Positions 1 to 44,779 of a DNA stretch of 44,779 nt are shown here, in pieces. The position numbers and the translations under genes are program-made. The notes under the pieces were generated by a model, which was given only the letters and a program-made list of their open reading frames with translations, was not told the DNA's origin and made no database searches. Each line of letters starts with the position of its first letter. Positions within the stretch are counted from its first letter, which is position 1. Origin of the DNA: Chitinophagaceae bacterium (GTDB taxonomy: Bacteria > Bacteroidota > Bacteroidia > Chitinophagales > Chitinophagaceae). The DNA lies in NCBI GenBank assembly GCA_017882265.1, contig JADGPW010000020.1, positions 1 to 44,779 on the forward strand, written 5' to 3'.

Positions 1-2109
1 GCTAAAAGACCATTTATTGAAACAAAGATCGATAAAACTGTAGTGAATGTGGACGCTTCTCCTACCAGTGCTGGTGCTACTGCATTGGAAGTATTGGAAA
101 AATCACCTGGGGTTACTGTTGACAATGATGGCAATATCAGTTTACGGGGTAAGGCGGGTGTCATCGTGATGATGGATGGAAAACCCACTTATTTATCGGC
201 TACGGATCTGGCTACCATGCTGAAGAATATGCCGGCGTCTGCTTTGGACCAGATCGAGATCATGACCAATCCATCCGCCAGGTATGACGCTTCCGGTAAT
301 TCGGGAGTGATCAATATCAAAACTAAAAAGGGAAAGGCCGCTGGCTTTAACGGGTCGGTCATGGCGGGGATCAGCAGCAGTTTTTTTAAACCTGCCGGTG
401 CTTTATTTGTGACACCCAAATCACAGAATAGTATCAATTTCAATTATCGTAAAAAGAAATTAAACTTTTTTGGTAATTATAATCCCAATATTTACCAGGG
501 TAAGGCAGATCTGACGATCAACCGAAAATTTATTAATGATAATGGTGACATTACCGGTTTTTCGGATGTACAAACCAGTTTTAAATTCGGAAATTTCAAT
601 CATACCCTGAAACTGGGTCTGGACTTTTATGCAGACGCTAAAAACACTTTCGGTATTGTAGCCAGTGGATTTATTTTCAATGGTCATCCTACACCAGTTA
701 CGGTCACTTCTATTTCAGATCAAAATCATCTGCCTGTTTCCAGTATGGTCTCCCTGACGGAAAACAGGATCCATTTTAAGAATTTCAGTGGCAATTTTAA
801 TTATCGGCACTTATTTGATACGGCCGGCAGGGAATTGACAGCAGATCTTGATTATATCCTGTATAATAACACATCCAATATGCTGCTCACCACGGATTTC
901 TACAATGATATGGGGCAGTCAACTGCCGGCACCTTATTGTTGACAGGGCATTTGCCTTCTGATATCAGTATTTATTCGGTTAAATCAGATTATACCCATC
1001 CTTTTAAAAAAGGCGGACTGCTGGAAGCCGGTATTAAATCCAGTTATGTGAAAAATAATAACCTGGTTGACTATACCAGGCTGGTGACGGATAAATGGGT
1101 GGAGGATGCCCGCTCCAATTATTTTATTTATGATGAGAATATCAATGCGGTATATATAAATGTGAACAAGCAGATCAAAAAATGGAGCCTGCAGGGTGGA
1201 CTAAGGTTGGAAAATACGATTGCCAAAGGTTTCCAGGTGACAAATGATTCTACATTTAAAAGAAATTTCACCAGCCTTTTCCCGAGTGTATTTGTAAGCT
1301 ATGCTTTGAATGGTAAGCATTCATTGACCCTATCCTGGAGCCGGAGGATAACAAGACCCAATTACCAGGACCTGAATCCTTTTACTTATTTCCTGGATTC
1401 ACTTTCTTATCGTCAGGGGAATCCCTTTTTGTTGCCCCAATTTACCCATATCATTGAATTGACCCATTCATTTAAAGGAAAACTCATTACTACTTTGAAT
1501 TATAATAATACCACGGATGTGATCGCGCAAATCCTCAAGCAAAATCCGCAAACCAAAGTAGTGTATGCCACGGCTGACAATGTGGCTAAATTCCGGAATG
1601 TAGGTATTTCTTTCACGGCGCCTGTACCTATAACAAAATGGTGGAATACCAACTTTTTCACCAATATCTATAATAATCATTACTTAGGTATTTACAATCT
1701 GCAACCGCTTGATATTGCCTATACCTCATTTATGATGAATATCACCAATACCTTCACGGTAAAACCGGGTTTTAGTTTTGAGCTCAGCGGGTTTTATCGC
1801 GCCAAAGGGGTTGACCAGTTAACCATAAGTGAACCCTTCTACCAGGTTAGTCTTGGAGGGCAGAAAAACATCATGAAGGGAAAAGCAACCCTGCGATTTA
1901 ATATCCGTGACCCATTTGCCTGGCAGGTATATAGGGGAATTACTCAATACAACTCGATCGATGTGAAGATCAGGCAAAGAAATGATTCACGCCAGGCAAC
2001 GGCCACCTTTACTTACCGCTTTGGCAAAAATAATCAACAGACCCCACCGCCCCGGCGTCACAACAACGCCACCCAGGATGAACAGAACAGGGTAGGAAAT
2101 GGTCAGTAA
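1..2109 (+). CDS. TonB-dependent receptor / outer-membrane beta-barrel protein, 5' end cut by window
   Basis: The reading frame is open from base 1 (about 702 residues to the stop), so the true start, signal peptide and any carboxypeptidase-like domain lie outside the window. The visible N-terminal part is a TonB plug: the VLEKSPGVTVDNDGNISLRG stretch, VMMDGKPTYLS, and an NPSARYDASGNSGVINIKTKK end are typical plug motifs. The remainder is rich in alternating aromatic beta strands and resembles the Bacteroidota 'outer membrane protein beta-barrel family' receptors. The last strand (FTYRFGK) is followed by a short Gln/Pro/Arg/Asn tail. It would sit in the outer membrane and import an unidentified ligand using TonB energy, or act as a barrel protein. 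Substrate cannot be told. A GTG at 43 is only an internal codon. Confidence 0.9.
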   Translation, partial: AKRPFIETKIDKTVVNVDASPTSAGATALEVLEKSPGVTVDNDGNISLRGKAGVIVMMDGKPTYLSATDLATMLKNMPASALDQIEIMTNPSARYDASGNSGVINIKTKKGKAAGFNGSVMAGISSSFFKPAGALFVTPKSQNSINFNYRKKKLNFFGNYNPNIYQGKADLTINRKFINDNGDITGFSDVQTSFKFGNFNHTLKLGLDFYADAKNTFGIVASGFIFNGHPTPVTVTSISDQNHLPVSSMVSLTENRIHFKNFSGNFNYRHLFDTAGRELTADLDYILYNNTSNMLLTTDFYNDMGQSTAGTLLLTGHLPSDISIYSVKSDYTHPFKKGGLLEAGIKSSYVKNNNLVDYTRLVTDKWVEDARSNYFIYDENINAVYINVNKQIKKWSLQGGLRLENTIAKGFQVTNDSTFKRNFTSLFPSVFVSYALNGKHSLTLSWSRRITRPNYQDLNPFTYFLDSLSYRQGNPFLLPQFTHIIELTHSFKGKLITTLNYNNTTDVIAQILKQNPQTKVVYATADNVAKFRNVGISFTAPVPITKWWNTNFFTNIYNNHYLGIYNLQPLDIAYTSFMMNITNTFTVKPGFSFELSGFYRAKGVDQLTISEPFYQVSLGGQKNIMKGKATLRFNIRDPFAWQVYRGITQYNSIDVKIRQRNDSRQATATFTYRFGKNNQQTPPPRRHNNATQDEQNRVGNGQ

Positions 2110-2151
2110 TTATAACTTACAGTTTTCTCATGTGCGTGTTGCATCTGAGAC

Positions 2152-2181
2152 GTCCTCCGTTTCTACGGGGGACTTTTTTTT
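2152..2181 (+). terminator. Rho-independent terminator after the receptor
   Basis: GTCCTCCG pairs with CGGGGGAC (one G-T pair) around a short loop and is followed by eight T. It lies about 45 bases after the receptor stop codon. Confidence 0.85.
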
Positions 2182-2230
2182 ATCACGGATTGAAGGATTT
2201 ATTTGGATTTCACGGATTCCCACGGCAGAT

Positions 2231-2238
2231 TATCTTTG
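2231..2238 (+). promoter_or_regulatory. Putative -7 promoter element (TATCTTTG) upstream of yajQ
   Basis: TATCTTTG matches the Bacteroidota -7 consensus TAnnTTTG. A TTTG lies 25 bases further upstream, longer than the usual spacing of about 19-21, so the -33 element is doubtful. The start codon of yajQ is 133 bases downstream. Confidence 0.4.
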
Positions 2239-2251
2239 CGCTTTGAGCGGC

Positions 2252-2323
2252 GAGCTATGAGCCTTGGCCAGAAAAGCATGTATGAATTTCAGTCTCGTAA
2301 CTCATAGCTCATAGCTCACAGCT
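2252..2323. repeat. GAGCTATGAG inverted word repeat
   Basis: GAGCTATGAGC at 2252-2262 is answered by ACTCATAGCTCATAGCTCAC at about 2300-2319. It is one of several short palindromic word repeats that fill gaps in this genome. It lies in the yajQ leader and could form a stem with a loop of about 40 bases. Confidence 0.6.
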
Positions 2324-2371
2324 TATTGTTATCTTGTTAACCTTTCAACTTCTAACCAAACCAAACATACC

Positions 2372-2863
2372 ATGCCATCATTTGATATTGTCAGCAAAGT
2401 TGAGGCCCAGGCATTGGATAATGCCGTCAACGTGACAACCAGGGAGATCACCAACCGATTTGATTTCAAAGGTTCACACGTGGTCATTGACCTTGATAAA
2501 AAGGAATTTCTGCTTAAAATGGAAACGGACGATGATATGAAAATGCGGCAACTCCTGGATGTATTGATCAGCCGGGCGCATAAGCAGGGTATTGCCCCGG
2601 AGGCCTTTGATACATCTAAAGAAGGGCACCAAAGCGGCAAAGTCTGGAGGAAAGAGGTAAAGGTTAAGAATGGGCTGGCCCAGGAAGATGCCAAGAAAAT
2701 AGTAAAGCTGATCAAGGATGCTGGATTAAAGGTCCAGGCTTCGATCAATGACGACCTGGTAAGGGTCAATAGTAAAAAAATTGACGATCTGCAGGCGGTT
2801 ATCCAGTTATGTAAAAATGCAAATACCGGAATTCCTTTACAATATGTGAATATGAGGGATTAA
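2372..2863 (+). CDS. yajQ: YajQ family nucleotide-binding protein
   Basis: The 163-residue product matches the YajQ (UPF0234) family over its whole usual length: it opens with MPSFDIVSKVE, has the NRFDFKGS stretch near residue 30, and ends with LQYVNMRD. Members have two ferredoxin-like folds and have been reported to bind nucleic acids; a Xanthomonas homologue binds cyclic di-GMP and works with a transcription factor. Which role applies here is unknown. The protein is cytosolic, with no signal peptide. The ATG start sits after an A/C-rich leader (AACCAAACCAAACATACC) with no Shine-Dalgarno, as is usual in this phylum. It appears monocistronic. Confidence 0.95.
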   Translation: MPSFDIVSKVEAQALDNAVNVTTREITNRFDFKGSHVVIDLDKKEFLLKMETDDDMKMRQLLDVLISRAHKQGIAPEAFDTSKEGHQSGKVWRKEVKVKNGLAQEDAKKIVKLIKDAGLKVQASINDDLVRVNSKKIDDLQAVIQLCKNANTGIPLQYVNMRD

Positions 2864-3189
2864 GCCCTTGGTAAACTAGTTTTTCAACCTGAAAATTGTT
2901 AATAAACAGGTGGAAAAGCGGTGGATATCAAAAGCTAAAATTATTTGGAAAAGGGTATATGGCCAACGTATCTTCAATTTACAACTGCACGCATTTTGGC
3001 AACAAAATGAATGCATGGAAAGACTGAAATCCCTCAAAAGATGGAAGTTGATCCCGAGAGCATCAAAATTGGGAATAGGCAGGCGCAAGCAGGTTTAGGA
3101 ACAAAATTGATGCTTTCATCTTTTTATATCCACCTACACTTCTATTCGAATTGGGAACACAGATGAGGCTGTCCTAAAAGCTGATTAAT
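2864..3189. other. Gap with no supported gene
   Basis: Short overlapping open frames exist on both strands (62 and 70 residues) but neither looks like a protein family I know, and they shadow each other. The phrase GAGGCTGTCCTAAAAGCT near 3166 resembles trailer sequences common in this phylum. No clear terminator for yajQ is visible. Confidence 0.4.
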
Positions 3190-3384
3190 TAATTGCCGGG
3201 AAGATCGGGACGGGAAGGGGCTGCTTCGCAGCTAAATACAGGAACACTGATGAAACGGATTGGACGGATCAAAACGGATAAATAACTATATCCGTGTTAA
3301 TCTCTTGAATCCGTTTCATCAGTGTTCCTGTATTTTTTGCTGCGACAGCAGCCCTTCCCGTCTTCCCGCGCTTCCCGGCAATTA
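3190..3384. repeat. 195-bp imperfect palindrome
   Basis: TAATTGCCGGG at 3190-3200 is the exact reverse complement of 3374-3384. Further inward, GGGAAGGGGCTGC pairs approximately with GCAGCCCTTCCCG, and AATCCGTTTCATCAGTGTTCC at 3308-3328 is the exact complement of GGAACACTGATGAAACGGATT. The innermost arms (GGACGGATCAAAACGGAT / ATCCGTGTTAATCTCTTG) match with several mismatches around an AT-rich centre near 3283-3290. Such a structure is typical of a non-autonomous palindromic repeat. It ends only 14 bases before the rpmE2 promoter. Confidence 0.85.
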
Positions 3385-3397
3385 CCCTTCAATAAGA

Positions 3398-3429
3398 TTT
3401 GGATATAACCCTTCTCCCGGCTACCTTTG
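3398..3429 (+). promoter_or_regulatory. Bacteroidota-type promoter of rpmE2
   Basis: TTTG at 3398-3401, then 21 bases, then TACCTTTG at 3422-3429. This fits the TTTG-N(19-21)-TAnnTTTG pattern of the primary sigma factor in this phylum. The expected transcription start is near 3435, giving a leader of about 60 nt. Confidence 0.75.
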
Positions 3430-3454
3430 CCGACTTAATTAATTCTTTTCATTC

Positions 3455-3472
3455 GTACGGCAAAATCCGTAC
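3455..3472 (+). promoter_or_regulatory. Leader hairpin of rpmE2
   Basis: GTACGG and CCGTAC form a perfect 6-bp stem around CAAAAT in the 5' leader, 21 bases before the ATG. Ribosomal protein leaders are often autoregulated; whether this one is remains inference. Confidence 0.5.
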
Positions 3473-3493
3473 AACCTTAAAAATCATAGATTT

Positions 3494-3748
3494 ATGAAAA
3501 AAGGAATCCATCCCGATAGCTATCGGTTAGTAGTTTTTAAAGACATGAGTAATGGTCATTCTTTCCTCAGCCGTTCGACTGCAAGTTCAAAAGAGAAAGT
3601 AAAATGGGAGGATGGTAATGAATATCCCCTGGTTAAACTGGAAATTTCCAATACTTCACATCCCTTTTTTACCGGAAAGAATATGCTGGTAGATACAGCA
3701 GGTCGTATTGATAAATTCAAGAAGAAATACGCAAAAAAGGTGGAATAA
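3494..3748 (+). CDS. rpmE2: 50S ribosomal protein L31 type B
   Basis: The 84-residue product has the type B L31 hallmarks: [15 protein letters not shown] near the N-terminus, [20 protein letters not shown] in the middle, [18 protein letters not shown] near the end, and no zinc-binding CxxC pair. It is a structural protein of the large subunit at the inter-subunit bridge. It has its own promoter, leader hairpin and terminator, so it is a single-gene unit. Codons 7-11 contain CCCGATAGCTATCGG, a palindrome that also occurs at 18133 and 23483. That is probably chance amplification of a favoured word, since the encoded residues fit the family. Confidence 0.97.
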
Positions 3749-3820
3749 TATTACATTGTGACACTACTCTGACCCCGTATTTTATGGGAGAAGAGTTTTG
3801 TTTTTCATGGCTATACTTTA

Positions 3821-3852
3821 GACCTCCCGATTCTTCGGGAGGTCGTTTTTTT
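3821..3852 (+). terminator. Terminator of rpmE2
   Basis: GACCTCCCGA and TCGGGAGGTC form a perfect 10-bp stem with a TTCT loop, followed by GTTTTTTT. Confidence 0.92.
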
Positions 3853-3919
3853 GGGGGTAGACCTATTGGGTTACAATTGCAGAGGTTCCCATTCCCTGAA
3901 GTGGTTCTTAGTCGAACCG

Positions 3920-4219
3920 TTAAAACTTAATAGATATTTGAAGATGTCCGCCAAGTCCGTCTTTAATTATACGTTGTAAAGTTGAAAAACGAACATCCTT
4001 TAAATCTTTTTCAAGTTTTGAAATGTAGGATTTATTTGTCCCTGATAATGCTGCGACCTGCTCTTGTGTCAAACCTTTTTCTTGTCTGGCTTGTTGAATA
4101 AGTACGCCAAGTTTAAACGCTTCATATTCACTGTCAAACTTGCCTCTTTTTTTTGTGCCTTTAACACCGACTTCACTGTCGATAAATTCGCTAAGGCTTG
4201 TTAGATTTTTTTTCTTCAT
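3920..4219 (-). CDS. HigA-like XRE antitoxin
   Basis: The protein (99 residues from the ATG at 4219; the frame is open further upstream but overlaps the toxin) has a C-terminal helix-turn-helix: LIQQARQEKGLTQEQVAALS followed by GTNKSYISKLEKDLKDVRFSTL. The ending RIIKDGLGGHLQISIKF is typical of HigA partners of Gp49-type toxins. It should neutralise the toxin and repress the operon. The start was chosen because MKKKNLTSLSEFID matches the usual N-terminus; the upstream extension is lysine-rich and simply reads the toxin tail in another frame. It overlaps the toxin gene by 29 bp, which implies translational coupling in toxin-antitoxin order. Confidence 0.88.
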   Translation of the reverse strand: MKKKNLTSLSEFIDSEVGVKGTKKRGKFDSEYEAFKLGVLIQQARQEKGLTQEQVAALSGTNKSYISKLEKDLKDVRFSTLQRIIKDGLGGHLQISIKF

Positions 4220-4544
4220 AATATTCGTTTTTAATTTTCTCCGCTTTTTCAATTTCCTTTGTTGGTGTCTTTTGAGTTTTCTTTTGAAACCCATGTCCAA
4301 CTACCACAAGATTATTGCTGTCGAAAAAGCAGAAGATGCGAAAAATGTCATTGCCAACCTGGACTCTTATTTCATAAAGAGCATCCGTGTTTTCAAGATG
4401 CTTAAAATAAATCTCAGGAATTCGATCCAGGCTTTCGATAATTTGAAGTGTCCAAAGAATTTTCTTCTGAATCTTCCATGTTTGTTGCTGATAAAATTCT
4501 CTGAAATATTCCTTAAAGAAAAAAAGTTGAAGTTTATTTGTCAC
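4191..4544 (-). CDS. RelE/HigB-like toxin (Gp49 family)
   Basis: The product (about 117 residues) contains FKEYFREFY, ILWTLQIIESLDRIPEIYFKHLE, LYEIRVQVGNDIFRIFCFFD and GFQKKTQKTPTKEIEKAEKI. These are the core of Gp49/HigB-like RelE-superfamily toxins, which are ribosome-dependent or free mRNA endonucleases. I place the start at the GTG of 4544 (MTNKLQLFFFKEYF). The longer TTG start at 4571 lies inside a palindromic operator and upstream of the -7 box, so it is unlikely to be transcribed. The gene precedes and overlaps the antitoxin, as usual for HigBA. The activity itself is inferred from the family. Confidence 0.86.
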   Translation of the reverse strand: MTNKLQLFFFKEYFREFYQQQTWKIQKKILWTLQIIESLDRIPEIYFKHLENTDALYEIRVQVGNDIFRIFCFFDSNNLVVVGHGFQKKTQKTPTKEIEKAEKIKNEYYEEKKSNKP

Positions 4545-4548
4545 GAAA

Positions 4549-4581
4549 CAAAGATAATGAAAGTAGTCCAATTAGACTACT
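4549..4581 (-). promoter_or_regulatory. Promoter -7 box and probable antitoxin operator of the higBA pair
   Basis: On the minus strand TATCTTTG (4549-4556) matches the TAnnTTTG element. Just upstream, at 4562-4581, AGTAGTC and GACTACT form perfect 7-bp inverted arms around a 6-base centre. A palindrome in the promoter spacer is where an HTH antitoxin would bind for autorepression. The GTG start lies only 5 bases after the -7 box, so the transcript may be nearly leaderless. Confidence 0.6.
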
Positions 4582-4667
4582 AAAATTATGAAAGAGTGTT
4601 CGGTAGCATATCCTCGCTCAGAAGTAAAGGAGAAAAAAGAGGGTTTATTTAGTTTAATCTCAAAATT

Positions 4668-4730
4668 CCCAGGGCTTGCCCCTGGGTGGACCATGGAGCG
4701 TGGGTTCCTGGGTCCAGGGCTTGCCCTGGG
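4668..4730. repeat. Two REP-like GGGCTTGCCC hairpins
   Basis: CCCAGGGCTTGCCCCTGGG (4668-4686) and CCAGGGCTTGCCCTGGG (4714-4730) are near-perfect hairpins about 45 bases apart in the same orientation. They have the same architecture (GGGCT-loop-CCC) as the REP hairpins around the transposase at 34.7-35.6 kb. Confidence 0.7.
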
Positions 4731-4797
4731 GTTGAATACCTTTTATTTCTCTTTCTCTCTTTTAACCTGCACGGATTAGTCACCGGAATTTACCGAG

Positions 4798-4896
4798 CTA
4801 TAGAGAACCTATAGAGAACATACAGAGAATCTATAGAGAATCTGGCCAGGGTTAACTTTTGGTTTGCGTAGGGTATCCTTAGGGTCAGGTCAGGGG
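4798..4896. repeat. Array 1 of degenerate 11-bp tandem repeats
   Basis: Nine consecutive 11-bp units keep exact phase: CTATAGAGAAC, CTATAGAGAAC, ATACAGAGAAT, CTATAGAGAAT, CTGGCCAGGGT, TAACTTTTGGT, TTGCGTAGGGT, ATCCTTAGGGT, CAGGTCAGGGG. The first four are near-identical; the later ones drift in sequence but mostly keep a GGGT end in register. No open frame explains it (11 is not a multiple of 3). It is followed by TTATGCATC. See also 5084-5182 and 34295-34489. Confidence 0.8.
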
Positions 4897-5083
4897 TTAT
4901 GCATCTCATAAACAATAGTAAACCAGGCTTTAACCTTACGCAAGCCAATTGGCAGGCAATGCATTGGTTCTTTTAAATCAGGGCCATGAATTCTCACCTT
5001 GAAATCAGTCAGCAGCTTAAACTTAAAGCAGTCCAAAATGGATTTCCGGGTTCACTGGAATAAAACGTGGCTCAAACCGGTAC
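4897..5083. other. Spacer between the two 11-bp arrays
   Basis: No gene is visible. The stretch opens with TTATGCATC and contains small palindromes (GCCAATTGGC near 4949, CAATGCATTG near 4958) but no promoter or repeat that I can define. Confidence 0.4.
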
Positions 5084-5182
5084 CTACCCGAGCCCTACCT
5101 GAGCTCATACCTCTACGCTACCTCTTCGCTATTTAGCGTAGAGGTAGCGTAGGGGTAGCGTAGGGGTAGCGCAGGTATGGGT
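5084..5182. repeat. Array 2 of 11-bp tandem repeats, folded as a hairpin
   Basis: Nine 11-bp units: CTACCCGAGCC, CTACCTGAGCT, CATACCTCTAC, GCTACCTCTTC, GCTATTTAGCG, TAGAGGTAGCG, TAGGGGTAGCG, TAGGGGTAGCG, CAGGTATGGGT. The left half is CTACC-type and the right half GGTAG-type, so the array is also a long inverted repeat centred near 5133 (CGCTATTTAGCG). The 23-base arms there differ at only two positions. The array ends 7 bases before the -7 box of the following gene, so it occupies the whole -33 region. Confidence 0.85.
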
Positions 5183-5189
5183 TTTGGTA

Positions 5190-5197
5190 TATCTTTG
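5190..5197 (+). promoter_or_regulatory. -7 promoter element of the 238-aa gene
   Basis: TATCTTTG is a full match to TAnnTTTG, 36 bases before the ATG at 5234. The place of the -33 element is taken by the end of 11-bp array 2. Confidence 0.65.
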
Positions 5198-5233
5198 TCC
5201 CGTCCCGGTTTTTTATCACTTTAAAACTTTTGT

Positions 5234-5950
5234 ATGGCGTTTTTAAGAGATGTTTGGTTAAATGGCCGCATGGGCGATAGGGTCTATTATACGCGGAATG
5301 GCAAACGGATCAGCCGCAGGATCCCAGAAACCGTGCATAAGACCCCCAATATGAAAAAAAGAAGCGCCAATTTTGGCATCGCTTCCCGGGCGGCTGGCGT
5401 GACCCGGAAATTATTGATTGATGTGCTGCCGTTTCCGACCGACCGAGACATGCAGAATAAGTTTGGCGGGGCCTTTAGCAGGTGGCTCAGCTCCACAAGC
5501 CTGGGCCAGGTTCATACGGAAGAAAAGGTTGGTGAAATATGCGGATTTGCTTTTTCGGGTTCCAAACTGCCTTTTGCCTGGATCCGAGCGATCGGGTGCA
5601 GCTATACAAAAGGAAAACCGGTTATTCATATTCCTGCTTTTATCCCGGCAGACAATAATAAACTTCCGAAGGATACAATGGCCATCCTTTGCAAGGTAGC
5701 GGCAACCACCTGTAGGCTGAAAGATGGCAAAGAAGAAAAAATGGAAATGAAAGACCTGGAAATAACTGTTGTTGATGGTAAAACGGAGGAGCAAGATCTC
5801 ACCTTGAACCTTGCCATAAAACCAGGTCATATCTTCATAACCGTTCTTTCCGTGAAATTTAAGATCAATGAGAAAGGGAGTACATATATCCTGTATAAGG
5901 AAGGGTATCAGCCATCGTTGGTCCTGGGTGCGAACTATAAAAAAAGCTGA
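5234..5950 (+). CDS. Conserved-looking 238-aa protein of unknown function
   Basis: I do not recognise a characterised domain. The product is soluble, with no signal peptide or membrane segment. The first 60 residues are strongly basic (MGDRVYYTRNGKRISRRIPE, then KTPNMKKRSANFGIASRAA), suggestive of a DNA- or RNA-contacting tail. Next comes an IDVLPFPTDRDMQNKFGGAF segment, and the C-terminal half is beta-rich (IPAFIPADN, DLEITVVDGK, GHIFITVLSVKFKI). I have a vague impression of similar hypothetical proteins in Chitinophagaceae, but cannot verify it. The ATG follows a strong -7 box. Its promoter is overlaid by 11-bp array 2 and array 1 lies 300 bp further upstream, so the protein may be linked to those arrays. 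Confidence 0.75.
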   Translation: MAFLRDVWLNGRMGDRVYYTRNGKRISRRIPETVHKTPNMKKRSANFGIASRAAGVTRKLLIDVLPFPTDRDMQNKFGGAFSRWLSSTSLGQVHTEEKVGEICGFAFSGSKLPFAWIRAIGCSYTKGKPVIHIPAFIPADNNKLPKDTMAILCKVAATTCRLKDGKEEKMEMKDLEITVVDGKTEEQDLTLNLAIKPGHIFITVLSVKFKINEKGSTYILYKEGYQPSLVLGANYKKS

Positions 5951-6710
5951 TATGACGAGAGGACGATATAAGATTCCATACCTGTGCCTGGCAGAGATAA
6001 AGCATATGGTTCTTCTTAATAATATATTCTTGCATTTTTTTAATTATCATGTAGCTTAGTTCTTTAACAATAAAAGTAGTTTGACACCTGATTGAAATAA
6101 TCCATTTGACAGTACATTAAATTTATTATAAGAGCATTGCCTGTTAACAAAAAAGCTCGGCACCTGCGAGCGAAAAAGCCAATAGATATTCCCGCCGGTA
6201 AGTTTGATTCATGCCTGATCGGCACCTTGCGCTCAGAATCAATTGTACGCTCAGTGAAGAATGGTGGTGATGGCATAATGATGAAAATCAAAGGAGATGG
6301 CGAAATCTTGATCCTTTATACTGGTATGAAGGAAGTCAAACAAGTTATAGGGGGTCGAGGTCGTATCGTCAGACATATGGCGCGGAGGGGCAACCGGAAT
6401 CATCAGAACTGACAATGGGCTTGTGAAGGTTAGTAGTGTTGGAGAAACAGATATAAAGGGAACGGGAACCAATGAATCTGGAACAAAATCTCTTGCAGTA
6501 AGCGGACTCGGGCCTGTTTTTACGGGAGGAGGCAAGACATATAATTTAAACTACACCTGCAGTGAAACAACACTGGTTATAAAACTGAGTATCCAGAACA
6601 ATGTGATACAGACTTCTACTTTCAAACGCGAAAAGAAATAATAGCGGGAAGAAATGGGAACACTTATCTCAGCTGGATGTCCTCACTTCAACCGGGCTAA
6701 TAATTATCAC
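5951..6710 (+). other. Long gap with possible gene remnant
   Basis: No intact gene is convincing. At 6137-6412 a 91-residue frame (DSCLIGTLRSESIVRSVKNG) and, in another frame, 6351-6641 (open from a stop at 6348; GTG at 6423; VKVSSVGETDIKGTGTNESG, then a beta-rich tail ending FKREKK) run in the same direction and overlap. This could be one small gene broken by a frameshift near 6340-6390, or two spurious frames. Base composition is less AT-rich than the flanking spacer, which weakly favours former coding sequence. The 5951-6130 part is AT-rich with nothing identifiable. Confidence 0.35.
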
Positions 6711-6734
6711 TAAATTTGGCAGATATTTATCTGC
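6711..6734 (+). promoter_or_regulatory. -7 box and start-site palindrome before the GlmU-like gene
   Basis: TAAATTTG (6711-6718) fits the TAnnTTTG element. It is followed at once by GCAGATATTTATCTGC (6719-6734), whose GCAGAT/ATCTGC arms end exactly at the ATG of 6735. The palindrome covers the expected transcription start and the short leader, so it could be an operator or a hairpin masking the start codon. Confidence 0.5.
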
Positions 6735-7913
6735 ATGAACAAGATCATCTTCACCGAAGAATTTTGCCAACCGGAAAACCTGCATCCCTTTACACTGACC
6801 CGGCAGATGCAGGACATTCGCGTCGGCATACTTACCATCCGGGAAAAATGGGAGATCATGCTGGGTCTTCCTTCTTTCGATAAAAAAGAGGATGATTACA
6901 AAGACCTCGGGCGTTCGGTCAATATCGATGAAGTGGTGGAAGATGGAGCCTGTTTTATGATCCATGGCAATATTTTACCTGACGCCAAACTTGTAAAAGC
7001 AGTGGTACGGTTAAAGAACGGTGAATTTATTTCTACCCAGGCCGGAAACGGGATCGTGTACCGGTTTACAAAGAACGAGATTGAGGACAAATACAAAATA
7101 AAAGTAGGCCAGGCGATTAGATTTAAAGCAGCAATCAGGGCCATTCAGTACCCCTGGGATATTTTCCGTCTGAATGATTGGGCAATCCGGGAGGATTTTG
7201 AACTCCTTACTAATAAAAGAAAATCTCAGTCAATTCCTAAAACCAATAAGGTTTTCAAACCCTCCCAGGTCTTTATTGAAAAAGGAGCAAAACTGGAGTA
7301 CTGCATTATTAATGCGACTGCCGGACCCGTGTATATTGGAAAAAATGCCGAGATCATGGAAGGCACTGTGATCCGTGGACCTTTTGCAATGGGGGAGGGA
7401 GCTTGTTTAAAACTCGGTACAAAAGTATATGGAGCCACTACACTGGGACCGGGATGTGTAGCCGGTGGTGAAATAAAGAACTCGGTATTGTTTGGATATT
7501 CCAATAAAGCACACGATGGTTACCTGGGTGATTCGGTAATAGGCGAGTGGTGCAACCTCGGTGCGGGTACCACTAATTCCAATTTAAAGAATAATGCCGG
7601 TGAAATAAAAATATGGACCCCAAACGGACAGATGAATGCAGGGACCAAATGCGGGGTAATGATGGGAGATTATTCCCGTACCGCCGTGAACACAGCTATT
7701 AATACTGGTACCGTTATTGGCGTCTGTTGTAATGTGTATGGTGCCGGGCTGACACCCAAATACATCCCTCATTTTTCCTGGGGCAGTGAGGGGGTCAAAC
7801 ATTACGAATTTGATAGAGCACTATTGGATATTGAGAACTGGAAAAAACTAAAGGGACAAACACTTTTGGATGATGAGAAAAGTATCCTGAAATATATTTA
7901 TGAACACTTTTAA
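6735..7913 (+). CDS. GlmU-like sugar nucleotidyltransferase / hexapeptide acyltransferase protein
   Basis: The 392-residue protein has an N-terminal region typical of the GlmU-like NTP_transf_4 family (IIFTEEFCQPENLHPFTLTR, lacking the classical LAAGxGTRM loop) and a C-terminal left-handed beta-helix from about residue 185 to 340. The helix shows hexapeptide turns (VYIGKNAEIMEGTVIRGPFA, IGEWCNLGAGTTNSNLKNN, GVMMGDYSRTAVNTAINTGT). In Bacteroidota such proteins are annotated as putative UDP-N-acetylglucosamine diphosphorylase / glucosamine-1-phosphate acetyltransferase, acting in peptidoglycan or surface sugar precursor supply. Catalytic competence of the first domain is not obvious from sequence. 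tpiA follows after 8 bases, so the two form an operon. Confidence 0.85.
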   Translation: MNKIIFTEEFCQPENLHPFTLTRQMQDIRVGILTIREKWEIMLGLPSFDKKEDDYKDLGRSVNIDEVVEDGACFMIHGNILPDAKLVKAVVRLKNGEFISTQAGNGIVYRFTKNEIEDKYKIKVGQAIRFKAAIRAIQYPWDIFRLNDWAIREDFELLTNKRKSQSIPKTNKVFKPSQVFIEKGAKLEYCIINATAGPVYIGKNAEIMEGTVIRGPFAMGEGACLKLGTKVYGATTLGPGCVAGGEIKNSVLFGYSNKAHDGYLGDSVIGEWCNLGAGTTNSNLKNNAGEIKIWTPNGQMNAGTKCGVMMGDYSRTAVNTAINTGTVIGVCCNVYGAGLTPKYIPHFSWGSEGVKHYEFDRALLDIENWKKLKGQTLLDDEKSILKYIYEHF

Positions 7914-7921
7914 CCTTATAA

Positions 7922-8683
7922 ATGAGAAAACAAATTGCGGCTGCTAACTGGAAAATGAACCTGACATTTCAGGAGGCAGAAAAATTGCTTGATGATATTC
8001 TTGATGCTGGTATAAAGCTTACCGATCACCAGGAAGTGTTGTTTGCAGTACCGTATCCTTACCTGTTAATGACAAGAAGTGAAGTGGAGGAAGAGCCAAA
8101 TTATCATGGTGCTGCACAAAACTGCTATCATAAAAGCGCGGGCTCCTATACCGGGGAAGTGTCTGCGGAAATGCTACATTCCATAGGAATTAATTACTGC
8201 ATTATTGGCCATAGCGAAAGAAGGGAATTCTTTAATGAAACGAATTCCATGCTAATGGATAAAGTCAATCTTTGTCTTGAAAACCATGTCATCCCGGTAT
8301 TTTGTTGCGGCGAATCCCTTCCGGTTCGCGATGCGGGCAGGCAAAATGATTTTGTAGCCTCACAACTTTCCGGATCATTATTCCATTTACCAGCCGATAA
8401 AATAAAAATGATCATGATTGCTTATGAACCGATCTGGGCAATCGGCACCGGGAAAACAGCCAGCTCCGCCCAGGCACAAGAAATGCACCATTTTCTTCGT
8501 TCTGTATTGGCGGACCAGTATGGAACAGCTATAGCCGATGAAATCCCGATTCTTTACGGCGGAAGTGTAAAAGCGAACAACGCAAAAGAGTTGTTCAGTT
8601 GTACCGATGTCGACGGGGGCCTGGTGGGTGGGGCTTCTTTAATAGCGCAGGATTTTATTGAGATCATTACGGCCCTTAAGTAA
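7922..8683 (+). CDS. tpiA: Triosephosphate isomerase
   Basis: The 253-residue product is a full-length TIM barrel interconverting dihydroxyacetone phosphate and glyceraldehyde 3-phosphate in glycolysis and gluconeogenesis. Visible active-site elements are AANWKMN (Lys11), CIIGHSERR (electrophilic His97), AYEPIWAIGTGKTA (catalytic base Glu169 and phosphate loop 6) and LYGGSVKANN (phosphate-binding loop). It is cytosolic. It is co-directional with the GlmU-like gene, 8 bases downstream of it, and is followed by a palindromic word repeat that may terminate the transcript. Confidence 0.98.
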   Translation: MRKQIAAANWKMNLTFQEAEKLLDDILDAGIKLTDHQEVLFAVPYPYLLMTRSEVEEEPNYHGAAQNCYHKSAGSYTGEVSAEMLHSIGINYCIIGHSERREFFNETNSMLMDKVNLCLENHVIPVFCCGESLPVRDAGRQNDFVASQLSGSLFHLPADKIKMIMIAYEPIWAIGTGKTASSAQAQEMHHFLRSVLADQYGTAIADEIPILYGGSVKANNAKELFSCTDVDGGLVGGASLIAQDFIEIITALK

Positions 8684-8689
8684 TAGAAG

Positions 8690-8770
8690 TAATTAGGAAT
8701 TGGGAATTAGGAATTGGGTCCTGGGTCGAGATGTTCTTAACTAATTCCAAATTCCTAATTCCCAATAACT
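8690..8770. repeat. GGAATTR word-repeat palindrome, copy A
   Basis: TAATTAGGAATTGGGAATTA on the left is answered by AATTCCTAATTCCCAATAAC on the right, around a core GGGTCCTGGGTCGAG. Copies B (11960), C (13139) and D (14917) follow the same plan. It lies directly behind tpiA. Confidence 0.75.
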
Positions 8771-8828
8771 AATATCTTAGCACATCAAACCTCCACCATA
8801 TCATATCGTCATAACAAGGAAGAATCAG

Positions 8829-9197
8829 GTGTTGCTGAGTTTCCTGAGGATCAGGGCTATTATTAATGGTAAAGAAATTTATCCCCTGGTCAATAGTAAG
8901 CCGGTTGTCATTAAAGTGGAGGAGAACAACCCTAAACTGGTGATCACGGATGGGTTTCATTTTACCCAACCGGTGGAACTGGTATATCATCACCTGAATA
9001 CATATTATTTTAAGGTCGTTTGTGTGATTGGCGATTTCCAACTAATGGCAGGAGGATTCTTATTGGCTTTTTTATACCTGATGGGATTTTATTCAGGTAT
9101 CTTCCTGGTTAAACTTTTCAGTTTCTCGCCCATCCTGTATTTACTCTTTCTTTACTATTTTAACCGGAAAGAATTTATCCAGATCACGCCGGTTTGA
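8829..9197 (+). CDS. Small membrane protein of unknown function
   Basis: About 122 residues from a GTG. The N-terminal half reads INGKEIYPLVNSKPVVIKVE, NPKLVITDGFHFT and resembles small beta-rich cytosolic segments. The C-terminal half has two hydrophobic segments (AGGFLLAFLYLMGFYSGIFL and FSPILYLLFLYYF), so it is probably an inner-membrane protein. Function is unknown. The start is uncertain: the frame is open up to a TAG at 8778 and HIKPPPYHIVITRKNQ directly upstream looks coding, but it holds no ATG, GTG or TTG. Repeat copy A ends just before this point and may have replaced the original start. It converges on the K+ channel gene with a 4-bp gap. Confidence 0.6.
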   Translation: MLLSFLRIRAIINGKEIYPLVNSKPVVIKVEENNPKLVITDGFHFTQPVELVYHHLNTYYFKVVCVIGDFQLMAGGFLLAFLYLMGFYSGIFLVKLFSFSPILYLLFLYYFNRKEFIQITPV

Positions 9198-9201
9198 TCA
9201 T

Positions 9202-10170
9202 TTAGATAACCTGGGCCGGGTGGGGGATCTCCACTCGCTCAAAATCATTCAGCATATCCAGGTTGAGAATGGTCTTTTCATTACCCGGGTAAAACATTAA
9301 TTTGAATTTTGCTCCCCAAACGATCTCCTCGCTCACATAAGACGTCCGGGCTACTACCATATTTGCAAAAACTTCATCAAAGGCCTTTGCAAAAGCGAAG
9401 ACTTCTATTCGTGTATTCTTTATATCCTCGGCGCTAAACCCATACAGGGGACTCTTTTCAATGATCGGGTGCACGATCGTCCAGCTGAGGACAAGGGCAT
9501 TCAAGGTTGAAATTTCCATATCCAGGCTGTAGAATTTATTGGTCATCTTCCCATTTTCTTCCACCTGCATACCCATGGTTAATTTAACTTCGGCTTCTGA
9601 AAGTTTATTATTCTTATAAGGGGACATACGGAACATCAGCGCTATGCCATCTTTATAAGGAGCTATCAACGCATTATGGCTAAACTTGATGAATGCCTGT
9701 GGCCTGGAGAATCGTCCATAAAACAGACCAGTGGCAATGGCAAAACTTAATAGACCCAGGAATGCCTCAAAGGTTGACACCGCGCTGGTCAGGAACCCAG
9801 TGGGACTAATGCGTCCATAGCCAACTGTAGTAAATGTTTGAGCGCTGAAGAAAAACACTTCTGAAAAATTCTTCAATGGAGAACCACTTTTAACTCCCGC
9901 AAGGTGTTCAATTCCGATGAGGTAATAAATACCGGCAAAAAGTACATTGATAAGGGTGTAAATAAGGAGCAGAAGCAGCAGGAACTTTCCCTGTTTCATG
10001 CCCAAAAGGGTGTGGTACCAGCTATAACGATGTAAGAGGCTGACACCTTTTTTGGTAACATTGGCGCCACCTTCCCTTTTATAAAAACGACCGCTGCTGT
10101 TGTTACTGTTAACGCTGAAACCGGTATTGTCCTCCGATTTAAGACTGCGAAATTTTTTAATAATTGCCAT
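9202..10170 (-). CDS. Inward-rectifier (Kir/KirBac-type) potassium channel
   Basis: The 322-residue product has the KirBac plan. There is a basic cytosolic N-terminus with an amphipathic slide helix (LLHRYSWYHTLLGM), TM1 (FLLLLLLIYTLINVLFAGIY), a pore helix with selectivity filter TTVGYGR (about residues 114-120), TM2 (TFEAFLGLLSFAIATGLFYG) and a C-terminal immunoglobulin-like cytosolic domain of about 180 residues. It conducts K+ across the inner membrane, gated through the cytosolic domain. The start was set at the ATG of 10170; the frame also has a TTG two codons upstream. It is transcribed alone, divergent from the glycosyltransferase at 10364. Confidence 0.93.
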   Translation of the reverse strand: MAIIKKFRSLKSEDNTGFSVNSNNSSGRFYKREGGANVTKKGVSLLHRYSWYHTLLGMKQGKFLLLLLLIYTLINVLFAGIYYLIGIEHLAGVKSGSPLKNFSEVFFFSAQTFTTVGYGRISPTGFLTSAVSTFEAFLGLLSFAIATGLFYGRFSRPQAFIKFSHNALIAPYKDGIALMFRMSPYKNNKLSEAEVKLTMGMQVEENGKMTNKFYSLDMEISTLNALVLSWTIVHPIIEKSPLYGFSAEDIKNTRIEVFAFAKAFDEVFANMVVARTSYVSEEIVWGAKFKLMFYPGNEKTILNLDMLNDFERVEIPHPAQVI

Positions 10171-10363
10171 TTTCAAATGTATAATTTATTTAAATAAGTG
10201 CTTCAGCGGTATTTTTATAATAAGGCCAACCATATGGATTTTGTTTGCAGTTCAGGCTGGTTTATTTTTATGGGACACCCAGGCAGGTTCACGGGTAAAA
10301 TTTAAACGCTTTGACCAATTTGACTGGTATGATTTTTTTTATACCTGCGACTAACAGGACTCA

Positions 10364-11563
10364 ATGATCATTATGACCCGAAAAAAAATTCTATGGTTGT
10401 GCAGCTGGTATCCGGGTAAAACCGATCCGTTCAATGGCGATTTTATTCAGCGACATGCCCGTGCGGCTGCTTTGTACAACGATATCTATGTCATTCATGT
10501 GGCGGCTGATACGACCGGGATGATTAAAAGGACTACTGTAGAATTAAACAAAGTTCCCGGTCTGACTGAACATATCGTTTACTATAAAAAATCCGGGTCA
10601 TCCTGGGGAAGATTCATCGGACATTACCGCTTACTCGGACTTTTCCGGCATGCTATCCGGCGGTATATCAGTGAAAACGGGAAACCGTTACTTGTACATG
10701 TGCAGGTGCCGATGAAGGCAGGCATACTGGCCCTTTGGATGAAAAGAAGATGGAATATCCCCTTTATTGTGACGGAACACTGGGGTATATATAATGAAGT
10801 GGAAGCATTAAATTATAGCGGCAGGAATAAAAGTTTTAAACTATATACAAAGACGATCTTCAGCCATGCAGAAAGGTTTATCAGCGTAAGCGATTATCTC
10901 GCCAAAGGAGTGAACAGGCTGGTCATTAAAAAAGAGTATGATGTTATTCCGAATGTTGTCAACACCGAATTGTTTTTTTATAAAGAAAAAAAGATTACGC
11001 CCGGGAAATCCTTCGGATTAAAATTTCGTTTTATTCATGTATCAAATATGGTGACCCTGAAGAATGCGGAAGGGATATTGCGGGGATTTAAAGCATTGCT
11101 GGAGCAAAACAATAATGCGTCACTGGTAATGATTGGTGACAGGGAGCTGGCAATGCGGAATTATGCCTCCAGCCTTGGTTTACCGGAACATGCCCTATCC
11201 TTTCTTGGAGAAGTGCCTTATGAGCAGGTAGCAAGGGAAATGCAGGTATCGGATTGTCTTGTTTTATATAGTAATATTGAAAATTCCCCCTGCGTGATCG
11301 GAGAAGCTTTGTGTTGCGGCCTGCCGGTGATCGCTACAAATGTCGGTGGCATTCCCGAACTGGTAAATGAAACGAATGGACTGCTGGTATCACCTCAAAA
11401 CGATACGATGCTTAAGGACTCTATGCAAAAGATGATAGATGATCATTTACACTATGAACGAAAAAAAATTGCTGAGGACGCAGCCTCCAAATTCAGTTAT
11501 TCAGTGATCGGTCGACAATTTGATAATTTATATACGCAAGTCAGTGAGACAGTAAGACAGTAA
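10364..11563 (+). CDS. Glycosyltransferase family 4
   Basis: The 399-residue protein has a GT-B fold signature. The N-terminal domain opens with ILWLCSWYPGKTDPFNGDFI, contains HVQVPMKAG and IVTEHWGIYN, and has the ISVSDYLAKGVN linker. The C-terminal domain contains FIHVSNMVTLKN and the donor-binding EX7E region (SNIENSPCVIGEALCCGLPV, then IATNVGGIPELV). It transfers a sugar from a nucleotide donor in the cytosol, probably for glycolipid or polysaccharide; donor and acceptor are unknown. No sugar genes flank it. The last codons (VSETVRQ stop) are written in CAGT-type 8-bp repeats that continue past the stop, so the C-terminus may have been changed by repeat expansion. Confidence 0.92.
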   Translation: MIIMTRKKILWLCSWYPGKTDPFNGDFIQRHARAAALYNDIYVIHVAADTTGMIKRTTVELNKVPGLTEHIVYYKKSGSSWGRFIGHYRLLGLFRHAIRRYISENGKPLLVHVQVPMKAGILALWMKRRWNIPFIVTEHWGIYNEVEALNYSGRNKSFKLYTKTIFSHAERFISVSDYLAKGVNRLVIKKEYDVIPNVVNTELFFYKEKKITPGKSFGLKFRFIHVSNMVTLKNAEGILRGFKALLEQNNNASLVMIGDRELAMRNYASSLGLPEHALSFLGEVPYEQVAREMQVSDCLVLYSNIENSPCVIGEALCCGLPVIATNVGGIPELVNETNGLLVSPQNDTMLKDSMQKMIDDHLHYERKKIAEDAASKFSYSVIGRQFDNLYTQVSETVRQ

Positions 11564-11619
11564 GACAGTCAGGCAGTCGGCAGTAGGCAGTGTGTCAGTA
11601 AATCAATGAGACAGTTGGA
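11542..11619. repeat. 8-bp CAGTnnnn tandem array across a stop codon
   Basis: CAGT (one CAAT) recurs at 11542, 11550, 11558, 11566, 11574, 11581, 11588, 11596, 11604 and 11612, a period of 8 with two 7-bp steps. The first three units are inside the glycosyltransferase coding sequence and provide its stop codon; the rest lie beyond it. Confidence 0.8.
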
Positions 11620-11644
11620 CCTGGTACACTTTTAACTATTATCT

Positions 11645-11666
11645 ACCTGCCTGCCGGCAGGCAGGT
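11645..11666. repeat. Perfect 22-bp palindrome between convergent genes
   Basis: ACCTGCCTGCC followed directly by its reverse complement. It abuts the stop codon of the minus-strand ACBP gene. A shorter, imperfect relative sits inside repeat copy C at 13210-13231. It may act as a bidirectional transcription end or be a mobile palindromic word. Confidence 0.75.
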
Positions 11667-11932
11667 TAACTTTTATCTGACTTCAGCTTATTCACCAATT
11701 CTATATAATCTGTCATGGCATCTGTGGTTGATTTTCCTTTCAATCCCACCCAGGCTTCATATTTCGCCTTTGCCACAAAATCAAAAGGATTGGATGGAGG
11801 TTCGGTAATCACATCGCCTTCTGTGGCTTGTTTGTACAGGGAATAAAGTTGAAGCAATACATCATTGCCGGGGCGCTGGGGGAGGGTCTTAGATTCTGCA
11901 GCAGCTTGTTCAAATTGTTCTTTTAGTTCCAT
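11666..11932 (-). CDS. Acyl-CoA-binding protein
   Basis: The 88-residue product is a complete ACBP four-helix domain. It has LKEQFEQAAAESKTLPQRPG at the N-terminus, the LLQLYSLYKQATEGDV acyl-CoA contact helix, and KAKYEAWVGLKGKSTTDAM with the conserved Lys/Trp positions. ACBPs bind medium- and long-chain acyl-CoA esters in the cytosol and buffer their free pool. They are widespread in eukaryotes and patchy in bacteria. The gene stands alone between two convergent or co-directional units, with word repeats on both sides. Confidence 0.95.
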   Translation of the reverse strand: MELKEQFEQAAAESKTLPQRPGNDVLLQLYSLYKQATEGDVITEPPSNPFDFVAKAKYEAWVGLKGKSTTDAMTDYIELVNKLKSDKS

Positions 11933-11959
11933 TGACGATTGGTTTTATGTGGATGATTG

Positions 11960-12054
11960 AGAATTAGAGGGAATTAAGAATTTGTAATTAGGAATTTGGT
12001 CCTAGATCGAATTGGTATTAATAATTCGCCCCAATTCCCAATTCTTAATTCCCT
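11960..12054. repeat. GGAATTR word-repeat palindrome, copy B
   Basis: Left arm GAATTAAGAATTTGTAATTA and right arm CAATTCCCAATTCTTAATTC around TTTGGTCCTAGATCGAATT. The core matches copy A (TTGGGTCCTGGGTCGAG), which shows that the copies share ancestry and not just the simple word. Confidence 0.75.
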
Positions 12055-12058
12055 AAAC

Positions 12059-13090
12059 TCACTGCGTTCGGGCATTATCAATAAAAATATTTTGTATACT
12101 ATGCCTGTCATTAATGGTCTTGTAAAATTCTTCAAGATAGTCGACGATCACTTTCCTGTTCTTGGTAGTTAATAAAGAGAAATTGGTGACCAGGGAGATG
12201 ATCTTGTCTTTCTGTTTTCTGAAAACATCAAAAATAGTTTGTAGTTCTTCCATGGTTCTCGGGAAACCCCGGTACACTCTTTCGGTCACTTTTTCGGTGC
12301 CCAGCACTTCGTTAGGAAGTGCGTAGCTGGCATCCACAAGACCCGAATGATCGAAATCATAGGGAACTGCAAAAGGGAGGGCGGCGGCATTATCTTTATC
12401 AAAAATGAGTTTTATATTATGATTATTGGGAACCGACCAGTCACCATTGCTGATCATATATTCAAACACTGCCACCATCGTCATCATATCCCGGTTAGTT
12501 CGTTCAGTTAAGACGACCAGTTTTTCTTTTTTAATACAGCCATTACGTTCTGCCATATCCTTGTCATCTTCGATCAGGAAGGCATACTGGGAGAAGGGCT
12601 TCATCTTATTCCTGCTATCCCTGTAACTGACCCTTAACAGCCTTACCCGGAAACTTTTTTCTTCCAGCAGGTTATAGATCTTATAGGCCAGGTATTCTTT
12701 AAGTATTAGTTGTTCATCATCCGTATTGCTGCCGCAGCCGATTACTAGTTTCAACGTGCCCAACGAGGAAAGTACAGGAGCGCCGGGGTTTCGGAAATTG
12801 ATCAGGATAGGAGGGATCGTGCAATAGTCACGTCGGAAATGGCCTCTTGGCGCAACACTTACCGTTTCATCAGTAGCAGTGCTGTCGGGAAAATGTAAAC
12901 TAACCGTCGCCGGCTGATATACATCCAGCCCTTTTTCTGATTGCAGCTTCCTGATATCAGTAGTCAGGGTCATATCGATCAGCTTTTCATCTGTAAAGAA
13001 TTTAACACTGTCGATGCGGGAAGACTGTGCCTGGGTTAAAAATTGCGATGATACCAGGCATACTAAAAGCAGCCATTTAATTTTTCTCAT
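12059..13090 (-). CDS. Secreted protein with CotH/kinase-like motifs
   Basis: The 343-residue product has a signal peptide (MRKIKWLLLVCLVSSQFLTQ, cleavage near AQS), so it is exported. The rest is a single soluble domain. The segments GDWSVPNNHNIKLIFDK and PFAVPYDFDHSGLVDASYA resemble the catalytic and metal-binding loops of CotH-type atypical kinases (an Asp plus His-Asn, then Asp-Phe-Asp). The order and spacing fit that fold, but I cannot confirm it. EYLAYKIYNLLEEKSFRVRL is also like the helix before the CotH core. Related secreted proteins are common in Bacteroidota and uncharacterised. A target cannot be named. It is flanked by word repeats and has no operon partner. Confidence 0.65.
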   Translation of the reverse strand: MRKIKWLLLVCLVSSQFLTQAQSSRIDSVKFFTDEKLIDMTLTTDIRKLQSEKGLDVYQPATVSLHFPDSTATDETVSVAPRGHFRRDYCTIPPILINFRNPGAPVLSSLGTLKLVIGCGSNTDDEQLILKEYLAYKIYNLLEEKSFRVRLLRVSYRDSRNKMKPFSQYAFLIEDDKDMAERNGCIKKEKLVVLTERTNRDMMTMVAVFEYMISNGDWSVPNNHNIKLIFDKDNAAALPFAVPYDFDHSGLVDASYALPNEVLGTEKVTERVYRGFPRTMEELQTIFDVFRKQKDKIISLVTNFSLLTTKNRKVIVDYLEEFYKTINDRHSIQNIFIDNARTQ

Positions 13091-13138
13091 ACTGGCATGT
13101 ATGTTTTGGTAATTGAAAATTACGAAAGAAACTGTTAT

Positions 13139-13253
13139 GAGGAATTAGTTATTAGTAATTTGGAATGAGGCGAAAATTCTTTAATAAGGGAATGACCTCC
13201 TAATTCCCAACCTGCCTGCCGGAAGCAGGTTCCCAATTCCCAATTCCTATTCC
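13139..13253. repeat. GGAATTR word-repeat palindrome, copy C
   Basis: GAGGAATTAGTTATTAGTAA on the left and CCCAATTCCCAATTCCTATT on the right. An ACCTGCCTGCCGG...AGCAGGT palindrome (13210-13231) has been inserted in the right arm, a repeat within a repeat. Confidence 0.65.
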
Positions 13254-13256
13254 ATG

Positions 13257-14885
13257 TTATTTCATCACATCTTCAATTACATGCCCGATACAACCACTTG
13301 GCATTTGTATATGAAGCAGGGCGGCGATGGTGGGGGCAATATCGGTCATATAGGTTTCCCGGTTCGTTTTTCCATGTTTGATACCCCATCCATACCAGAC
13401 AAGCGGGATATGGGCATCATAAGGGTTCCATAACCCATGGGTAGTACCTGCACCGGCAAAACCTTCCAGGTATTGAGGTTTTAAAATGACCTGCACATCC
13501 CCACTCCGTTTCGGGTAGTACCCGTTAGCTAACATATTTTTTTGTGTGCTGTTCAGGGTGGTTTGCATAAGCTTGTCAATTGCAAAGGCTCTTGCAATAC
13601 CGGGATCTACCGATAAGTAGCCGATCATCCAGTTCTTTATTTCTTCGGCATTAAGCTGCGCCGAATCGATAGCCGGGTGATTGAGAGTAAACTGGTAATT
13701 ATCACTACTTACGATGAGGTTATCTTTTCCAAACTTAGATTTCAGCGATGCATTCATTAGCCTGGCCATCCCCGGCATGTCCACGCTCCCGGCCGGAATA
13801 CCATGTTCTCTTAAGAAACCTGGTACCTGTGCTACTCCATGATCAGCGGATAAAAAAACAAGGTACTGGTCCTTGCCTACTTTAGCGTCCAGGAAATCAA
13901 GCAGGTCTCCGATCTCTTTGTCAAGCCGGAGATATACATCTTCCTCTTCAATTGAATTAGGACCGAAACTGTGCCCGGTATAATCGGGTGATGAAAAACT
14001 TACGGCGAGGAAATCAGTGATATCATCAGCTCCTAATTCTTCCCCGGTTATAGCAGCTTTTACAAGTTCAGCGGTCAATGTATTTCCCTGGGGCATGACA
14101 GCGATTGCGCCATAATTTTTGCCAATAAAGCTTTTGGTATCATAGGGAAACCCTTTCAGGGCAGCACCAAAGGGTTTGCCTTCCCAGGGTTCTTCATCTG
14201 CCGTACTTTGTACGTAAGTATTAAGAGGATACAAGGTATTCCAACCCTCCTGGTAATATTTATCTACTAATTTCTGTGCATTAAAATCTTTTACCCATTT
14301 AGGAAGGTCATTCATATAATAAGTGGATGTGATCCAGTCACCCGTCGTATTATCATACCAGTAAGCAGCATTTGCACTGTGACCTGCAGGTAAAATACCA
14401 CCACGATCCTTGATGGCAATGCCGATAACCTTGCTGCGGAAATTAGTGGCTAATCTTAATTCATCGCAGATAGTTGTGGACTGCAGGTGGTGGGGGCTCA
14501 TTAACCCGAGCGCTGAAGCGCTACCCACAGTTTTGACAGTTTTATCTTCTGCACAATATACTTCCCGGTTTTTTTCATTATCATACCAAAAATTACCTGT
14601 CATGCCATTAATGGCAGGAACGGAGCCGGTATAGATCGAACTATGCCCGCAGGCGGTTACGGTCGGCGTATAAGGGATCAATGTATTCTCACAGGTAAAG
14701 CCCTGGTTTAACAATCGTTTAAATCCACCCCTGGGTGAGTACCTGTCATAAAAACGATACAGGTAATCCCAGCGCATTTGGTCTACGACCAGTCCCACTA
14801 CTAATTTAGGGCGTGGAATACTTTGTTGTGCCTGAACAGTAAAACCAAATATTAATACCAATACAATTGTCAATAGCCTTTGCAT
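13257..14885 (-). CDS. pafA: PafA-type alkaline phosphatase
   Basis: The 542-residue product has a signal peptide (LLTIVLVLIFGFTVQAQ) and the alkaline phosphatase superfamily fold. Visible metal and active-site elements are VVGLVVDQMRWDY (Asp35), PTVTACGHSSIYTG (nucleophile Thr77), KDRGGILPAGHSANAAYWYD (the Lys/Arg substrate clamp of PafA), SSPDYTGHSFGPNS, LSADHGV and GTTHGLWNPY. PafA enzymes are periplasmic zinc-dependent monoesterases that release phosphate from organic phosphates, and they are prevalent in Bacteroidota. A TACATTTG -7 element lies 16 bases before the ATG. No phosphate-regulon neighbour is present. Confidence 0.93.
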   Translation of the reverse strand: MQRLLTIVLVLIFGFTVQAQQSIPRPKLVVGLVVDQMRWDYLYRFYDRYSPRGGFKRLLNQGFTCENTLIPYTPTVTACGHSSIYTGSVPAINGMTGNFWYDNEKNREVYCAEDKTVKTVGSASALGLMSPHHLQSTTICDELRLATNFRSKVIGIAIKDRGGILPAGHSANAAYWYDNTTGDWITSTYYMNDLPKWVKDFNAQKLVDKYYQEGWNTLYPLNTYVQSTADEEPWEGKPFGAALKGFPYDTKSFIGKNYGAIAVMPQGNTLTAELVKAAITGEELGADDITDFLAVSFSSPDYTGHSFGPNSIEEEDVYLRLDKEIGDLLDFLDAKVGKDQYLVFLSADHGVAQVPGFLREHGIPAGSVDMPGMARLMNASLKSKFGKDNLIVSSDNYQFTLNHPAIDSAQLNAEEIKNWMIGYLSVDPGIARAFAIDKLMQTTLNSTQKNMLANGYYPKRSGDVQVILKPQYLEGFAGAGTTHGLWNPYDAHIPLVWYGWGIKHGKTNRETYMTDIAPTIAALLHIQMPSGCIGHVIEDVMK

Positions 14886-14900
14886 GAATTGTTATTTTAA

Positions 14901-14908
14901 CAAATGTA
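14901..14908 (-). promoter_or_regulatory. -7 promoter element of pafA
   Basis: On the minus strand TACATTTG matches TAnnTTTG 16 bases before the pafA ATG. The region expected to hold the -33 element is inside word-repeat copy D and has no clear TTTG. Confidence 0.55.
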
Positions 14909-14916
14909 AGGGTTTA

Positions 14917-15022
14917 TGGAATTGGGAATTGGTAAATGGGAATTAAGGATTAGGAATTGGGAATTAGGTAGAACACCCAACAAAAGGAAAATTTCAACGT
15001 TAGGGCCCAATTCCTATTTACC
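14917..15022. repeat. GGAATTR word-repeat palindrome, copy D
   Basis: GGAATTGGGAATTGGTAAAT and GGATTAGGAATTGGGAATTA on the left, CCCAATTCCTATTTACCCAT on the right. It sits in the upstream region of pafA, so unlike copy A it is placed to affect a promoter. Confidence 0.7.
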
Positions 15023-15047
15023 CATGAGTGTAGGAGCAAAGAAACAA

Positions 15048-15464
15048 TTAGTGGACCGCCTTAATATATCCCCACCCTTCCCTTTGTTTTGTAATTAATT
15101 CGTAGATACCATCCGGCACTATTGTCACCCCGGGTATCAACTGGCTTTCAATAATATTCTGATTTTTCAATGCGATGGCACACACTTTAAAGGAAATATT
15201 TTTATTACTCACCAGCCTGGTTACCGCTTCTTCTACAGGCGATCGGCCCTTTACCACCATATTTACTCCTTGTCCATACATCACTACTTCCAGTTTGGCA
15301 TTGGCTGCTGAACCCGAGATCTCACTCAACCACCGAATGACTGCTTTATGATCCAGGCTATCCTTACTGGTAAGATCAAATACGACTCTGTAGTCAGTAG
15401 TTTGTGCCTGAACAATTTGTGTTATAAAAAATACAAGGCTGGTGATAAGAATATTCCTTTTCAT
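15048..15464 (-). CDS. Exported DsrE-like protein
   Basis: The 138-residue product has a signal peptide (ILITSLVFFITQIVQAQ) followed by a DsrE/DsrF-like alpha/beta domain: YRVVFDLTSKDSLDHKAVIR, AKLEVVMYGQGVNMVV and the late VCAIALKNQNI strand, where cytosolic DsrE proteins carry a reactive cysteine. The Cys in FKVCAIAL is at that position. DsrE proteins relay sulfur; exported versions are common in Bacteroidota and their role is unknown. It is probably periplasmic. The start ATG is supported by the signal peptide. It is co-directional with pafA but separated by word repeat D. Confidence 0.8.
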   Translation of the reverse strand: MKRNILITSLVFFITQIVQAQTTDYRVVFDLTSKDSLDHKAVIRWLSEISGSAANAKLEVVMYGQGVNMVVKGRSPVEEAVTRLVSNKNISFKVCAIALKNQNIIESQLIPGVTIVPDGIYELITKQREGWGYIKAVH

Positions 15465-15616
15465 AACATTTGATTTAGCGAATAAAAGTTACAAATAGTT
15501 TTGCATTTTGCATGTTTTGGGTGCATTTCAATTTAAGATAGCCCTTATCCTGCCATTGGAGGGGAACAACGATTTGAAAGTTTGCTATCCCCCATTATAG
15601 GTAAAGGGTCAATTAA

Positions 15617-16816
15617 TCAGAAAGTTTTATGCACCTGCCAGAATAAAAAAGAAACAAAAATGGATAAGCCACCAATGATCCACCATAAGAGAGCAAAATT
15701 AAAATGCTGGACCAGTTGGGCCCCTCCCATCGGGCCGAGTGTTTGTGCCGCTGACCATGCCATGGTATATAAAGCTGCATACTGCCCGCGGTTAGAAGCC
15801 TGTGTCCTGCTGATCCAGTAAGTATTCATGAACGGCATGGAAAATATTTCGCCAAAAGTGACCAAGCCGATCATTCCAAATGCCAGCATGGGGCCCATGC
15901 CAGGGATATTCAGCATCAGGAAGGAGAGTCCTACCATGAAGAATCCAAGCGTGATATAGAGGTTATTCTTTTGTTTGCTCTCCAGTTTATAGATCAATAC
16001 CATTTCCACCAGCGCTATGATGATTCCGTTTGATGCCATTAGTAATCCAATGAACGGTTCTGAGAAATGCAGTTCTTTTTTAAAATAGACCGGCAGATTG
16101 GTAAACAACTGGAAAAAACAGCAGGCAAAAAGCATCGTAATAAATATAAAAGAAACGTAGATCCTGTCTTTGTAAGCCGATCGGATCACAGGCTGACCGA
16201 TCATTTTTTGATGGGAAGGTTTGTAATTAACGGGTTTTAAAAACAACCACATGATCAAAACGGCTGCTATATTAGTGAAACCATCCACCCAGAACAGGAG
16301 CTCATAATGAATATGAGCCAGGATCCCACCCAGGGCGCTGCCCACGGCCCAGCCCAGGTTAATAGCTAACCTGTTCAGTGCATAGGAACGGGTCCTGTTC
16401 TCATTTTTGCTGTAAAAAGCAATGGCCGTGGAGTTAGCCGGCCGGAATGCTTCGTTCACAAAACTTAACAGGAAAGTAAATCCGCAGATCAGTGGATAGG
16501 TTTTCATCTGCCCCAGCACCATGAATAATATCCCGCCGCCAAAAAGGGTGATCAGTTGTACCGGGTAAAACCCGATCTTATCTGTGAGTCTTCCGCCAAG
16601 CCAGGCGCCGCTAAATGCGCCAGCGCCGAATAATCCAAATACAATACCTGCCTGTCCCACGCTAAAGCCCATTTTAGGACTGGTAAGGTAAAGGGTCATA
16701 AACGGAACCACCATGGTACCGCTCCGGTTGATTAGCATGACCAGGGAAAGCAGCCAGGTCGATCTGGATAATCCTGAATAAGCATTCCGGTATGTTTTTG
16801 CAGTGGCCGTAAGCAT
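15617..16816 (-). CDS. MFS transporter
   Basis: The 399-residue product has about 12 hydrophobic segments and the MFS loop 2-3 motif (GGRLTDKIGFYPV). It also has NEAFRPANSTAI, and RSYALNRLAINLGWAVGSALGG in TM5, as in DHA1-type drug/proton antiporters. It should export an unknown small compound across the inner membrane. The ATG start leaves a short cytosolic N-terminus. It is transcribed singly; the upstream spacer holds the GTGAATAGATAA repeat copy 1. The substrate cannot be predicted. Confidence 0.9.
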   Translation of the reverse strand: MLTATAKTYRNAYSGLSRSTWLLSLVMLINRSGTMVVPFMTLYLTSPKMGFSVGQAGIVFGLFGAGAFSGAWLGGRLTDKIGFYPVQLITLFGGGILFMVLGQMKTYPLICGFTFLLSFVNEAFRPANSTAIAFYSKNENRTRSYALNRLAINLGWAVGSALGGILAHIHYELLFWVDGFTNIAAVLIMWLFLKPVNYKPSHQKMIGQPVIRSAYKDRIYVSFIFITMLFACCFFQLFTNLPVYFKKELHFSEPFIGLLMASNGIIIALVEMVLIYKLESKQKNNLYITLGFFMVGLSFLMLNIPGMGPMLAFGMIGLVTFGEIFSMPFMNTYWISRTQASNRGQYAALYTMAWSAAQTLGPMGGAQLVQHFNFALLWWIIGGLSIFVSFLFWQVHKTF

Positions 16817-16842
16817 AAAATCGGGGCAAAGTTACCGGAAGG

Positions 16843-16990
16843 AGATAAGAGATAAAATAGATAAAAGATAAAAGTGAATAGATAAAAGTTCATTAAAATC
16901 GAAGAAACACTCCGACTTTAATATTTTCTTAAAGCTGTAAGGTCTTTTCTACTGGGGACACTATTATCTATTCACTTTTAGCTTTTATCT
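16843..16990. repeat. GTGAATAGATAA inverted repeat, copy 1
   Basis: Arms AAAAGTGAATAGATAAAAG and CTATTATCTATTCACTTTTA enclose about 75 bases that include TTCTTAAAGCTGTAAGGTCTTT. That internal stretch resembles TTCTCAATTCTGTAAAGTTTTT in copy 2 (30577), so the unit is a defined element. It fills the gap between the divergent MFS and cytochrome genes. Confidence 0.75.
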
Positions 16991-17112
16991 GTGACAAAAG
17001 TCTCTACCCTCCTAAAAGTTAGGGCCCTTGGCAACCATTTATCACCGGTTATCCGATTGAAGTTTTTTTTTCATCAATATTTTATATATTTAAAGCTTAA
17101 CAACACTTAATT

Positions 17113-17457
17113 ATGAAAAAATATTTTCTTCTTTCAGGTATGGGTCTTGCCGTACTGCTGTTTTCCAATTGCCATACCGCCAAAAAAGCGATGGTCATCC
17201 CCAAAGTGAAATATGAACCCAATATGCAAACAGTTCTTGTTGCTAATTGTACGCCTTGTCATTTTCCTGCCCAAAGGGGTAATAAAAAACCGTTGGACAC
17301 CTATGCTGCCGTCGTGACAAATATTGATGATATGATCCGCCGGATCGAACTGAATCCTACCGACAAGGGGTTTATGCCTTTTAAACATGCCAAACTCAAT
17401 GACAGCACGATCGCAGTTTTCACCAAATGGAAGGCGGATGGGATGCTGGAGAAATAA
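17113..17457 (+). CDS. Small c-type cytochrome lipoprotein
   Basis: The 114-residue product has a lipoprotein signal (LLSGMGLAVLLFSNC, lipid Cys at about residue 20) and a single heme-c motif CTPCH in VANCTPCHFPAQRG. A methionine in KGFMPFKHAKL is a plausible distal ligand. It would be an exported membrane-anchored electron carrier or sensor. A paralogue with the same CxPCHFP motif lies at 30257. No redox partner is adjacent. The gene converges on the DinB-like gene with an 18-bp gap. Confidence 0.85.
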   Translation: MKKYFLLSGMGLAVLLFSNCHTAKKAMVIPKVKYEPNMQTVLVANCTPCHFPAQRGNKKPLDTYAAVVTNIDDMIRRIELNPTDKGFMPFKHAKLNDSTIAVFTKWKADGMLEK

Positions 17458-17475
17458 AAATATTCATCAAAAGAT

Positions 17476-17928
17476 TTATGGGTAAGCAACGGGTTCCAGT
17501 TGCAACACCTGGTGGAGATGGTGCCGGAGATGTTTGATATAATCAATGGCGAGCCATTCTATTGTATGCTGATCCTGAGTCCGGCAGATTCGCCGGGCCA
17601 TTTCAGGGGAAGTATTATTTAATATGGCACATACCTGTTTATTTAATAAATACCATAGATCAACCAGATCATGGGTATCCCAATGCTGGTACCCGGTAAT
17701 AGCCACCCATTTATCCTGGTTGTAAACAATGGTTGGGGTTTCTTCGTATTGGGCAACAATAAACCGGCGGATATTGCAATAGGCAGAATCGATAAGATGA
17801 CCCATGATTTCTTTTCGGCTCCATTTAGTAGGAGAAGATTTATGGGTCCATTCCGATCCGGGTATTGCTTTCAGTTGCGGCAAATGCTGCTGGATAAGTG
17901 TTTCCAGTTCATGGGAGATCGATCGCAT
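17476..17928 (-). CDS. DinB-like four-helix protein
   Basis: The product is about 150 residues from the ATG at 17928 (MRSISHELETLIQQHLPQL). An upstream frame of 24 codons exists but overlaps the next gene. KWSRKEIMGHLIDSAYCNIR and DYIKHLRHHLHQVL carry the histidines that form the metal site of the DinB/YfiT-like fold. Family members are putative metal-dependent hydrolases or thiol transferases, mostly uncharacterised. It follows the 78-aa gene by 19 bases and the two probably form an operon. Confidence 0.85.
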   Translation of the reverse strand: MRSISHELETLIQQHLPQLKAIPGSEWTHKSSPTKWSRKEIMGHLIDSAYCNIRRFIVAQYEETPTIVYNQDKWVAITGYQHWDTHDLVDLWYLLNKQVCAILNNTSPEMARRICRTQDQHTIEWLAIDYIKHLRHHLHQVLQLEPVAYP

Positions 17929-17947
17929 AGATAGTAACGGGTTTATT

Positions 17948-18184
17948 TTATTCGGCAATATACCATTTACCCGCATCGTCTTTTGCATAGCTGCATCCAT
18001 TGCTCATCAGGCGTAATTCACGGCCATGTTTTTCACTGTATTGGTTAGTTTTTTCATACACCCGTATGCTGTTATTTTCCCTGGTAAGATATTGTACCAG
18101 CGCGGTAAGGGTGGGAAGAACATCATGCAACCTCCCGATAGCTATCGGGACTCCCTCACTCTCTTTTACGAATGCCTGACTCAT
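17948..18184 (-). CDS. Small hypothetical protein (78 aa)
   Basis: I do not recognise it. The product starts MSQAFVKESEGVPIAIGRLHDV and ends SYAKDDAGKWYIAE. It looks soluble, with an SIRVYEKTNQYSEKHGRELRL stretch that may form a beta hairpin. It precedes the DinB-like gene by 19 bases on the same strand, so co-transcription is likely. The residues VPIAIGRL are encoded by an 18-bp palindrome, TCCCGATAGCTATCGGGA, which is a repeated word in this genome. Confidence 0.6.
   Translation of the reverse strand: MSQAFVKESEGVPIAIGRLHDVLPTLTALVQYLTRENNSIRVYEKTNQYSEKHGRELRLMSNGCSYAKDDAGKWYIAE
18133..18150. repeat. Perfect TCCCGATAGCTATCGGGA palindrome within a gene
   Basis: An 18-bp perfect palindrome in the 78-aa reading frame. 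Related copies lie at 3512-3526 (inside rpmE2) and 23483-23498 (intergenic). I recall this word as frequent in Bacteroidota genomes. Confidence 0.7.
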
Positions 18185-18287
18185 GGGTTCCTGTTTAATG
18201 AAACGAAGGTAAGGCTGTTAAAGCAAATGTTTATTTCAGCTAAATATACCATTCTCATAAACTAACTTACATTCATATTAAGGCAGT

Positions 18288-19151
18288 ATGCTTTCGGATT
18301 CCACGATCAAATTATTAAGAATTCCATTTTCGTTCTTTTTATCACCGATTTATTTTTTTGCTCTTGCACAGGTGCCGCATATTGATTGGGGTAAAGCAGC
18401 ACTTGTTTTTATTATCCTTCATTTTTTGATCTATCCGGCCAGTAATGGTTATAATAGTTACATGGACAGGGATACCGGGAGTATCGGTGGTCTTGAAAAG
18501 CCGCCGGCTCCTTCGCGCCAACTTTTCATTACCACCATCATTTTAGACTGTATGGGGATTTTGCTGGGTTTTTTGATAAACCCTTTGTTTGGCTGTGTGA
18601 TGCCTTTATATATCGGTGCTTCCAAAGCCTATAGTTACCGGGGAATAAGGTTGAAAAAATTCCCCATAGTGGGCTATCTCACCGTGATCATTTTCCAGGG
18701 AGGGCTGACCTTCTGGCTGGTTTATTTTGGGAGCAATGCCGTCCATAGTATGGTTGTGCCCTGGCAGGGGATGGTGATTTGCGCTTTGCTAATCGGTGGT
18801 TTTTATCCTCTTACACAGATCTACCAGCACCGGCAGGACCTGGAAGATGGAGTGGCTACGATTAGTTATAAACTGGGATATAGCGGTACGTTCGTGTTCT
18901 GCGCGGTCGTTTATGGGTGTGCCTGGTTGTTCATGGCACAATTTTTTATCAAACAGCATGAAGGAAATAAATTATTACTGGTAAGCATCTTTTTTATTCC
19001 GATCATCGTTTATTTCACCAGATGGTTCCTGCAGGTGAGGAAAGATCATGGAGCGGCCAATTTTAAGCATACCATGTTCATGAACTGGCTGGCATCTTCC
19101 TGTACAAATTCGGCATTTCTTATTTTATTAATCTGGAGGTGGTTTGAGTAA
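18288..19151 (+). CDS. UbiA-family prenyltransferase
   Basis: The 287-residue membrane protein has 7-9 hydrophobic segments and both UbiA aspartate motifs: NGYNSYMDRDTGS (Asn53-Asp62) and QHRQDLEDG (Asp184 and Asp187). These bind Mg2+ and the isoprenoid diphosphate. Family members attach a prenyl chain to an aromatic acceptor at the inner membrane. It is the first gene of a four-gene operon: its stop overlaps the TTG start of the type III polyketide synthase by 8 bp. I infer that it prenylates, or at least processes, the aromatic product of that synthase. Confidence 0.9.
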   Translation: MLSDSTIKLLRIPFSFFLSPIYFFALAQVPHIDWGKAALVFIILHFLIYPASNGYNSYMDRDTGSIGGLEKPPAPSRQLFITTIILDCMGILLGFLINPLFGCVMPLYIGASKAYSYRGIRLKKFPIVGYLTVIIFQGGLTFWLVYFGSNAVHSMVVPWQGMVICALLIGGFYPLTQIYQHRQDLEDGVATISYKLGYSGTFVFCAVVYGCAWLFMAQFFIKQHEGNKLLLVSIFFIPIIVYFTRWFLQVRKDHGAANFKHTMFMNWLASSCTNSAFLILLIWRWFE

Positions 19152-20226
19152 AATAGTATCTATTGGCACAGCAGTCCCGGCCTATAAACACAAGCAGGAT
19201 GATATCCTGGATTTCATGCAGCGGGTATTTGCTTTAGGGGAGCCTGATAAGCGAAAATTAAAATTCCTGTATCGACAGGGCGGCATTGAAACCCGCCATT
19301 CGGTAATTCCTGATTATAGTTTAGCTGCCGGCGAATGGCAATTCTATTCTCCCACAGAGAACCTCGAACCCTTTCCTTCCTTAGAGATTAGGATGAACTG
19401 GTACCGGGAATATGCAGCGCCATTGTCGTTACAGGCAACCCGGCAGTGTATGGATAAATTCCCCGGGAACACGATCACTCATCTTATCACCGTAAGTTGC
19501 ACTGGTATGAGCGCACCGGGTCTTGACCTGGAATTACTGGAGTTATTGGAATTACCGGCCACCACCTTCCGCACTTCTGTCAATTTCATGGGTTGCTACG
19601 CGGCTATACATGCATTGAAGATCGCGGATGCATTTTGCAAATCAGATCATCATGCCAACGTACTGATCGTATGTACGGAATTGTGTACCCTTCATTTTCA
19701 AAAAGAATATACAACGGATAATATCACCAGCAGTTTACTTTTCGGGGACGGTTCTGCAGCCGTATTAGTAACAGGTAATTCTGAACAGGAGGGATTATCA
19801 TTAGATCATTTTTACTCGAGGGTTGCGCTGAAAGGAAAGCAGGATATGGCCTGGGAGCTTTCCTCTACCGGTTTTCAAATGACATTGAGTGGTTATGTGC
19901 CCGATCTTATAGAGGAAGATTTCGATGACCTGGTGACCGGCGCATTAGCCGCCGCGAAACTGAATAAAGATATTATAACGCATTGGTGTATTCACCCCGG
20001 GGGCAAAAAAATACTGGAGGCGGTGCATAAAAGTCTGGGGTTCACAAACGGGCAGTTACAACCCTGTTATGATATATTGAAAGATCACGGTAATATGTCA
20101 TCAGCCACAGTATTATTTGTATTGCAAAAAATAATGAAGAACCTGGAGAAAAAACAAGCCCATACTATATTCGGGGCGGCCTTCGGCCCCGGTTTAACGA
20201 TGGAAACTTTTATTTTATCGTTATGA
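19144..20226 (+). CDS. Type III polyketide synthase (chalcone-synthase family)
   Basis: The 360-residue product carries the complete Cys-His-Asn triad of the family: Cys151 in VNFMGCYAA, His284 in HWCIHPGGKKI and Asn317 in KDHGNMSSATV. The C-terminal FGAAFGPGLTMET matches the family GFGPG loop. The enzyme extends an acyl-CoA starter with malonyl-CoA and cyclises it, typically to alkylresorcinols or alkylpyrones in bacteria. The start is a TTG overlapping the UbiA stop. The next gene starts within its stop (ATGA overlap), so translation is coupled. Starter and product are unknown. Confidence 0.95.
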   Translation: MSKIVSIGTAVPAYKHKQDDILDFMQRVFALGEPDKRKLKFLYRQGGIETRHSVIPDYSLAAGEWQFYSPTENLEPFPSLEIRMNWYREYAAPLSLQATRQCMDKFPGNTITHLITVSCTGMSAPGLDLELLELLELPATTFRTSVNFMGCYAAIHALKIADAFCKSDHHANVLIVCTELCTLHFQKEYTTDNITSSLLFGDGSAAVLVTGNSEQEGLSLDHFYSRVALKGKQDMAWELSSTGFQMTLSGYVPDLIEEDFDDLVTGALAAAKLNKDIITHWCIHPGGKKILEAVHKSLGFTNGQLQPCYDILKDHGNMSSATVLFVLQKIMKNLEKKQAHTIFGAAFGPGLTMETFILSL

Positions 20227-20936
20227 TCAACCTACGACAACGCAGTTTCCAGAAAGAATTGATGGATGCTGATGATATTCCTTTTTCCGCTATGGCTCAA
20301 ACCTTAAAGGAGCTGAATATCGTCAACACCCGCCTGGGTGGGCATGCTATTACCTTAAAAGGAATGCGGAAACTAATTGCTACTAACGAACCGGTCACGG
20401 TTTGCGAGATCGGTTGCGGGGGAGGTGATAACCTTTTTGCTATTTATAAATATTGTACAAATAAGAATATCCGGGTTAATTTTATTGGCATTGACATGAA
20501 CAACGAATGTATCGCATTTGCCAAACAACAATATCCGCAACTGCCCTGCGAATGGATATGTAGTGATTACGCGAATACTGATTTCACCAATTCCGGGGAT
20601 TCGGGGGATAGGCGGCCGGATATTATTTTCTCTTCCTTGTTCTGTCACCATTTTACTGATGAGCAGTTACAGTTTATGCTCCGGTGGCTGAAGAAAAACA
20701 GTAGGAAAGGTTTTTTTATCAATGATCTCCACCGGCATTGGCTGGCTTATTACCTGATCAAATACATCACCCTTTTATTCAGCAGGTCAAGGCTGGTAAG
20801 AAACGATGCCTGTATATCGGTGGCAAGAGGTTTCCGGAAAAAAGACTGGGCACAATTATTCCGGCTGGCCGGGATCGGTCAATATAATATCAGTTGGCAA
20901 TGGGCTTTCCGGTTTCTTGTTACCTGCAAAAAATAA
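20223..20936 (+). CDS. SAM-dependent methyltransferase of the polyketide operon
   Basis: The 237-residue class I methyltransferase has the glycine-rich SAM loop VCEIGCGGGDN (residues 60-70), the acidic end of strand 2 (FIGIDMNNECI) and motif IFSSLFCHHF. It overlaps the polyketide synthase stop by 4 bp. In related type III PKS clusters a methyltransferase modifies the aromatic or pyrone hydroxyl or ring; the exact site here is unknown. The C-terminal part has hydrophobic helices (AYYLIKYITLLF) that may touch the membrane, near the UbiA enzyme. Confidence 0.9.
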   Translation: MINLRQRSFQKELMDADDIPFSAMAQTLKELNIVNTRLGGHAITLKGMRKLIATNEPVTVCEIGCGGGDNLFAIYKYCTNKNIRVNFIGIDMNNECIAFAKQQYPQLPCEWICSDYANTDFTNSGDSGDRRPDIIFSSLFCHHFTDEQLQFMLRWLKKNSRKGFFINDLHRHWLAYYLIKYITLLFSRSRLVRNDACISVARGFRKKDWAQLFRLAGIGQYNISWQWAFRFLVTCKK

Positions 20937-22167
20937 TAATATCGAAAAAGAGATCAATAGTCCATTAGCAATTACTTCTGAACCCCTCCGCCAGCCGACG
21001 GAATCCGCATCGCCTGCGGCAAGTCTAAAGCGCCCAGAGGAGGGCTATGACGTGGTTATTGTAGGAGGAGGGTTAGCCGGTTTGGCACTCTCAATCCAAA
21101 TAGCCAGGCAGGGCCATTCCGTTATTGTATTTGAGAAGGAGCGATATCCTTTTCACAAGGTATGTGGTGAATATATCAGTCTTGAATCCTGGGATTTTTT
21201 GCAGGGACTCGGTGTGGACCTGGATGACATGAAAGTATCTATTATTACACAACTGCAAGTTTCGTCTATCAATGGAAAATTACTGGAACTTCCGTTACCC
21301 CAGGGAGGGTTTGGTATAAGCCGGTACAGGTTAGATCATGAGCTGGCAAAAATTGCCCGGGTGGCCGGTGTTACCATTGAAGAAAATACAAAGGTGGATG
21401 ATCTCGTATTCGATCAATCGGGATTTGTCATTACCACATCAAAACAACGCTACCGGGCTTCCATCGCTTGTGGCTGTTTTGGCAAACGAAGTAATCTTGA
21501 TATTAAATGGAAGCGGCCTTTTGTGATGGCTAAAAAAAACAAACTCAATAATTACGTTGGGGTAAAGTATCATATAAAAATTGATTTTCCTGCCAATACC
21601 ATTTGCCTTCACAATTTTTCAAACGGTTATTGCGGACTGGTAAAAATAGAGGACGATCTATATAACCTGTGTTATCTGACAACAGCGGGGAACCTCAAAA
21701 AAAATAAAGGCAATATCCCGGATATGGAAAGAACGGTCTTATCCAGAAACCCCCATCTTAAAAAAATATTCCTTGAAAAAGATACCCAGTTTGAATCCCC
21801 TGTGACCATCTCCCAAATAAGTTTTGATAAAAAGAACCAGGTAGAGGATCATGTGCTGATGATCGGGGATGCCGCGGGTATGATCACCGCCTTATGCGGT
21901 AACGGTATGAGTATGGCGCTGCATGGCAGTAAACTGGCGGCGAACCAGATCAACCGTTTTTTACAGGGGCATCTTACAAGAGAAAAGATGGAACAGAATT
22001 ACATAAAGCAATGGCAAAGGGGATTTGGCAAAAGGCTCAGGGCCGGCCGGAGGATTCAACGGCTATTTGGAAGTAACAGGCTGACTAATTTTTTTATTGT
22101 CCTCGCACGGCCTTTCCCGGGGCTTATTCGTTACCTGATACGGCAAACACATGGGGAGCCATTTTAA
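20917..22167 (+). CDS. FAD-dependent oxidoreductase (geranylgeranyl-reductase-like)
   Basis: The core is a GR2-type flavoprotein: VVIVGGGLAGLALSIQIA (Rossmann GxGxxG), FEKERYPFHKVCGEYISLES and GDAAGMITALCGNGMSMAL (second FAD motif). It probably oxidises or reduces the polyketide or prenyl product. The start is unclear. There is no ATG between the methyltransferase and the Rossmann strand; candidates are a TTG at 20917 (20-bp overlap, chosen here), a GTG at 21052 that would trim the protein to the strand itself, and an ATG at 20806 deep inside the methyltransferase. The stretch 20980-21040 encodes a Pro/Ser/Ala linker, is GC-rich and looks inserted. Confidence 0.85.
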   Translation: MLPAKNNNIEKEINSPLAITSEPLRQPTESASPAASLKRPEEGYDVVIVGGGLAGLALSIQIARQGHSVIVFEKERYPFHKVCGEYISLESWDFLQGLGVDLDDMKVSIITQLQVSSINGKLLELPLPQGGFGISRYRLDHELAKIARVAGVTIEENTKVDDLVFDQSGFVITTSKQRYRASIACGCFGKRSNLDIKWKRPFVMAKKNKLNNYVGVKYHIKIDFPANTICLHNFSNGYCGLVKIEDDLYNLCYLTTAGNLKKNKGNIPDMERTVLSRNPHLKKIFLEKDTQFESPVTISQISFDKKNQVEDHVLMIGDAAGMITALCGNGMSMALHGSKLAANQINRFLQGHLTREKMEQNYIKQWQRGFGKRLRAGRRIQRLFGSNRLTNFFIVLARPFPGLIRYLIRQTHGEPF

Positions 22168-22219
22168 ATTTACCTGATGTATGACCGGCCAGTAGACTGG
22201 TCTTGAAAGTTGAAAGGTT

Positions 22220-22369
22220 TTAACGATGTTTAAAATACTGGATTGCTCTTTCATGTTTTTTAGCGGCTTCTAAAGAAGGGAAAGTGCCGAGATTACGCCG
22301 TTTATTGGTTTTAGGGTCTTTTTTGCGGGAATAGATCCGGTATTCTCCTGATTGTAATTTTCGTATCAT
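22220..22369 (-). CDS. Small basic protein (49 aa)
   Basis: A 49-residue protein from an ATG: MIRKLQSGEYRIYSRKKDPK, then TNKRRNLGTFPSLEAAKKHE, ending RAIQYFKHR. It has the feel of a real gene: a good start, sensible codons, a basic and soluble product, and a C-terminal helix with the SLEAAKKHERA pattern. It resembles small AP2/integrase-arm-like beta-beta-beta-alpha modules (GEYRIYSRKKDPKTNKRRNLGTF), which bind nucleic acid; that is inference. It converges on the polyketide operon 52 bases from its end. Confidence 0.7.
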   Translation of the reverse strand: MIRKLQSGEYRIYSRKKDPKTNKRRNLGTFPSLEAAKKHERAIQYFKHR

Positions 22370-22409
22370 GATTTGTTTTTTATATTATTAACTGAATGCG
22401 GATCAATTT

Positions 22410-22848
22410 TTACAACCCGGGAAGATTTATCTCAAATATCATTTGTTGTTTAGTCTCTTTAAATTAATGCATGGTAGAATTCATGAGCACCAGTTCGTTT
22501 TATATTGCTACGGACGCGTAAAGATGGGGTCCTGTTACTGAGGCACCAAAGTTTAGCCTGGTCCACCAGTTGTTTTCCGATACCTTTTCCACGGTAATTA
22601 TCATTTACTCCAAGGCCGCCGATCTCACAAAATGTTCCTGATTCCAATCGTGTGGTTCGAAATACATGTATCCAGCCCAACACTTCATTTTCCTTTTCGG
22701 CGACAAACACGATTTCCTGCTGGCTTTTCATGATCGCTTCCAGGTTTTGCAAAGTTGCCTGTTCGGACTGGGTGTATCCCAGCTGCCTGGAAAGCTTCGT
22801 TAAGGCTGCTGCATCCCCATGAACAGCTTTTCTGATCAATAAGTGCAT
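22410..22848 (-). pseudogene. GNAT acetyltransferase with C-terminal frameshift
   Basis: The main frame (22459-22848, 129 residues) is a GNAT N-acetyltransferase: MHLLIRKAVHGDAAALTKLS, GGLGVNDNYRGKGIGKQLVD (acetyl-CoA loop) and RVRSNIKRTGAHEFYHALI. It then stops abruptly, where relatives continue with a final helix and strand. In another frame the DNA continues FKETKQQMIFEINLPGL and stops at 22410, which is exactly the missing family tail (FYxxLGFKExKxQxIFEI). So one base too many (or two too few) near 22461 broke the gene, unless it is a sequencing error. Activity of the truncated form is doubtful. Confidence 0.75.
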
Positions 22849-22933
22849 GGCTGGTTTTTAAGGAGTAAAATCAGGTGACTGGAATTCATCACAACGGCTC
22901 AGCTTTTTATATCACCAAACAAACGAAAAATGC

Positions 22934-23395
22934 CTACTTCTTTAATAACATATCATATAATATCTTCGACCAATCCATGCGGAGGATAATGAAAGAATAA
23001 TCCTTGTCGTTTTCAGGTAATTCAATCATTAATTTTTCGGAGAATTTTGAAACATATTGATTCTCATTGATCTTTACCCATTCATATTTCTTTTGATTAA
23101 GCACATTCCGGAGGAAATTGGCCTGGCAGGAATCGCAGCCCGCCATTGTTTTTTCAGAACTGCATTTACCTGATTGGTCAAACCCGTAAATAAAATCAGC
23201 ATTCCGGGTGCGGGGATCCCGGATCAAAAAAACGATAAAGCTGTCAGTTTCCGTCAATATAGTTTTCAGGTTATTGTTTGCCACACTGAATTTGGCCAAT
23301 TCTTTTTTCACCGTCGATTTGCTCTTATTGATATAGGTCTGGGAAATGCCGGGTATAGAAAGCAGTAATAAAAAAAAAGTTATTATTCGGATCAT
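22934..23395 (-). CDS. Exported protein of unknown function
   Basis: The 153-residue product has a signal peptide (MIRIITFFLLLLSIPGISQ) and a soluble remainder that I cannot assign. It contains TDSFIVFLIRDPRTRNADFI and a CSSEKTMAGCDSC segment with three cysteines that could form a disulfide or metal site. It is probably periplasmic. It is a single gene with no informative neighbours. Confidence 0.75.
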   Translation of the reverse strand: MIRIITFFLLLLSIPGISQTYINKSKSTVKKELAKFSVANNNLKTILTETDSFIVFLIRDPRTRNADFIYGFDQSGKCSSEKTMAGCDSCQANFLRNVLNQKKYEWVKINENQYVSKFSEKLMIELPENDKDYSFIILRMDWSKILYDMLLKK

Positions 23396-23482
23396 ATTAT
23401 TGGCTTTTAACGATTAGGACCAATGCAAAATTAGCCGCTTAAGGGGAAGCACGGAAAACTATCTGCGAACAGAGTGATCTTT

Positions 23483-23590
23483 CCTGATAGCTATCGGGAT
23501 TAATTAAGACTTCGCACAGAGGGCAAAGAGAACGCAGAGGTTTGATTATTATTAAATATTCTCCGCATGCCCCTTGCCCTTTGCGCGAGA
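23483..23590. repeat. GATAGCTATC word plus CGCAAAG-type inverted repeat
   Basis: CCTGATAGCTATCGGG (23483-23498) is followed by CGCACAGAGGGCAAAGAGAA at 23513 and its imperfect complement CCCCTTGCCCTTTGCGCGAG at 23570-23589. The second element belongs to the 'cgcaaagacgcaaag' dispersed-repeat type; a half copy is at 33636-33660. Confidence 0.6.
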
Positions 23591-23619
23591 TATTTTTTTC
23601 ACTTATACATCCCCGCCTC

Positions 23620-24132
23620 TCAAATGATCTTTTCCAGTATGGCAAACTCCAGGGGTTGTAAGGGCATACCAAAACGTGTGTCAGGGGGTAATGGTTTTGT
23701 TTCACCGGTTAACCGATAGCCGCGTCTTTCATACCAGGCTATCAATTCATGGCGAACCGAGATCACATTCATGAAAATGCGCGGGCAATTATTTTCTTTT
23801 GCGAATCGTTCAGCAGCTGACAGAAGTTGGTTGCCAATTCCCTGGGCTTGTTTCAATGGCGAAACTGACAGCATACCAAGGTATAAACCATCTTCCCGTT
23901 TTTCAAGAAATACAGAACCCGTGATGATCCCTTCGGGTGATGTATATTTTAATATAATAGCTCTGGGATTATTCATCATCGTGCTGAGCGCCGGGGCATC
24001 AATCCGAAGTTCACCCCCCAATATAAATGCTTCTGTTGTCCACCCCTTTTTGGAAACTTCGCCACGATAGGCGCTGTTGATCAGGGCTACCAATTCCGGG
24101 ACATCTTGCAGGCTGGCTGGGGAGATAGGCAT
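23620..24132 (-). CDS. GNAT-family N-acetyltransferase
   Basis: The 170-residue protein is a full GNAT domain. The N-terminal helix MPISPASLQDVPELVALINSA precedes strand 4 LYLGMLSVSPLKQAQGIGNQ with the Q/RxxGxG/A acetyl-CoA loop (QAQGIGNQL), the IFMNVISVRHELIAWYERRG helix and the C-terminal strand EFAILEKII. It transfers acetyl from acetyl-CoA to an unknown amine. Unlike the GNAT at 22410-22848, it is intact. It is a single gene. Confidence 0.9.
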   Translation of the reverse strand: MPISPASLQDVPELVALINSAYRGEVSKKGWTTEAFILGGELRIDAPALSTMMNNPRAIILKYTSPEGIITGSVFLEKREDGLYLGMLSVSPLKQAQGIGNQLLSAAERFAKENNCPRIFMNVISVRHELIAWYERRGYRLTGETKPLPPDTRFGMPLQPLEFAILEKII

Positions 24133-24248
24133 TGGATGAAGGTAGGGGAGAATGTCGAACAGATGAACAAGGAATTAAGAACAGATGAAGTAATGAACGA
24201 ACATAGAAAGGCTTCTGGAATATAGGAAATGTGCGGACTTCAACATTC

Positions 24249-25028
24249 CTATGTTTTATTAACCCAAAGCAATTTAGCGTTGGAGAGTTGGTGTAGTTCA
24301 CTTTTTACATGAAACACGCTTTCAATATTGGCCGGTTGTAAAACATTGGATGGCGATCCATTTGCAACTAATTTACTCTGGTCAAGCAGGAGCACTTCAT
24401 CGGCATAGTTAAGCACCATATTCAGATCGTGCAAAATGGCAATCACGACAGTTTTGTCATTGATGAATTGCTGGACATGGTGTAGAAAATCAAATTGATT
24501 TTTCAGGTCAAGGGACGCGATCGGTTCATCCAGGAGCAAGAACCGGCAACCCTCCTTGGGTATTTCCCAGATCTGTACCATGACGCGGGCAAACTGCACC
24601 CGCTGTTTTTCACCACCGGAAAGGGTTAGGTAATTTCTTTTCCGGAAATTGGCAACATCTAATTGTTTCATCACTTCTTCACAGATCTCAAAATCTTTCA
24701 CGGAGGGCTTAAAGTCAAAATGCGGGTAACGGCCCATCATGACGATCTCTTCCACGCTTAAGGGGAAACTGATCTCCACGTTCTGAGATAGTACCGCCCG
24801 GTACTTGGCATATTTTTCTTTTATCTTTTTATTTATGGCTTGGCCATTATATAAGATCTCGCCCTCCTTTGATGGTAATTCCAGGGCCAGTAATTTCAAC
24901 AGCGTTGACTTCCCGGCGCCGTTAGGTCCGCAGAGCATATAACATTTTCCTGGTAAAAACCGGTACGTGATATCCTGTACCAGCCATTTGTCTTTTACGG
25001 CATAGCCAATATTTTTTACCTCAAGCAT
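24249..25028 (-). CDS. hmuV: Heme ABC transporter ATP-binding protein
   Basis: The 259-residue ATPase has Walker A GPNGAGKST (34-42), Q-loop LSQNVE, signature LSGGEKQRV (136-144), Walker B FLLLDEP (163-169) and the switch His in AILHDLN. Overall it resembles HmuV/FecE-type importers of heme or iron chelates. The ATG at 25028 (MLEVKNIGYAV) was chosen over an upstream one at 25046; it overlaps the end of the permease gene by 8 bp, so translation is coupled. It powers uptake through HmuU at the inner membrane. It is the last gene of the heme operon. Confidence 0.92.
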   Translation of the reverse strand: MLEVKNIGYAVKDKWLVQDITYRFLPGKCYMLCGPNGAGKSTLLKLLALELPSKEGEILYNGQAINKKIKEKYAKYRAVLSQNVEISFPLSVEEIVMMGRYPHFDFKPSVKDFEICEEVMKQLDVANFRKRNYLTLSGGEKQRVQFARVMVQIWEIPKEGCRFLLLDEPIASLDLKNQFDFLHHVQQFINDKTVVIAILHDLNMVLNYADEVLLLDQSKLVANGSPSNVLQPANIESVFHVKSELHQLSNAKLLWVNKT

Positions 25029-26073
25029 AGTATCCCCCTTTATCATTTAATACATTGTATTTTTTTAAAAGAATGATAAATACCGGGGCTCCAACCAGAG
25101 ATGTGATAATACCTACAGGTATCTCGGCAGGTGCCAATAATAGCCTGGCTCCCATATCTGCCAGGCTCATCAGGGTAGCGCCGAGTAACATGGAGGCTGG
25201 TAATAATTTTCTATTATCGCTTCCAATCAACAACCTGATGACATGCGGTACGATCAGCCCCATAAAACTGATGACGCCGACAAAAGAGGTGGCGACCGCC
25301 ACCATAGCCGTATTGAGTACCATGATACGGCGTTTTAGTTTTTCGGGGTCAACACCCAGGTAAGAAGCTTCTTCTTCGCCCAGTATAAGCGTATTCAGTT
25401 GCTTGGCATAGCGGAGGACAATAAAAAAAATAATGGCTGCTACTGTGCCGGTAATAAATACCTGGTTCCAGGCGGCACCTGAGAATGTACCTAAATTCCA
25501 AAAGGTAATACTTCGGGCCTGTGGATCACGGGCAATATAGCTCATAAAACCCGTACCGCTAAGTCCCACTGCATTAATAGCAATACCAATCAGCAATAAA
25601 GAAGTAATAGCCACTTTTTTTTGAGTCTTTGCCAAGGTATACACGGCGAAAGTGGCTAATAATCCGCCGGCAAAAGCAAAGAGCGGGACGAGCAGGGGGC
25701 CTGCCAGCTCCTTTATTCCCTTGCTCATATTAACAGCCAGCACAAAAACAACAGATGAACCGAAAGCCGCACCCGCACTTGTACCTACCAGACCCGGTTC
25801 AACAATGGGGTTCCGGAACAACCCCTGCATCAAAACACCTGAAGAAGCTAATATGGCCCCGGTGATCGCACAAAGGAATACCCGGGGTAAACGTAATTGC
25901 AGGAAAACTCCTTCATAAATATTGGCAGGCCCTTTGCCCTGGAAAAAATGTTTTAGCGCTGAAAACATATCGGAGGGAACAATTGACACGGCGCCAAATG
26001 CTATAGCACAGAGCAGGGTCACGATCAATAAAGCAACCAATACCGGGAAAAAGAATTTGTTATTTCGGAACAT
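25021..26073 (-). CDS. hmuU: Heme ABC transporter permease (FecCD family)
   Basis: The 350-residue membrane protein has about 10 transmembrane segments. FecCD/BtuC-family motifs are RLPRVFLCAITGAILASSGV, LFRNPIVEPGLVGTSAGAAF, ISFMGLIVPHVIRLLIGSDN (the coupling loop with the ATPase) and PAEIPVGIITSLVGAPVFI. It forms the inner-membrane channel for the ligand delivered by HmuT. It starts 14 bp inside the end of hmuT and its own end overlaps hmuV, a tight operon. Confidence 0.95.
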   Translation of the reverse strand: MFRNNKFFFPVLVALLIVTLLCAIAFGAVSIVPSDMFSALKHFFQGKGPANIYEGVFLQLRLPRVFLCAITGAILASSGVLMQGLFRNPIVEPGLVGTSAGAAFGSSVVFVLAVNMSKGIKELAGPLLVPLFAFAGGLLATFAVYTLAKTQKKVAITSLLLIGIAINAVGLSGTGFMSYIARDPQARSITFWNLGTFSGAAWNQVFITGTVAAIIFFIVLRYAKQLNTLILGEEEASYLGVDPEKLKRRIMVLNTAMVAVATSFVGVISFMGLIVPHVIRLLIGSDNRKLLPASMLLGATLMSLADMGARLLLAPAEIPVGIITSLVGAPVFIILLKKYNVLNDKGGYYA

Positions 26074-26947
26074 TGGCGGAAGGATGGATAAGTTTCATCA
26101 ATTTCAAAATATTCTCAGCGGTCCTTGGTCCAAAATAAACAATGTCATGTTCTTCGAAACGATAAATGCGGTTATTTTTAGCTGCATTGGTCAAACCCAC
26201 TCCCGGGAGGGTTTTAAAGTTCTCAGCGCCGCCCATTTTATCAAATCCAAAATCAGTAGCAATGATCACATCAGGATTGGCTACGGCTATGGCCTCGGCG
26301 CTTATCTGGCGGGCGCCTTTGGCATCATAAACCGCGGGTTTTCCACCTGCCAGTTTTAGCATCCTGTCACCGGGACCTTCGTTCTTCCGGCCGCTCATGA
26401 CAAAAAAATTATTATTAGCCTGGCCATAATGGATGAGCATGACCGTCGGAGTATCGGTCAAAGTTTTTTCCGCTGCATAGACCGCTTCCATATCAGCATC
26501 CATTTTTTTTACGATCGAATCCGCCTTTGCAGGCACGCCAAAATAATCACCCAACTCTTTCACTAACATCTTAGCACTGTCATAGGTATTCGCAGCGCCA
26601 AATGCCTTGGTATTCACACCTGCCTTTTTCAATTGTGGAAGCACGGTTTCCGGCCCGATATCATTACTATGGATGACCACATCGGGGTTCATGGAAATGA
26701 TCCCTTCAGCGCTTAAGGCACGGTGGTAGCCTACAGTGGGTAATAACTTAGCGCTATCGGGATAGGTACTGGTAAGATCTTTCGCAACAATATCATGTCC
26801 TTTACCCAGGGCAAAGACCATTTCGGTCAATTGCTTGGAGATACACACGATCCGTATATCTTTTGTGCCATCCAGCTCTTTGTGTCCGAAGCGACCGCAA
26901 CCAAAAAGGAGGAGAACTATCCCTATTAAAAAAAATGTCTTTTTCAT
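26060..26947 (-). CDS. hmuT: Heme ABC transporter substrate-binding lipoprotein
   Basis: The protein (295 residues from the ATG at 26947; an upstream frame start at 27001 would run through a hairpin) has a lipoprotein signal, MKKTFFLIGIVLLLFGCG. The mature part is a class III binding protein. HmuT-like motifs include RIVCISKQLTEMVFALGKG, LPTVGYHRALSAEGIISMNP and a central helix leading to FFVMSGRKNEGPGDRMLKLA. It captures heme (or a similar ligand) in the periplasm and hands it to HmuUV. A TonB-dependent receptor directly upstream supports outer-membrane heme import. Specificity for heme over cobalamin or siderophores is by family resemblance only. Confidence 0.9.
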   Translation of the reverse strand: MKKTFFLIGIVLLLFGCGRFGHKELDGTKDIRIVCISKQLTEMVFALGKGHDIVAKDLTSTYPDSAKLLPTVGYHRALSAEGIISMNPDVVIHSNDIGPETVLPQLKKAGVNTKAFGAANTYDSAKMLVKELGDYFGVPAKADSIVKKMDADMEAVYAAEKTLTDTPTVMLIHYGQANNNFFVMSGRKNEGPGDRMLKLAGGKPAVYDAKGARQISAEAIAVANPDVIIATDFGFDKMGGAENFKTLPGVGLTNAAKNNRIYRFEEHDIVYFGPRTAENILKLMKLIHPSANVPK

Positions 26948-26966
26948 ATTGATGTTTTTATAGGCA

Positions 26967-27026
26967 AAGGAGACTGTTTCAAAAGAGCCAGTGTGTTGCA
27001 ATGAATTCTTTTGAAACAGTCTCCTT
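26967..27026 (-). promoter_or_regulatory. Perfect 19-bp stem-loop between receptor and hmuT
   Basis: AAGGAGACTGTTTCAAAAG (26967-26985) is exactly complementary to 27008-27026 with a 22-base loop. It lies 10 bases after the receptor stop and 19 bases before the hmuT ATG. There is no long T run on the minus strand, so it may slow or partially terminate transcription, protect the receptor mRNA 3' end, or be a dispersed palindrome. Confidence 0.8.
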
Positions 27027-27035
27027 CTTTTGCGC

Positions 27036-29477
27036 TTAAAAATTATACTTCAGGTTGATCCCTCCAATAAAGTTTGCCTTCAAAGGACCTGCCATAAAAG
27101 CATCCGGGATCTGGTTTACAAAGACCATGATCGGATACTGGGTGCCGGTTATGTTGTTGATCCCCACAAAAACATCGATGTCAACATGTTTTGAAAGGCT
27201 GTGTGCATAACCAATTTTTGAATTAAGTAAGCTATAACTGGTTGCGTGATAGGGAAACACCACACTATTTACGGTGACTTTCCCATCCGATGTAACCGGC
27301 ATAGGGTCTTTATAAAAATAGGTAATATTTGCATAAAGTCCGCAATGAGCAGCCACATCTAATCCCAGGTTGCCCATAAATTTAGCCACCCCGGCAACAG
27401 CGTTTCCATTATAATTAACTATTGAATCTTTAAGTATTACGCCTTTGTATTGAAAACTATAATCCTTGTATTTAAAATTGGAATAAGTAAAATTGGCGAA
27501 CGGGCGTACGAATTTAAAGAAGCCGTTTGCAGATTCATAAACAGTGTATTTTACCAATGCTTCAACTCCCTGATCATTTTGTTTGCCTCCGTTTACGACA
27601 TAAGTAAACAAAGTGGCCGTGCCGGCGGCATTTTGCACATTAATATTTGACATTTTGTTTGAAAAAACCGCATCAAAGAAGGCAAGCTGATAAATTAACT
27701 TATTCCTGATCAAAGAGCCTTTTGTTCCAATTTCAAACTGGTTGCCGATCTCAGGCTTTAAACTCCTGTCAATAATTCCGGTTGAAGCCGGTGCTGCCGC
27801 AGCAAGAGGTATAAAGAAATAAGAACTTGTGGGAGCTTTATATCCTTTACTATAAGAGATATAAGCTGAGAAATCTTTATTAAACACTTTATTGATCGCC
27901 AAATGTGGTGATACCATCCCTTTATACGAGGTATCGAAACGGGTTGGCTGTGTAGTAATGAACCGGTCATTCAGGTCAATCTTCATGGTACTTAGTCCAA
28001 TGCCTCCGGTAACAGAAAGATCATGTGGCAAGGCCAGGGTCCATTCTGTAAAAAATGAAGACGTGCTGCTGGTGGTATATTTATTGCTGGTGCTGGCGCC
28101 GACAACCCAATAATAAGGATTGCCATAGGTCCAGTTTGCATTAGGATCCAATGGATTCTTGACCATGGTATACCCGATAGTCTGGGCCACTTGTCGTTGT
28201 GCTTCCACACCGGTAATACCACTAAGGCTGCTTCCGTTTTTCATCGAAAAATTCATATCAAACGTGGACCTGAGTCCAATGTTGATGGGGTCTTTATCCG
28301 TCCAACCTGCTGCAGAGCTTGAATTGTTTATTATGCCAGTACCAAACACCGCTGTTGTATTAGAAATATTTTTACAGAATTCATAGGTATGGCTCGCGCC
28401 TGCCCTGAAACTGGTTATTTCAGAATGCCCGTTTCTTTTTATATAATCTATATTTCCTGAATAATCTTTAGAGGTATATTGTTGTATCGTTAACTCTCCA
28501 CTCCGCTGATCATAACTTTTGGTGTAACCAAAATAAATGCTTACCGATTGTTTGTCATTGGGTCTGAAGTCACCTGCTACATTCACAAAGTCTTTGTTGG
28601 AGTTGTTATGAATAGTATAACCTTCTGTCACCTGGTGCCCGTAATTAACCAATAAGGAAGAACGCTCTCCACCCATGGCGAAATGTGTAGTATAACGTTG
28701 TAAATTATAGCTACCTACCAGTACGTCCTGCCCGATAGAAGTTTTTCCTTTTTCCGGTTTAATTGTTTTTAGATTTACTACCCCGGATATGGCCAGGCCA
28801 TACAATGTTCCTGCGGGTCCTTTTGTGATCTCCACATTTCCCATCGAGCCAAAATCAATGTCATCCATCAAAGTAATACCTTCTGCATCCGTAATGGGGA
28901 TTCCATTTAAGTACACTTTATATCCCTGCCCGTCAAAATTGCTATTGATCCTGCCAGTTCCCCCGGTTCCATTGCCATAGCCCCGGATATTGAATTCCTG
29001 GCCGGAAGATACCGCCCTTCGCTGCATGGTCACGCCGGGAACATTTCCATTAATAGCGTCATCCAGGAATAAACCTGTACTGCGTTTCAGTTCCGGGGTA
29101 GTCAGTTTGGTAATGGACGATGGCTGATATAGAATTGATTTGTTCTGGTTGGAAGTAGCCGTTATTTCCACATCGTCCAATGTGTGACCGATTGGGTTTA
29201 GTTCTATATGGAGTTCTTCATCGCAGTTCTTTATTTTCTGTTTATAGAGTTCATAGCCAACAAACGTAATGGTTATTTCTGACACTTTACCGCAATCAAT
29301 CGAGAACATCCCGTCTTTATCACTGGTGGTTACTGCTTTTCCGGCAAAGCTGATAGTAGCCCCTGAAAGAGGGGTCTTGTTTGTACCATCCATTATTTTC
29401 CCCCGGAGGCTTTTTTGCGCATATAACAATGTATTGGCAGCCAGGAGGAGCGTCCATATTGTAAAAAGCTTTTTCAT
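27036..29477 (-). CDS. TonB-dependent receptor, probable heme/iron uptake
   Basis: The 813-residue protein has a signal peptide (MKKLFTIWTLLLAANTLLYA) and a CarboxypepD_reg-like domain (LRGKIMDGTNKTPLSGATIS, about 24-105). The plug domain reads SSITKLTTPELKRSTGLFLD and ITKGPAGTLYGLAISGVVNL, and a 22-strand-type barrel ends in the terminal strand KANFIGGINLKYNF. It imports its ligand across the outer membrane with TonB-ExbBD energy. The location directly upstream of hmuTUV on the same strand suggests heme or another iron chelate. A preceding unknown secreted protein gene (29597-30103) is probably in the same transcript. Confidence 0.93.
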   Translation of the reverse strand: MKKLFTIWTLLLAANTLLYAQKSLRGKIMDGTNKTPLSGATISFAGKAVTTSDKDGMFSIDCGKVSEITITFVGYELYKQKIKNCDEELHIELNPIGHTLDDVEITATSNQNKSILYQPSSITKLTTPELKRSTGLFLDDAINGNVPGVTMQRRAVSSGQEFNIRGYGNGTGGTGRINSNFDGQGYKVYLNGIPITDAEGITLMDDIDFGSMGNVEITKGPAGTLYGLAISGVVNLKTIKPEKGKTSIGQDVLVGSYNLQRYTTHFAMGGERSSLLVNYGHQVTEGYTIHNNSNKDFVNVAGDFRPNDKQSVSIYFGYTKSYDQRSGELTIQQYTSKDYSGNIDYIKRNGHSEITSFRAGASHTYEFCKNISNTTAVFGTGIINNSSSAAGWTDKDPINIGLRSTFDMNFSMKNGSSLSGITGVEAQRQVAQTIGYTMVKNPLDPNANWTYGNPYYWVVGASTSNKYTTSSTSSFFTEWTLALPHDLSVTGGIGLSTMKIDLNDRFITTQPTRFDTSYKGMVSPHLAINKVFNKDFSAYISYSKGYKAPTSSYFFIPLAAAAPASTGIIDRSLKPEIGNQFEIGTKGSLIRNKLIYQLAFFDAVFSNKMSNINVQNAAGTATLFTYVVNGGKQNDQGVEALVKYTVYESANGFFKFVRPFANFTYSNFKYKDYSFQYKGVILKDSIVNYNGNAVAGVAKFMGNLGLDVAAHCGLYANITYFYKDPMPVTSDGKVTVNSVVFPYHATSYSLLNSKIGYAHSLSKHVDIDVFVGINNITGTQYPIMVFVNQIPDAFMAGPLKANFIGGINLKYNF

Positions 29478-29596
29478 GTTAGTCGTGTTAGTTTATAAAA
29501 AAGAATGACCAATCAAACTGCAGGAATATGCATTTTCTGTTAAATCAATTTCAGGTTATAACAGGCATAAATGGCAGCATGATTGTGAGAAAAAAA

Positions 29597-30103
29597 CTAT
29601 ACGACTGTGGGAGGAGGTTTAAGGATCTCGTAAGAAATAGTGCAGATGTTTTCCGAAAGAAAAGGGGAAAAATATTGTTCTTTAGTATGATAGGCGGGTG
29701 CCAACGTATTTACCCCCGAGGATGGGATATAGATCTTTGAAATCCCTTCTTTTTCCATGATATTTTTTTGGGGGCCATGTTTTTTTGACCAGCTATTAAT
29801 GCGGGTCTCTTTATTGTCAGCAAGGCAATAAACTACTTTCTTCCCCAGATGATGTTCGATCTTTACAATATCGTACATCTTGCCATTTAGTTCCAGTTCC
29901 CTGCCTCCATCTCTAAATTGTATTTTTGAATACGCCTGATCTGAAAAGGCCAGTTGTTGCAGATCTGTATCCGTTTCTTTTGTTTCCAGGACCCTGGAAA
30001 CTTTTTGTTTCATTTCGAAGTAGTTAATGTAATACAGTATCCACTGGCAATTGGCTGAGATCATAAAGACCCCAAGCAGGAATATGGCAGTTAATTTTTT
30101 CAA
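29597..30103 (-). CDS. Unknown exported protein at the head of the heme operon
   Basis: The 168-residue product has a signal peptide (LTAIFLLGVFMISANCQW) and no domain I recognise. It contains ELELNGKMYDIVKIEHHLGK and KVVYCLADNKETRINSWSKK, ends with a proline-rich ILKPPPTVV tail, and has a His pair (EHHLGK) that could bind heme or metal. The start is TTG (MKKLTAIF), supported by the signal peptide. A TATCTTTA -7-like box (30109-30116, minus strand) lies just upstream. Co-direction with the receptor (119-bp gap) suggests a role in the same uptake system; this is inference. Confidence 0.7.
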   Translation of the reverse strand: MKKLTAIFLLGVFMISANCQWILYYINYFEMKQKVSRVLETKETDTDLQQLAFSDQAYSKIQFRDGGRELELNGKMYDIVKIEHHLGKKVVYCLADNKETRINSWSKKHGPQKNIMEKEGISKIYIPSSGVNTLAPAYHTKEQYFSPFLSENICTISYEILKPPPTVV

Positions 30104-30256
30104 GAGGTTAAAGATATAGTAAAATTTTAAACAGCCTGCAATGACCTTGTCGCTGAAAATCAGCCGGTGGGAGGAAATTTGTTGAACGGTTTCAGGGCCA
30201 GGATTATACGGACTATCTTTTCACGTGGTCTTTTATTTCTTACATAATTGTTTGAT

Positions 30257-30580
30257 ATGAAAGCGATTTTAATAGTAATGGTCTATGTTTCTGGTCTGTG
30301 GTTAGTTCATAAAGATACGAAGCAACAGCCGGTATCGGCAAAAGATACTTCTGTCCGCCATATTGATAGCAACTATTTTAAGGCAAGAATAGAACCCATT
30401 CTTCAAAAAAATTGCTCTCCTTGTCATTTTCCCGGTGGTAAACAATATGAGAAACTTCCTTTTGATAAAGCGGAAACCATTATTAATCATGGAGCCGTTG
30501 CCTTAAAACGTCTTAAAGATGATAAAGAGAAGGCCCTTGTCAGGGAATTCATAAACCAAGAGAAAACAGATAAAAATTAA
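30257..30580 (+). CDS. Small c-type cytochrome
   Basis: The 107-residue product begins at the ATG of 30257 (a TTG three codons upstream is also open). It has a hydrophobic N-terminus (MKAILIVMVYVSGLWLV) that serves as signal or anchor. It has one heme-c site, CSPCH, in LQKNCSPCHFPGGKQYEKLP. It is a paralogue of the 17113 cytochrome: both carry NCxPCHFP. It should be exported and bind one heme, perhaps as an electron carrier. It lies divergent from the heme uptake operon, which may be meaningful or chance. Confidence 0.8.
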   Translation: MKAILIVMVYVSGLWLVHKDTKQQPVSAKDTSVRHIDSNYFKARIEPILQKNCSPCHFPGGKQYEKLPFDKAETIINHGAVALKRLKDDKEKALVREFINQEKTDKN

Positions 30581-30688
30581 AAGTGAATAGATAATAGCGC
30601 CTTAAATTCGGATAAAATCTTACAGATTTGATTCTTTCTCAATTCTGTAAAGTTTTTCCAAAAGAGGGCGCTATTATCTTTTCACTAT
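30577..30688. repeat. GTGAATAGATAA inverted repeat, copy 2
   Basis: Arms AAAAGTGAATAGATAATAGC and GCTATTATCTTTTCACTATA enclose a roughly 75-base core containing TTCTCAATTCTGTAAAGTTTTT. It lies between convergent genes and could act as a two-way transcription end. Confidence 0.75.
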
Positions 30689-30709
30689 ACCTGGTTTCTT
30701 TTGTGTGGT

Positions 30710-31192
30710 TCAATATCGTGTCCCAAGCTTTTTCTTCACCAATGCTTCAATATAGTTATAGAGTTTGAAAAAGCCAGCGGCGTTTCCACTTGTTATGTGT
30801 TGAGTGGCCCCATCGCTTGCGCTATGGGTTTTGCCTGCCCAGGTAAATTCGATAGATGTGGTGGGCTTGTCATAAGCAATCCCACCCGTTTCGGCTGAGT
30901 TCATCTCTCTGAAATGTGTAACGTTTGTTTCTTTCATCAGATCGTTTAACTCCTGTTGGGAACATTTGAATGTCAGGGTGTCTCTTTTGGGTTGCCGCCA
31001 ATGAATATAGGTGCCTGTCGAACCTTTGATCATTACTGTCCTGCTCTCAGGTACCATCCCTCCGCCATTATAGGTATTGATCTCCATCCCCGGCAACCAT
31101 TTTTCCTGTGATTTGCTTTCGCAGGATAAAATCATAATACAACAAATGAATAATATAGTTATTCCCTGCCATTTCAAATGATTCTTTGCCAT
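30710..31192 (-). CDS. Lipoprotein of unknown function
   Basis: The 160-residue product has a lipoprotein signal peptide (GITILFICCIMILSCES, lipid Cys near residue 24). The mature part is beta-rich: GMEINTYNGGGMVPESRTVM, KGSTGTYIHWRQPKRDTLTF, and an IEFTWAGKTHSASDG stretch. Similar 'hypothetical lipoproteins' are common in Bacteroidota, and I cannot assign a function. It is divergent from the PKD lipoprotein at 31332, with about 140 bp of shared promoter region. Confidence 0.8.
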   Translation of the reverse strand: MAKNHLKWQGITILFICCIMILSCESKSQEKWLPGMEINTYNGGGMVPESRTVMIKGSTGTYIHWRQPKRDTLTFKCSQQELNDLMKETNVTHFREMNSAETGGIAYDKPTTSIEFTWAGKTHSASDGATQHITSGNAAGFFKLYNYIEALVKKKLGTRY

Positions 31193-31331
31193 CGTAATGG
31201 TTTTATCGGGTTAATTTACGAAATTTATTTGTTGAAATATTATACTAACGCCAGGGATATTGTTGGAATAGCTGTATATAAGTTCCTGACCATTCATTAA
31301 TTTGCTATACCCGGAAGGCCAATACGATTTT

Positions 31332-31898
31332 ATGAAAATACTTTCTTATTTCCTTTTATGCGGCCTGTTTTTTTTATACCAGTCCTGCCATAAAAACAGC
31401 AGTAACCCTGTTAATACCATCAATGCCAATTTTGGTATATCGGGGTATGAAGTTCCTTTTCCGGCTATCATCACGTTCACCAATGTTTCACAGAATGCTA
31501 CAAGTTATATTTGGGATTTCGGGGATGGCACCACTTCTTCACAATTCAACACTTCACATACCTATAATGCAGCCGGAACTTATACATTAAAACTCACAGC
31601 TATTGGTCCAACCGGTCAAAACAATGTTTGCAAGGTGGTCGATCTTGAGCCATTAGCGGGTAATCATTCTGCTTTTTCCTATTTTATTGATAAGTGCAGC
31701 GGTGTCCCGGTTAATATTGCCTTACGATCGTTAAATCCCGGCTCTACCAACTACTCATGGGATTTTGGGAACGGTGGTACCAGTATTATTAACAGCCCGA
31801 ATATCCAGTATATTTTGACGGGCGACTATACGATCAGGTTCAGCTCCCGGATTAATGGCGTACAAGATACGGTTGTGAGGGTTCTCCGGATTCAATAA
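31332..31898 (+). CDS. Lipoprotein with two PKD-like domains
   Basis: The 188-residue product starts at the ATG of 31332 (MKILSYFLLCGLFFLYQSCH, lipobox Cys). Two PKD (polycystic kidney disease) immunoglobulin-like modules follow. The first has YIWDFGDGTTSSQFNTSHTY with the GTYTLKLTA strand, and the second YSWDFGNGGTSI with a GDYTIRFSS strand. PKD modules mediate surface adhesion or carbohydrate contact and usually sit beside a catalytic domain; here there is none. It is probably exposed on the cell surface. The longer start at 31302 is rejected because it would precede the signal peptide. Confidence 0.88.
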   Translation: MKILSYFLLCGLFFLYQSCHKNSSNPVNTINANFGISGYEVPFPAIITFTNVSQNATSYIWDFGDGTTSSQFNTSHTYNAAGTYTLKLTAIGPTGQNNVCKVVDLEPLAGNHSAFSYFIDKCSGVPVNIALRSLNPGSTNYSWDFGNGGTSIINSPNIQYILTGDYTIRFSSRINGVQDTVVRVLRIQ

Positions 31899-31948
31899 TT
31901 GAATTACACTTTTCCCAATCATACCTGCAATACTTGTCTGCCCCTATT

Positions 31949-33517
31949 TTAGTTTTCCCTTGCCAAATTTGTTCTTGCAGCATTACCTCCCCACATACTC
32001 CAGCCGGTTATAACCGGGATGCCGGTATTGATAGCGTATAGTTTACTGTTAACCGTGGTGACATATATCCATCCTTTTTCAGCAATGGGCTGGTACCTGG
32101 CCTGGTCCTTTATCATATACTTCTTTATCACTTTTCCTTGTTTTGCATCCATGATCAAAACTTCACCACTAAGGGTTGCGATGATGATATAGCCATTTGC
32201 GTATACCGGGAGTGTTCCCATAAAACCGCCTTGTTTTTTCAGATCTCCTTCTAATGCATATTTCCAGTTAACTTTTCCGCTGGAATCAGTGCATACGATC
32301 TCGTCACCCATCGTAGTATACAAATGACCATTATAATATAAAGCCCTTGAGCCCTGGAAGGATTGCAAAGAGGCCACATTGGATTGCCCGATATTCTTAT
32401 TGGCAGCTTCCCAGTTAGCACTCGTTGGCGCGCCGGCAGAAAATCCATTGCCGGCATCCATGTTTGCTGCCTGTGTTTTTAGTCCGGATGCCCCTTGTAT
32501 TTTTTCATCCAGATATTCAGCATCTTTTTTATAAAATGACCTCCTCAAATCACCCATGCCCATAACAATGGATTCTGAAACTACCTTATCACCCTCCTTA
32601 TCCGTGCGTCAGCTTACAATCAATTGGTTGTTCCTGTCAAAAACCGAGGCGGAGGTGGCACGTATAGCTTTTGCTTCCATTATCTCCCCGGTCTTTTGTT
32701 TTATTTTATACAACGCCCCGGAAAATGTAGTAACATATAGCAGATCATCTTTTGCAACCGGCGCTGACATGATATCGCTGTCTATCCATTTTTGCCAGAG
32801 TATGGCTCCGGTTTTAAGGTCAAATGCCACCAGCACATGGGTTGGAAACAGACCAGGCTGGTTAATGTCTGTATCCTTTTTTGATTTGACTGCATTTCCC
32901 GCGTAAGGGGCGGGATAAGAAGTATACACCATTCCATTGGCAATAGTAGGCATCGACATCAGGGGGTCGCCCAGCCACCAGGACCATCTTTCTTTTCCCG
33001 TTTCCAGGTCGCAGGCAAAAAGGCTGCATGATTCCGTATTAAATACAATGATATCATCGGCTATCGCGGGGGAGGATGGCCCATCATCATCCAGGCTGAT
33101 GGCCCATTTTAGTTTACCGGTAGTGGCATCAAATGAATAATACTCCTTGCTTCCAAATCCGCCACTTAAATATAAATTGCCTTTGATCACAGCTGGGGTA
33201 GGAATATTGGTATCAGAGGCAAGTTTTATACAAAACCAGTCGGGTGTTTTTTCAAATTGCTTTTCCAGGGTGGTAACGGTTACATGGCCTTTCCGGAACT
33301 CCTTTTTGGATTTGAACCTTTCATCGCTATTCAGGGCAAGGATCTGTGGCAGGATATCTTTTTCATACCGGGCAGAATCGCTTGTTGTCGTGTGATAATG
33401 GTCGGAAATATGACTGCTTTTGCTTGTATCCAGGTTTTTATTATTCATTAAATCCCAGGCAGTCAGGACGCTTATACACAAAATGAGAGTGCAGGCAAGA
33501 AGGATTGTCTTTCTCAT
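31949..33517 (-). pseudogene. PQQ-type beta-propeller protein interrupted by an in-frame TGA
   Basis: Two open frames (32609-33517, 302 residues; 31949-32608, 219 residues) are in the same frame and separated only by one TGA at 32609-32611. Together they form one exported propeller protein: signal peptide MRKTILLACTLILCISVLTA, then repeats such as GKLKWAISLDDDGPSSPAIA, CDLETGKERWSWWLGDP and KTGAILWQKWIDSDI before the stop, and GKVNWKYALEGDLKKQ and DAKQGKVIKKYMIK after it. Sequence around the stop reads NNQLIVS-stop-RTDKEGDKVV, with no shift. Options are a recent nonsense mutation, readthrough (TGA followed by C is a leaky context), re-initiation at the ATG of 32563, or sequence error. Confidence 0.85.
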
Positions 33518-33821
33518 GGCAAAAATTTGACTTGAGTTATTTAGATGCGGGAAATCTCAGAATTGCATATAATGCGGCTTAGAATGGATGGGGACGGTAA
33601 GAATTGTCATGCCATTCGCAGAATGGAAAGATATAACCGCAACGTCGCAAAGGCGCAGAGAAAATAGTTGCAAAATAGATTTTCTTTCCCCGGCTTAATG
33701 GTGATGATTGGTTAAACAGAATAGGGGCGAAGAAAAGGTCTAAACCTACCAGTTCAGAGTTTCTCGGTAGGGGTATAAAACCATTATGTTTATTCTCTGA
33801 CTGCCCCTAGTGACTAAAATA
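33518..33821. other. Gap with small palindromes and possible structured RNA
   Basis: No gene is visible. It contains a CCATTC/GAATGG hairpin (33612-33626) and a half copy of the CGCAAAG-type repeat (33636-33660). It also holds a nested structure: TAGGGGC (33722) pairs with GCCCCTA (33803), enclosing CCTACC (33745) / GGTAGG (33766). CAGTTCAGAG (33750) could alternatively pair with CTCTGACTG (33796). No promoter is obvious. Confidence 0.4.
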
Positions 33822-33853
33822 ATGCCCGGATCTATTATTTAAGTTCCGGGCAT
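33822..33853 (-). terminator. Terminator of the ABM-like gene
   Basis: ATGCCCGGA and TCCGGGCAT form a perfect 9-bp stem with a 14-base loop. On the minus strand it is followed by TATTTTA, 24 bases after the stop of the gene at 33877. Confidence 0.75.
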
Positions 33854-33876
33854 AAAAGATAAATTAAACCGCAATA

Positions 33877-34158
33877 TCAGCCGATGATAATATTATTTAC
33901 CAGGTTTACTTTCGGCTGACCGGGATCAACGCCAATTTCCTGCAGAATGGGCATCAGTGTTTCGCCAAACGCCTGGAAATTTTCCATAGTATCCCATACA
34001 TCGGTTACATGAAGATCAGCGGGGTCATCATAGCAAACATGGTATAATCTGCCTTTCAGGCTTCCCTGGCCGGCAACTTCCAGCTTTTTGATACATTGGT
34101 CATATTTGGCTACCGTCATCCCGGCGCCTGTGGGATCGAACGTGAAAACGAATGACAT
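33877..34158 (-). CDS. ABM-like small protein
   Basis: The 93-residue product (MSFVFTFDPTGAGMTVAKYD, KGRLYHVCYDDPADLHVTDV, WDTMENFQAFGETLMPILQE) has the length and beta-alpha-beta-beta-alpha pattern of dimeric alpha/beta-barrel proteins related to antibiotic-biosynthesis monooxygenases. The WDTMENFQAF segment is the usual helix after the third strand. Such proteins are often annotated as hypothetical; no substrate can be inferred. It is cytosolic, monocistronic and has its own terminator. Confidence 0.75.
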   Translation of the reverse strand: MSFVFTFDPTGAGMTVAKYDQCIKKLEVAGQGSLKGRLYHVCYDDPADLHVTDVWDTMENFQAFGETLMPILQEIGVDPGQPKVNLVNNIIIG

Positions 34159-34294
34159 AATAATTGGTTTTTATGAACGAATAATTGATGGCATTAGTTA
34201 TACGAAATTTCCGGGAGAGCGGTTTTATTGTTTATTTCTCAGCCCCTGAAACTTTCATAATATATTCTCTCTATGTTCAGGTCGTATTTAGATA

Positions 34295-34489
34295 GCTAGT
34301 TGAAGGCATTCTCACCGCTACTTATTAGCTACCTGATTGCTACTTCAAAGTATCATCATCAGGCCAGGGTCAGGCAAGAGTCAGGCAAGAGTCAGGGAAA
34401 CATCAGGATGAGGTCAGATAAACATCAGGCCTTGATCAGGAAAAGATCAGGTAGAAGTCAGGTTAAGATCAGGTCAATATCAGGCAACG
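34295..34489. repeat. Array 3 of degenerate 11-bp tandem repeats (about 18 units)
   Basis: From 34358 twelve units run in perfect 11-bp register: ATCAGGCCAGG, GTCAGGCAAGA, GTCAGGCAAGA, GTCAGGGAAAC, ATCAGGATGAG, GTCAGATAAAC, ATCAGGCCTTG, ATCAGGAAAAG, ATCAGGTAGAA, GTCAGGTTAAG, ATCAGGTCAAT, ATCAGGCAACG. The RTCAGG half is fixed and the other five bases vary freely. Before them GCTA-type words keep the same 11-bp phase at 34295, 34317, 34328 and 34339, and they match the GCTACC words of array 2. The array ends at TATGCATC (34490), the same octamer that follows array 1. A 68-residue frame across it is only a translation of the repeat. Confidence 0.9.
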
Positions 34490-34670
34490 TATGCATCGAA
34501 AATTGAAAAATGATCAATTCCGTTTTTGGGACAAAGAGCAAAATTTTTTAATCTACAATATACTAAGAAAACAACTTTATTTTGCAAAGAGTACTATCTT
34601 TTTATCAAATCAAATATTGTCAAAGAAAAGGCCTGAAAAGGTGTGTCCCATTAGGCTCGGATTTTATACC
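34490..34670. other. AT-rich spacer after array 3
   Basis: It opens with TATGCATC and is otherwise AT-rich with homopolymer runs. An 80-residue open frame on the plus strand has no family look. Nothing else is identifiable before the REP region. Confidence 0.4.
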
Positions 34671-35556
34671 GCCCTTTCAAGGCTGATGGTAGGTTTTTTT
34701 TACTTTTTCGAAGGACTGCACCCTTCGCTGTGAGATGTCGCCCTTTCAGGGCTTGAGAGTTAGCTTCTTTTGTTTTTACGAAGGGCTGCACCCTTCGCTT
34801 TGATATGTCGCCCCGTTGGGGCTTTGAGTATGATTGTGTTTTGTAACAGGCTTCAATCGAAACTCTGTTTCATTAGTTTTCAGAGTAAACAATTCCCGAT
34901 TTTTGAAGCCAAAAAGCCCTGGAAGGGCGATAATATCCAAACACCGGGTGAAGCCCGGTGAAAAAGGAAATAATTCTGAGGAAAGCCCTGAAAGGGCGTC
35001 ATTTAAAAATACATGATAGTGATACATGCAGGAGTTGCTAATACCAGATATAACGCTCATCAAAATCAACGTTATATTTTATTAAAAAGGCTCTGTATTC
35101 ATCTTCAAAAGTCATTTTAGTATGATGTTGTTTTTGGGATGAAATGTATTTTATTACAGTATCTACTTCTGCAGGATTAACTGAAAAAGCGCCGTACCCA
35201 TCCTGCCAGTAAAAATCCTTAAGGTTTTCACCTTTTGTTTTTATCCATTTGGAAGAATGGGATTTAATCTCTTCCAGGAGTTTCATCAATGCTATCTTTT
35301 TTGACAATTGACAAAGTATATGTACATGGTCATAATGACCGCCGATTTTTATTGGAGTGCATTCCAGCCTATTGCAAATACCTCCCAGGTAACTGTATAA
35401 TTCATTTTCAATTGTTTCGTTTATTAGGGGCTGACGATATTTTGTACTGAAAATAATATGGAGATAGTTTTTGACTAATGATTGTCCCATTTGGGTTGAA
35501 TTTTATTTTTTCGAAGGACTGCACCCTTCGCTTTGATATATCACCCCGGTGGGGCT
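34671..35556. mobile_element. IS200/IS605-type transposase embedded in REP hairpins
   Basis: The transposase gene (35038-35490, minus) is flanked by REP units made of a G-rich hairpin, a TA-rich linker and a second hairpin. Forward units lie at 34709-34752 (CGAAGGACTGCACCCTTCG, then GCCCTTTCAGGGC), 34779-34822 and 35512-35556. Inverted ones lie at 34916-34960 (GCCCTGGAAGGGC, CACCGGGTGAAGCCCGGTG) and 34985-34997. A degenerate piece is at 34671-34685. This matches REP-associated tyrosine transposase loci, where the enzyme mobilises or maintains the hairpins. Exact element ends cannot be set from sequence. Confidence 0.8.
35038..35490 (-). CDS. tnpA: Y1 (HUH) transposase, IS200/IS605 type, REP-associated
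   Basis: The 150-residue enzyme has the single-strand HUH architecture. The N-terminal strand NYLHIIFSTKYRQPLIN precedes the metal motif H55-V-H57 in GGHYDHVHILC and the catalytic Tyr115 in VIKYISSQKQHH. The C-terminal MTFEDEYRAFLIKYNVDFDERYIW is typical of the Bacteroidota subgroup. It nicks single-stranded DNA at hairpins, forming a 5'-phosphotyrosine. No TnpB or accessory gene is present. It looks intact and all three catalytic residues are there. The REP hairpins on both sides are the likely substrate. Confidence 0.93.
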   Translation of the reverse strand: MGQSLVKNYLHIIFSTKYRQPLINETIENELYSYLGGICNRLECTPIKIGGHYDHVHILCQLSKKIALMKLLEEIKSHSSKWIKTKGENLKDFYWQDGYGAFSVNPAEVDTVIKYISSQKQHHTKMTFEDEYRAFLIKYNVDFDERYIWY

Positions 35557-35817
35557 ATGGGCAAATTAGTTTTTGATAATATTATATCCATGTTGTCTTA
35601 GCAGGATTTTAATGTTTTTTCACCGGGAAGCAGTCTAAATGAATATTGTGCTTTGGGTAGAAAGCAGCTGTTATTTCGTTAACCCCGGTATTTAACATTT
35701 TCGTTTTTGACTTGCCCTTTTATTAACTCCTAGGTTTTTAAAGTTTGGTGCTTGATAGTAGTTATCAAACCGACAAAAACGCTGCCTTTATAACCTCTCC
35801 GGCTCGCCGTTTTTCCC
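35557..35817. other. Upstream region of lepA
   Basis: No gene is visible between REP unit 35512-35556 and the lepA promoter. It is AT-rich, and GTTTGG (35740) with a nearby ATCAAACC (35765) suggests a weak inverted repeat. Confidence 0.4.
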
Positions 35818-35825
35818 TACCTTTG
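35818..35825 (+). promoter_or_regulatory. -7 promoter element of lepA
   Basis: TACCTTTG is a full match to TAnnTTTG, 28 bases before the ATG. No convincing TTTG lies at the usual distance upstream. Confidence 0.55.
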
Positions 35826-35853
35826 CCGCTCTTGAAAATGAGGTATTAAGTAC

Positions 35854-37647
35854 ATGAAGAACATCCGGAATTTTTGCATTATCGCACATATAGACCATGG
35901 CAAATCCACGCTGGCTGACCGCCTGTTACAAAGTACAGGTACGATCAGCGACCGGGATATGATGGACCAGGTATTGGATGATATGGAACTGGAACGGGAA
36001 AAAGGCATTACCATTAAGAGTCATGCTATCCAGATCAACTATCAGCATAAAGATGGGCAGGAATATATACTGAACCTGATCGATACACCCGGTCATGTTG
36101 ACTTTAGCTATGAAGTAAGCCGGGCCCTGGCGGCCTGTGAGGGATGCTTGTTGCTGGTGGATGCAACCCAGGGCATTCAGGCGCAGACAATAAGTAATTT
36201 ATACCTGGCAATTGACAATGACCTGGAGATCATTCCCATCATCAACAAGATAGATATGGATGGGGCGATGATCGAAGAGGTAAAGGACCAGATCATTGAA
36301 TTGATCGGCTGTAAACCGGATGATATTCTAATGGCCAGCGCCAAAACGGGGCTTGGTGTGGAAGAGATACTAACAGCCATTGTGGAAAGAATCCCCGCAC
36401 CGGTGGGCAAACCAAATGCTCCTTTACAGGCGCTGATATTTGACAGTGTGTTCAATTCCTTCAGGGGTATCATTGTTTACTACCGTATCCGGAATGGTTC
36501 GATAAAAAAAGGCGATAAAGTTGAATTCGTATCCACCGGCCAGGAGTACGTGGCGGATGAAGTGGGCATATTAAAATTAAAAATGTCACCAAGGGACGAG
36601 GTGTTTTGCGGTGATGTGGGTTATATCATTACGGGTATAAAAAACGCGAAAGAGGTGAAAGTGGGGGATACGATCACCCTGGCGGATAATCCCACGCAGG
36701 AGATCATTAAGGGATTCCAGGAAGTGAAACCAATGGTATTTGCGGGTATCTTTCCGGTGGATACGGAAGATTTTGAGGAACTGCGGAATTGTATGGACAA
36801 ATTACAGTTGAATGATGCATCCCTTTCTTATGAGCTGGAAACATCACAGGCCCTGGGTTTTGGTTTTCGTTGTGGCTTCCTCGGACTGCTGCACATGGAA
36901 ATTATCCAGGAACGCCTCGAGCGGGAATTTGATCAAACAGTGATCACCACTGTTCCCAATGTTAGCTTTATTGCTTACACCACCAAAGGAGAGAAGATAA
37001 CAGTCAACAATCCTACTGAATTCCCTGATCCTGTGAGAACGGACAGGATTGAAGAGCCTTTTATCAAGGCGCAGATCATCACCAAACCCGAGTATATTGG
37101 CAATATCATCACCTTATGTTTGGGTAAACGGGGCATCCTGATGAACCAGAGTTACCTGACCACAACAAGAGTGGAATTATTGTTCGAGATGCCGCTGACT
37201 GAAATCGTATTTGATTTTTATGATAAATTAAAAAGCCAGACAAGGGGATATGCATCTTTCGATTATCATCCTATAGGATACCGGGAAGCCGATATTGTGA
37301 AAATGGATATCCTGCTGAACGGGGATAAAGTGGATGCCCTAAGCGCCTTGATCCACCGGAGCCGGGCACATGAGTTTGGAAGAAAACTTTGCGAAAAATT
37401 AAAAGAGCTGGTTCCCCGCCAGCAATTCCAGATCGCCATCCAGGCCGCCATTGGCGCCAAAGTAGTGGCAAGAGAAACGATATCCGCTATGCGGAAAGAT
37501 GTGACTGCTAAATGTTATGGTGGTGATATCAGCCGGAAGCGTAAGTTATTGGAAAAACAGAAGGAAGGAAAGAAACGGATGCGGCAGATCGGCAATGTAG
37601 AAGTGCCTCAGGAAGCGTTCCTGGCTGTTTTGAAACTGGATGATTAA
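35854..37647 (+). CDS. lepA: Elongation factor 4 (LepA)
   Basis: The 597-residue GTPase has G1 AHIDHGKST (11-19), the switch region [14 protein letters not shown]3 DTPGH (77-81), G4 NKID (131-134) and the LepA-specific C-terminal domain with [20 protein letters not shown] and [20 protein letters not shown]. Length matches the family. LepA acts on the ribosome, with roles in back-translocation, initiation or 30S assembly under stress proposed in the literature. It is cytosolic and monocistronic, with its own -7 box and a palindromic repeat after the stop. Nothing unusual is seen. Confidence 0.98.
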
Positions 37648-37650
37648 TGT

Positions 37651-37740
37651 TTAGATAATAGATAAAAGTGAATAGATAATAGTTTTTCTAGTTCGTAAAA
37701 ACTTTTGCTGCCTTATTGTGCCATTATCTCCATTAACCTG
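37651..37740. repeat. GTGAATAGATAA repeat, copy 3
   Basis: AAAAGTGAATAGATAATAGT on the left is complete. The right arm is degraded to CCATTATCTCC. The internal sequence differs from copies 1 and 2, so this is a decayed or minimal copy. It follows the lepA stop. Confidence 0.6.
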
Positions 37741-37757
37741 TTAGCTTCTGGATAAGG

Positions 37758-37765
37758 TATATTTG
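37758..37765 (+). promoter_or_regulatory. -7 promoter element of the TylF-like gene
   Basis: TATATTTG matches TAnnTTTG. The predicted transcription start is near 37772, which lies after the TTG at 37763 and before the TTG at 37790; this decides the start codon. Confidence 0.6.
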
Positions 37766-37789
37766 TATTATGGATTTCAAACTTTTATC

Positions 37790-38539
37790 TTGAAACTTTC
37801 GAGAATCATAAACTATCCGTTGGGCCTGCTGGGGCTAAAGATCATCCGGAAGTCAAGACCGGAATTGGTAAATATTTCCGACATCGAGGAGGATAAGAAT
37901 TTTTTGGAAATCTACAGGAAAGTAAAGGACTATACCCTGGTACCGCTAGAGCGATGTTATACATTATACCAGGCCGTAAAGTATATCATTAAAAATAATA
38001 TCACCGGAGATCTGGTGGAATGTGGTGTGTGGAAAGGCGGTAGTTGTATGTTGATGGGGTACACACTACTTGAAGCGGGTATAATAAACAGGAAAATATA
38101 TCTCTATGATACCTTTGAAGGGATGACAAAACCCGGGAAGTGGGACGGCCAGGAAGAAAAAGATCAATGGGAAAAGGGGAGAATGTCAGATACACTGAAT
38201 ACGATGTGTTATTCACCCTTCGATGAGGTGAAAGCAAATATGAACAGAACCGGCTATCCTACCGAATATATTTTGATGGTAAAAGGAAAGGTAGAAGAAA
38301 CAGTACCTGGCACATTGCCATCAAAAATTTCATTATTGCGTTTGGACACAGATTGGTATGAATCCACCAAACATGAATTGCTCCATTTATATCCCTTGCT
38401 GGTTCAACATGGCGTCCTAATCGTAGATGATTACGGCGCCTGGCCCGGAGCAAGAAAGGCTGTGGATGAGTATTTTGATACTATCCCCAATACTTTCCTG
38501 GGAAGGATCGATTACACCGGTCGAATGATCATCAAATAG
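37790..38539 (+). CDS. TylF/MycF-type O-methyltransferase
   Basis: The product is about 249 residues from the TTG at 37790 (MKLSRIINYPLGLLGLK). An upstream TTG at 37763 overlaps the -7 box and is rejected. SAM-binding GDLVECGVWKGGSCMLMGY is followed by IYLYDTFEGMTKPG and the metal-binding LLRLDTDWYESTKHEL plus IVDDYGAWPGARKAVDEYF of the TylF/MycF family. These Mg2+-dependent enzymes methylate sugar hydroxyls. The setting, next to glycosyltransferases and a Wzt-type ATPase, suggests that it modifies a surface polysaccharide sugar. It is the only plus-strand gene of that locus. Confidence 0.9.
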   Translation: MKLSRIINYPLGLLGLKIIRKSRPELVNISDIEEDKNFLEIYRKVKDYTLVPLERCYTLYQAVKYIIKNNITGDLVECGVWKGGSCMLMGYTLLEAGIINRKIYLYDTFEGMTKPGKWDGQEEKDQWEKGRMSDTLNTMCYSPFDEVKANMNRTGYPTEYILMVKGKVEETVPGTLPSKISLLRLDTDWYESTKHELLHLYPLLVQHGVLIVDDYGAWPGARKAVDEYFDTIPNTFLGRIDYTGRMIIK

Positions 38540-38546
38540 CCTGGTT

Positions 38547-39191
38547 TTATAAATTTATTTCTTCCAGTAGCCAACAACCCAGGAAACGGACCGTAGTGCC
38601 TTGGGCATAATCGTCAATCATTTTCAAGGGGGCGGGCAGATTGAAAGGCGATAGCTCCAGGTTGACCGGGCGATAGTAACCGGTAGGGATTGCGATATTC
38701 TCATTTACCGGGTAAGTATTGGTAAGAATATATTTAATTCCGCATCGTTTGAAATTTTTAATGGATTTGATCACCTGCCTGTTTTGCAGGTGAATAAAGC
38801 AGTCGCGGCAAATGACCGCATCGGTCTTTGGCAGTTTATCTTTTGTAATATCAGCAATAATGAATTTTTTATCCGGAAATTTTGTTTTGTTGATTTCGAT
38901 GATTTTCCCGACAATATCCGCACCGGTATAATCAATTCCTGACAGATCCACCCGGCTAATCCAGTTGCAATCACCACAGGGGGCATCCAGAAGTGTTTTA
39001 ATTTCCAGGGAATGGAGAATGGACGGTAATAACCGGCGGAAACGGGTCGTATAGGCTAATGTAGAACCCGGGCCGGAAAAACTTTCTTCAGAACCCCACG
39101 CATTTTTATGAAAGATAGTTGAGAATACTTTCTTTGTATTGGCAGGAAATAATATTCGTAGTTTGTTTTTAATCCGGGATAACATAATCAT
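38547..39191 (-). CDS. Class I SAM-dependent methyltransferase
   Basis: The product is about 214 residues from the ATG at 39191 (MIMLSRIKNKLRILFPANTK; a TTG three codons upstream is open). The SAM loop is ETKTLLDAPCGDCNW-like (IKTLLDAPCGDCNWISRVDL), then YTGADIVGKII and VICRDCFIHLQNRQVIKSIK. It contains a NAWGSEESFSGPGSTL segment seen in some polysaccharide-cluster methyltransferases. It is the last gene of the minus-strand polysaccharide operon, 16 bases after the glycosyltransferase. The substrate is probably a sugar or glycan. Confidence 0.87.
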   Translation of the reverse strand: MIMLSRIKNKLRILFPANTKKVFSTIFHKNAWGSEESFSGPGSTLAYTTRFRRLLPSILHSLEIKTLLDAPCGDCNWISRVDLSGIDYTGADIVGKIIEINKTKFPDKKFIIADITKDKLPKTDAVICRDCFIHLQNRQVIKSIKNFKRCGIKYILTNTYPVNENIAIPTGYYRPVNLELSPFNLPAPLKMIDDYAQGTTVRFLGCWLLEEINL

Positions 39192-39206
39192 TCTGTTCAA
39201 ATATAT

Positions 39207-40313
39207 TTAAAACAAACGAGCCCATAATTCATACACTGATTCAGGTGAAAACCGGCGGATATTCTGAAACGCGAGCCGGCCCATTGTTTTTCTCTTATTA
39301 TTGTCTTCAATCAGGGAATTGATCGCCTCTGCCATGGCAACCGTATTTTCTTTTTTGACCAGGATGCCGTCTATCCCATGGCGGATGATATCGGAGGGGC
39401 CGGTGGGACAATCAAAAGAAATACAGGGAACGCCATGAGCCATTGATTCGATCAGGACGGCGGGAAAACCTTCAAATCTTGAAGTCATGATGTACAGGGA
39501 TGCATGACTATATATTTCCTCCAATTCCCTGTGTCCGACAGGCGGCACAATTACCATATTATTCTCTAATCCATTTTCGATGATGGCTTTGGTTAATTGG
39601 GTCAGTCCTTCTCCTTTGCCTACCAGTTTCCATTTCCAATCCGGATGTTTTTGAAAAATCAATTTTGCAATAAGAGGTACCAGGTCAATTCCTTTCCTTT
39701 CAATAAACCATCCGACGGTTAGCATTTCTTTTGAATTAAGAGTGGCCTGTTCATCCGGAAAGTCAGGAATAAACCCGGGAATGACAATGGTCCTGCACCC
39801 CAACTGTTCAAATATTTTTTTTTCTGTCTCATTGAGGCAGACCACGATGTCCAGCTTTGGATATGTTTTATTAAATAAGTATGACCAGAATCTGTTCTTT
39901 TTTAGCCAATAAAAATGATGAGGTTCCCAGCTTACGAGCCTGCTAAACTTTTTAAGTCCACCGAGTACCGCAGCCACCGAAAACGGATAATCCGTTGAAA
40001 TGACTATATCAGGCTGTATTTTTTTTATTATACTTTTTAGCTTCCCTATATGCCTGTAAAATGCGTATTTCCGGCTTACCATATTTCCGGTTTTTGTAAT
40101 ACCGAAATGAAGCGGTTTGGCAATTACCGTAATTTTTTTTTCGAGTGGATAAAATGAATTCGCTGTATTGTCCAATACAATAACCTGAACAAGGTGGCCT
40201 TTCGTTGAAAAAAGATTGGCAAAATTACAAATAGCTCTTTCCGTACCTCCGGGAAGGTCAAGGCGGGAACAAAGTATAACGATATGTTTTTTCTTTTCCA
40301 ATTTATTGAACAA
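39207..40313 (-). CDS. Glycosyltransferase family 4 (I)
   Basis: The 368-residue GT-B enzyme shows HIVILCSRLDLPGGTERAIC at the N-terminus (nucleotide-sugar acceptor side), MLTVGWFIERKGIDLVPLIA after the linker, and SRFEGFPAVLIESMAHGVPC followed by ISFDCPTGPSDII (the EX7E donor region). The frame has no ATG near the beginning; TTG at 40313 (MFNKLEKKKHIVIL) is the best start, and TTG at 40301 is possible. It is part of the operon and starts 43 bases after the preceding glycosyltransferase. Sugar and linkage are not predictable. Confidence 0.9.
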   Translation of the reverse strand: MFNKLEKKKHIVILCSRLDLPGGTERAICNFANLFSTKGHLVQVIVLDNTANSFYPLEKKITVIAKPLHFGITKTGNMVSRKYAFYRHIGKLKSIIKKIQPDIVISTDYPFSVAAVLGGLKKFSRLVSWEPHHFYWLKKNRFWSYLFNKTYPKLDIVVCLNETEKKIFEQLGCRTIVIPGFIPDFPDEQATLNSKEMLTVGWFIERKGIDLVPLIAKLIFQKHPDWKWKLVGKGEGLTQLTKAIIENGLENNMVIVPPVGHRELEEIYSHASLYIMTSRFEGFPAVLIESMAHGVPCISFDCPTGPSDIIRHGIDGILVKKENTVAMAEAINSLIEDNNKRKTMGRLAFQNIRRFSPESVYELWARLF

Positions 40314-40356
40314 TTAAATTGATCTGCTCCTGAATCATGATCAGCTCCTATAGGGA

Positions 40357-41673
40357 TCAATTTCCCCCTTTTATTATATTTTTTAAATTCTTTCTTGCCC
40401 GGTAATAGTATTTTCTGAATGTGGTGGTGTAATTATTTATAAATGACAATGATTCTACTGGATGGGTCCCGTTTTTATTTCGGTTGGTTTGGCAGGCATT
40501 ATACAGAACTTCACGGTCTTTCATAATATTCGAAGGAGAAAAGTAGGTCATAATCTTATCTTTATTTCTGTTACTATCTCTAATACCTTCTTTAGATAAT
40601 AATGCCTGTTCAAGTAACGCTTCTGCAAGTTTTTCGGGAAATCCTGAGGGAATGATCCAGGTATTTTTTTCATTTGTAAACAGGTACGAGGCCCCGGTAT
40701 TTTCAGTAATGATCAGTGGCTTCTCAAAAATAACGGCTTCCAATGCAAAATAATTAAAGGTGTCCCAGCAGGATGGGATTATGGCTGCTTTGGCTTGTGA
40801 CACTATATCCAGAACAGCCTGGTGTTCTTTTTCTCCCAACCATATAAAATTCTTATCCCAGATATCAGCATACTCCCTGCCAAGAAAGGTAGAGACTTTT
40901 TCGCCATGGGGCGCCGTATACGAGTCTCCCCCTATCCAATGAATCTTTAGTGAACTTTCTTTTTTTATTGCCAGGCGGATCGCTGCTGCCATGATTTCCG
41001 CACCTTTGATCATTTGCAAACTGTTGACAACAACCTGCTCTATTTTTATTTCGGGGGAAAAAGAGGGTGATCTCTTCTGAATTATCCAGGGGGCTCTTGC
41101 AAAATAAATGGACCTGCCGGTAACCTTGCCCAGGTCTTGCTGGTTCATAGGGCTATGGGCCACAATCCCATCACAATATTTAAAAGAAAGATATTCCAGT
41201 TGTTTAATCACTTGCAGATGATCGTCATTCTTCATATAACTCCTTTCCGAGATCTGTGTCGCACTGGAATGGCCCACGACAATCAGCGGGGGAAGACTGT
41301 CATCAACCAGGAAAATACCTGCTCCTCCGAAATCAGTAGTCTCTATGATGTCGATTGAATGAGCAGATATATTTTTCAATAACCAAGCTCTCATTGCATA
41401 TCCCATGGATATCCATTGATAAGCAGCATAACTTCCCGGTCTGAAATATTTTTTATAAAAGCGCAGGTTTTTTATATATGTTGCACGCAGTGTTACTTTC
41501 GTAAATGGACCTTTATTTTCAATAGCGTCGGGTATGTCTCCTCCCGCGTCATCTATGGTCAGAATAATTACACGGTGTCCAAATGAATTTAATATTTCAG
41601 CCAGGTATTGATAATAATTGGGGATGCCCCCGATGGCAGGAGGATAATTATTAGTGGCAATACATACTGTCAT
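40357..41673 (-). CDS. Glycosyltransferase family 4 (II)
   Basis: The 438-residue GT-B enzyme starts MTVCIATNNYPPAIGGIPNY (glycine-rich loop), has YCDGIVAHSPMNQQDLGKVT in the linker, and carries the C-terminal donor site in IIPSCWDTFNYFALEAVIFE then KPLIITENTGASYLF (EX7E). The C-terminal 50 residues are basic (YYRARKNLKNIIKGGN), typical of membrane-associated glycosyltransferases. It lies 6 bases after the GT2 gene. It is predicted to add one sugar to the surface glycan. Confidence 0.9.
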   Translation of the reverse strand: MTVCIATNNYPPAIGGIPNYYQYLAEILNSFGHRVIILTIDDAGGDIPDAIENKGPFTKVTLRATYIKNLRFYKKYFRPGSYAAYQWISMGYAMRAWLLKNISAHSIDIIETTDFGGAGIFLVDDSLPPLIVVGHSSATQISERSYMKNDDHLQVIKQLEYLSFKYCDGIVAHSPMNQQDLGKVTGRSIYFARAPWIIQKRSPSFSPEIKIEQVVVNSLQMIKGAEIMAAAIRLAIKKESSLKIHWIGGDSYTAPHGEKVSTFLGREYADIWDKNFIWLGEKEHQAVLDIVSQAKAAIIPSCWDTFNYFALEAVIFEKPLIITENTGASYLFTNEKNTWIIPSGFPEKLAEALLEQALLSKEGIRDSNRNKDKIMTYFSPSNIMKDREVLYNACQTNRNKNGTHPVESLSFINNYTTTFRKYYYRARKNLKNIIKGGN

Positions 41674-41679
41674 TTTATA

Positions 41680-42621
41680 TTAATTGACTTTCAACATGTT
41701 CAGCAACAGGCGGGAAAGTATTTTAAAAGCCAGCGCCTTATTGATTTTCCGGTACTCATTAAATAGCCCGTTTTTGGCAAGGCCTTTCTCTTTGATCAAC
41801 CCAAACCCCACATAAGTTTTTGTAAAATAATCTATCAATTCTTTTTTTTGAGTGATGGTTTTTTGTTGCAACATATAGTCGAGTATGGCAAAACACTCTT
41901 TTTTTGATTGGAATATGTAATTCTCTGCTTTGGAATGATTTTTTTCATGGTTCCGGTAGGTATTTAATATGTCGGGTGTATAAGCGATCATACCCGTTTG
42001 GGCGAGCAGGATATACAGCAGCCAGTCGCCATGATACCGGTAGGTCTGCAGATGATTGATCGCCTCCCGGAGGTCTTTTTTGTTAAACAATACACTGCTT
42101 ACGTTATTTACGGTACATTCCCATTTTAATGATTCATTCAGATCTCGTTCTCCGGGAACTAAATAACTATTCTTCCATTTAACCGTCCGGAATTTTCTGT
42201 CTTTGATATTAGCAAATGATTTCATACTGCTTTCCACTTTCATTTCATCTTTGATATAAGCGTCACAGTATCCAAATGAGATACCGGGACAGGTACTAAC
42301 CAAATTCATCAGCTTATCCAGGAAATGTATGTCAGCGATATCGTCGCTCTCCGCGATCCAGACCCAATCGCCTTTAGCCAATTCAATTCCTTTTTTCCAT
42401 TGCCTGAAAGGCGAGCCGCTATTGGTTTGATTGTAGAGGGTACGACTGATCTTCGGATGGGTGCTGTACTTTTCAATAATATCAAGACTGTTATCGGTGG
42501 AAGCATCATCCAGTATGATCAGTTCATAATCTGTATAGGTTTGAAATAAAATGGATTCAATCCTTTGTTCCAAAAAGGGTGCATGATTATAGTTAGGGAG
42601 TATTACGGACACGGTTATCAT
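41680..42621 (-). CDS. Glycosyltransferase family 2
   Basis: The 313-residue protein has the GT-A fold of GT2: VSVILPNYNHAPFLEQRIES, then ELIILDDASTDNSLDIIEKY (nucleotide site), DWVWIAESDDIADIHF (metal-binding acidic motif) and the WECTVNNVSSVLFNKKDLRE acceptor region. It probably elongates the polysaccharide on the cytosolic face. Its ATG overlaps the stop of the upstream methyltransferase (ATGA), showing translational coupling. Confidence 0.93.
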   Translation of the reverse strand: MITVSVILPNYNHAPFLEQRIESILFQTYTDYELIILDDASTDNSLDIIEKYSTHPKISRTLYNQTNSGSPFRQWKKGIELAKGDWVWIAESDDIADIHFLDKLMNLVSTCPGISFGYCDAYIKDEMKVESSMKSFANIKDRKFRTVKWKNSYLVPGERDLNESLKWECTVNNVSSVLFNKKDLREAINHLQTYRYHGDWLLYILLAQTGMIAYTPDILNTYRNHEKNHSKAENYIFQSKKECFAILDYMLQQKTITQKKELIDYFTKTYVGFGLIKEKGLAKNGLFNEYRKINKALAFKILSRLLLNMLKVN

Positions 42622-43457
42622 TCTTTTGGGGGCTTACTTTTGAAAAGATTTCTGATCAGCTTTGCAGGATAGAGGATCACTTTCCCCAGCTTATACGTTA
42701 TAGTACCGGTCACCATTTTTTCGTTAGCCGATACCGCCCGTTCAAATATAGACTGCCCGTTGAATAGGCTGTTGTTTATATGGGGCAGGGGGTCATCAGA
42801 AGCCAGGGCAATACAATAAAGACCATGGCCGGGTGTACTCGTTTTTATTTCCCGGTAATCGCCTTTGTATATTTTCAGATCGGTGGCAGTTTCCGAAGTA
42901 ATGACAGATGAAAATGCAACTTCCTGGTCAAACCGTTGTGCATTTTTAAAGTATTTAAGCAGCAGTGCTATGAATTCTTCTGGATAGTACTCCTTAATAT
43001 GGAATGGATTCTTATATCCGGTTTTATCACTGTAAATTCTTTTATCAGGTGTTGAAATGATCAATAGACCACCGGGTTGCATTACCCTTTTTATTTCTGT
43101 AATCATCCTATCCTGTATTCCCACATGTTCAAGCGTTTCAAAACTTACCACCACATCAAAAGCATGTTCGGCAGCGGGAATATTTTCAACGGTGCCACAT
43201 ATAAACTCCAGGTTTTGTTTCTTATATTTTTCTTTTGCCTGGCTGATGATGCCGGCCTGGTTATCAATGCCGGTAACCTGCATGGCATTTCCGGCCAGGA
43301 GGGCCGCGCCGTATCCTTCGCCACAGGCTATATCGAGTACCTTTTTGTTATATACCAGGTCCATTGCAACAGCATACCTGTGCAGGTGTTCTATTGATGT
43401 TTCGTTTAAAACATATGGTTCCAGTCTTTCCCCTGTCCAGGTTTTGTTTTTTGCCAT
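42618..43457 (-). CDS. SAM-dependent methyltransferase (class I)
   Basis: The 279-residue product opens MAKNKTWTGERLEPYVLNET. The SAM motif is KKVLDIACGEGYGAALLAGN, followed by VTGIDNQAGI, VVSFETLEHVGIQDRMITEI and GGLLIISTPDKR, all class I hallmarks. WTGERLEP at the start is typical of methyltransferases in O-antigen clusters. The C-terminal extension (VILYPAKLIRNLFKSKPPKE) is basic. It overlaps the GT2 gene by 4 bp and follows the CmcI-like gene by 4 bases. It probably methylates a glycan residue, perhaps as a chain-end cap; that is inference. Confidence 0.9.
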   Translation of the reverse strand: MAKNKTWTGERLEPYVLNETSIEHLHRYAVAMDLVYNKKVLDIACGEGYGAALLAGNAMQVTGIDNQAGIISQAKEKYKKQNLEFICGTVENIPAAEHAFDVVVSFETLEHVGIQDRMITEIKRVMQPGGLLIISTPDKRIYSDKTGYKNPFHIKEYYPEEFIALLLKYFKNAQRFDQEVAFSSVITSETATDLKIYKGDYREIKTSTPGHGLYCIALASDDPLPHINNSLFNGQSIFERAVSANEKMVTGTITYKLGKVILYPAKLIRNLFKSKPPKE

Positions 43458-43461
43458 TTGA

Positions 43462-44088
43462 TCAGGATATTCTTTTTAAATAGCCATTCACATTGAATGT
43501 TGCGTTGTGCCCGAAGAAGTCACACCATTTTCTATCTACGATAAAATTGTGGTTTTTTTTCAAAAACGTGGCGACAGCTTTTTGTGGTCCGCCGTTAAAC
43601 TCTTTTTCTCTTCCTAATTCAGTAACGATCCCATCTTCGGCGATGAAATAAGAACCGCTTGAAACAAAGGGGGCGAACAGAGTTAAAGCGGCTAAGGTAT
43701 CCTCATAAAGATGAGAACCATCCTCGATCACCATAATCGTTTTATAATTTGATAGACTTTCGGTATCATAATTTTGAAATCCTTTTTTGTACAGCCTGAT
43801 CCGGGGATGGGAATGAAGAGAAACATCTTCGTTGTTCCCGGGGAGATCAATGCTGTGGATCTCACCTTTCCCGTTTCCTTGCAGCAGGTCAGCCAGGTAA
43901 AGTGTTGACCCGCCCTGGTTCGTTCCGATCTCTATCACCAGGTCAGGTTTTAGTTCCCACAGGAGCATCTGGTATAAAACATAATCAAATGGGCATTTAA
44001 TAGCTTTAACTCCTTTATAGGTTACCTGGCGATGCCCGAAATCAATATCCTTTAATGCAAAACCTGTATTTTTAAAAAACTGGAACAT
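43462..44088 (-). CDS. CmcI-family methyltransferase (cephalosporin-hydroxylase-like)
   Basis: The 208-residue protein matches the CmcI family: VTYKGVKAIKCPFDYVLYQM, ELKPDLVIEIGTNQGGSTLY (SAM loop), IHSIDLPGN and TIMVIEDGSHLYEDTLAALT plus YFIAEDGIVTELGR (metal ligands). Family members in Bacteroidota polysaccharide loci act as sugar methyltransferases. It lies 10 bases after the Wzt-type ATPase and 4 bases before the next methyltransferase. Confidence 0.9.
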   Translation of the reverse strand: MFQFFKNTGFALKDIDFGHRQVTYKGVKAIKCPFDYVLYQMLLWELKPDLVIEIGTNQGGSTLYLADLLQGNGKGEIHSIDLPGNNEDVSLHSHPRIRLYKKGFQNYDTESLSNYKTIMVIEDGSHLYEDTLAALTLFAPFVSSGSYFIAEDGIVTELGREKEFNGGPQKAVATFLKKNHNFIVDRKWCDFFGHNATFNVNGYLKRIS

Positions 44089-44098
44089 AATTATAAGG

Positions 44099-44779
44099 CT
44101 AATTTATTTTCACAGCCTCCCATTGAATAAGGGGTCGAACCACGCCGGGGAAGTCATCCGCATAATTCCCACGTGCTGATAATTTCGAAAAATCAGTAAA
44201 CGTTTCAAAACTCAATACCTCATGTTCGTGTATAAATATATCCACCGGGTTGGGAAGGAACAACGCGATACTGATATTAAATATCCCTTCGGGTAGCAGG
44301 TTGCCCGGTATCCAGGCCGTTGCGGTATAATTGCCTTTTTTTCTTTTTTGATCTTTTATCACGGAGGTTACATCGTGAGAATTGAAAATGTTTACATTCT
44401 CCTGGTTATAGAGATTTATTCCATGGGTAAAAACAATACCATCTTTCAACACTTCATAGGCTATTGTAATGCCGATTTTTTCTGTCGTATTAAACCGGGA
44501 AAGAATGCTTCCATTTTCATTCTGCAACCAGGCCCTGTGCAGGATAATTTCTTTATTATAGGAAGGGAGGCCATTGCCCCATTCCATGTCCGCTTTTGTC
44601 TGCAGGTGTTTTGAAATATATTCATTGATCACTTTTTCTGCTCCCCCTATTTCGATGATCACACCTTGATCCAGCAAGATCACCTTTGAACAAAACCGCC
44701 TGATACTGTCCATATTATGACTGACAAATAAAATTGTTCTTCCCTCGGTTTTGCTGACCTCTTCCATTTTGCCCAGACA
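44099..44779 (-). CDS. Wzt-type polysaccharide ABC transporter ATPase, 5' end outside window
   Basis: The frame is open to the right edge (CLGKMEEVSKTEGRTILFVS), so only the C-terminal part is present. It includes the end of the nucleotide-binding domain (switch His in LFVSHNMDSIRRFCSKVILL) and a Wzt-like C-terminal carbohydrate-binding domain (about residues 70-222: ITIAYEVLKDGIVFTHGINL, TATAWIPGNLLPEGIFNISI). Such ATPases pair with a Wzm permease and recognise the modified chain end of an O-antigen before export. The permease and Walker A should lie to the right. A methyltransferase group directly downstream fits chain-end capping by methylation. Confidence 0.92.
   Translation of the reverse strand, partial: CLGKMEEVSKTEGRTILFVSHNMDSIRRFCSKVILLDQGVIIEIGGAEKVINEYISKHLQTKADMEWGNGLPSYNKEIILHRAWLQNENGSILSRFNTTEKIGITIAYEVLKDGIVFTHGINLYNQENVNIFNSHDVTSVIKDQKRKKGNYTATAWIPGNLLPEGIFNISIALFLPNPVDIFIHEHEVLSFETFTDFSKLSARGNYADDFPGVVRPLIQWEAVKIN

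Follow-up and report, generated by a model that had tools for sequence, protein, structure and literature searches.

Array 3 is a real row of 11-bp direct repeats in the window (the whole 44,779-nucleotide stretch of a Chitinophagaceae genome that was analysed). We give about an even chance to its being an orphan, helically phased row of putative binding sites for a DNA-binding protein, belonging to a class that lies upstream of genes of a Bacteroidota superfamily of small, basic, DUF6266-like proteins. Protein-binding sites are the most likely reading, and the papers searched do not describe such a class tied to this superfamily. The array is called orphan because no family gene is located directly downstream. 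The features of the window are presented in Table 1.

Table 1. Repeat arrays, open reading frames and dispersed repeats located in the window
Feature	Position	Strand	Description	Basis
Array 1	4798..4840	+	about four CTATAGAGAAC units, 11-bp period	repeat and periodicity scans
Array 2	5083..5175	+	11-bp units, inverted arrangement (CCTACCYGAGC / GCGTAGGGGTA)	Tandem Repeats Finder; lag-11 score 45/66
P0001	5234..5950	+	238-aa basic protein, A2 type, pI 9.8; directly downstream of array 2	
P0002 ORF	33877..34158	-	93 aa; array 3 upstream of its start, units directed away	
Array 3, left part	34317..34354	+	GCTAC units, 11-bp period, other register	direct reading; lag-11 scan
Array 3, right part	34358..34489	+	twelve contiguous 11-bp RTCAGGNNNNN units	read directly from the sequence
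REP-like repeats	~34627-34998 and 35501-35579		both sides of the Y1 transposase ORF	
IS200-type Y1 transposase ORF	35038-35490			PF01797 E 2.3e-27; NF033573 E 3.9e-21

In the right part of array 3, RTCAGG opens 11 of the 12 units and GTCAGA the other one (34413-34423). To the left, GCTAC occurs at 34317, 34328 and 34339, a GTATC variant at 34350 and GCTAG at 34295. The 11-bp period is unbroken throughout, with GCTAC at unit positions 4-8, that is, in a different register, and one lag-11 segment of the periodicity scan (34311-34512) covers the array. The first-pass annotation had counted about eighteen units, where 16 to 17 frames are recognisable; its twelve perfect-phase RTCAGGnnnnn units stand as twelve units in phase, eleven of them with RTCAGG, and the GCTAC units that it described as sharing this phase keep the period but not the register. 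Three-unit matches number seven in the window and 0 in 100 dinucleotide-preserving shuffles. The genome that holds the window (as contig C55) is a 4.02-Mb draft of 293 contigs, in which 20 three-unit RTCAGG matches fall in three arrays (C21, C55 and C215) and the reversed control pattern gave 0. This unit sequence is rare, since a three-unit match is present in just 3 of 99 relatives, own genome counted.

The units combine a conserved core with a looser remainder. TCAG is identical in all twelve units of array 3, the sixth base deviates once, and position 1 is A or G; among these units, compared without any filter on their opening bases, 62-74% of pairs differ at positions 7, 8, 10 and 11 and 44% at position 9. 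For the three own-genome arrays, 31 units were chosen by an [AGT]TCAG opening, which makes positions 2-5 conserved by construction in these and all other spacer and adjacency statistics; in them A occupies position 9 in 71%, purines occupy positions 10 and 11 in 84% and 80%, and positions 7 and 8 hold no more than about 0.2 bit each. The spacers of three genomes follow a weak grammar, position 7 being nearly free (0.02-0.20 bit) and position 9 mostly A; purines prevail at positions 10-11 in the own genome and in the MAG described below, again in units chosen by [AGT]TCAG. Of the fixed 6-mer and free 5-mer described at first, the core is indeed near-fixed, but the five bases are constrained at positions 9, 10 and 11. 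To the question of whether the 5-mers are random or drawn from a limited set, the 31 own-genome units answer that they are constrained and partly free.

Slippage is an unlikely origin of array 3, because its core hardly varies, most spacer positions do, and across the own-genome arrays a unit resembles its neighbours no more than it resembles distant units. Of the 31 own-genome units 29 are distinct, and the similarity of adjacent units (0.379; non-adjacent, 0.370) equals the column-shuffle expectation (0.381), so that simple recent expansion of one sequence is not seen. That array 3 is a simple satellite, produced by slippage from one sequence, is highly improbable in our judgement: slippage by itself would not preserve a core while the spacer drifts. 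In its favour are the many near-identical tandem copies seen by eye outside Bacteroidota among the matches listed, the identity of two adjacent units of array 3, and adjacent spacers slightly more alike than shuffled ones in the MAG (0.548 vs 0.525, sd 0.015) and in Terrimonas (0.581 vs 0.520, sd 0.019). Recent tandem copying fails to explain array 3, but it may contribute to other arrays. Something maintains the core, most simply selection. Spaced recognition sites rather than plain slippage, as the first-pass annotation had proposed, are supported by the conserved core, the variable spacer and the adjacency values, and further by the recurrence of the same array class upstream of one gene superfamily; the templated series that it offered as another option found no support in any analysis.

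A scan of a genome collection for four consecutive units returned at least 120 stretches and, among the matches listed, degenerate arrays like array 3 were recognised by eye in the MAG 'Bacteroidota bin6(0d)' (JAUZOA), in Terrimonas and in Dyadobacter. Three-unit matches number 103 in the MAG, spread over at least 23 contigs, and 14 in Terrimonas, with controls of 0 in both; Terrimonas ginsenosidimutans belongs to the same family as the window's genome. From the MAG 22 arrays were extracted, leaving out the one on C185, and from Terrimonas seven. A common layout is presented by 21 of the 22 MAG arrays (L239 deviates): CATANAGNAGN units, usually an RTCTC-type unit, then RTCAGG units, followed in most copies by GTCTC and ATCACG units, and a leader with a TTTCAATTTACAAAA-type stretch and a ATGGCAAA-like start. 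Array 1 of the window resembles, by eye, the CATANAGNAGN units at the left of these arrays. The similarity among the MAG copies stops within the first codons in most, and an intact 263-aa gene is present in one of the 22. Arrays without an intact family gene are accordingly frequent elsewhere, being 21 of those 22.

The 11-bp period is also common in the genome of the window. Over 330 kb, the periodicity scan found 14 segments at lag 11, and 0, 1 and 0 at lags 10, 12 and 13. Contigs sampled regardless of arrays (247 kb) hold seven lag-11 segments, of which two precede superfamily genes (L166 and L171), one is a simple CAGT-rich repeat and the rest are near other genes. Extrapolated from this 247-kb sample, the genome would carry about a hundred such arrays.

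The genes linked to the arrays belong to three related groups. A1 is a basic protein family without a name, and the own-genome ortholog of the 263-aa MAG protein finds relatives in 11 of 394 genomes sampled from the bacterial family (12 genes at an E cut-off of 1e-6); with the MAG paralog L247, the A1 alignment comprises 13 genes from 11 genomes. The A1 gene of Terrimonas ginsenosidimutans adjoins an array of its own. A periodic array is located within 600 bp upstream of all 13 genes, with lag 11 or 22 as the top lag in 12 of them and lag 10 in L254. By eye, the units vary mostly on a GTC...AAG theme (GTCTCGTAAAG, GTCTCTATAAG, GTCAGTAGAAG and RTCAGGNNAAN), and the genes flanking the 11 A1 loci examined vary from locus to locus. 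P0001 represents the second group, A2, and together with array 2, which is the same class of upstream array, gives an in-window example of the gene-array arrangement. In pairwise comparisons (hhalign, pairwise E-values), A2 is weakly similar to A1 (E 3.5e-6, probability 87.6), and A3, which is DUF6266, matches A2 over 87 N-terminal columns (E 1.9e-10, probability 96.9) and A1 over 73 (E 5.9e-6, probability 85.3). The A1 and A2 proteins are basic in 24 of 24 cases (pI 9.2-10.7).

Searches with these proteins were otherwise negative. Pfam gave nothing convincing for A1 (best E 0.045) or, transposases included, for the linked proteins; no convincing NCBIfam match was obtained for P0001, P0002, P0003 or the own A1 protein; and PHROGs gave weak matches only (best E 0.014; 0.018 and 0.12). 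Solved structures showed no match to A1 or A2, and viral contigs contained nothing related to P0001 or the L097 protein. A distant-similarity search of phage and plasmid collections found no match to array 3 itself.

Upstream arrays are also present at genes of the Pfam family DUF6266 (PF19781), as on contig C90, where the RTCAGG units upstream of such a gene (E 4.5e-35) are directed away from it. At a threshold of lag-11 score >=36/66, arrays were found upstream of 16 of the 35 DUF6266 rows scored, compared with 3 of 130 genes outside the family (Fisher p 3.9e-10), a comparison in which the rows include close paralogs, not independent of each other, and the control genes come from the own genome only. 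The count of 16/35 keeps the mis-started rows L287 and L293 and the fragment L264 as misses and scores L265 as a hit, though its best stretch is T-rich; L266, L277, L279, L280, L281, L286 and L300 were left out of scoring as fragments, broken copies or contig ends. Of the upstream arrays at the three control genes that pass, the one before L173:10668 is a simple CAGT-rich repeat. No upstream array reached the threshold in the other 19 rows or in any of 11 A2 genes of other genomes, two of which have just ~175 bp upstream, and the latter count led us to reject upstream arrays as a general feature of A2 genes. The own-genome A2 relatives on C133 and C227 were left out of scoring, since their contigs end ~50 bp upstream.

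The unit sequence tracks gene subfamily more than host genome. Among 30 genes with a visible array, unit-motif similarity was 0.423 between related proteins of different genomes (136 pairs), against 0.301 and 0.309 between unrelated proteins of the same genome (7 pairs) and of different genomes (250 pairs), a difference between related and unrelated that 0 of 5000 permutations reached. Common descent of the upstream region may account for part of the motif similarity, and few pairs come from the same genome. Were one host regulator responsible, the opposite pattern would be expected, which counts against the alternative that a regulator of the OmpR/PhoB or MerR/CarH type, unrelated to the family, binds the repeats to control a neighbouring gene, for example P0002. 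Both regulator types do bind tandem 11-bp direct repeats, according to the available parts of the sources (PMC4415409, PMC9304148), and the three control genes whose upstream score reaches the threshold agree with a host operator, one of them by the CAGT-rich repeat. However, unrelated family genes of one genome differ in their units, and six of the seven extracted Terrimonas arrays have convergent genes on either side. Of 21 MAG arrays, 13 are followed by a gene in the same orientation, which in one case is the family gene. Because of these placements, the orphan arrays are not simply host-gene promoters. We regard a host operator as unlikely. P0002, which matches 0 families in Pfam and 0 in NCBIfam, is a possible target of array 3.

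The likeness of array 3 to other arrays is limited to its units, no family gene or common leader adjoining it. These units are of the A1 type, with RTCAGGNNRRR as at the MAG A1 locus, to whose array 49 bases are 87.8% identical. When the own arrays were compared for common leaders, array 3 shared none, nor any gene remnant with the A1 loci. Orphan arrays may be relics, sinks or landing pads. Array 3 could thus be a dispersed and functionless remnant of an array-and-gene unit that multiplies by duplication and whose gene then disappears, as suggested by the RTCAGG arrays of the MAG (at least 23 in this one genome), most of the gene-less copies of which retain the leader and first codons, and by the two in seven lag-11 segments that precede superfamily genes in contigs sampled regardless of arrays. 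Neutral decay, however, would not leave a core nearly unchanged beside widely different spacers, and the MAG copies show no recognisable element ends or target duplications; to a functionless relic we give a small probability. The same copies were also examined for a mobile element with defined ends, and none was recognised.

Folding of the arrays bears on whether DNA or RNA is recognised. Array 2 forms a strong hairpin (z -6.31, 0/200 shuffles) and some DUF6266 arrays terminate in an inverted unit, which would suit an array that is transcribed and whose units are recognised in RNA. Array 3, in contrast, folds no better than shuffles (z -1.45, 18/200), inverted repeats in the A1 upstream regions are at shuffle level (median 7.0 vs mean 6.9), and Rfam at gathering thresholds found nothing in the window. 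An RNA element seems quite improbable to us, and for array 3 an RNA motif was set aside on the fold, the Rfam search and the lack of an inverted-repeat excess in A1 regions. We infer that a protein binds array 3, as DNA rather than RNA, and that the array is in use now or was so recently.

Under the reading that we prefer, a row of DNA binding sites, each 11-bp unit would be one putative site with RTCAGG as its core and the remainder mostly spacer. A unit spans about one helical turn, so that consecutive sites would lie on the same side of the helix, where copies of the DNA-binding protein might bind next to each other in a cooperative row. The most likely binder would be the family protein, which would occupy the array before its own gene and also, in trans, the orphans. 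This self-recognition with action in trans is a guess that we hold tentatively and rather doubt; it remains a guess because the family proteins showed no recognisable DNA-binding fold and the C-terminal part of DUF6266 (A3 profile positions 109-205) has a weak fibronectin type III likeness (neogenin and DCC, best E 0.0012). The preferred reading draws on what the sequences show directly, namely the units with their period and core, the tie to superfamily genes and the tracking of subfamily by unit sequence; the basic A1 and A2 proteins, the absence of a clear RNA fold in array 3 and the changing neighbours of the A1 genes also favour it. Against it stand array 3 itself, which adjoins no superfamily gene or common leader and is like other arrays in its units only, and the absence of an array above the threshold at 19 of the 35 DUF6266 rows and at all 11 foreign A2 genes. 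The presence of three-unit matches in just 3 of 99 relatives, the lack of a recognised DNA-binding fold, the possible action of array 2 as an RNA hairpin and the possible share of common descent in the motif similarity also count against it.

A bolder proposal, which we consider improbable, is a self-addressing gene-array system in which each DUF6266-like protein recognises a private 11-bp unit before its own gene and the orphans serve as landing pads in trans. If true, it would form a dispersed network of perhaps about a hundred sites in the own genome, by the extrapolation above, marking or organising the chromosome or letting the unit spread. If the proteins bind their arrays, many matched protein-site pairs would become available for studying change in DNA recognition. 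A precise DNA element is now tied to an unstudied multi-copy superfamily, which includes the Pfam family DUF6266 of unknown function, and this offers a direct route to function.

Our literature search, which covered few subscription journals, found nothing on DUF6266, on 11-bp repeats in Chitinophaga or Bacteroidetes, or, among the papers listed, on elements like array 3. Within this literature the first-pass statement that no described element has such a layout holds, but operators offer close parallels in the PHO box and in CarH sites, as far as the available parts of the sources describe them. On paper, array 3 would work like PHO box, CarH or iteron sites.

Iterons are about 17-22 bp long and usually adjoin the gene of their binder, a replication gene. 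Array 3, with its 11-bp units, has no replication gene among the neighbours scanned, and the family matches none in Pfam. The likeness lies in the direct repeats and would extend to cooperative binding that depends on helical spacing, a feature of iterons; their cooperativity is lost when the repeats are separated by half a helical turn, in the available text of the source (PMC4980987). The PHO box consists, in the part available, of tandem 11-nt direct repeats with seven conserved and four less conserved positions, bound head to tail cooperatively (PMC4415409). Array 3 shares with the PHO box and the OmpR-PhoB operators the tandem direct repeats and the 11-nt period, but it has a core of about six bases plus five (positions 2-6 conserved) and not the seven plus four of that description. 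It also differs in having twelve units, another core, a unit sequence that varies with gene subfamily, and a binder that is putative only. The CarH operators, of the MerR family, are likewise tandem 11-bp direct repeats, described in the accessible part of their source as three or four units of nnnnTnnACAn (PMC9304148). The consensus of array 3, RTCAGGNNRRR, is without TnnACA, and its units are twelve against the three or four of that account. Among DUF6266 genes, 16/35 rows have the 11-bp array upstream, whereas array 3 has no adjoining DUF6266-like gene.

REP sequences are short, dispersed and intergenic, have a palindromic, hairpin-forming unit and are tied to one gene family (RAYT). Array 3 differs from them in not being palindromic (fold z as above), and the linked proteins match no Pfam transposase convincingly. 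A REP element was set aside for array 3 on the lack of a palindrome and on the place of the window's REP-like repeats, beyond 34627. CRISPR-like arrays have units much longer than 11 bp, and this candidate was set aside too, the units being far too short. The REP/IS200 locus that had been reported nearby is present, with the Y1 ORF and repeats flanking it (Table 1); the REP_Tyr_transpos match of the ORF was below the cut-off. No link between this locus and array 3 was found, and their proximity looks incidental.

Some other repeats were observed. Contigs break ~50 bp (own C133 and C227) or 175 bp (G002 C13 and C14) upstream of A2 genes, as if upstream repeats had disrupted the assembly. Some A2 genes of G002 and G006 (L152, L153, L156 and L161) have weak lag-11 repeats downstream (32-36/66), and a GTCCAC motif was seen by eye in this downstream sequence. 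The own contig C21 carries, ~420 bp from its RTCAGG array, a 184-bp array of about 15 TTG-led 11-bp units of the TTGNCTNNATA type (L149:10335-10518). In 7006 prokaryote genomes surveyed for periodic repeats, heptamers are reported to be the commonest intergenic tandem repeats; the available portion of the survey's main text contains neither '11-bp' nor '11 bp' (PMC6344855). In the 330 kb of the own genome, lag-7 segments outnumber those of lag 11 (19 vs 14), and the window has 7-bp AATT-type repeats at 8691-8773, 11970-12053 and 14918-14965.
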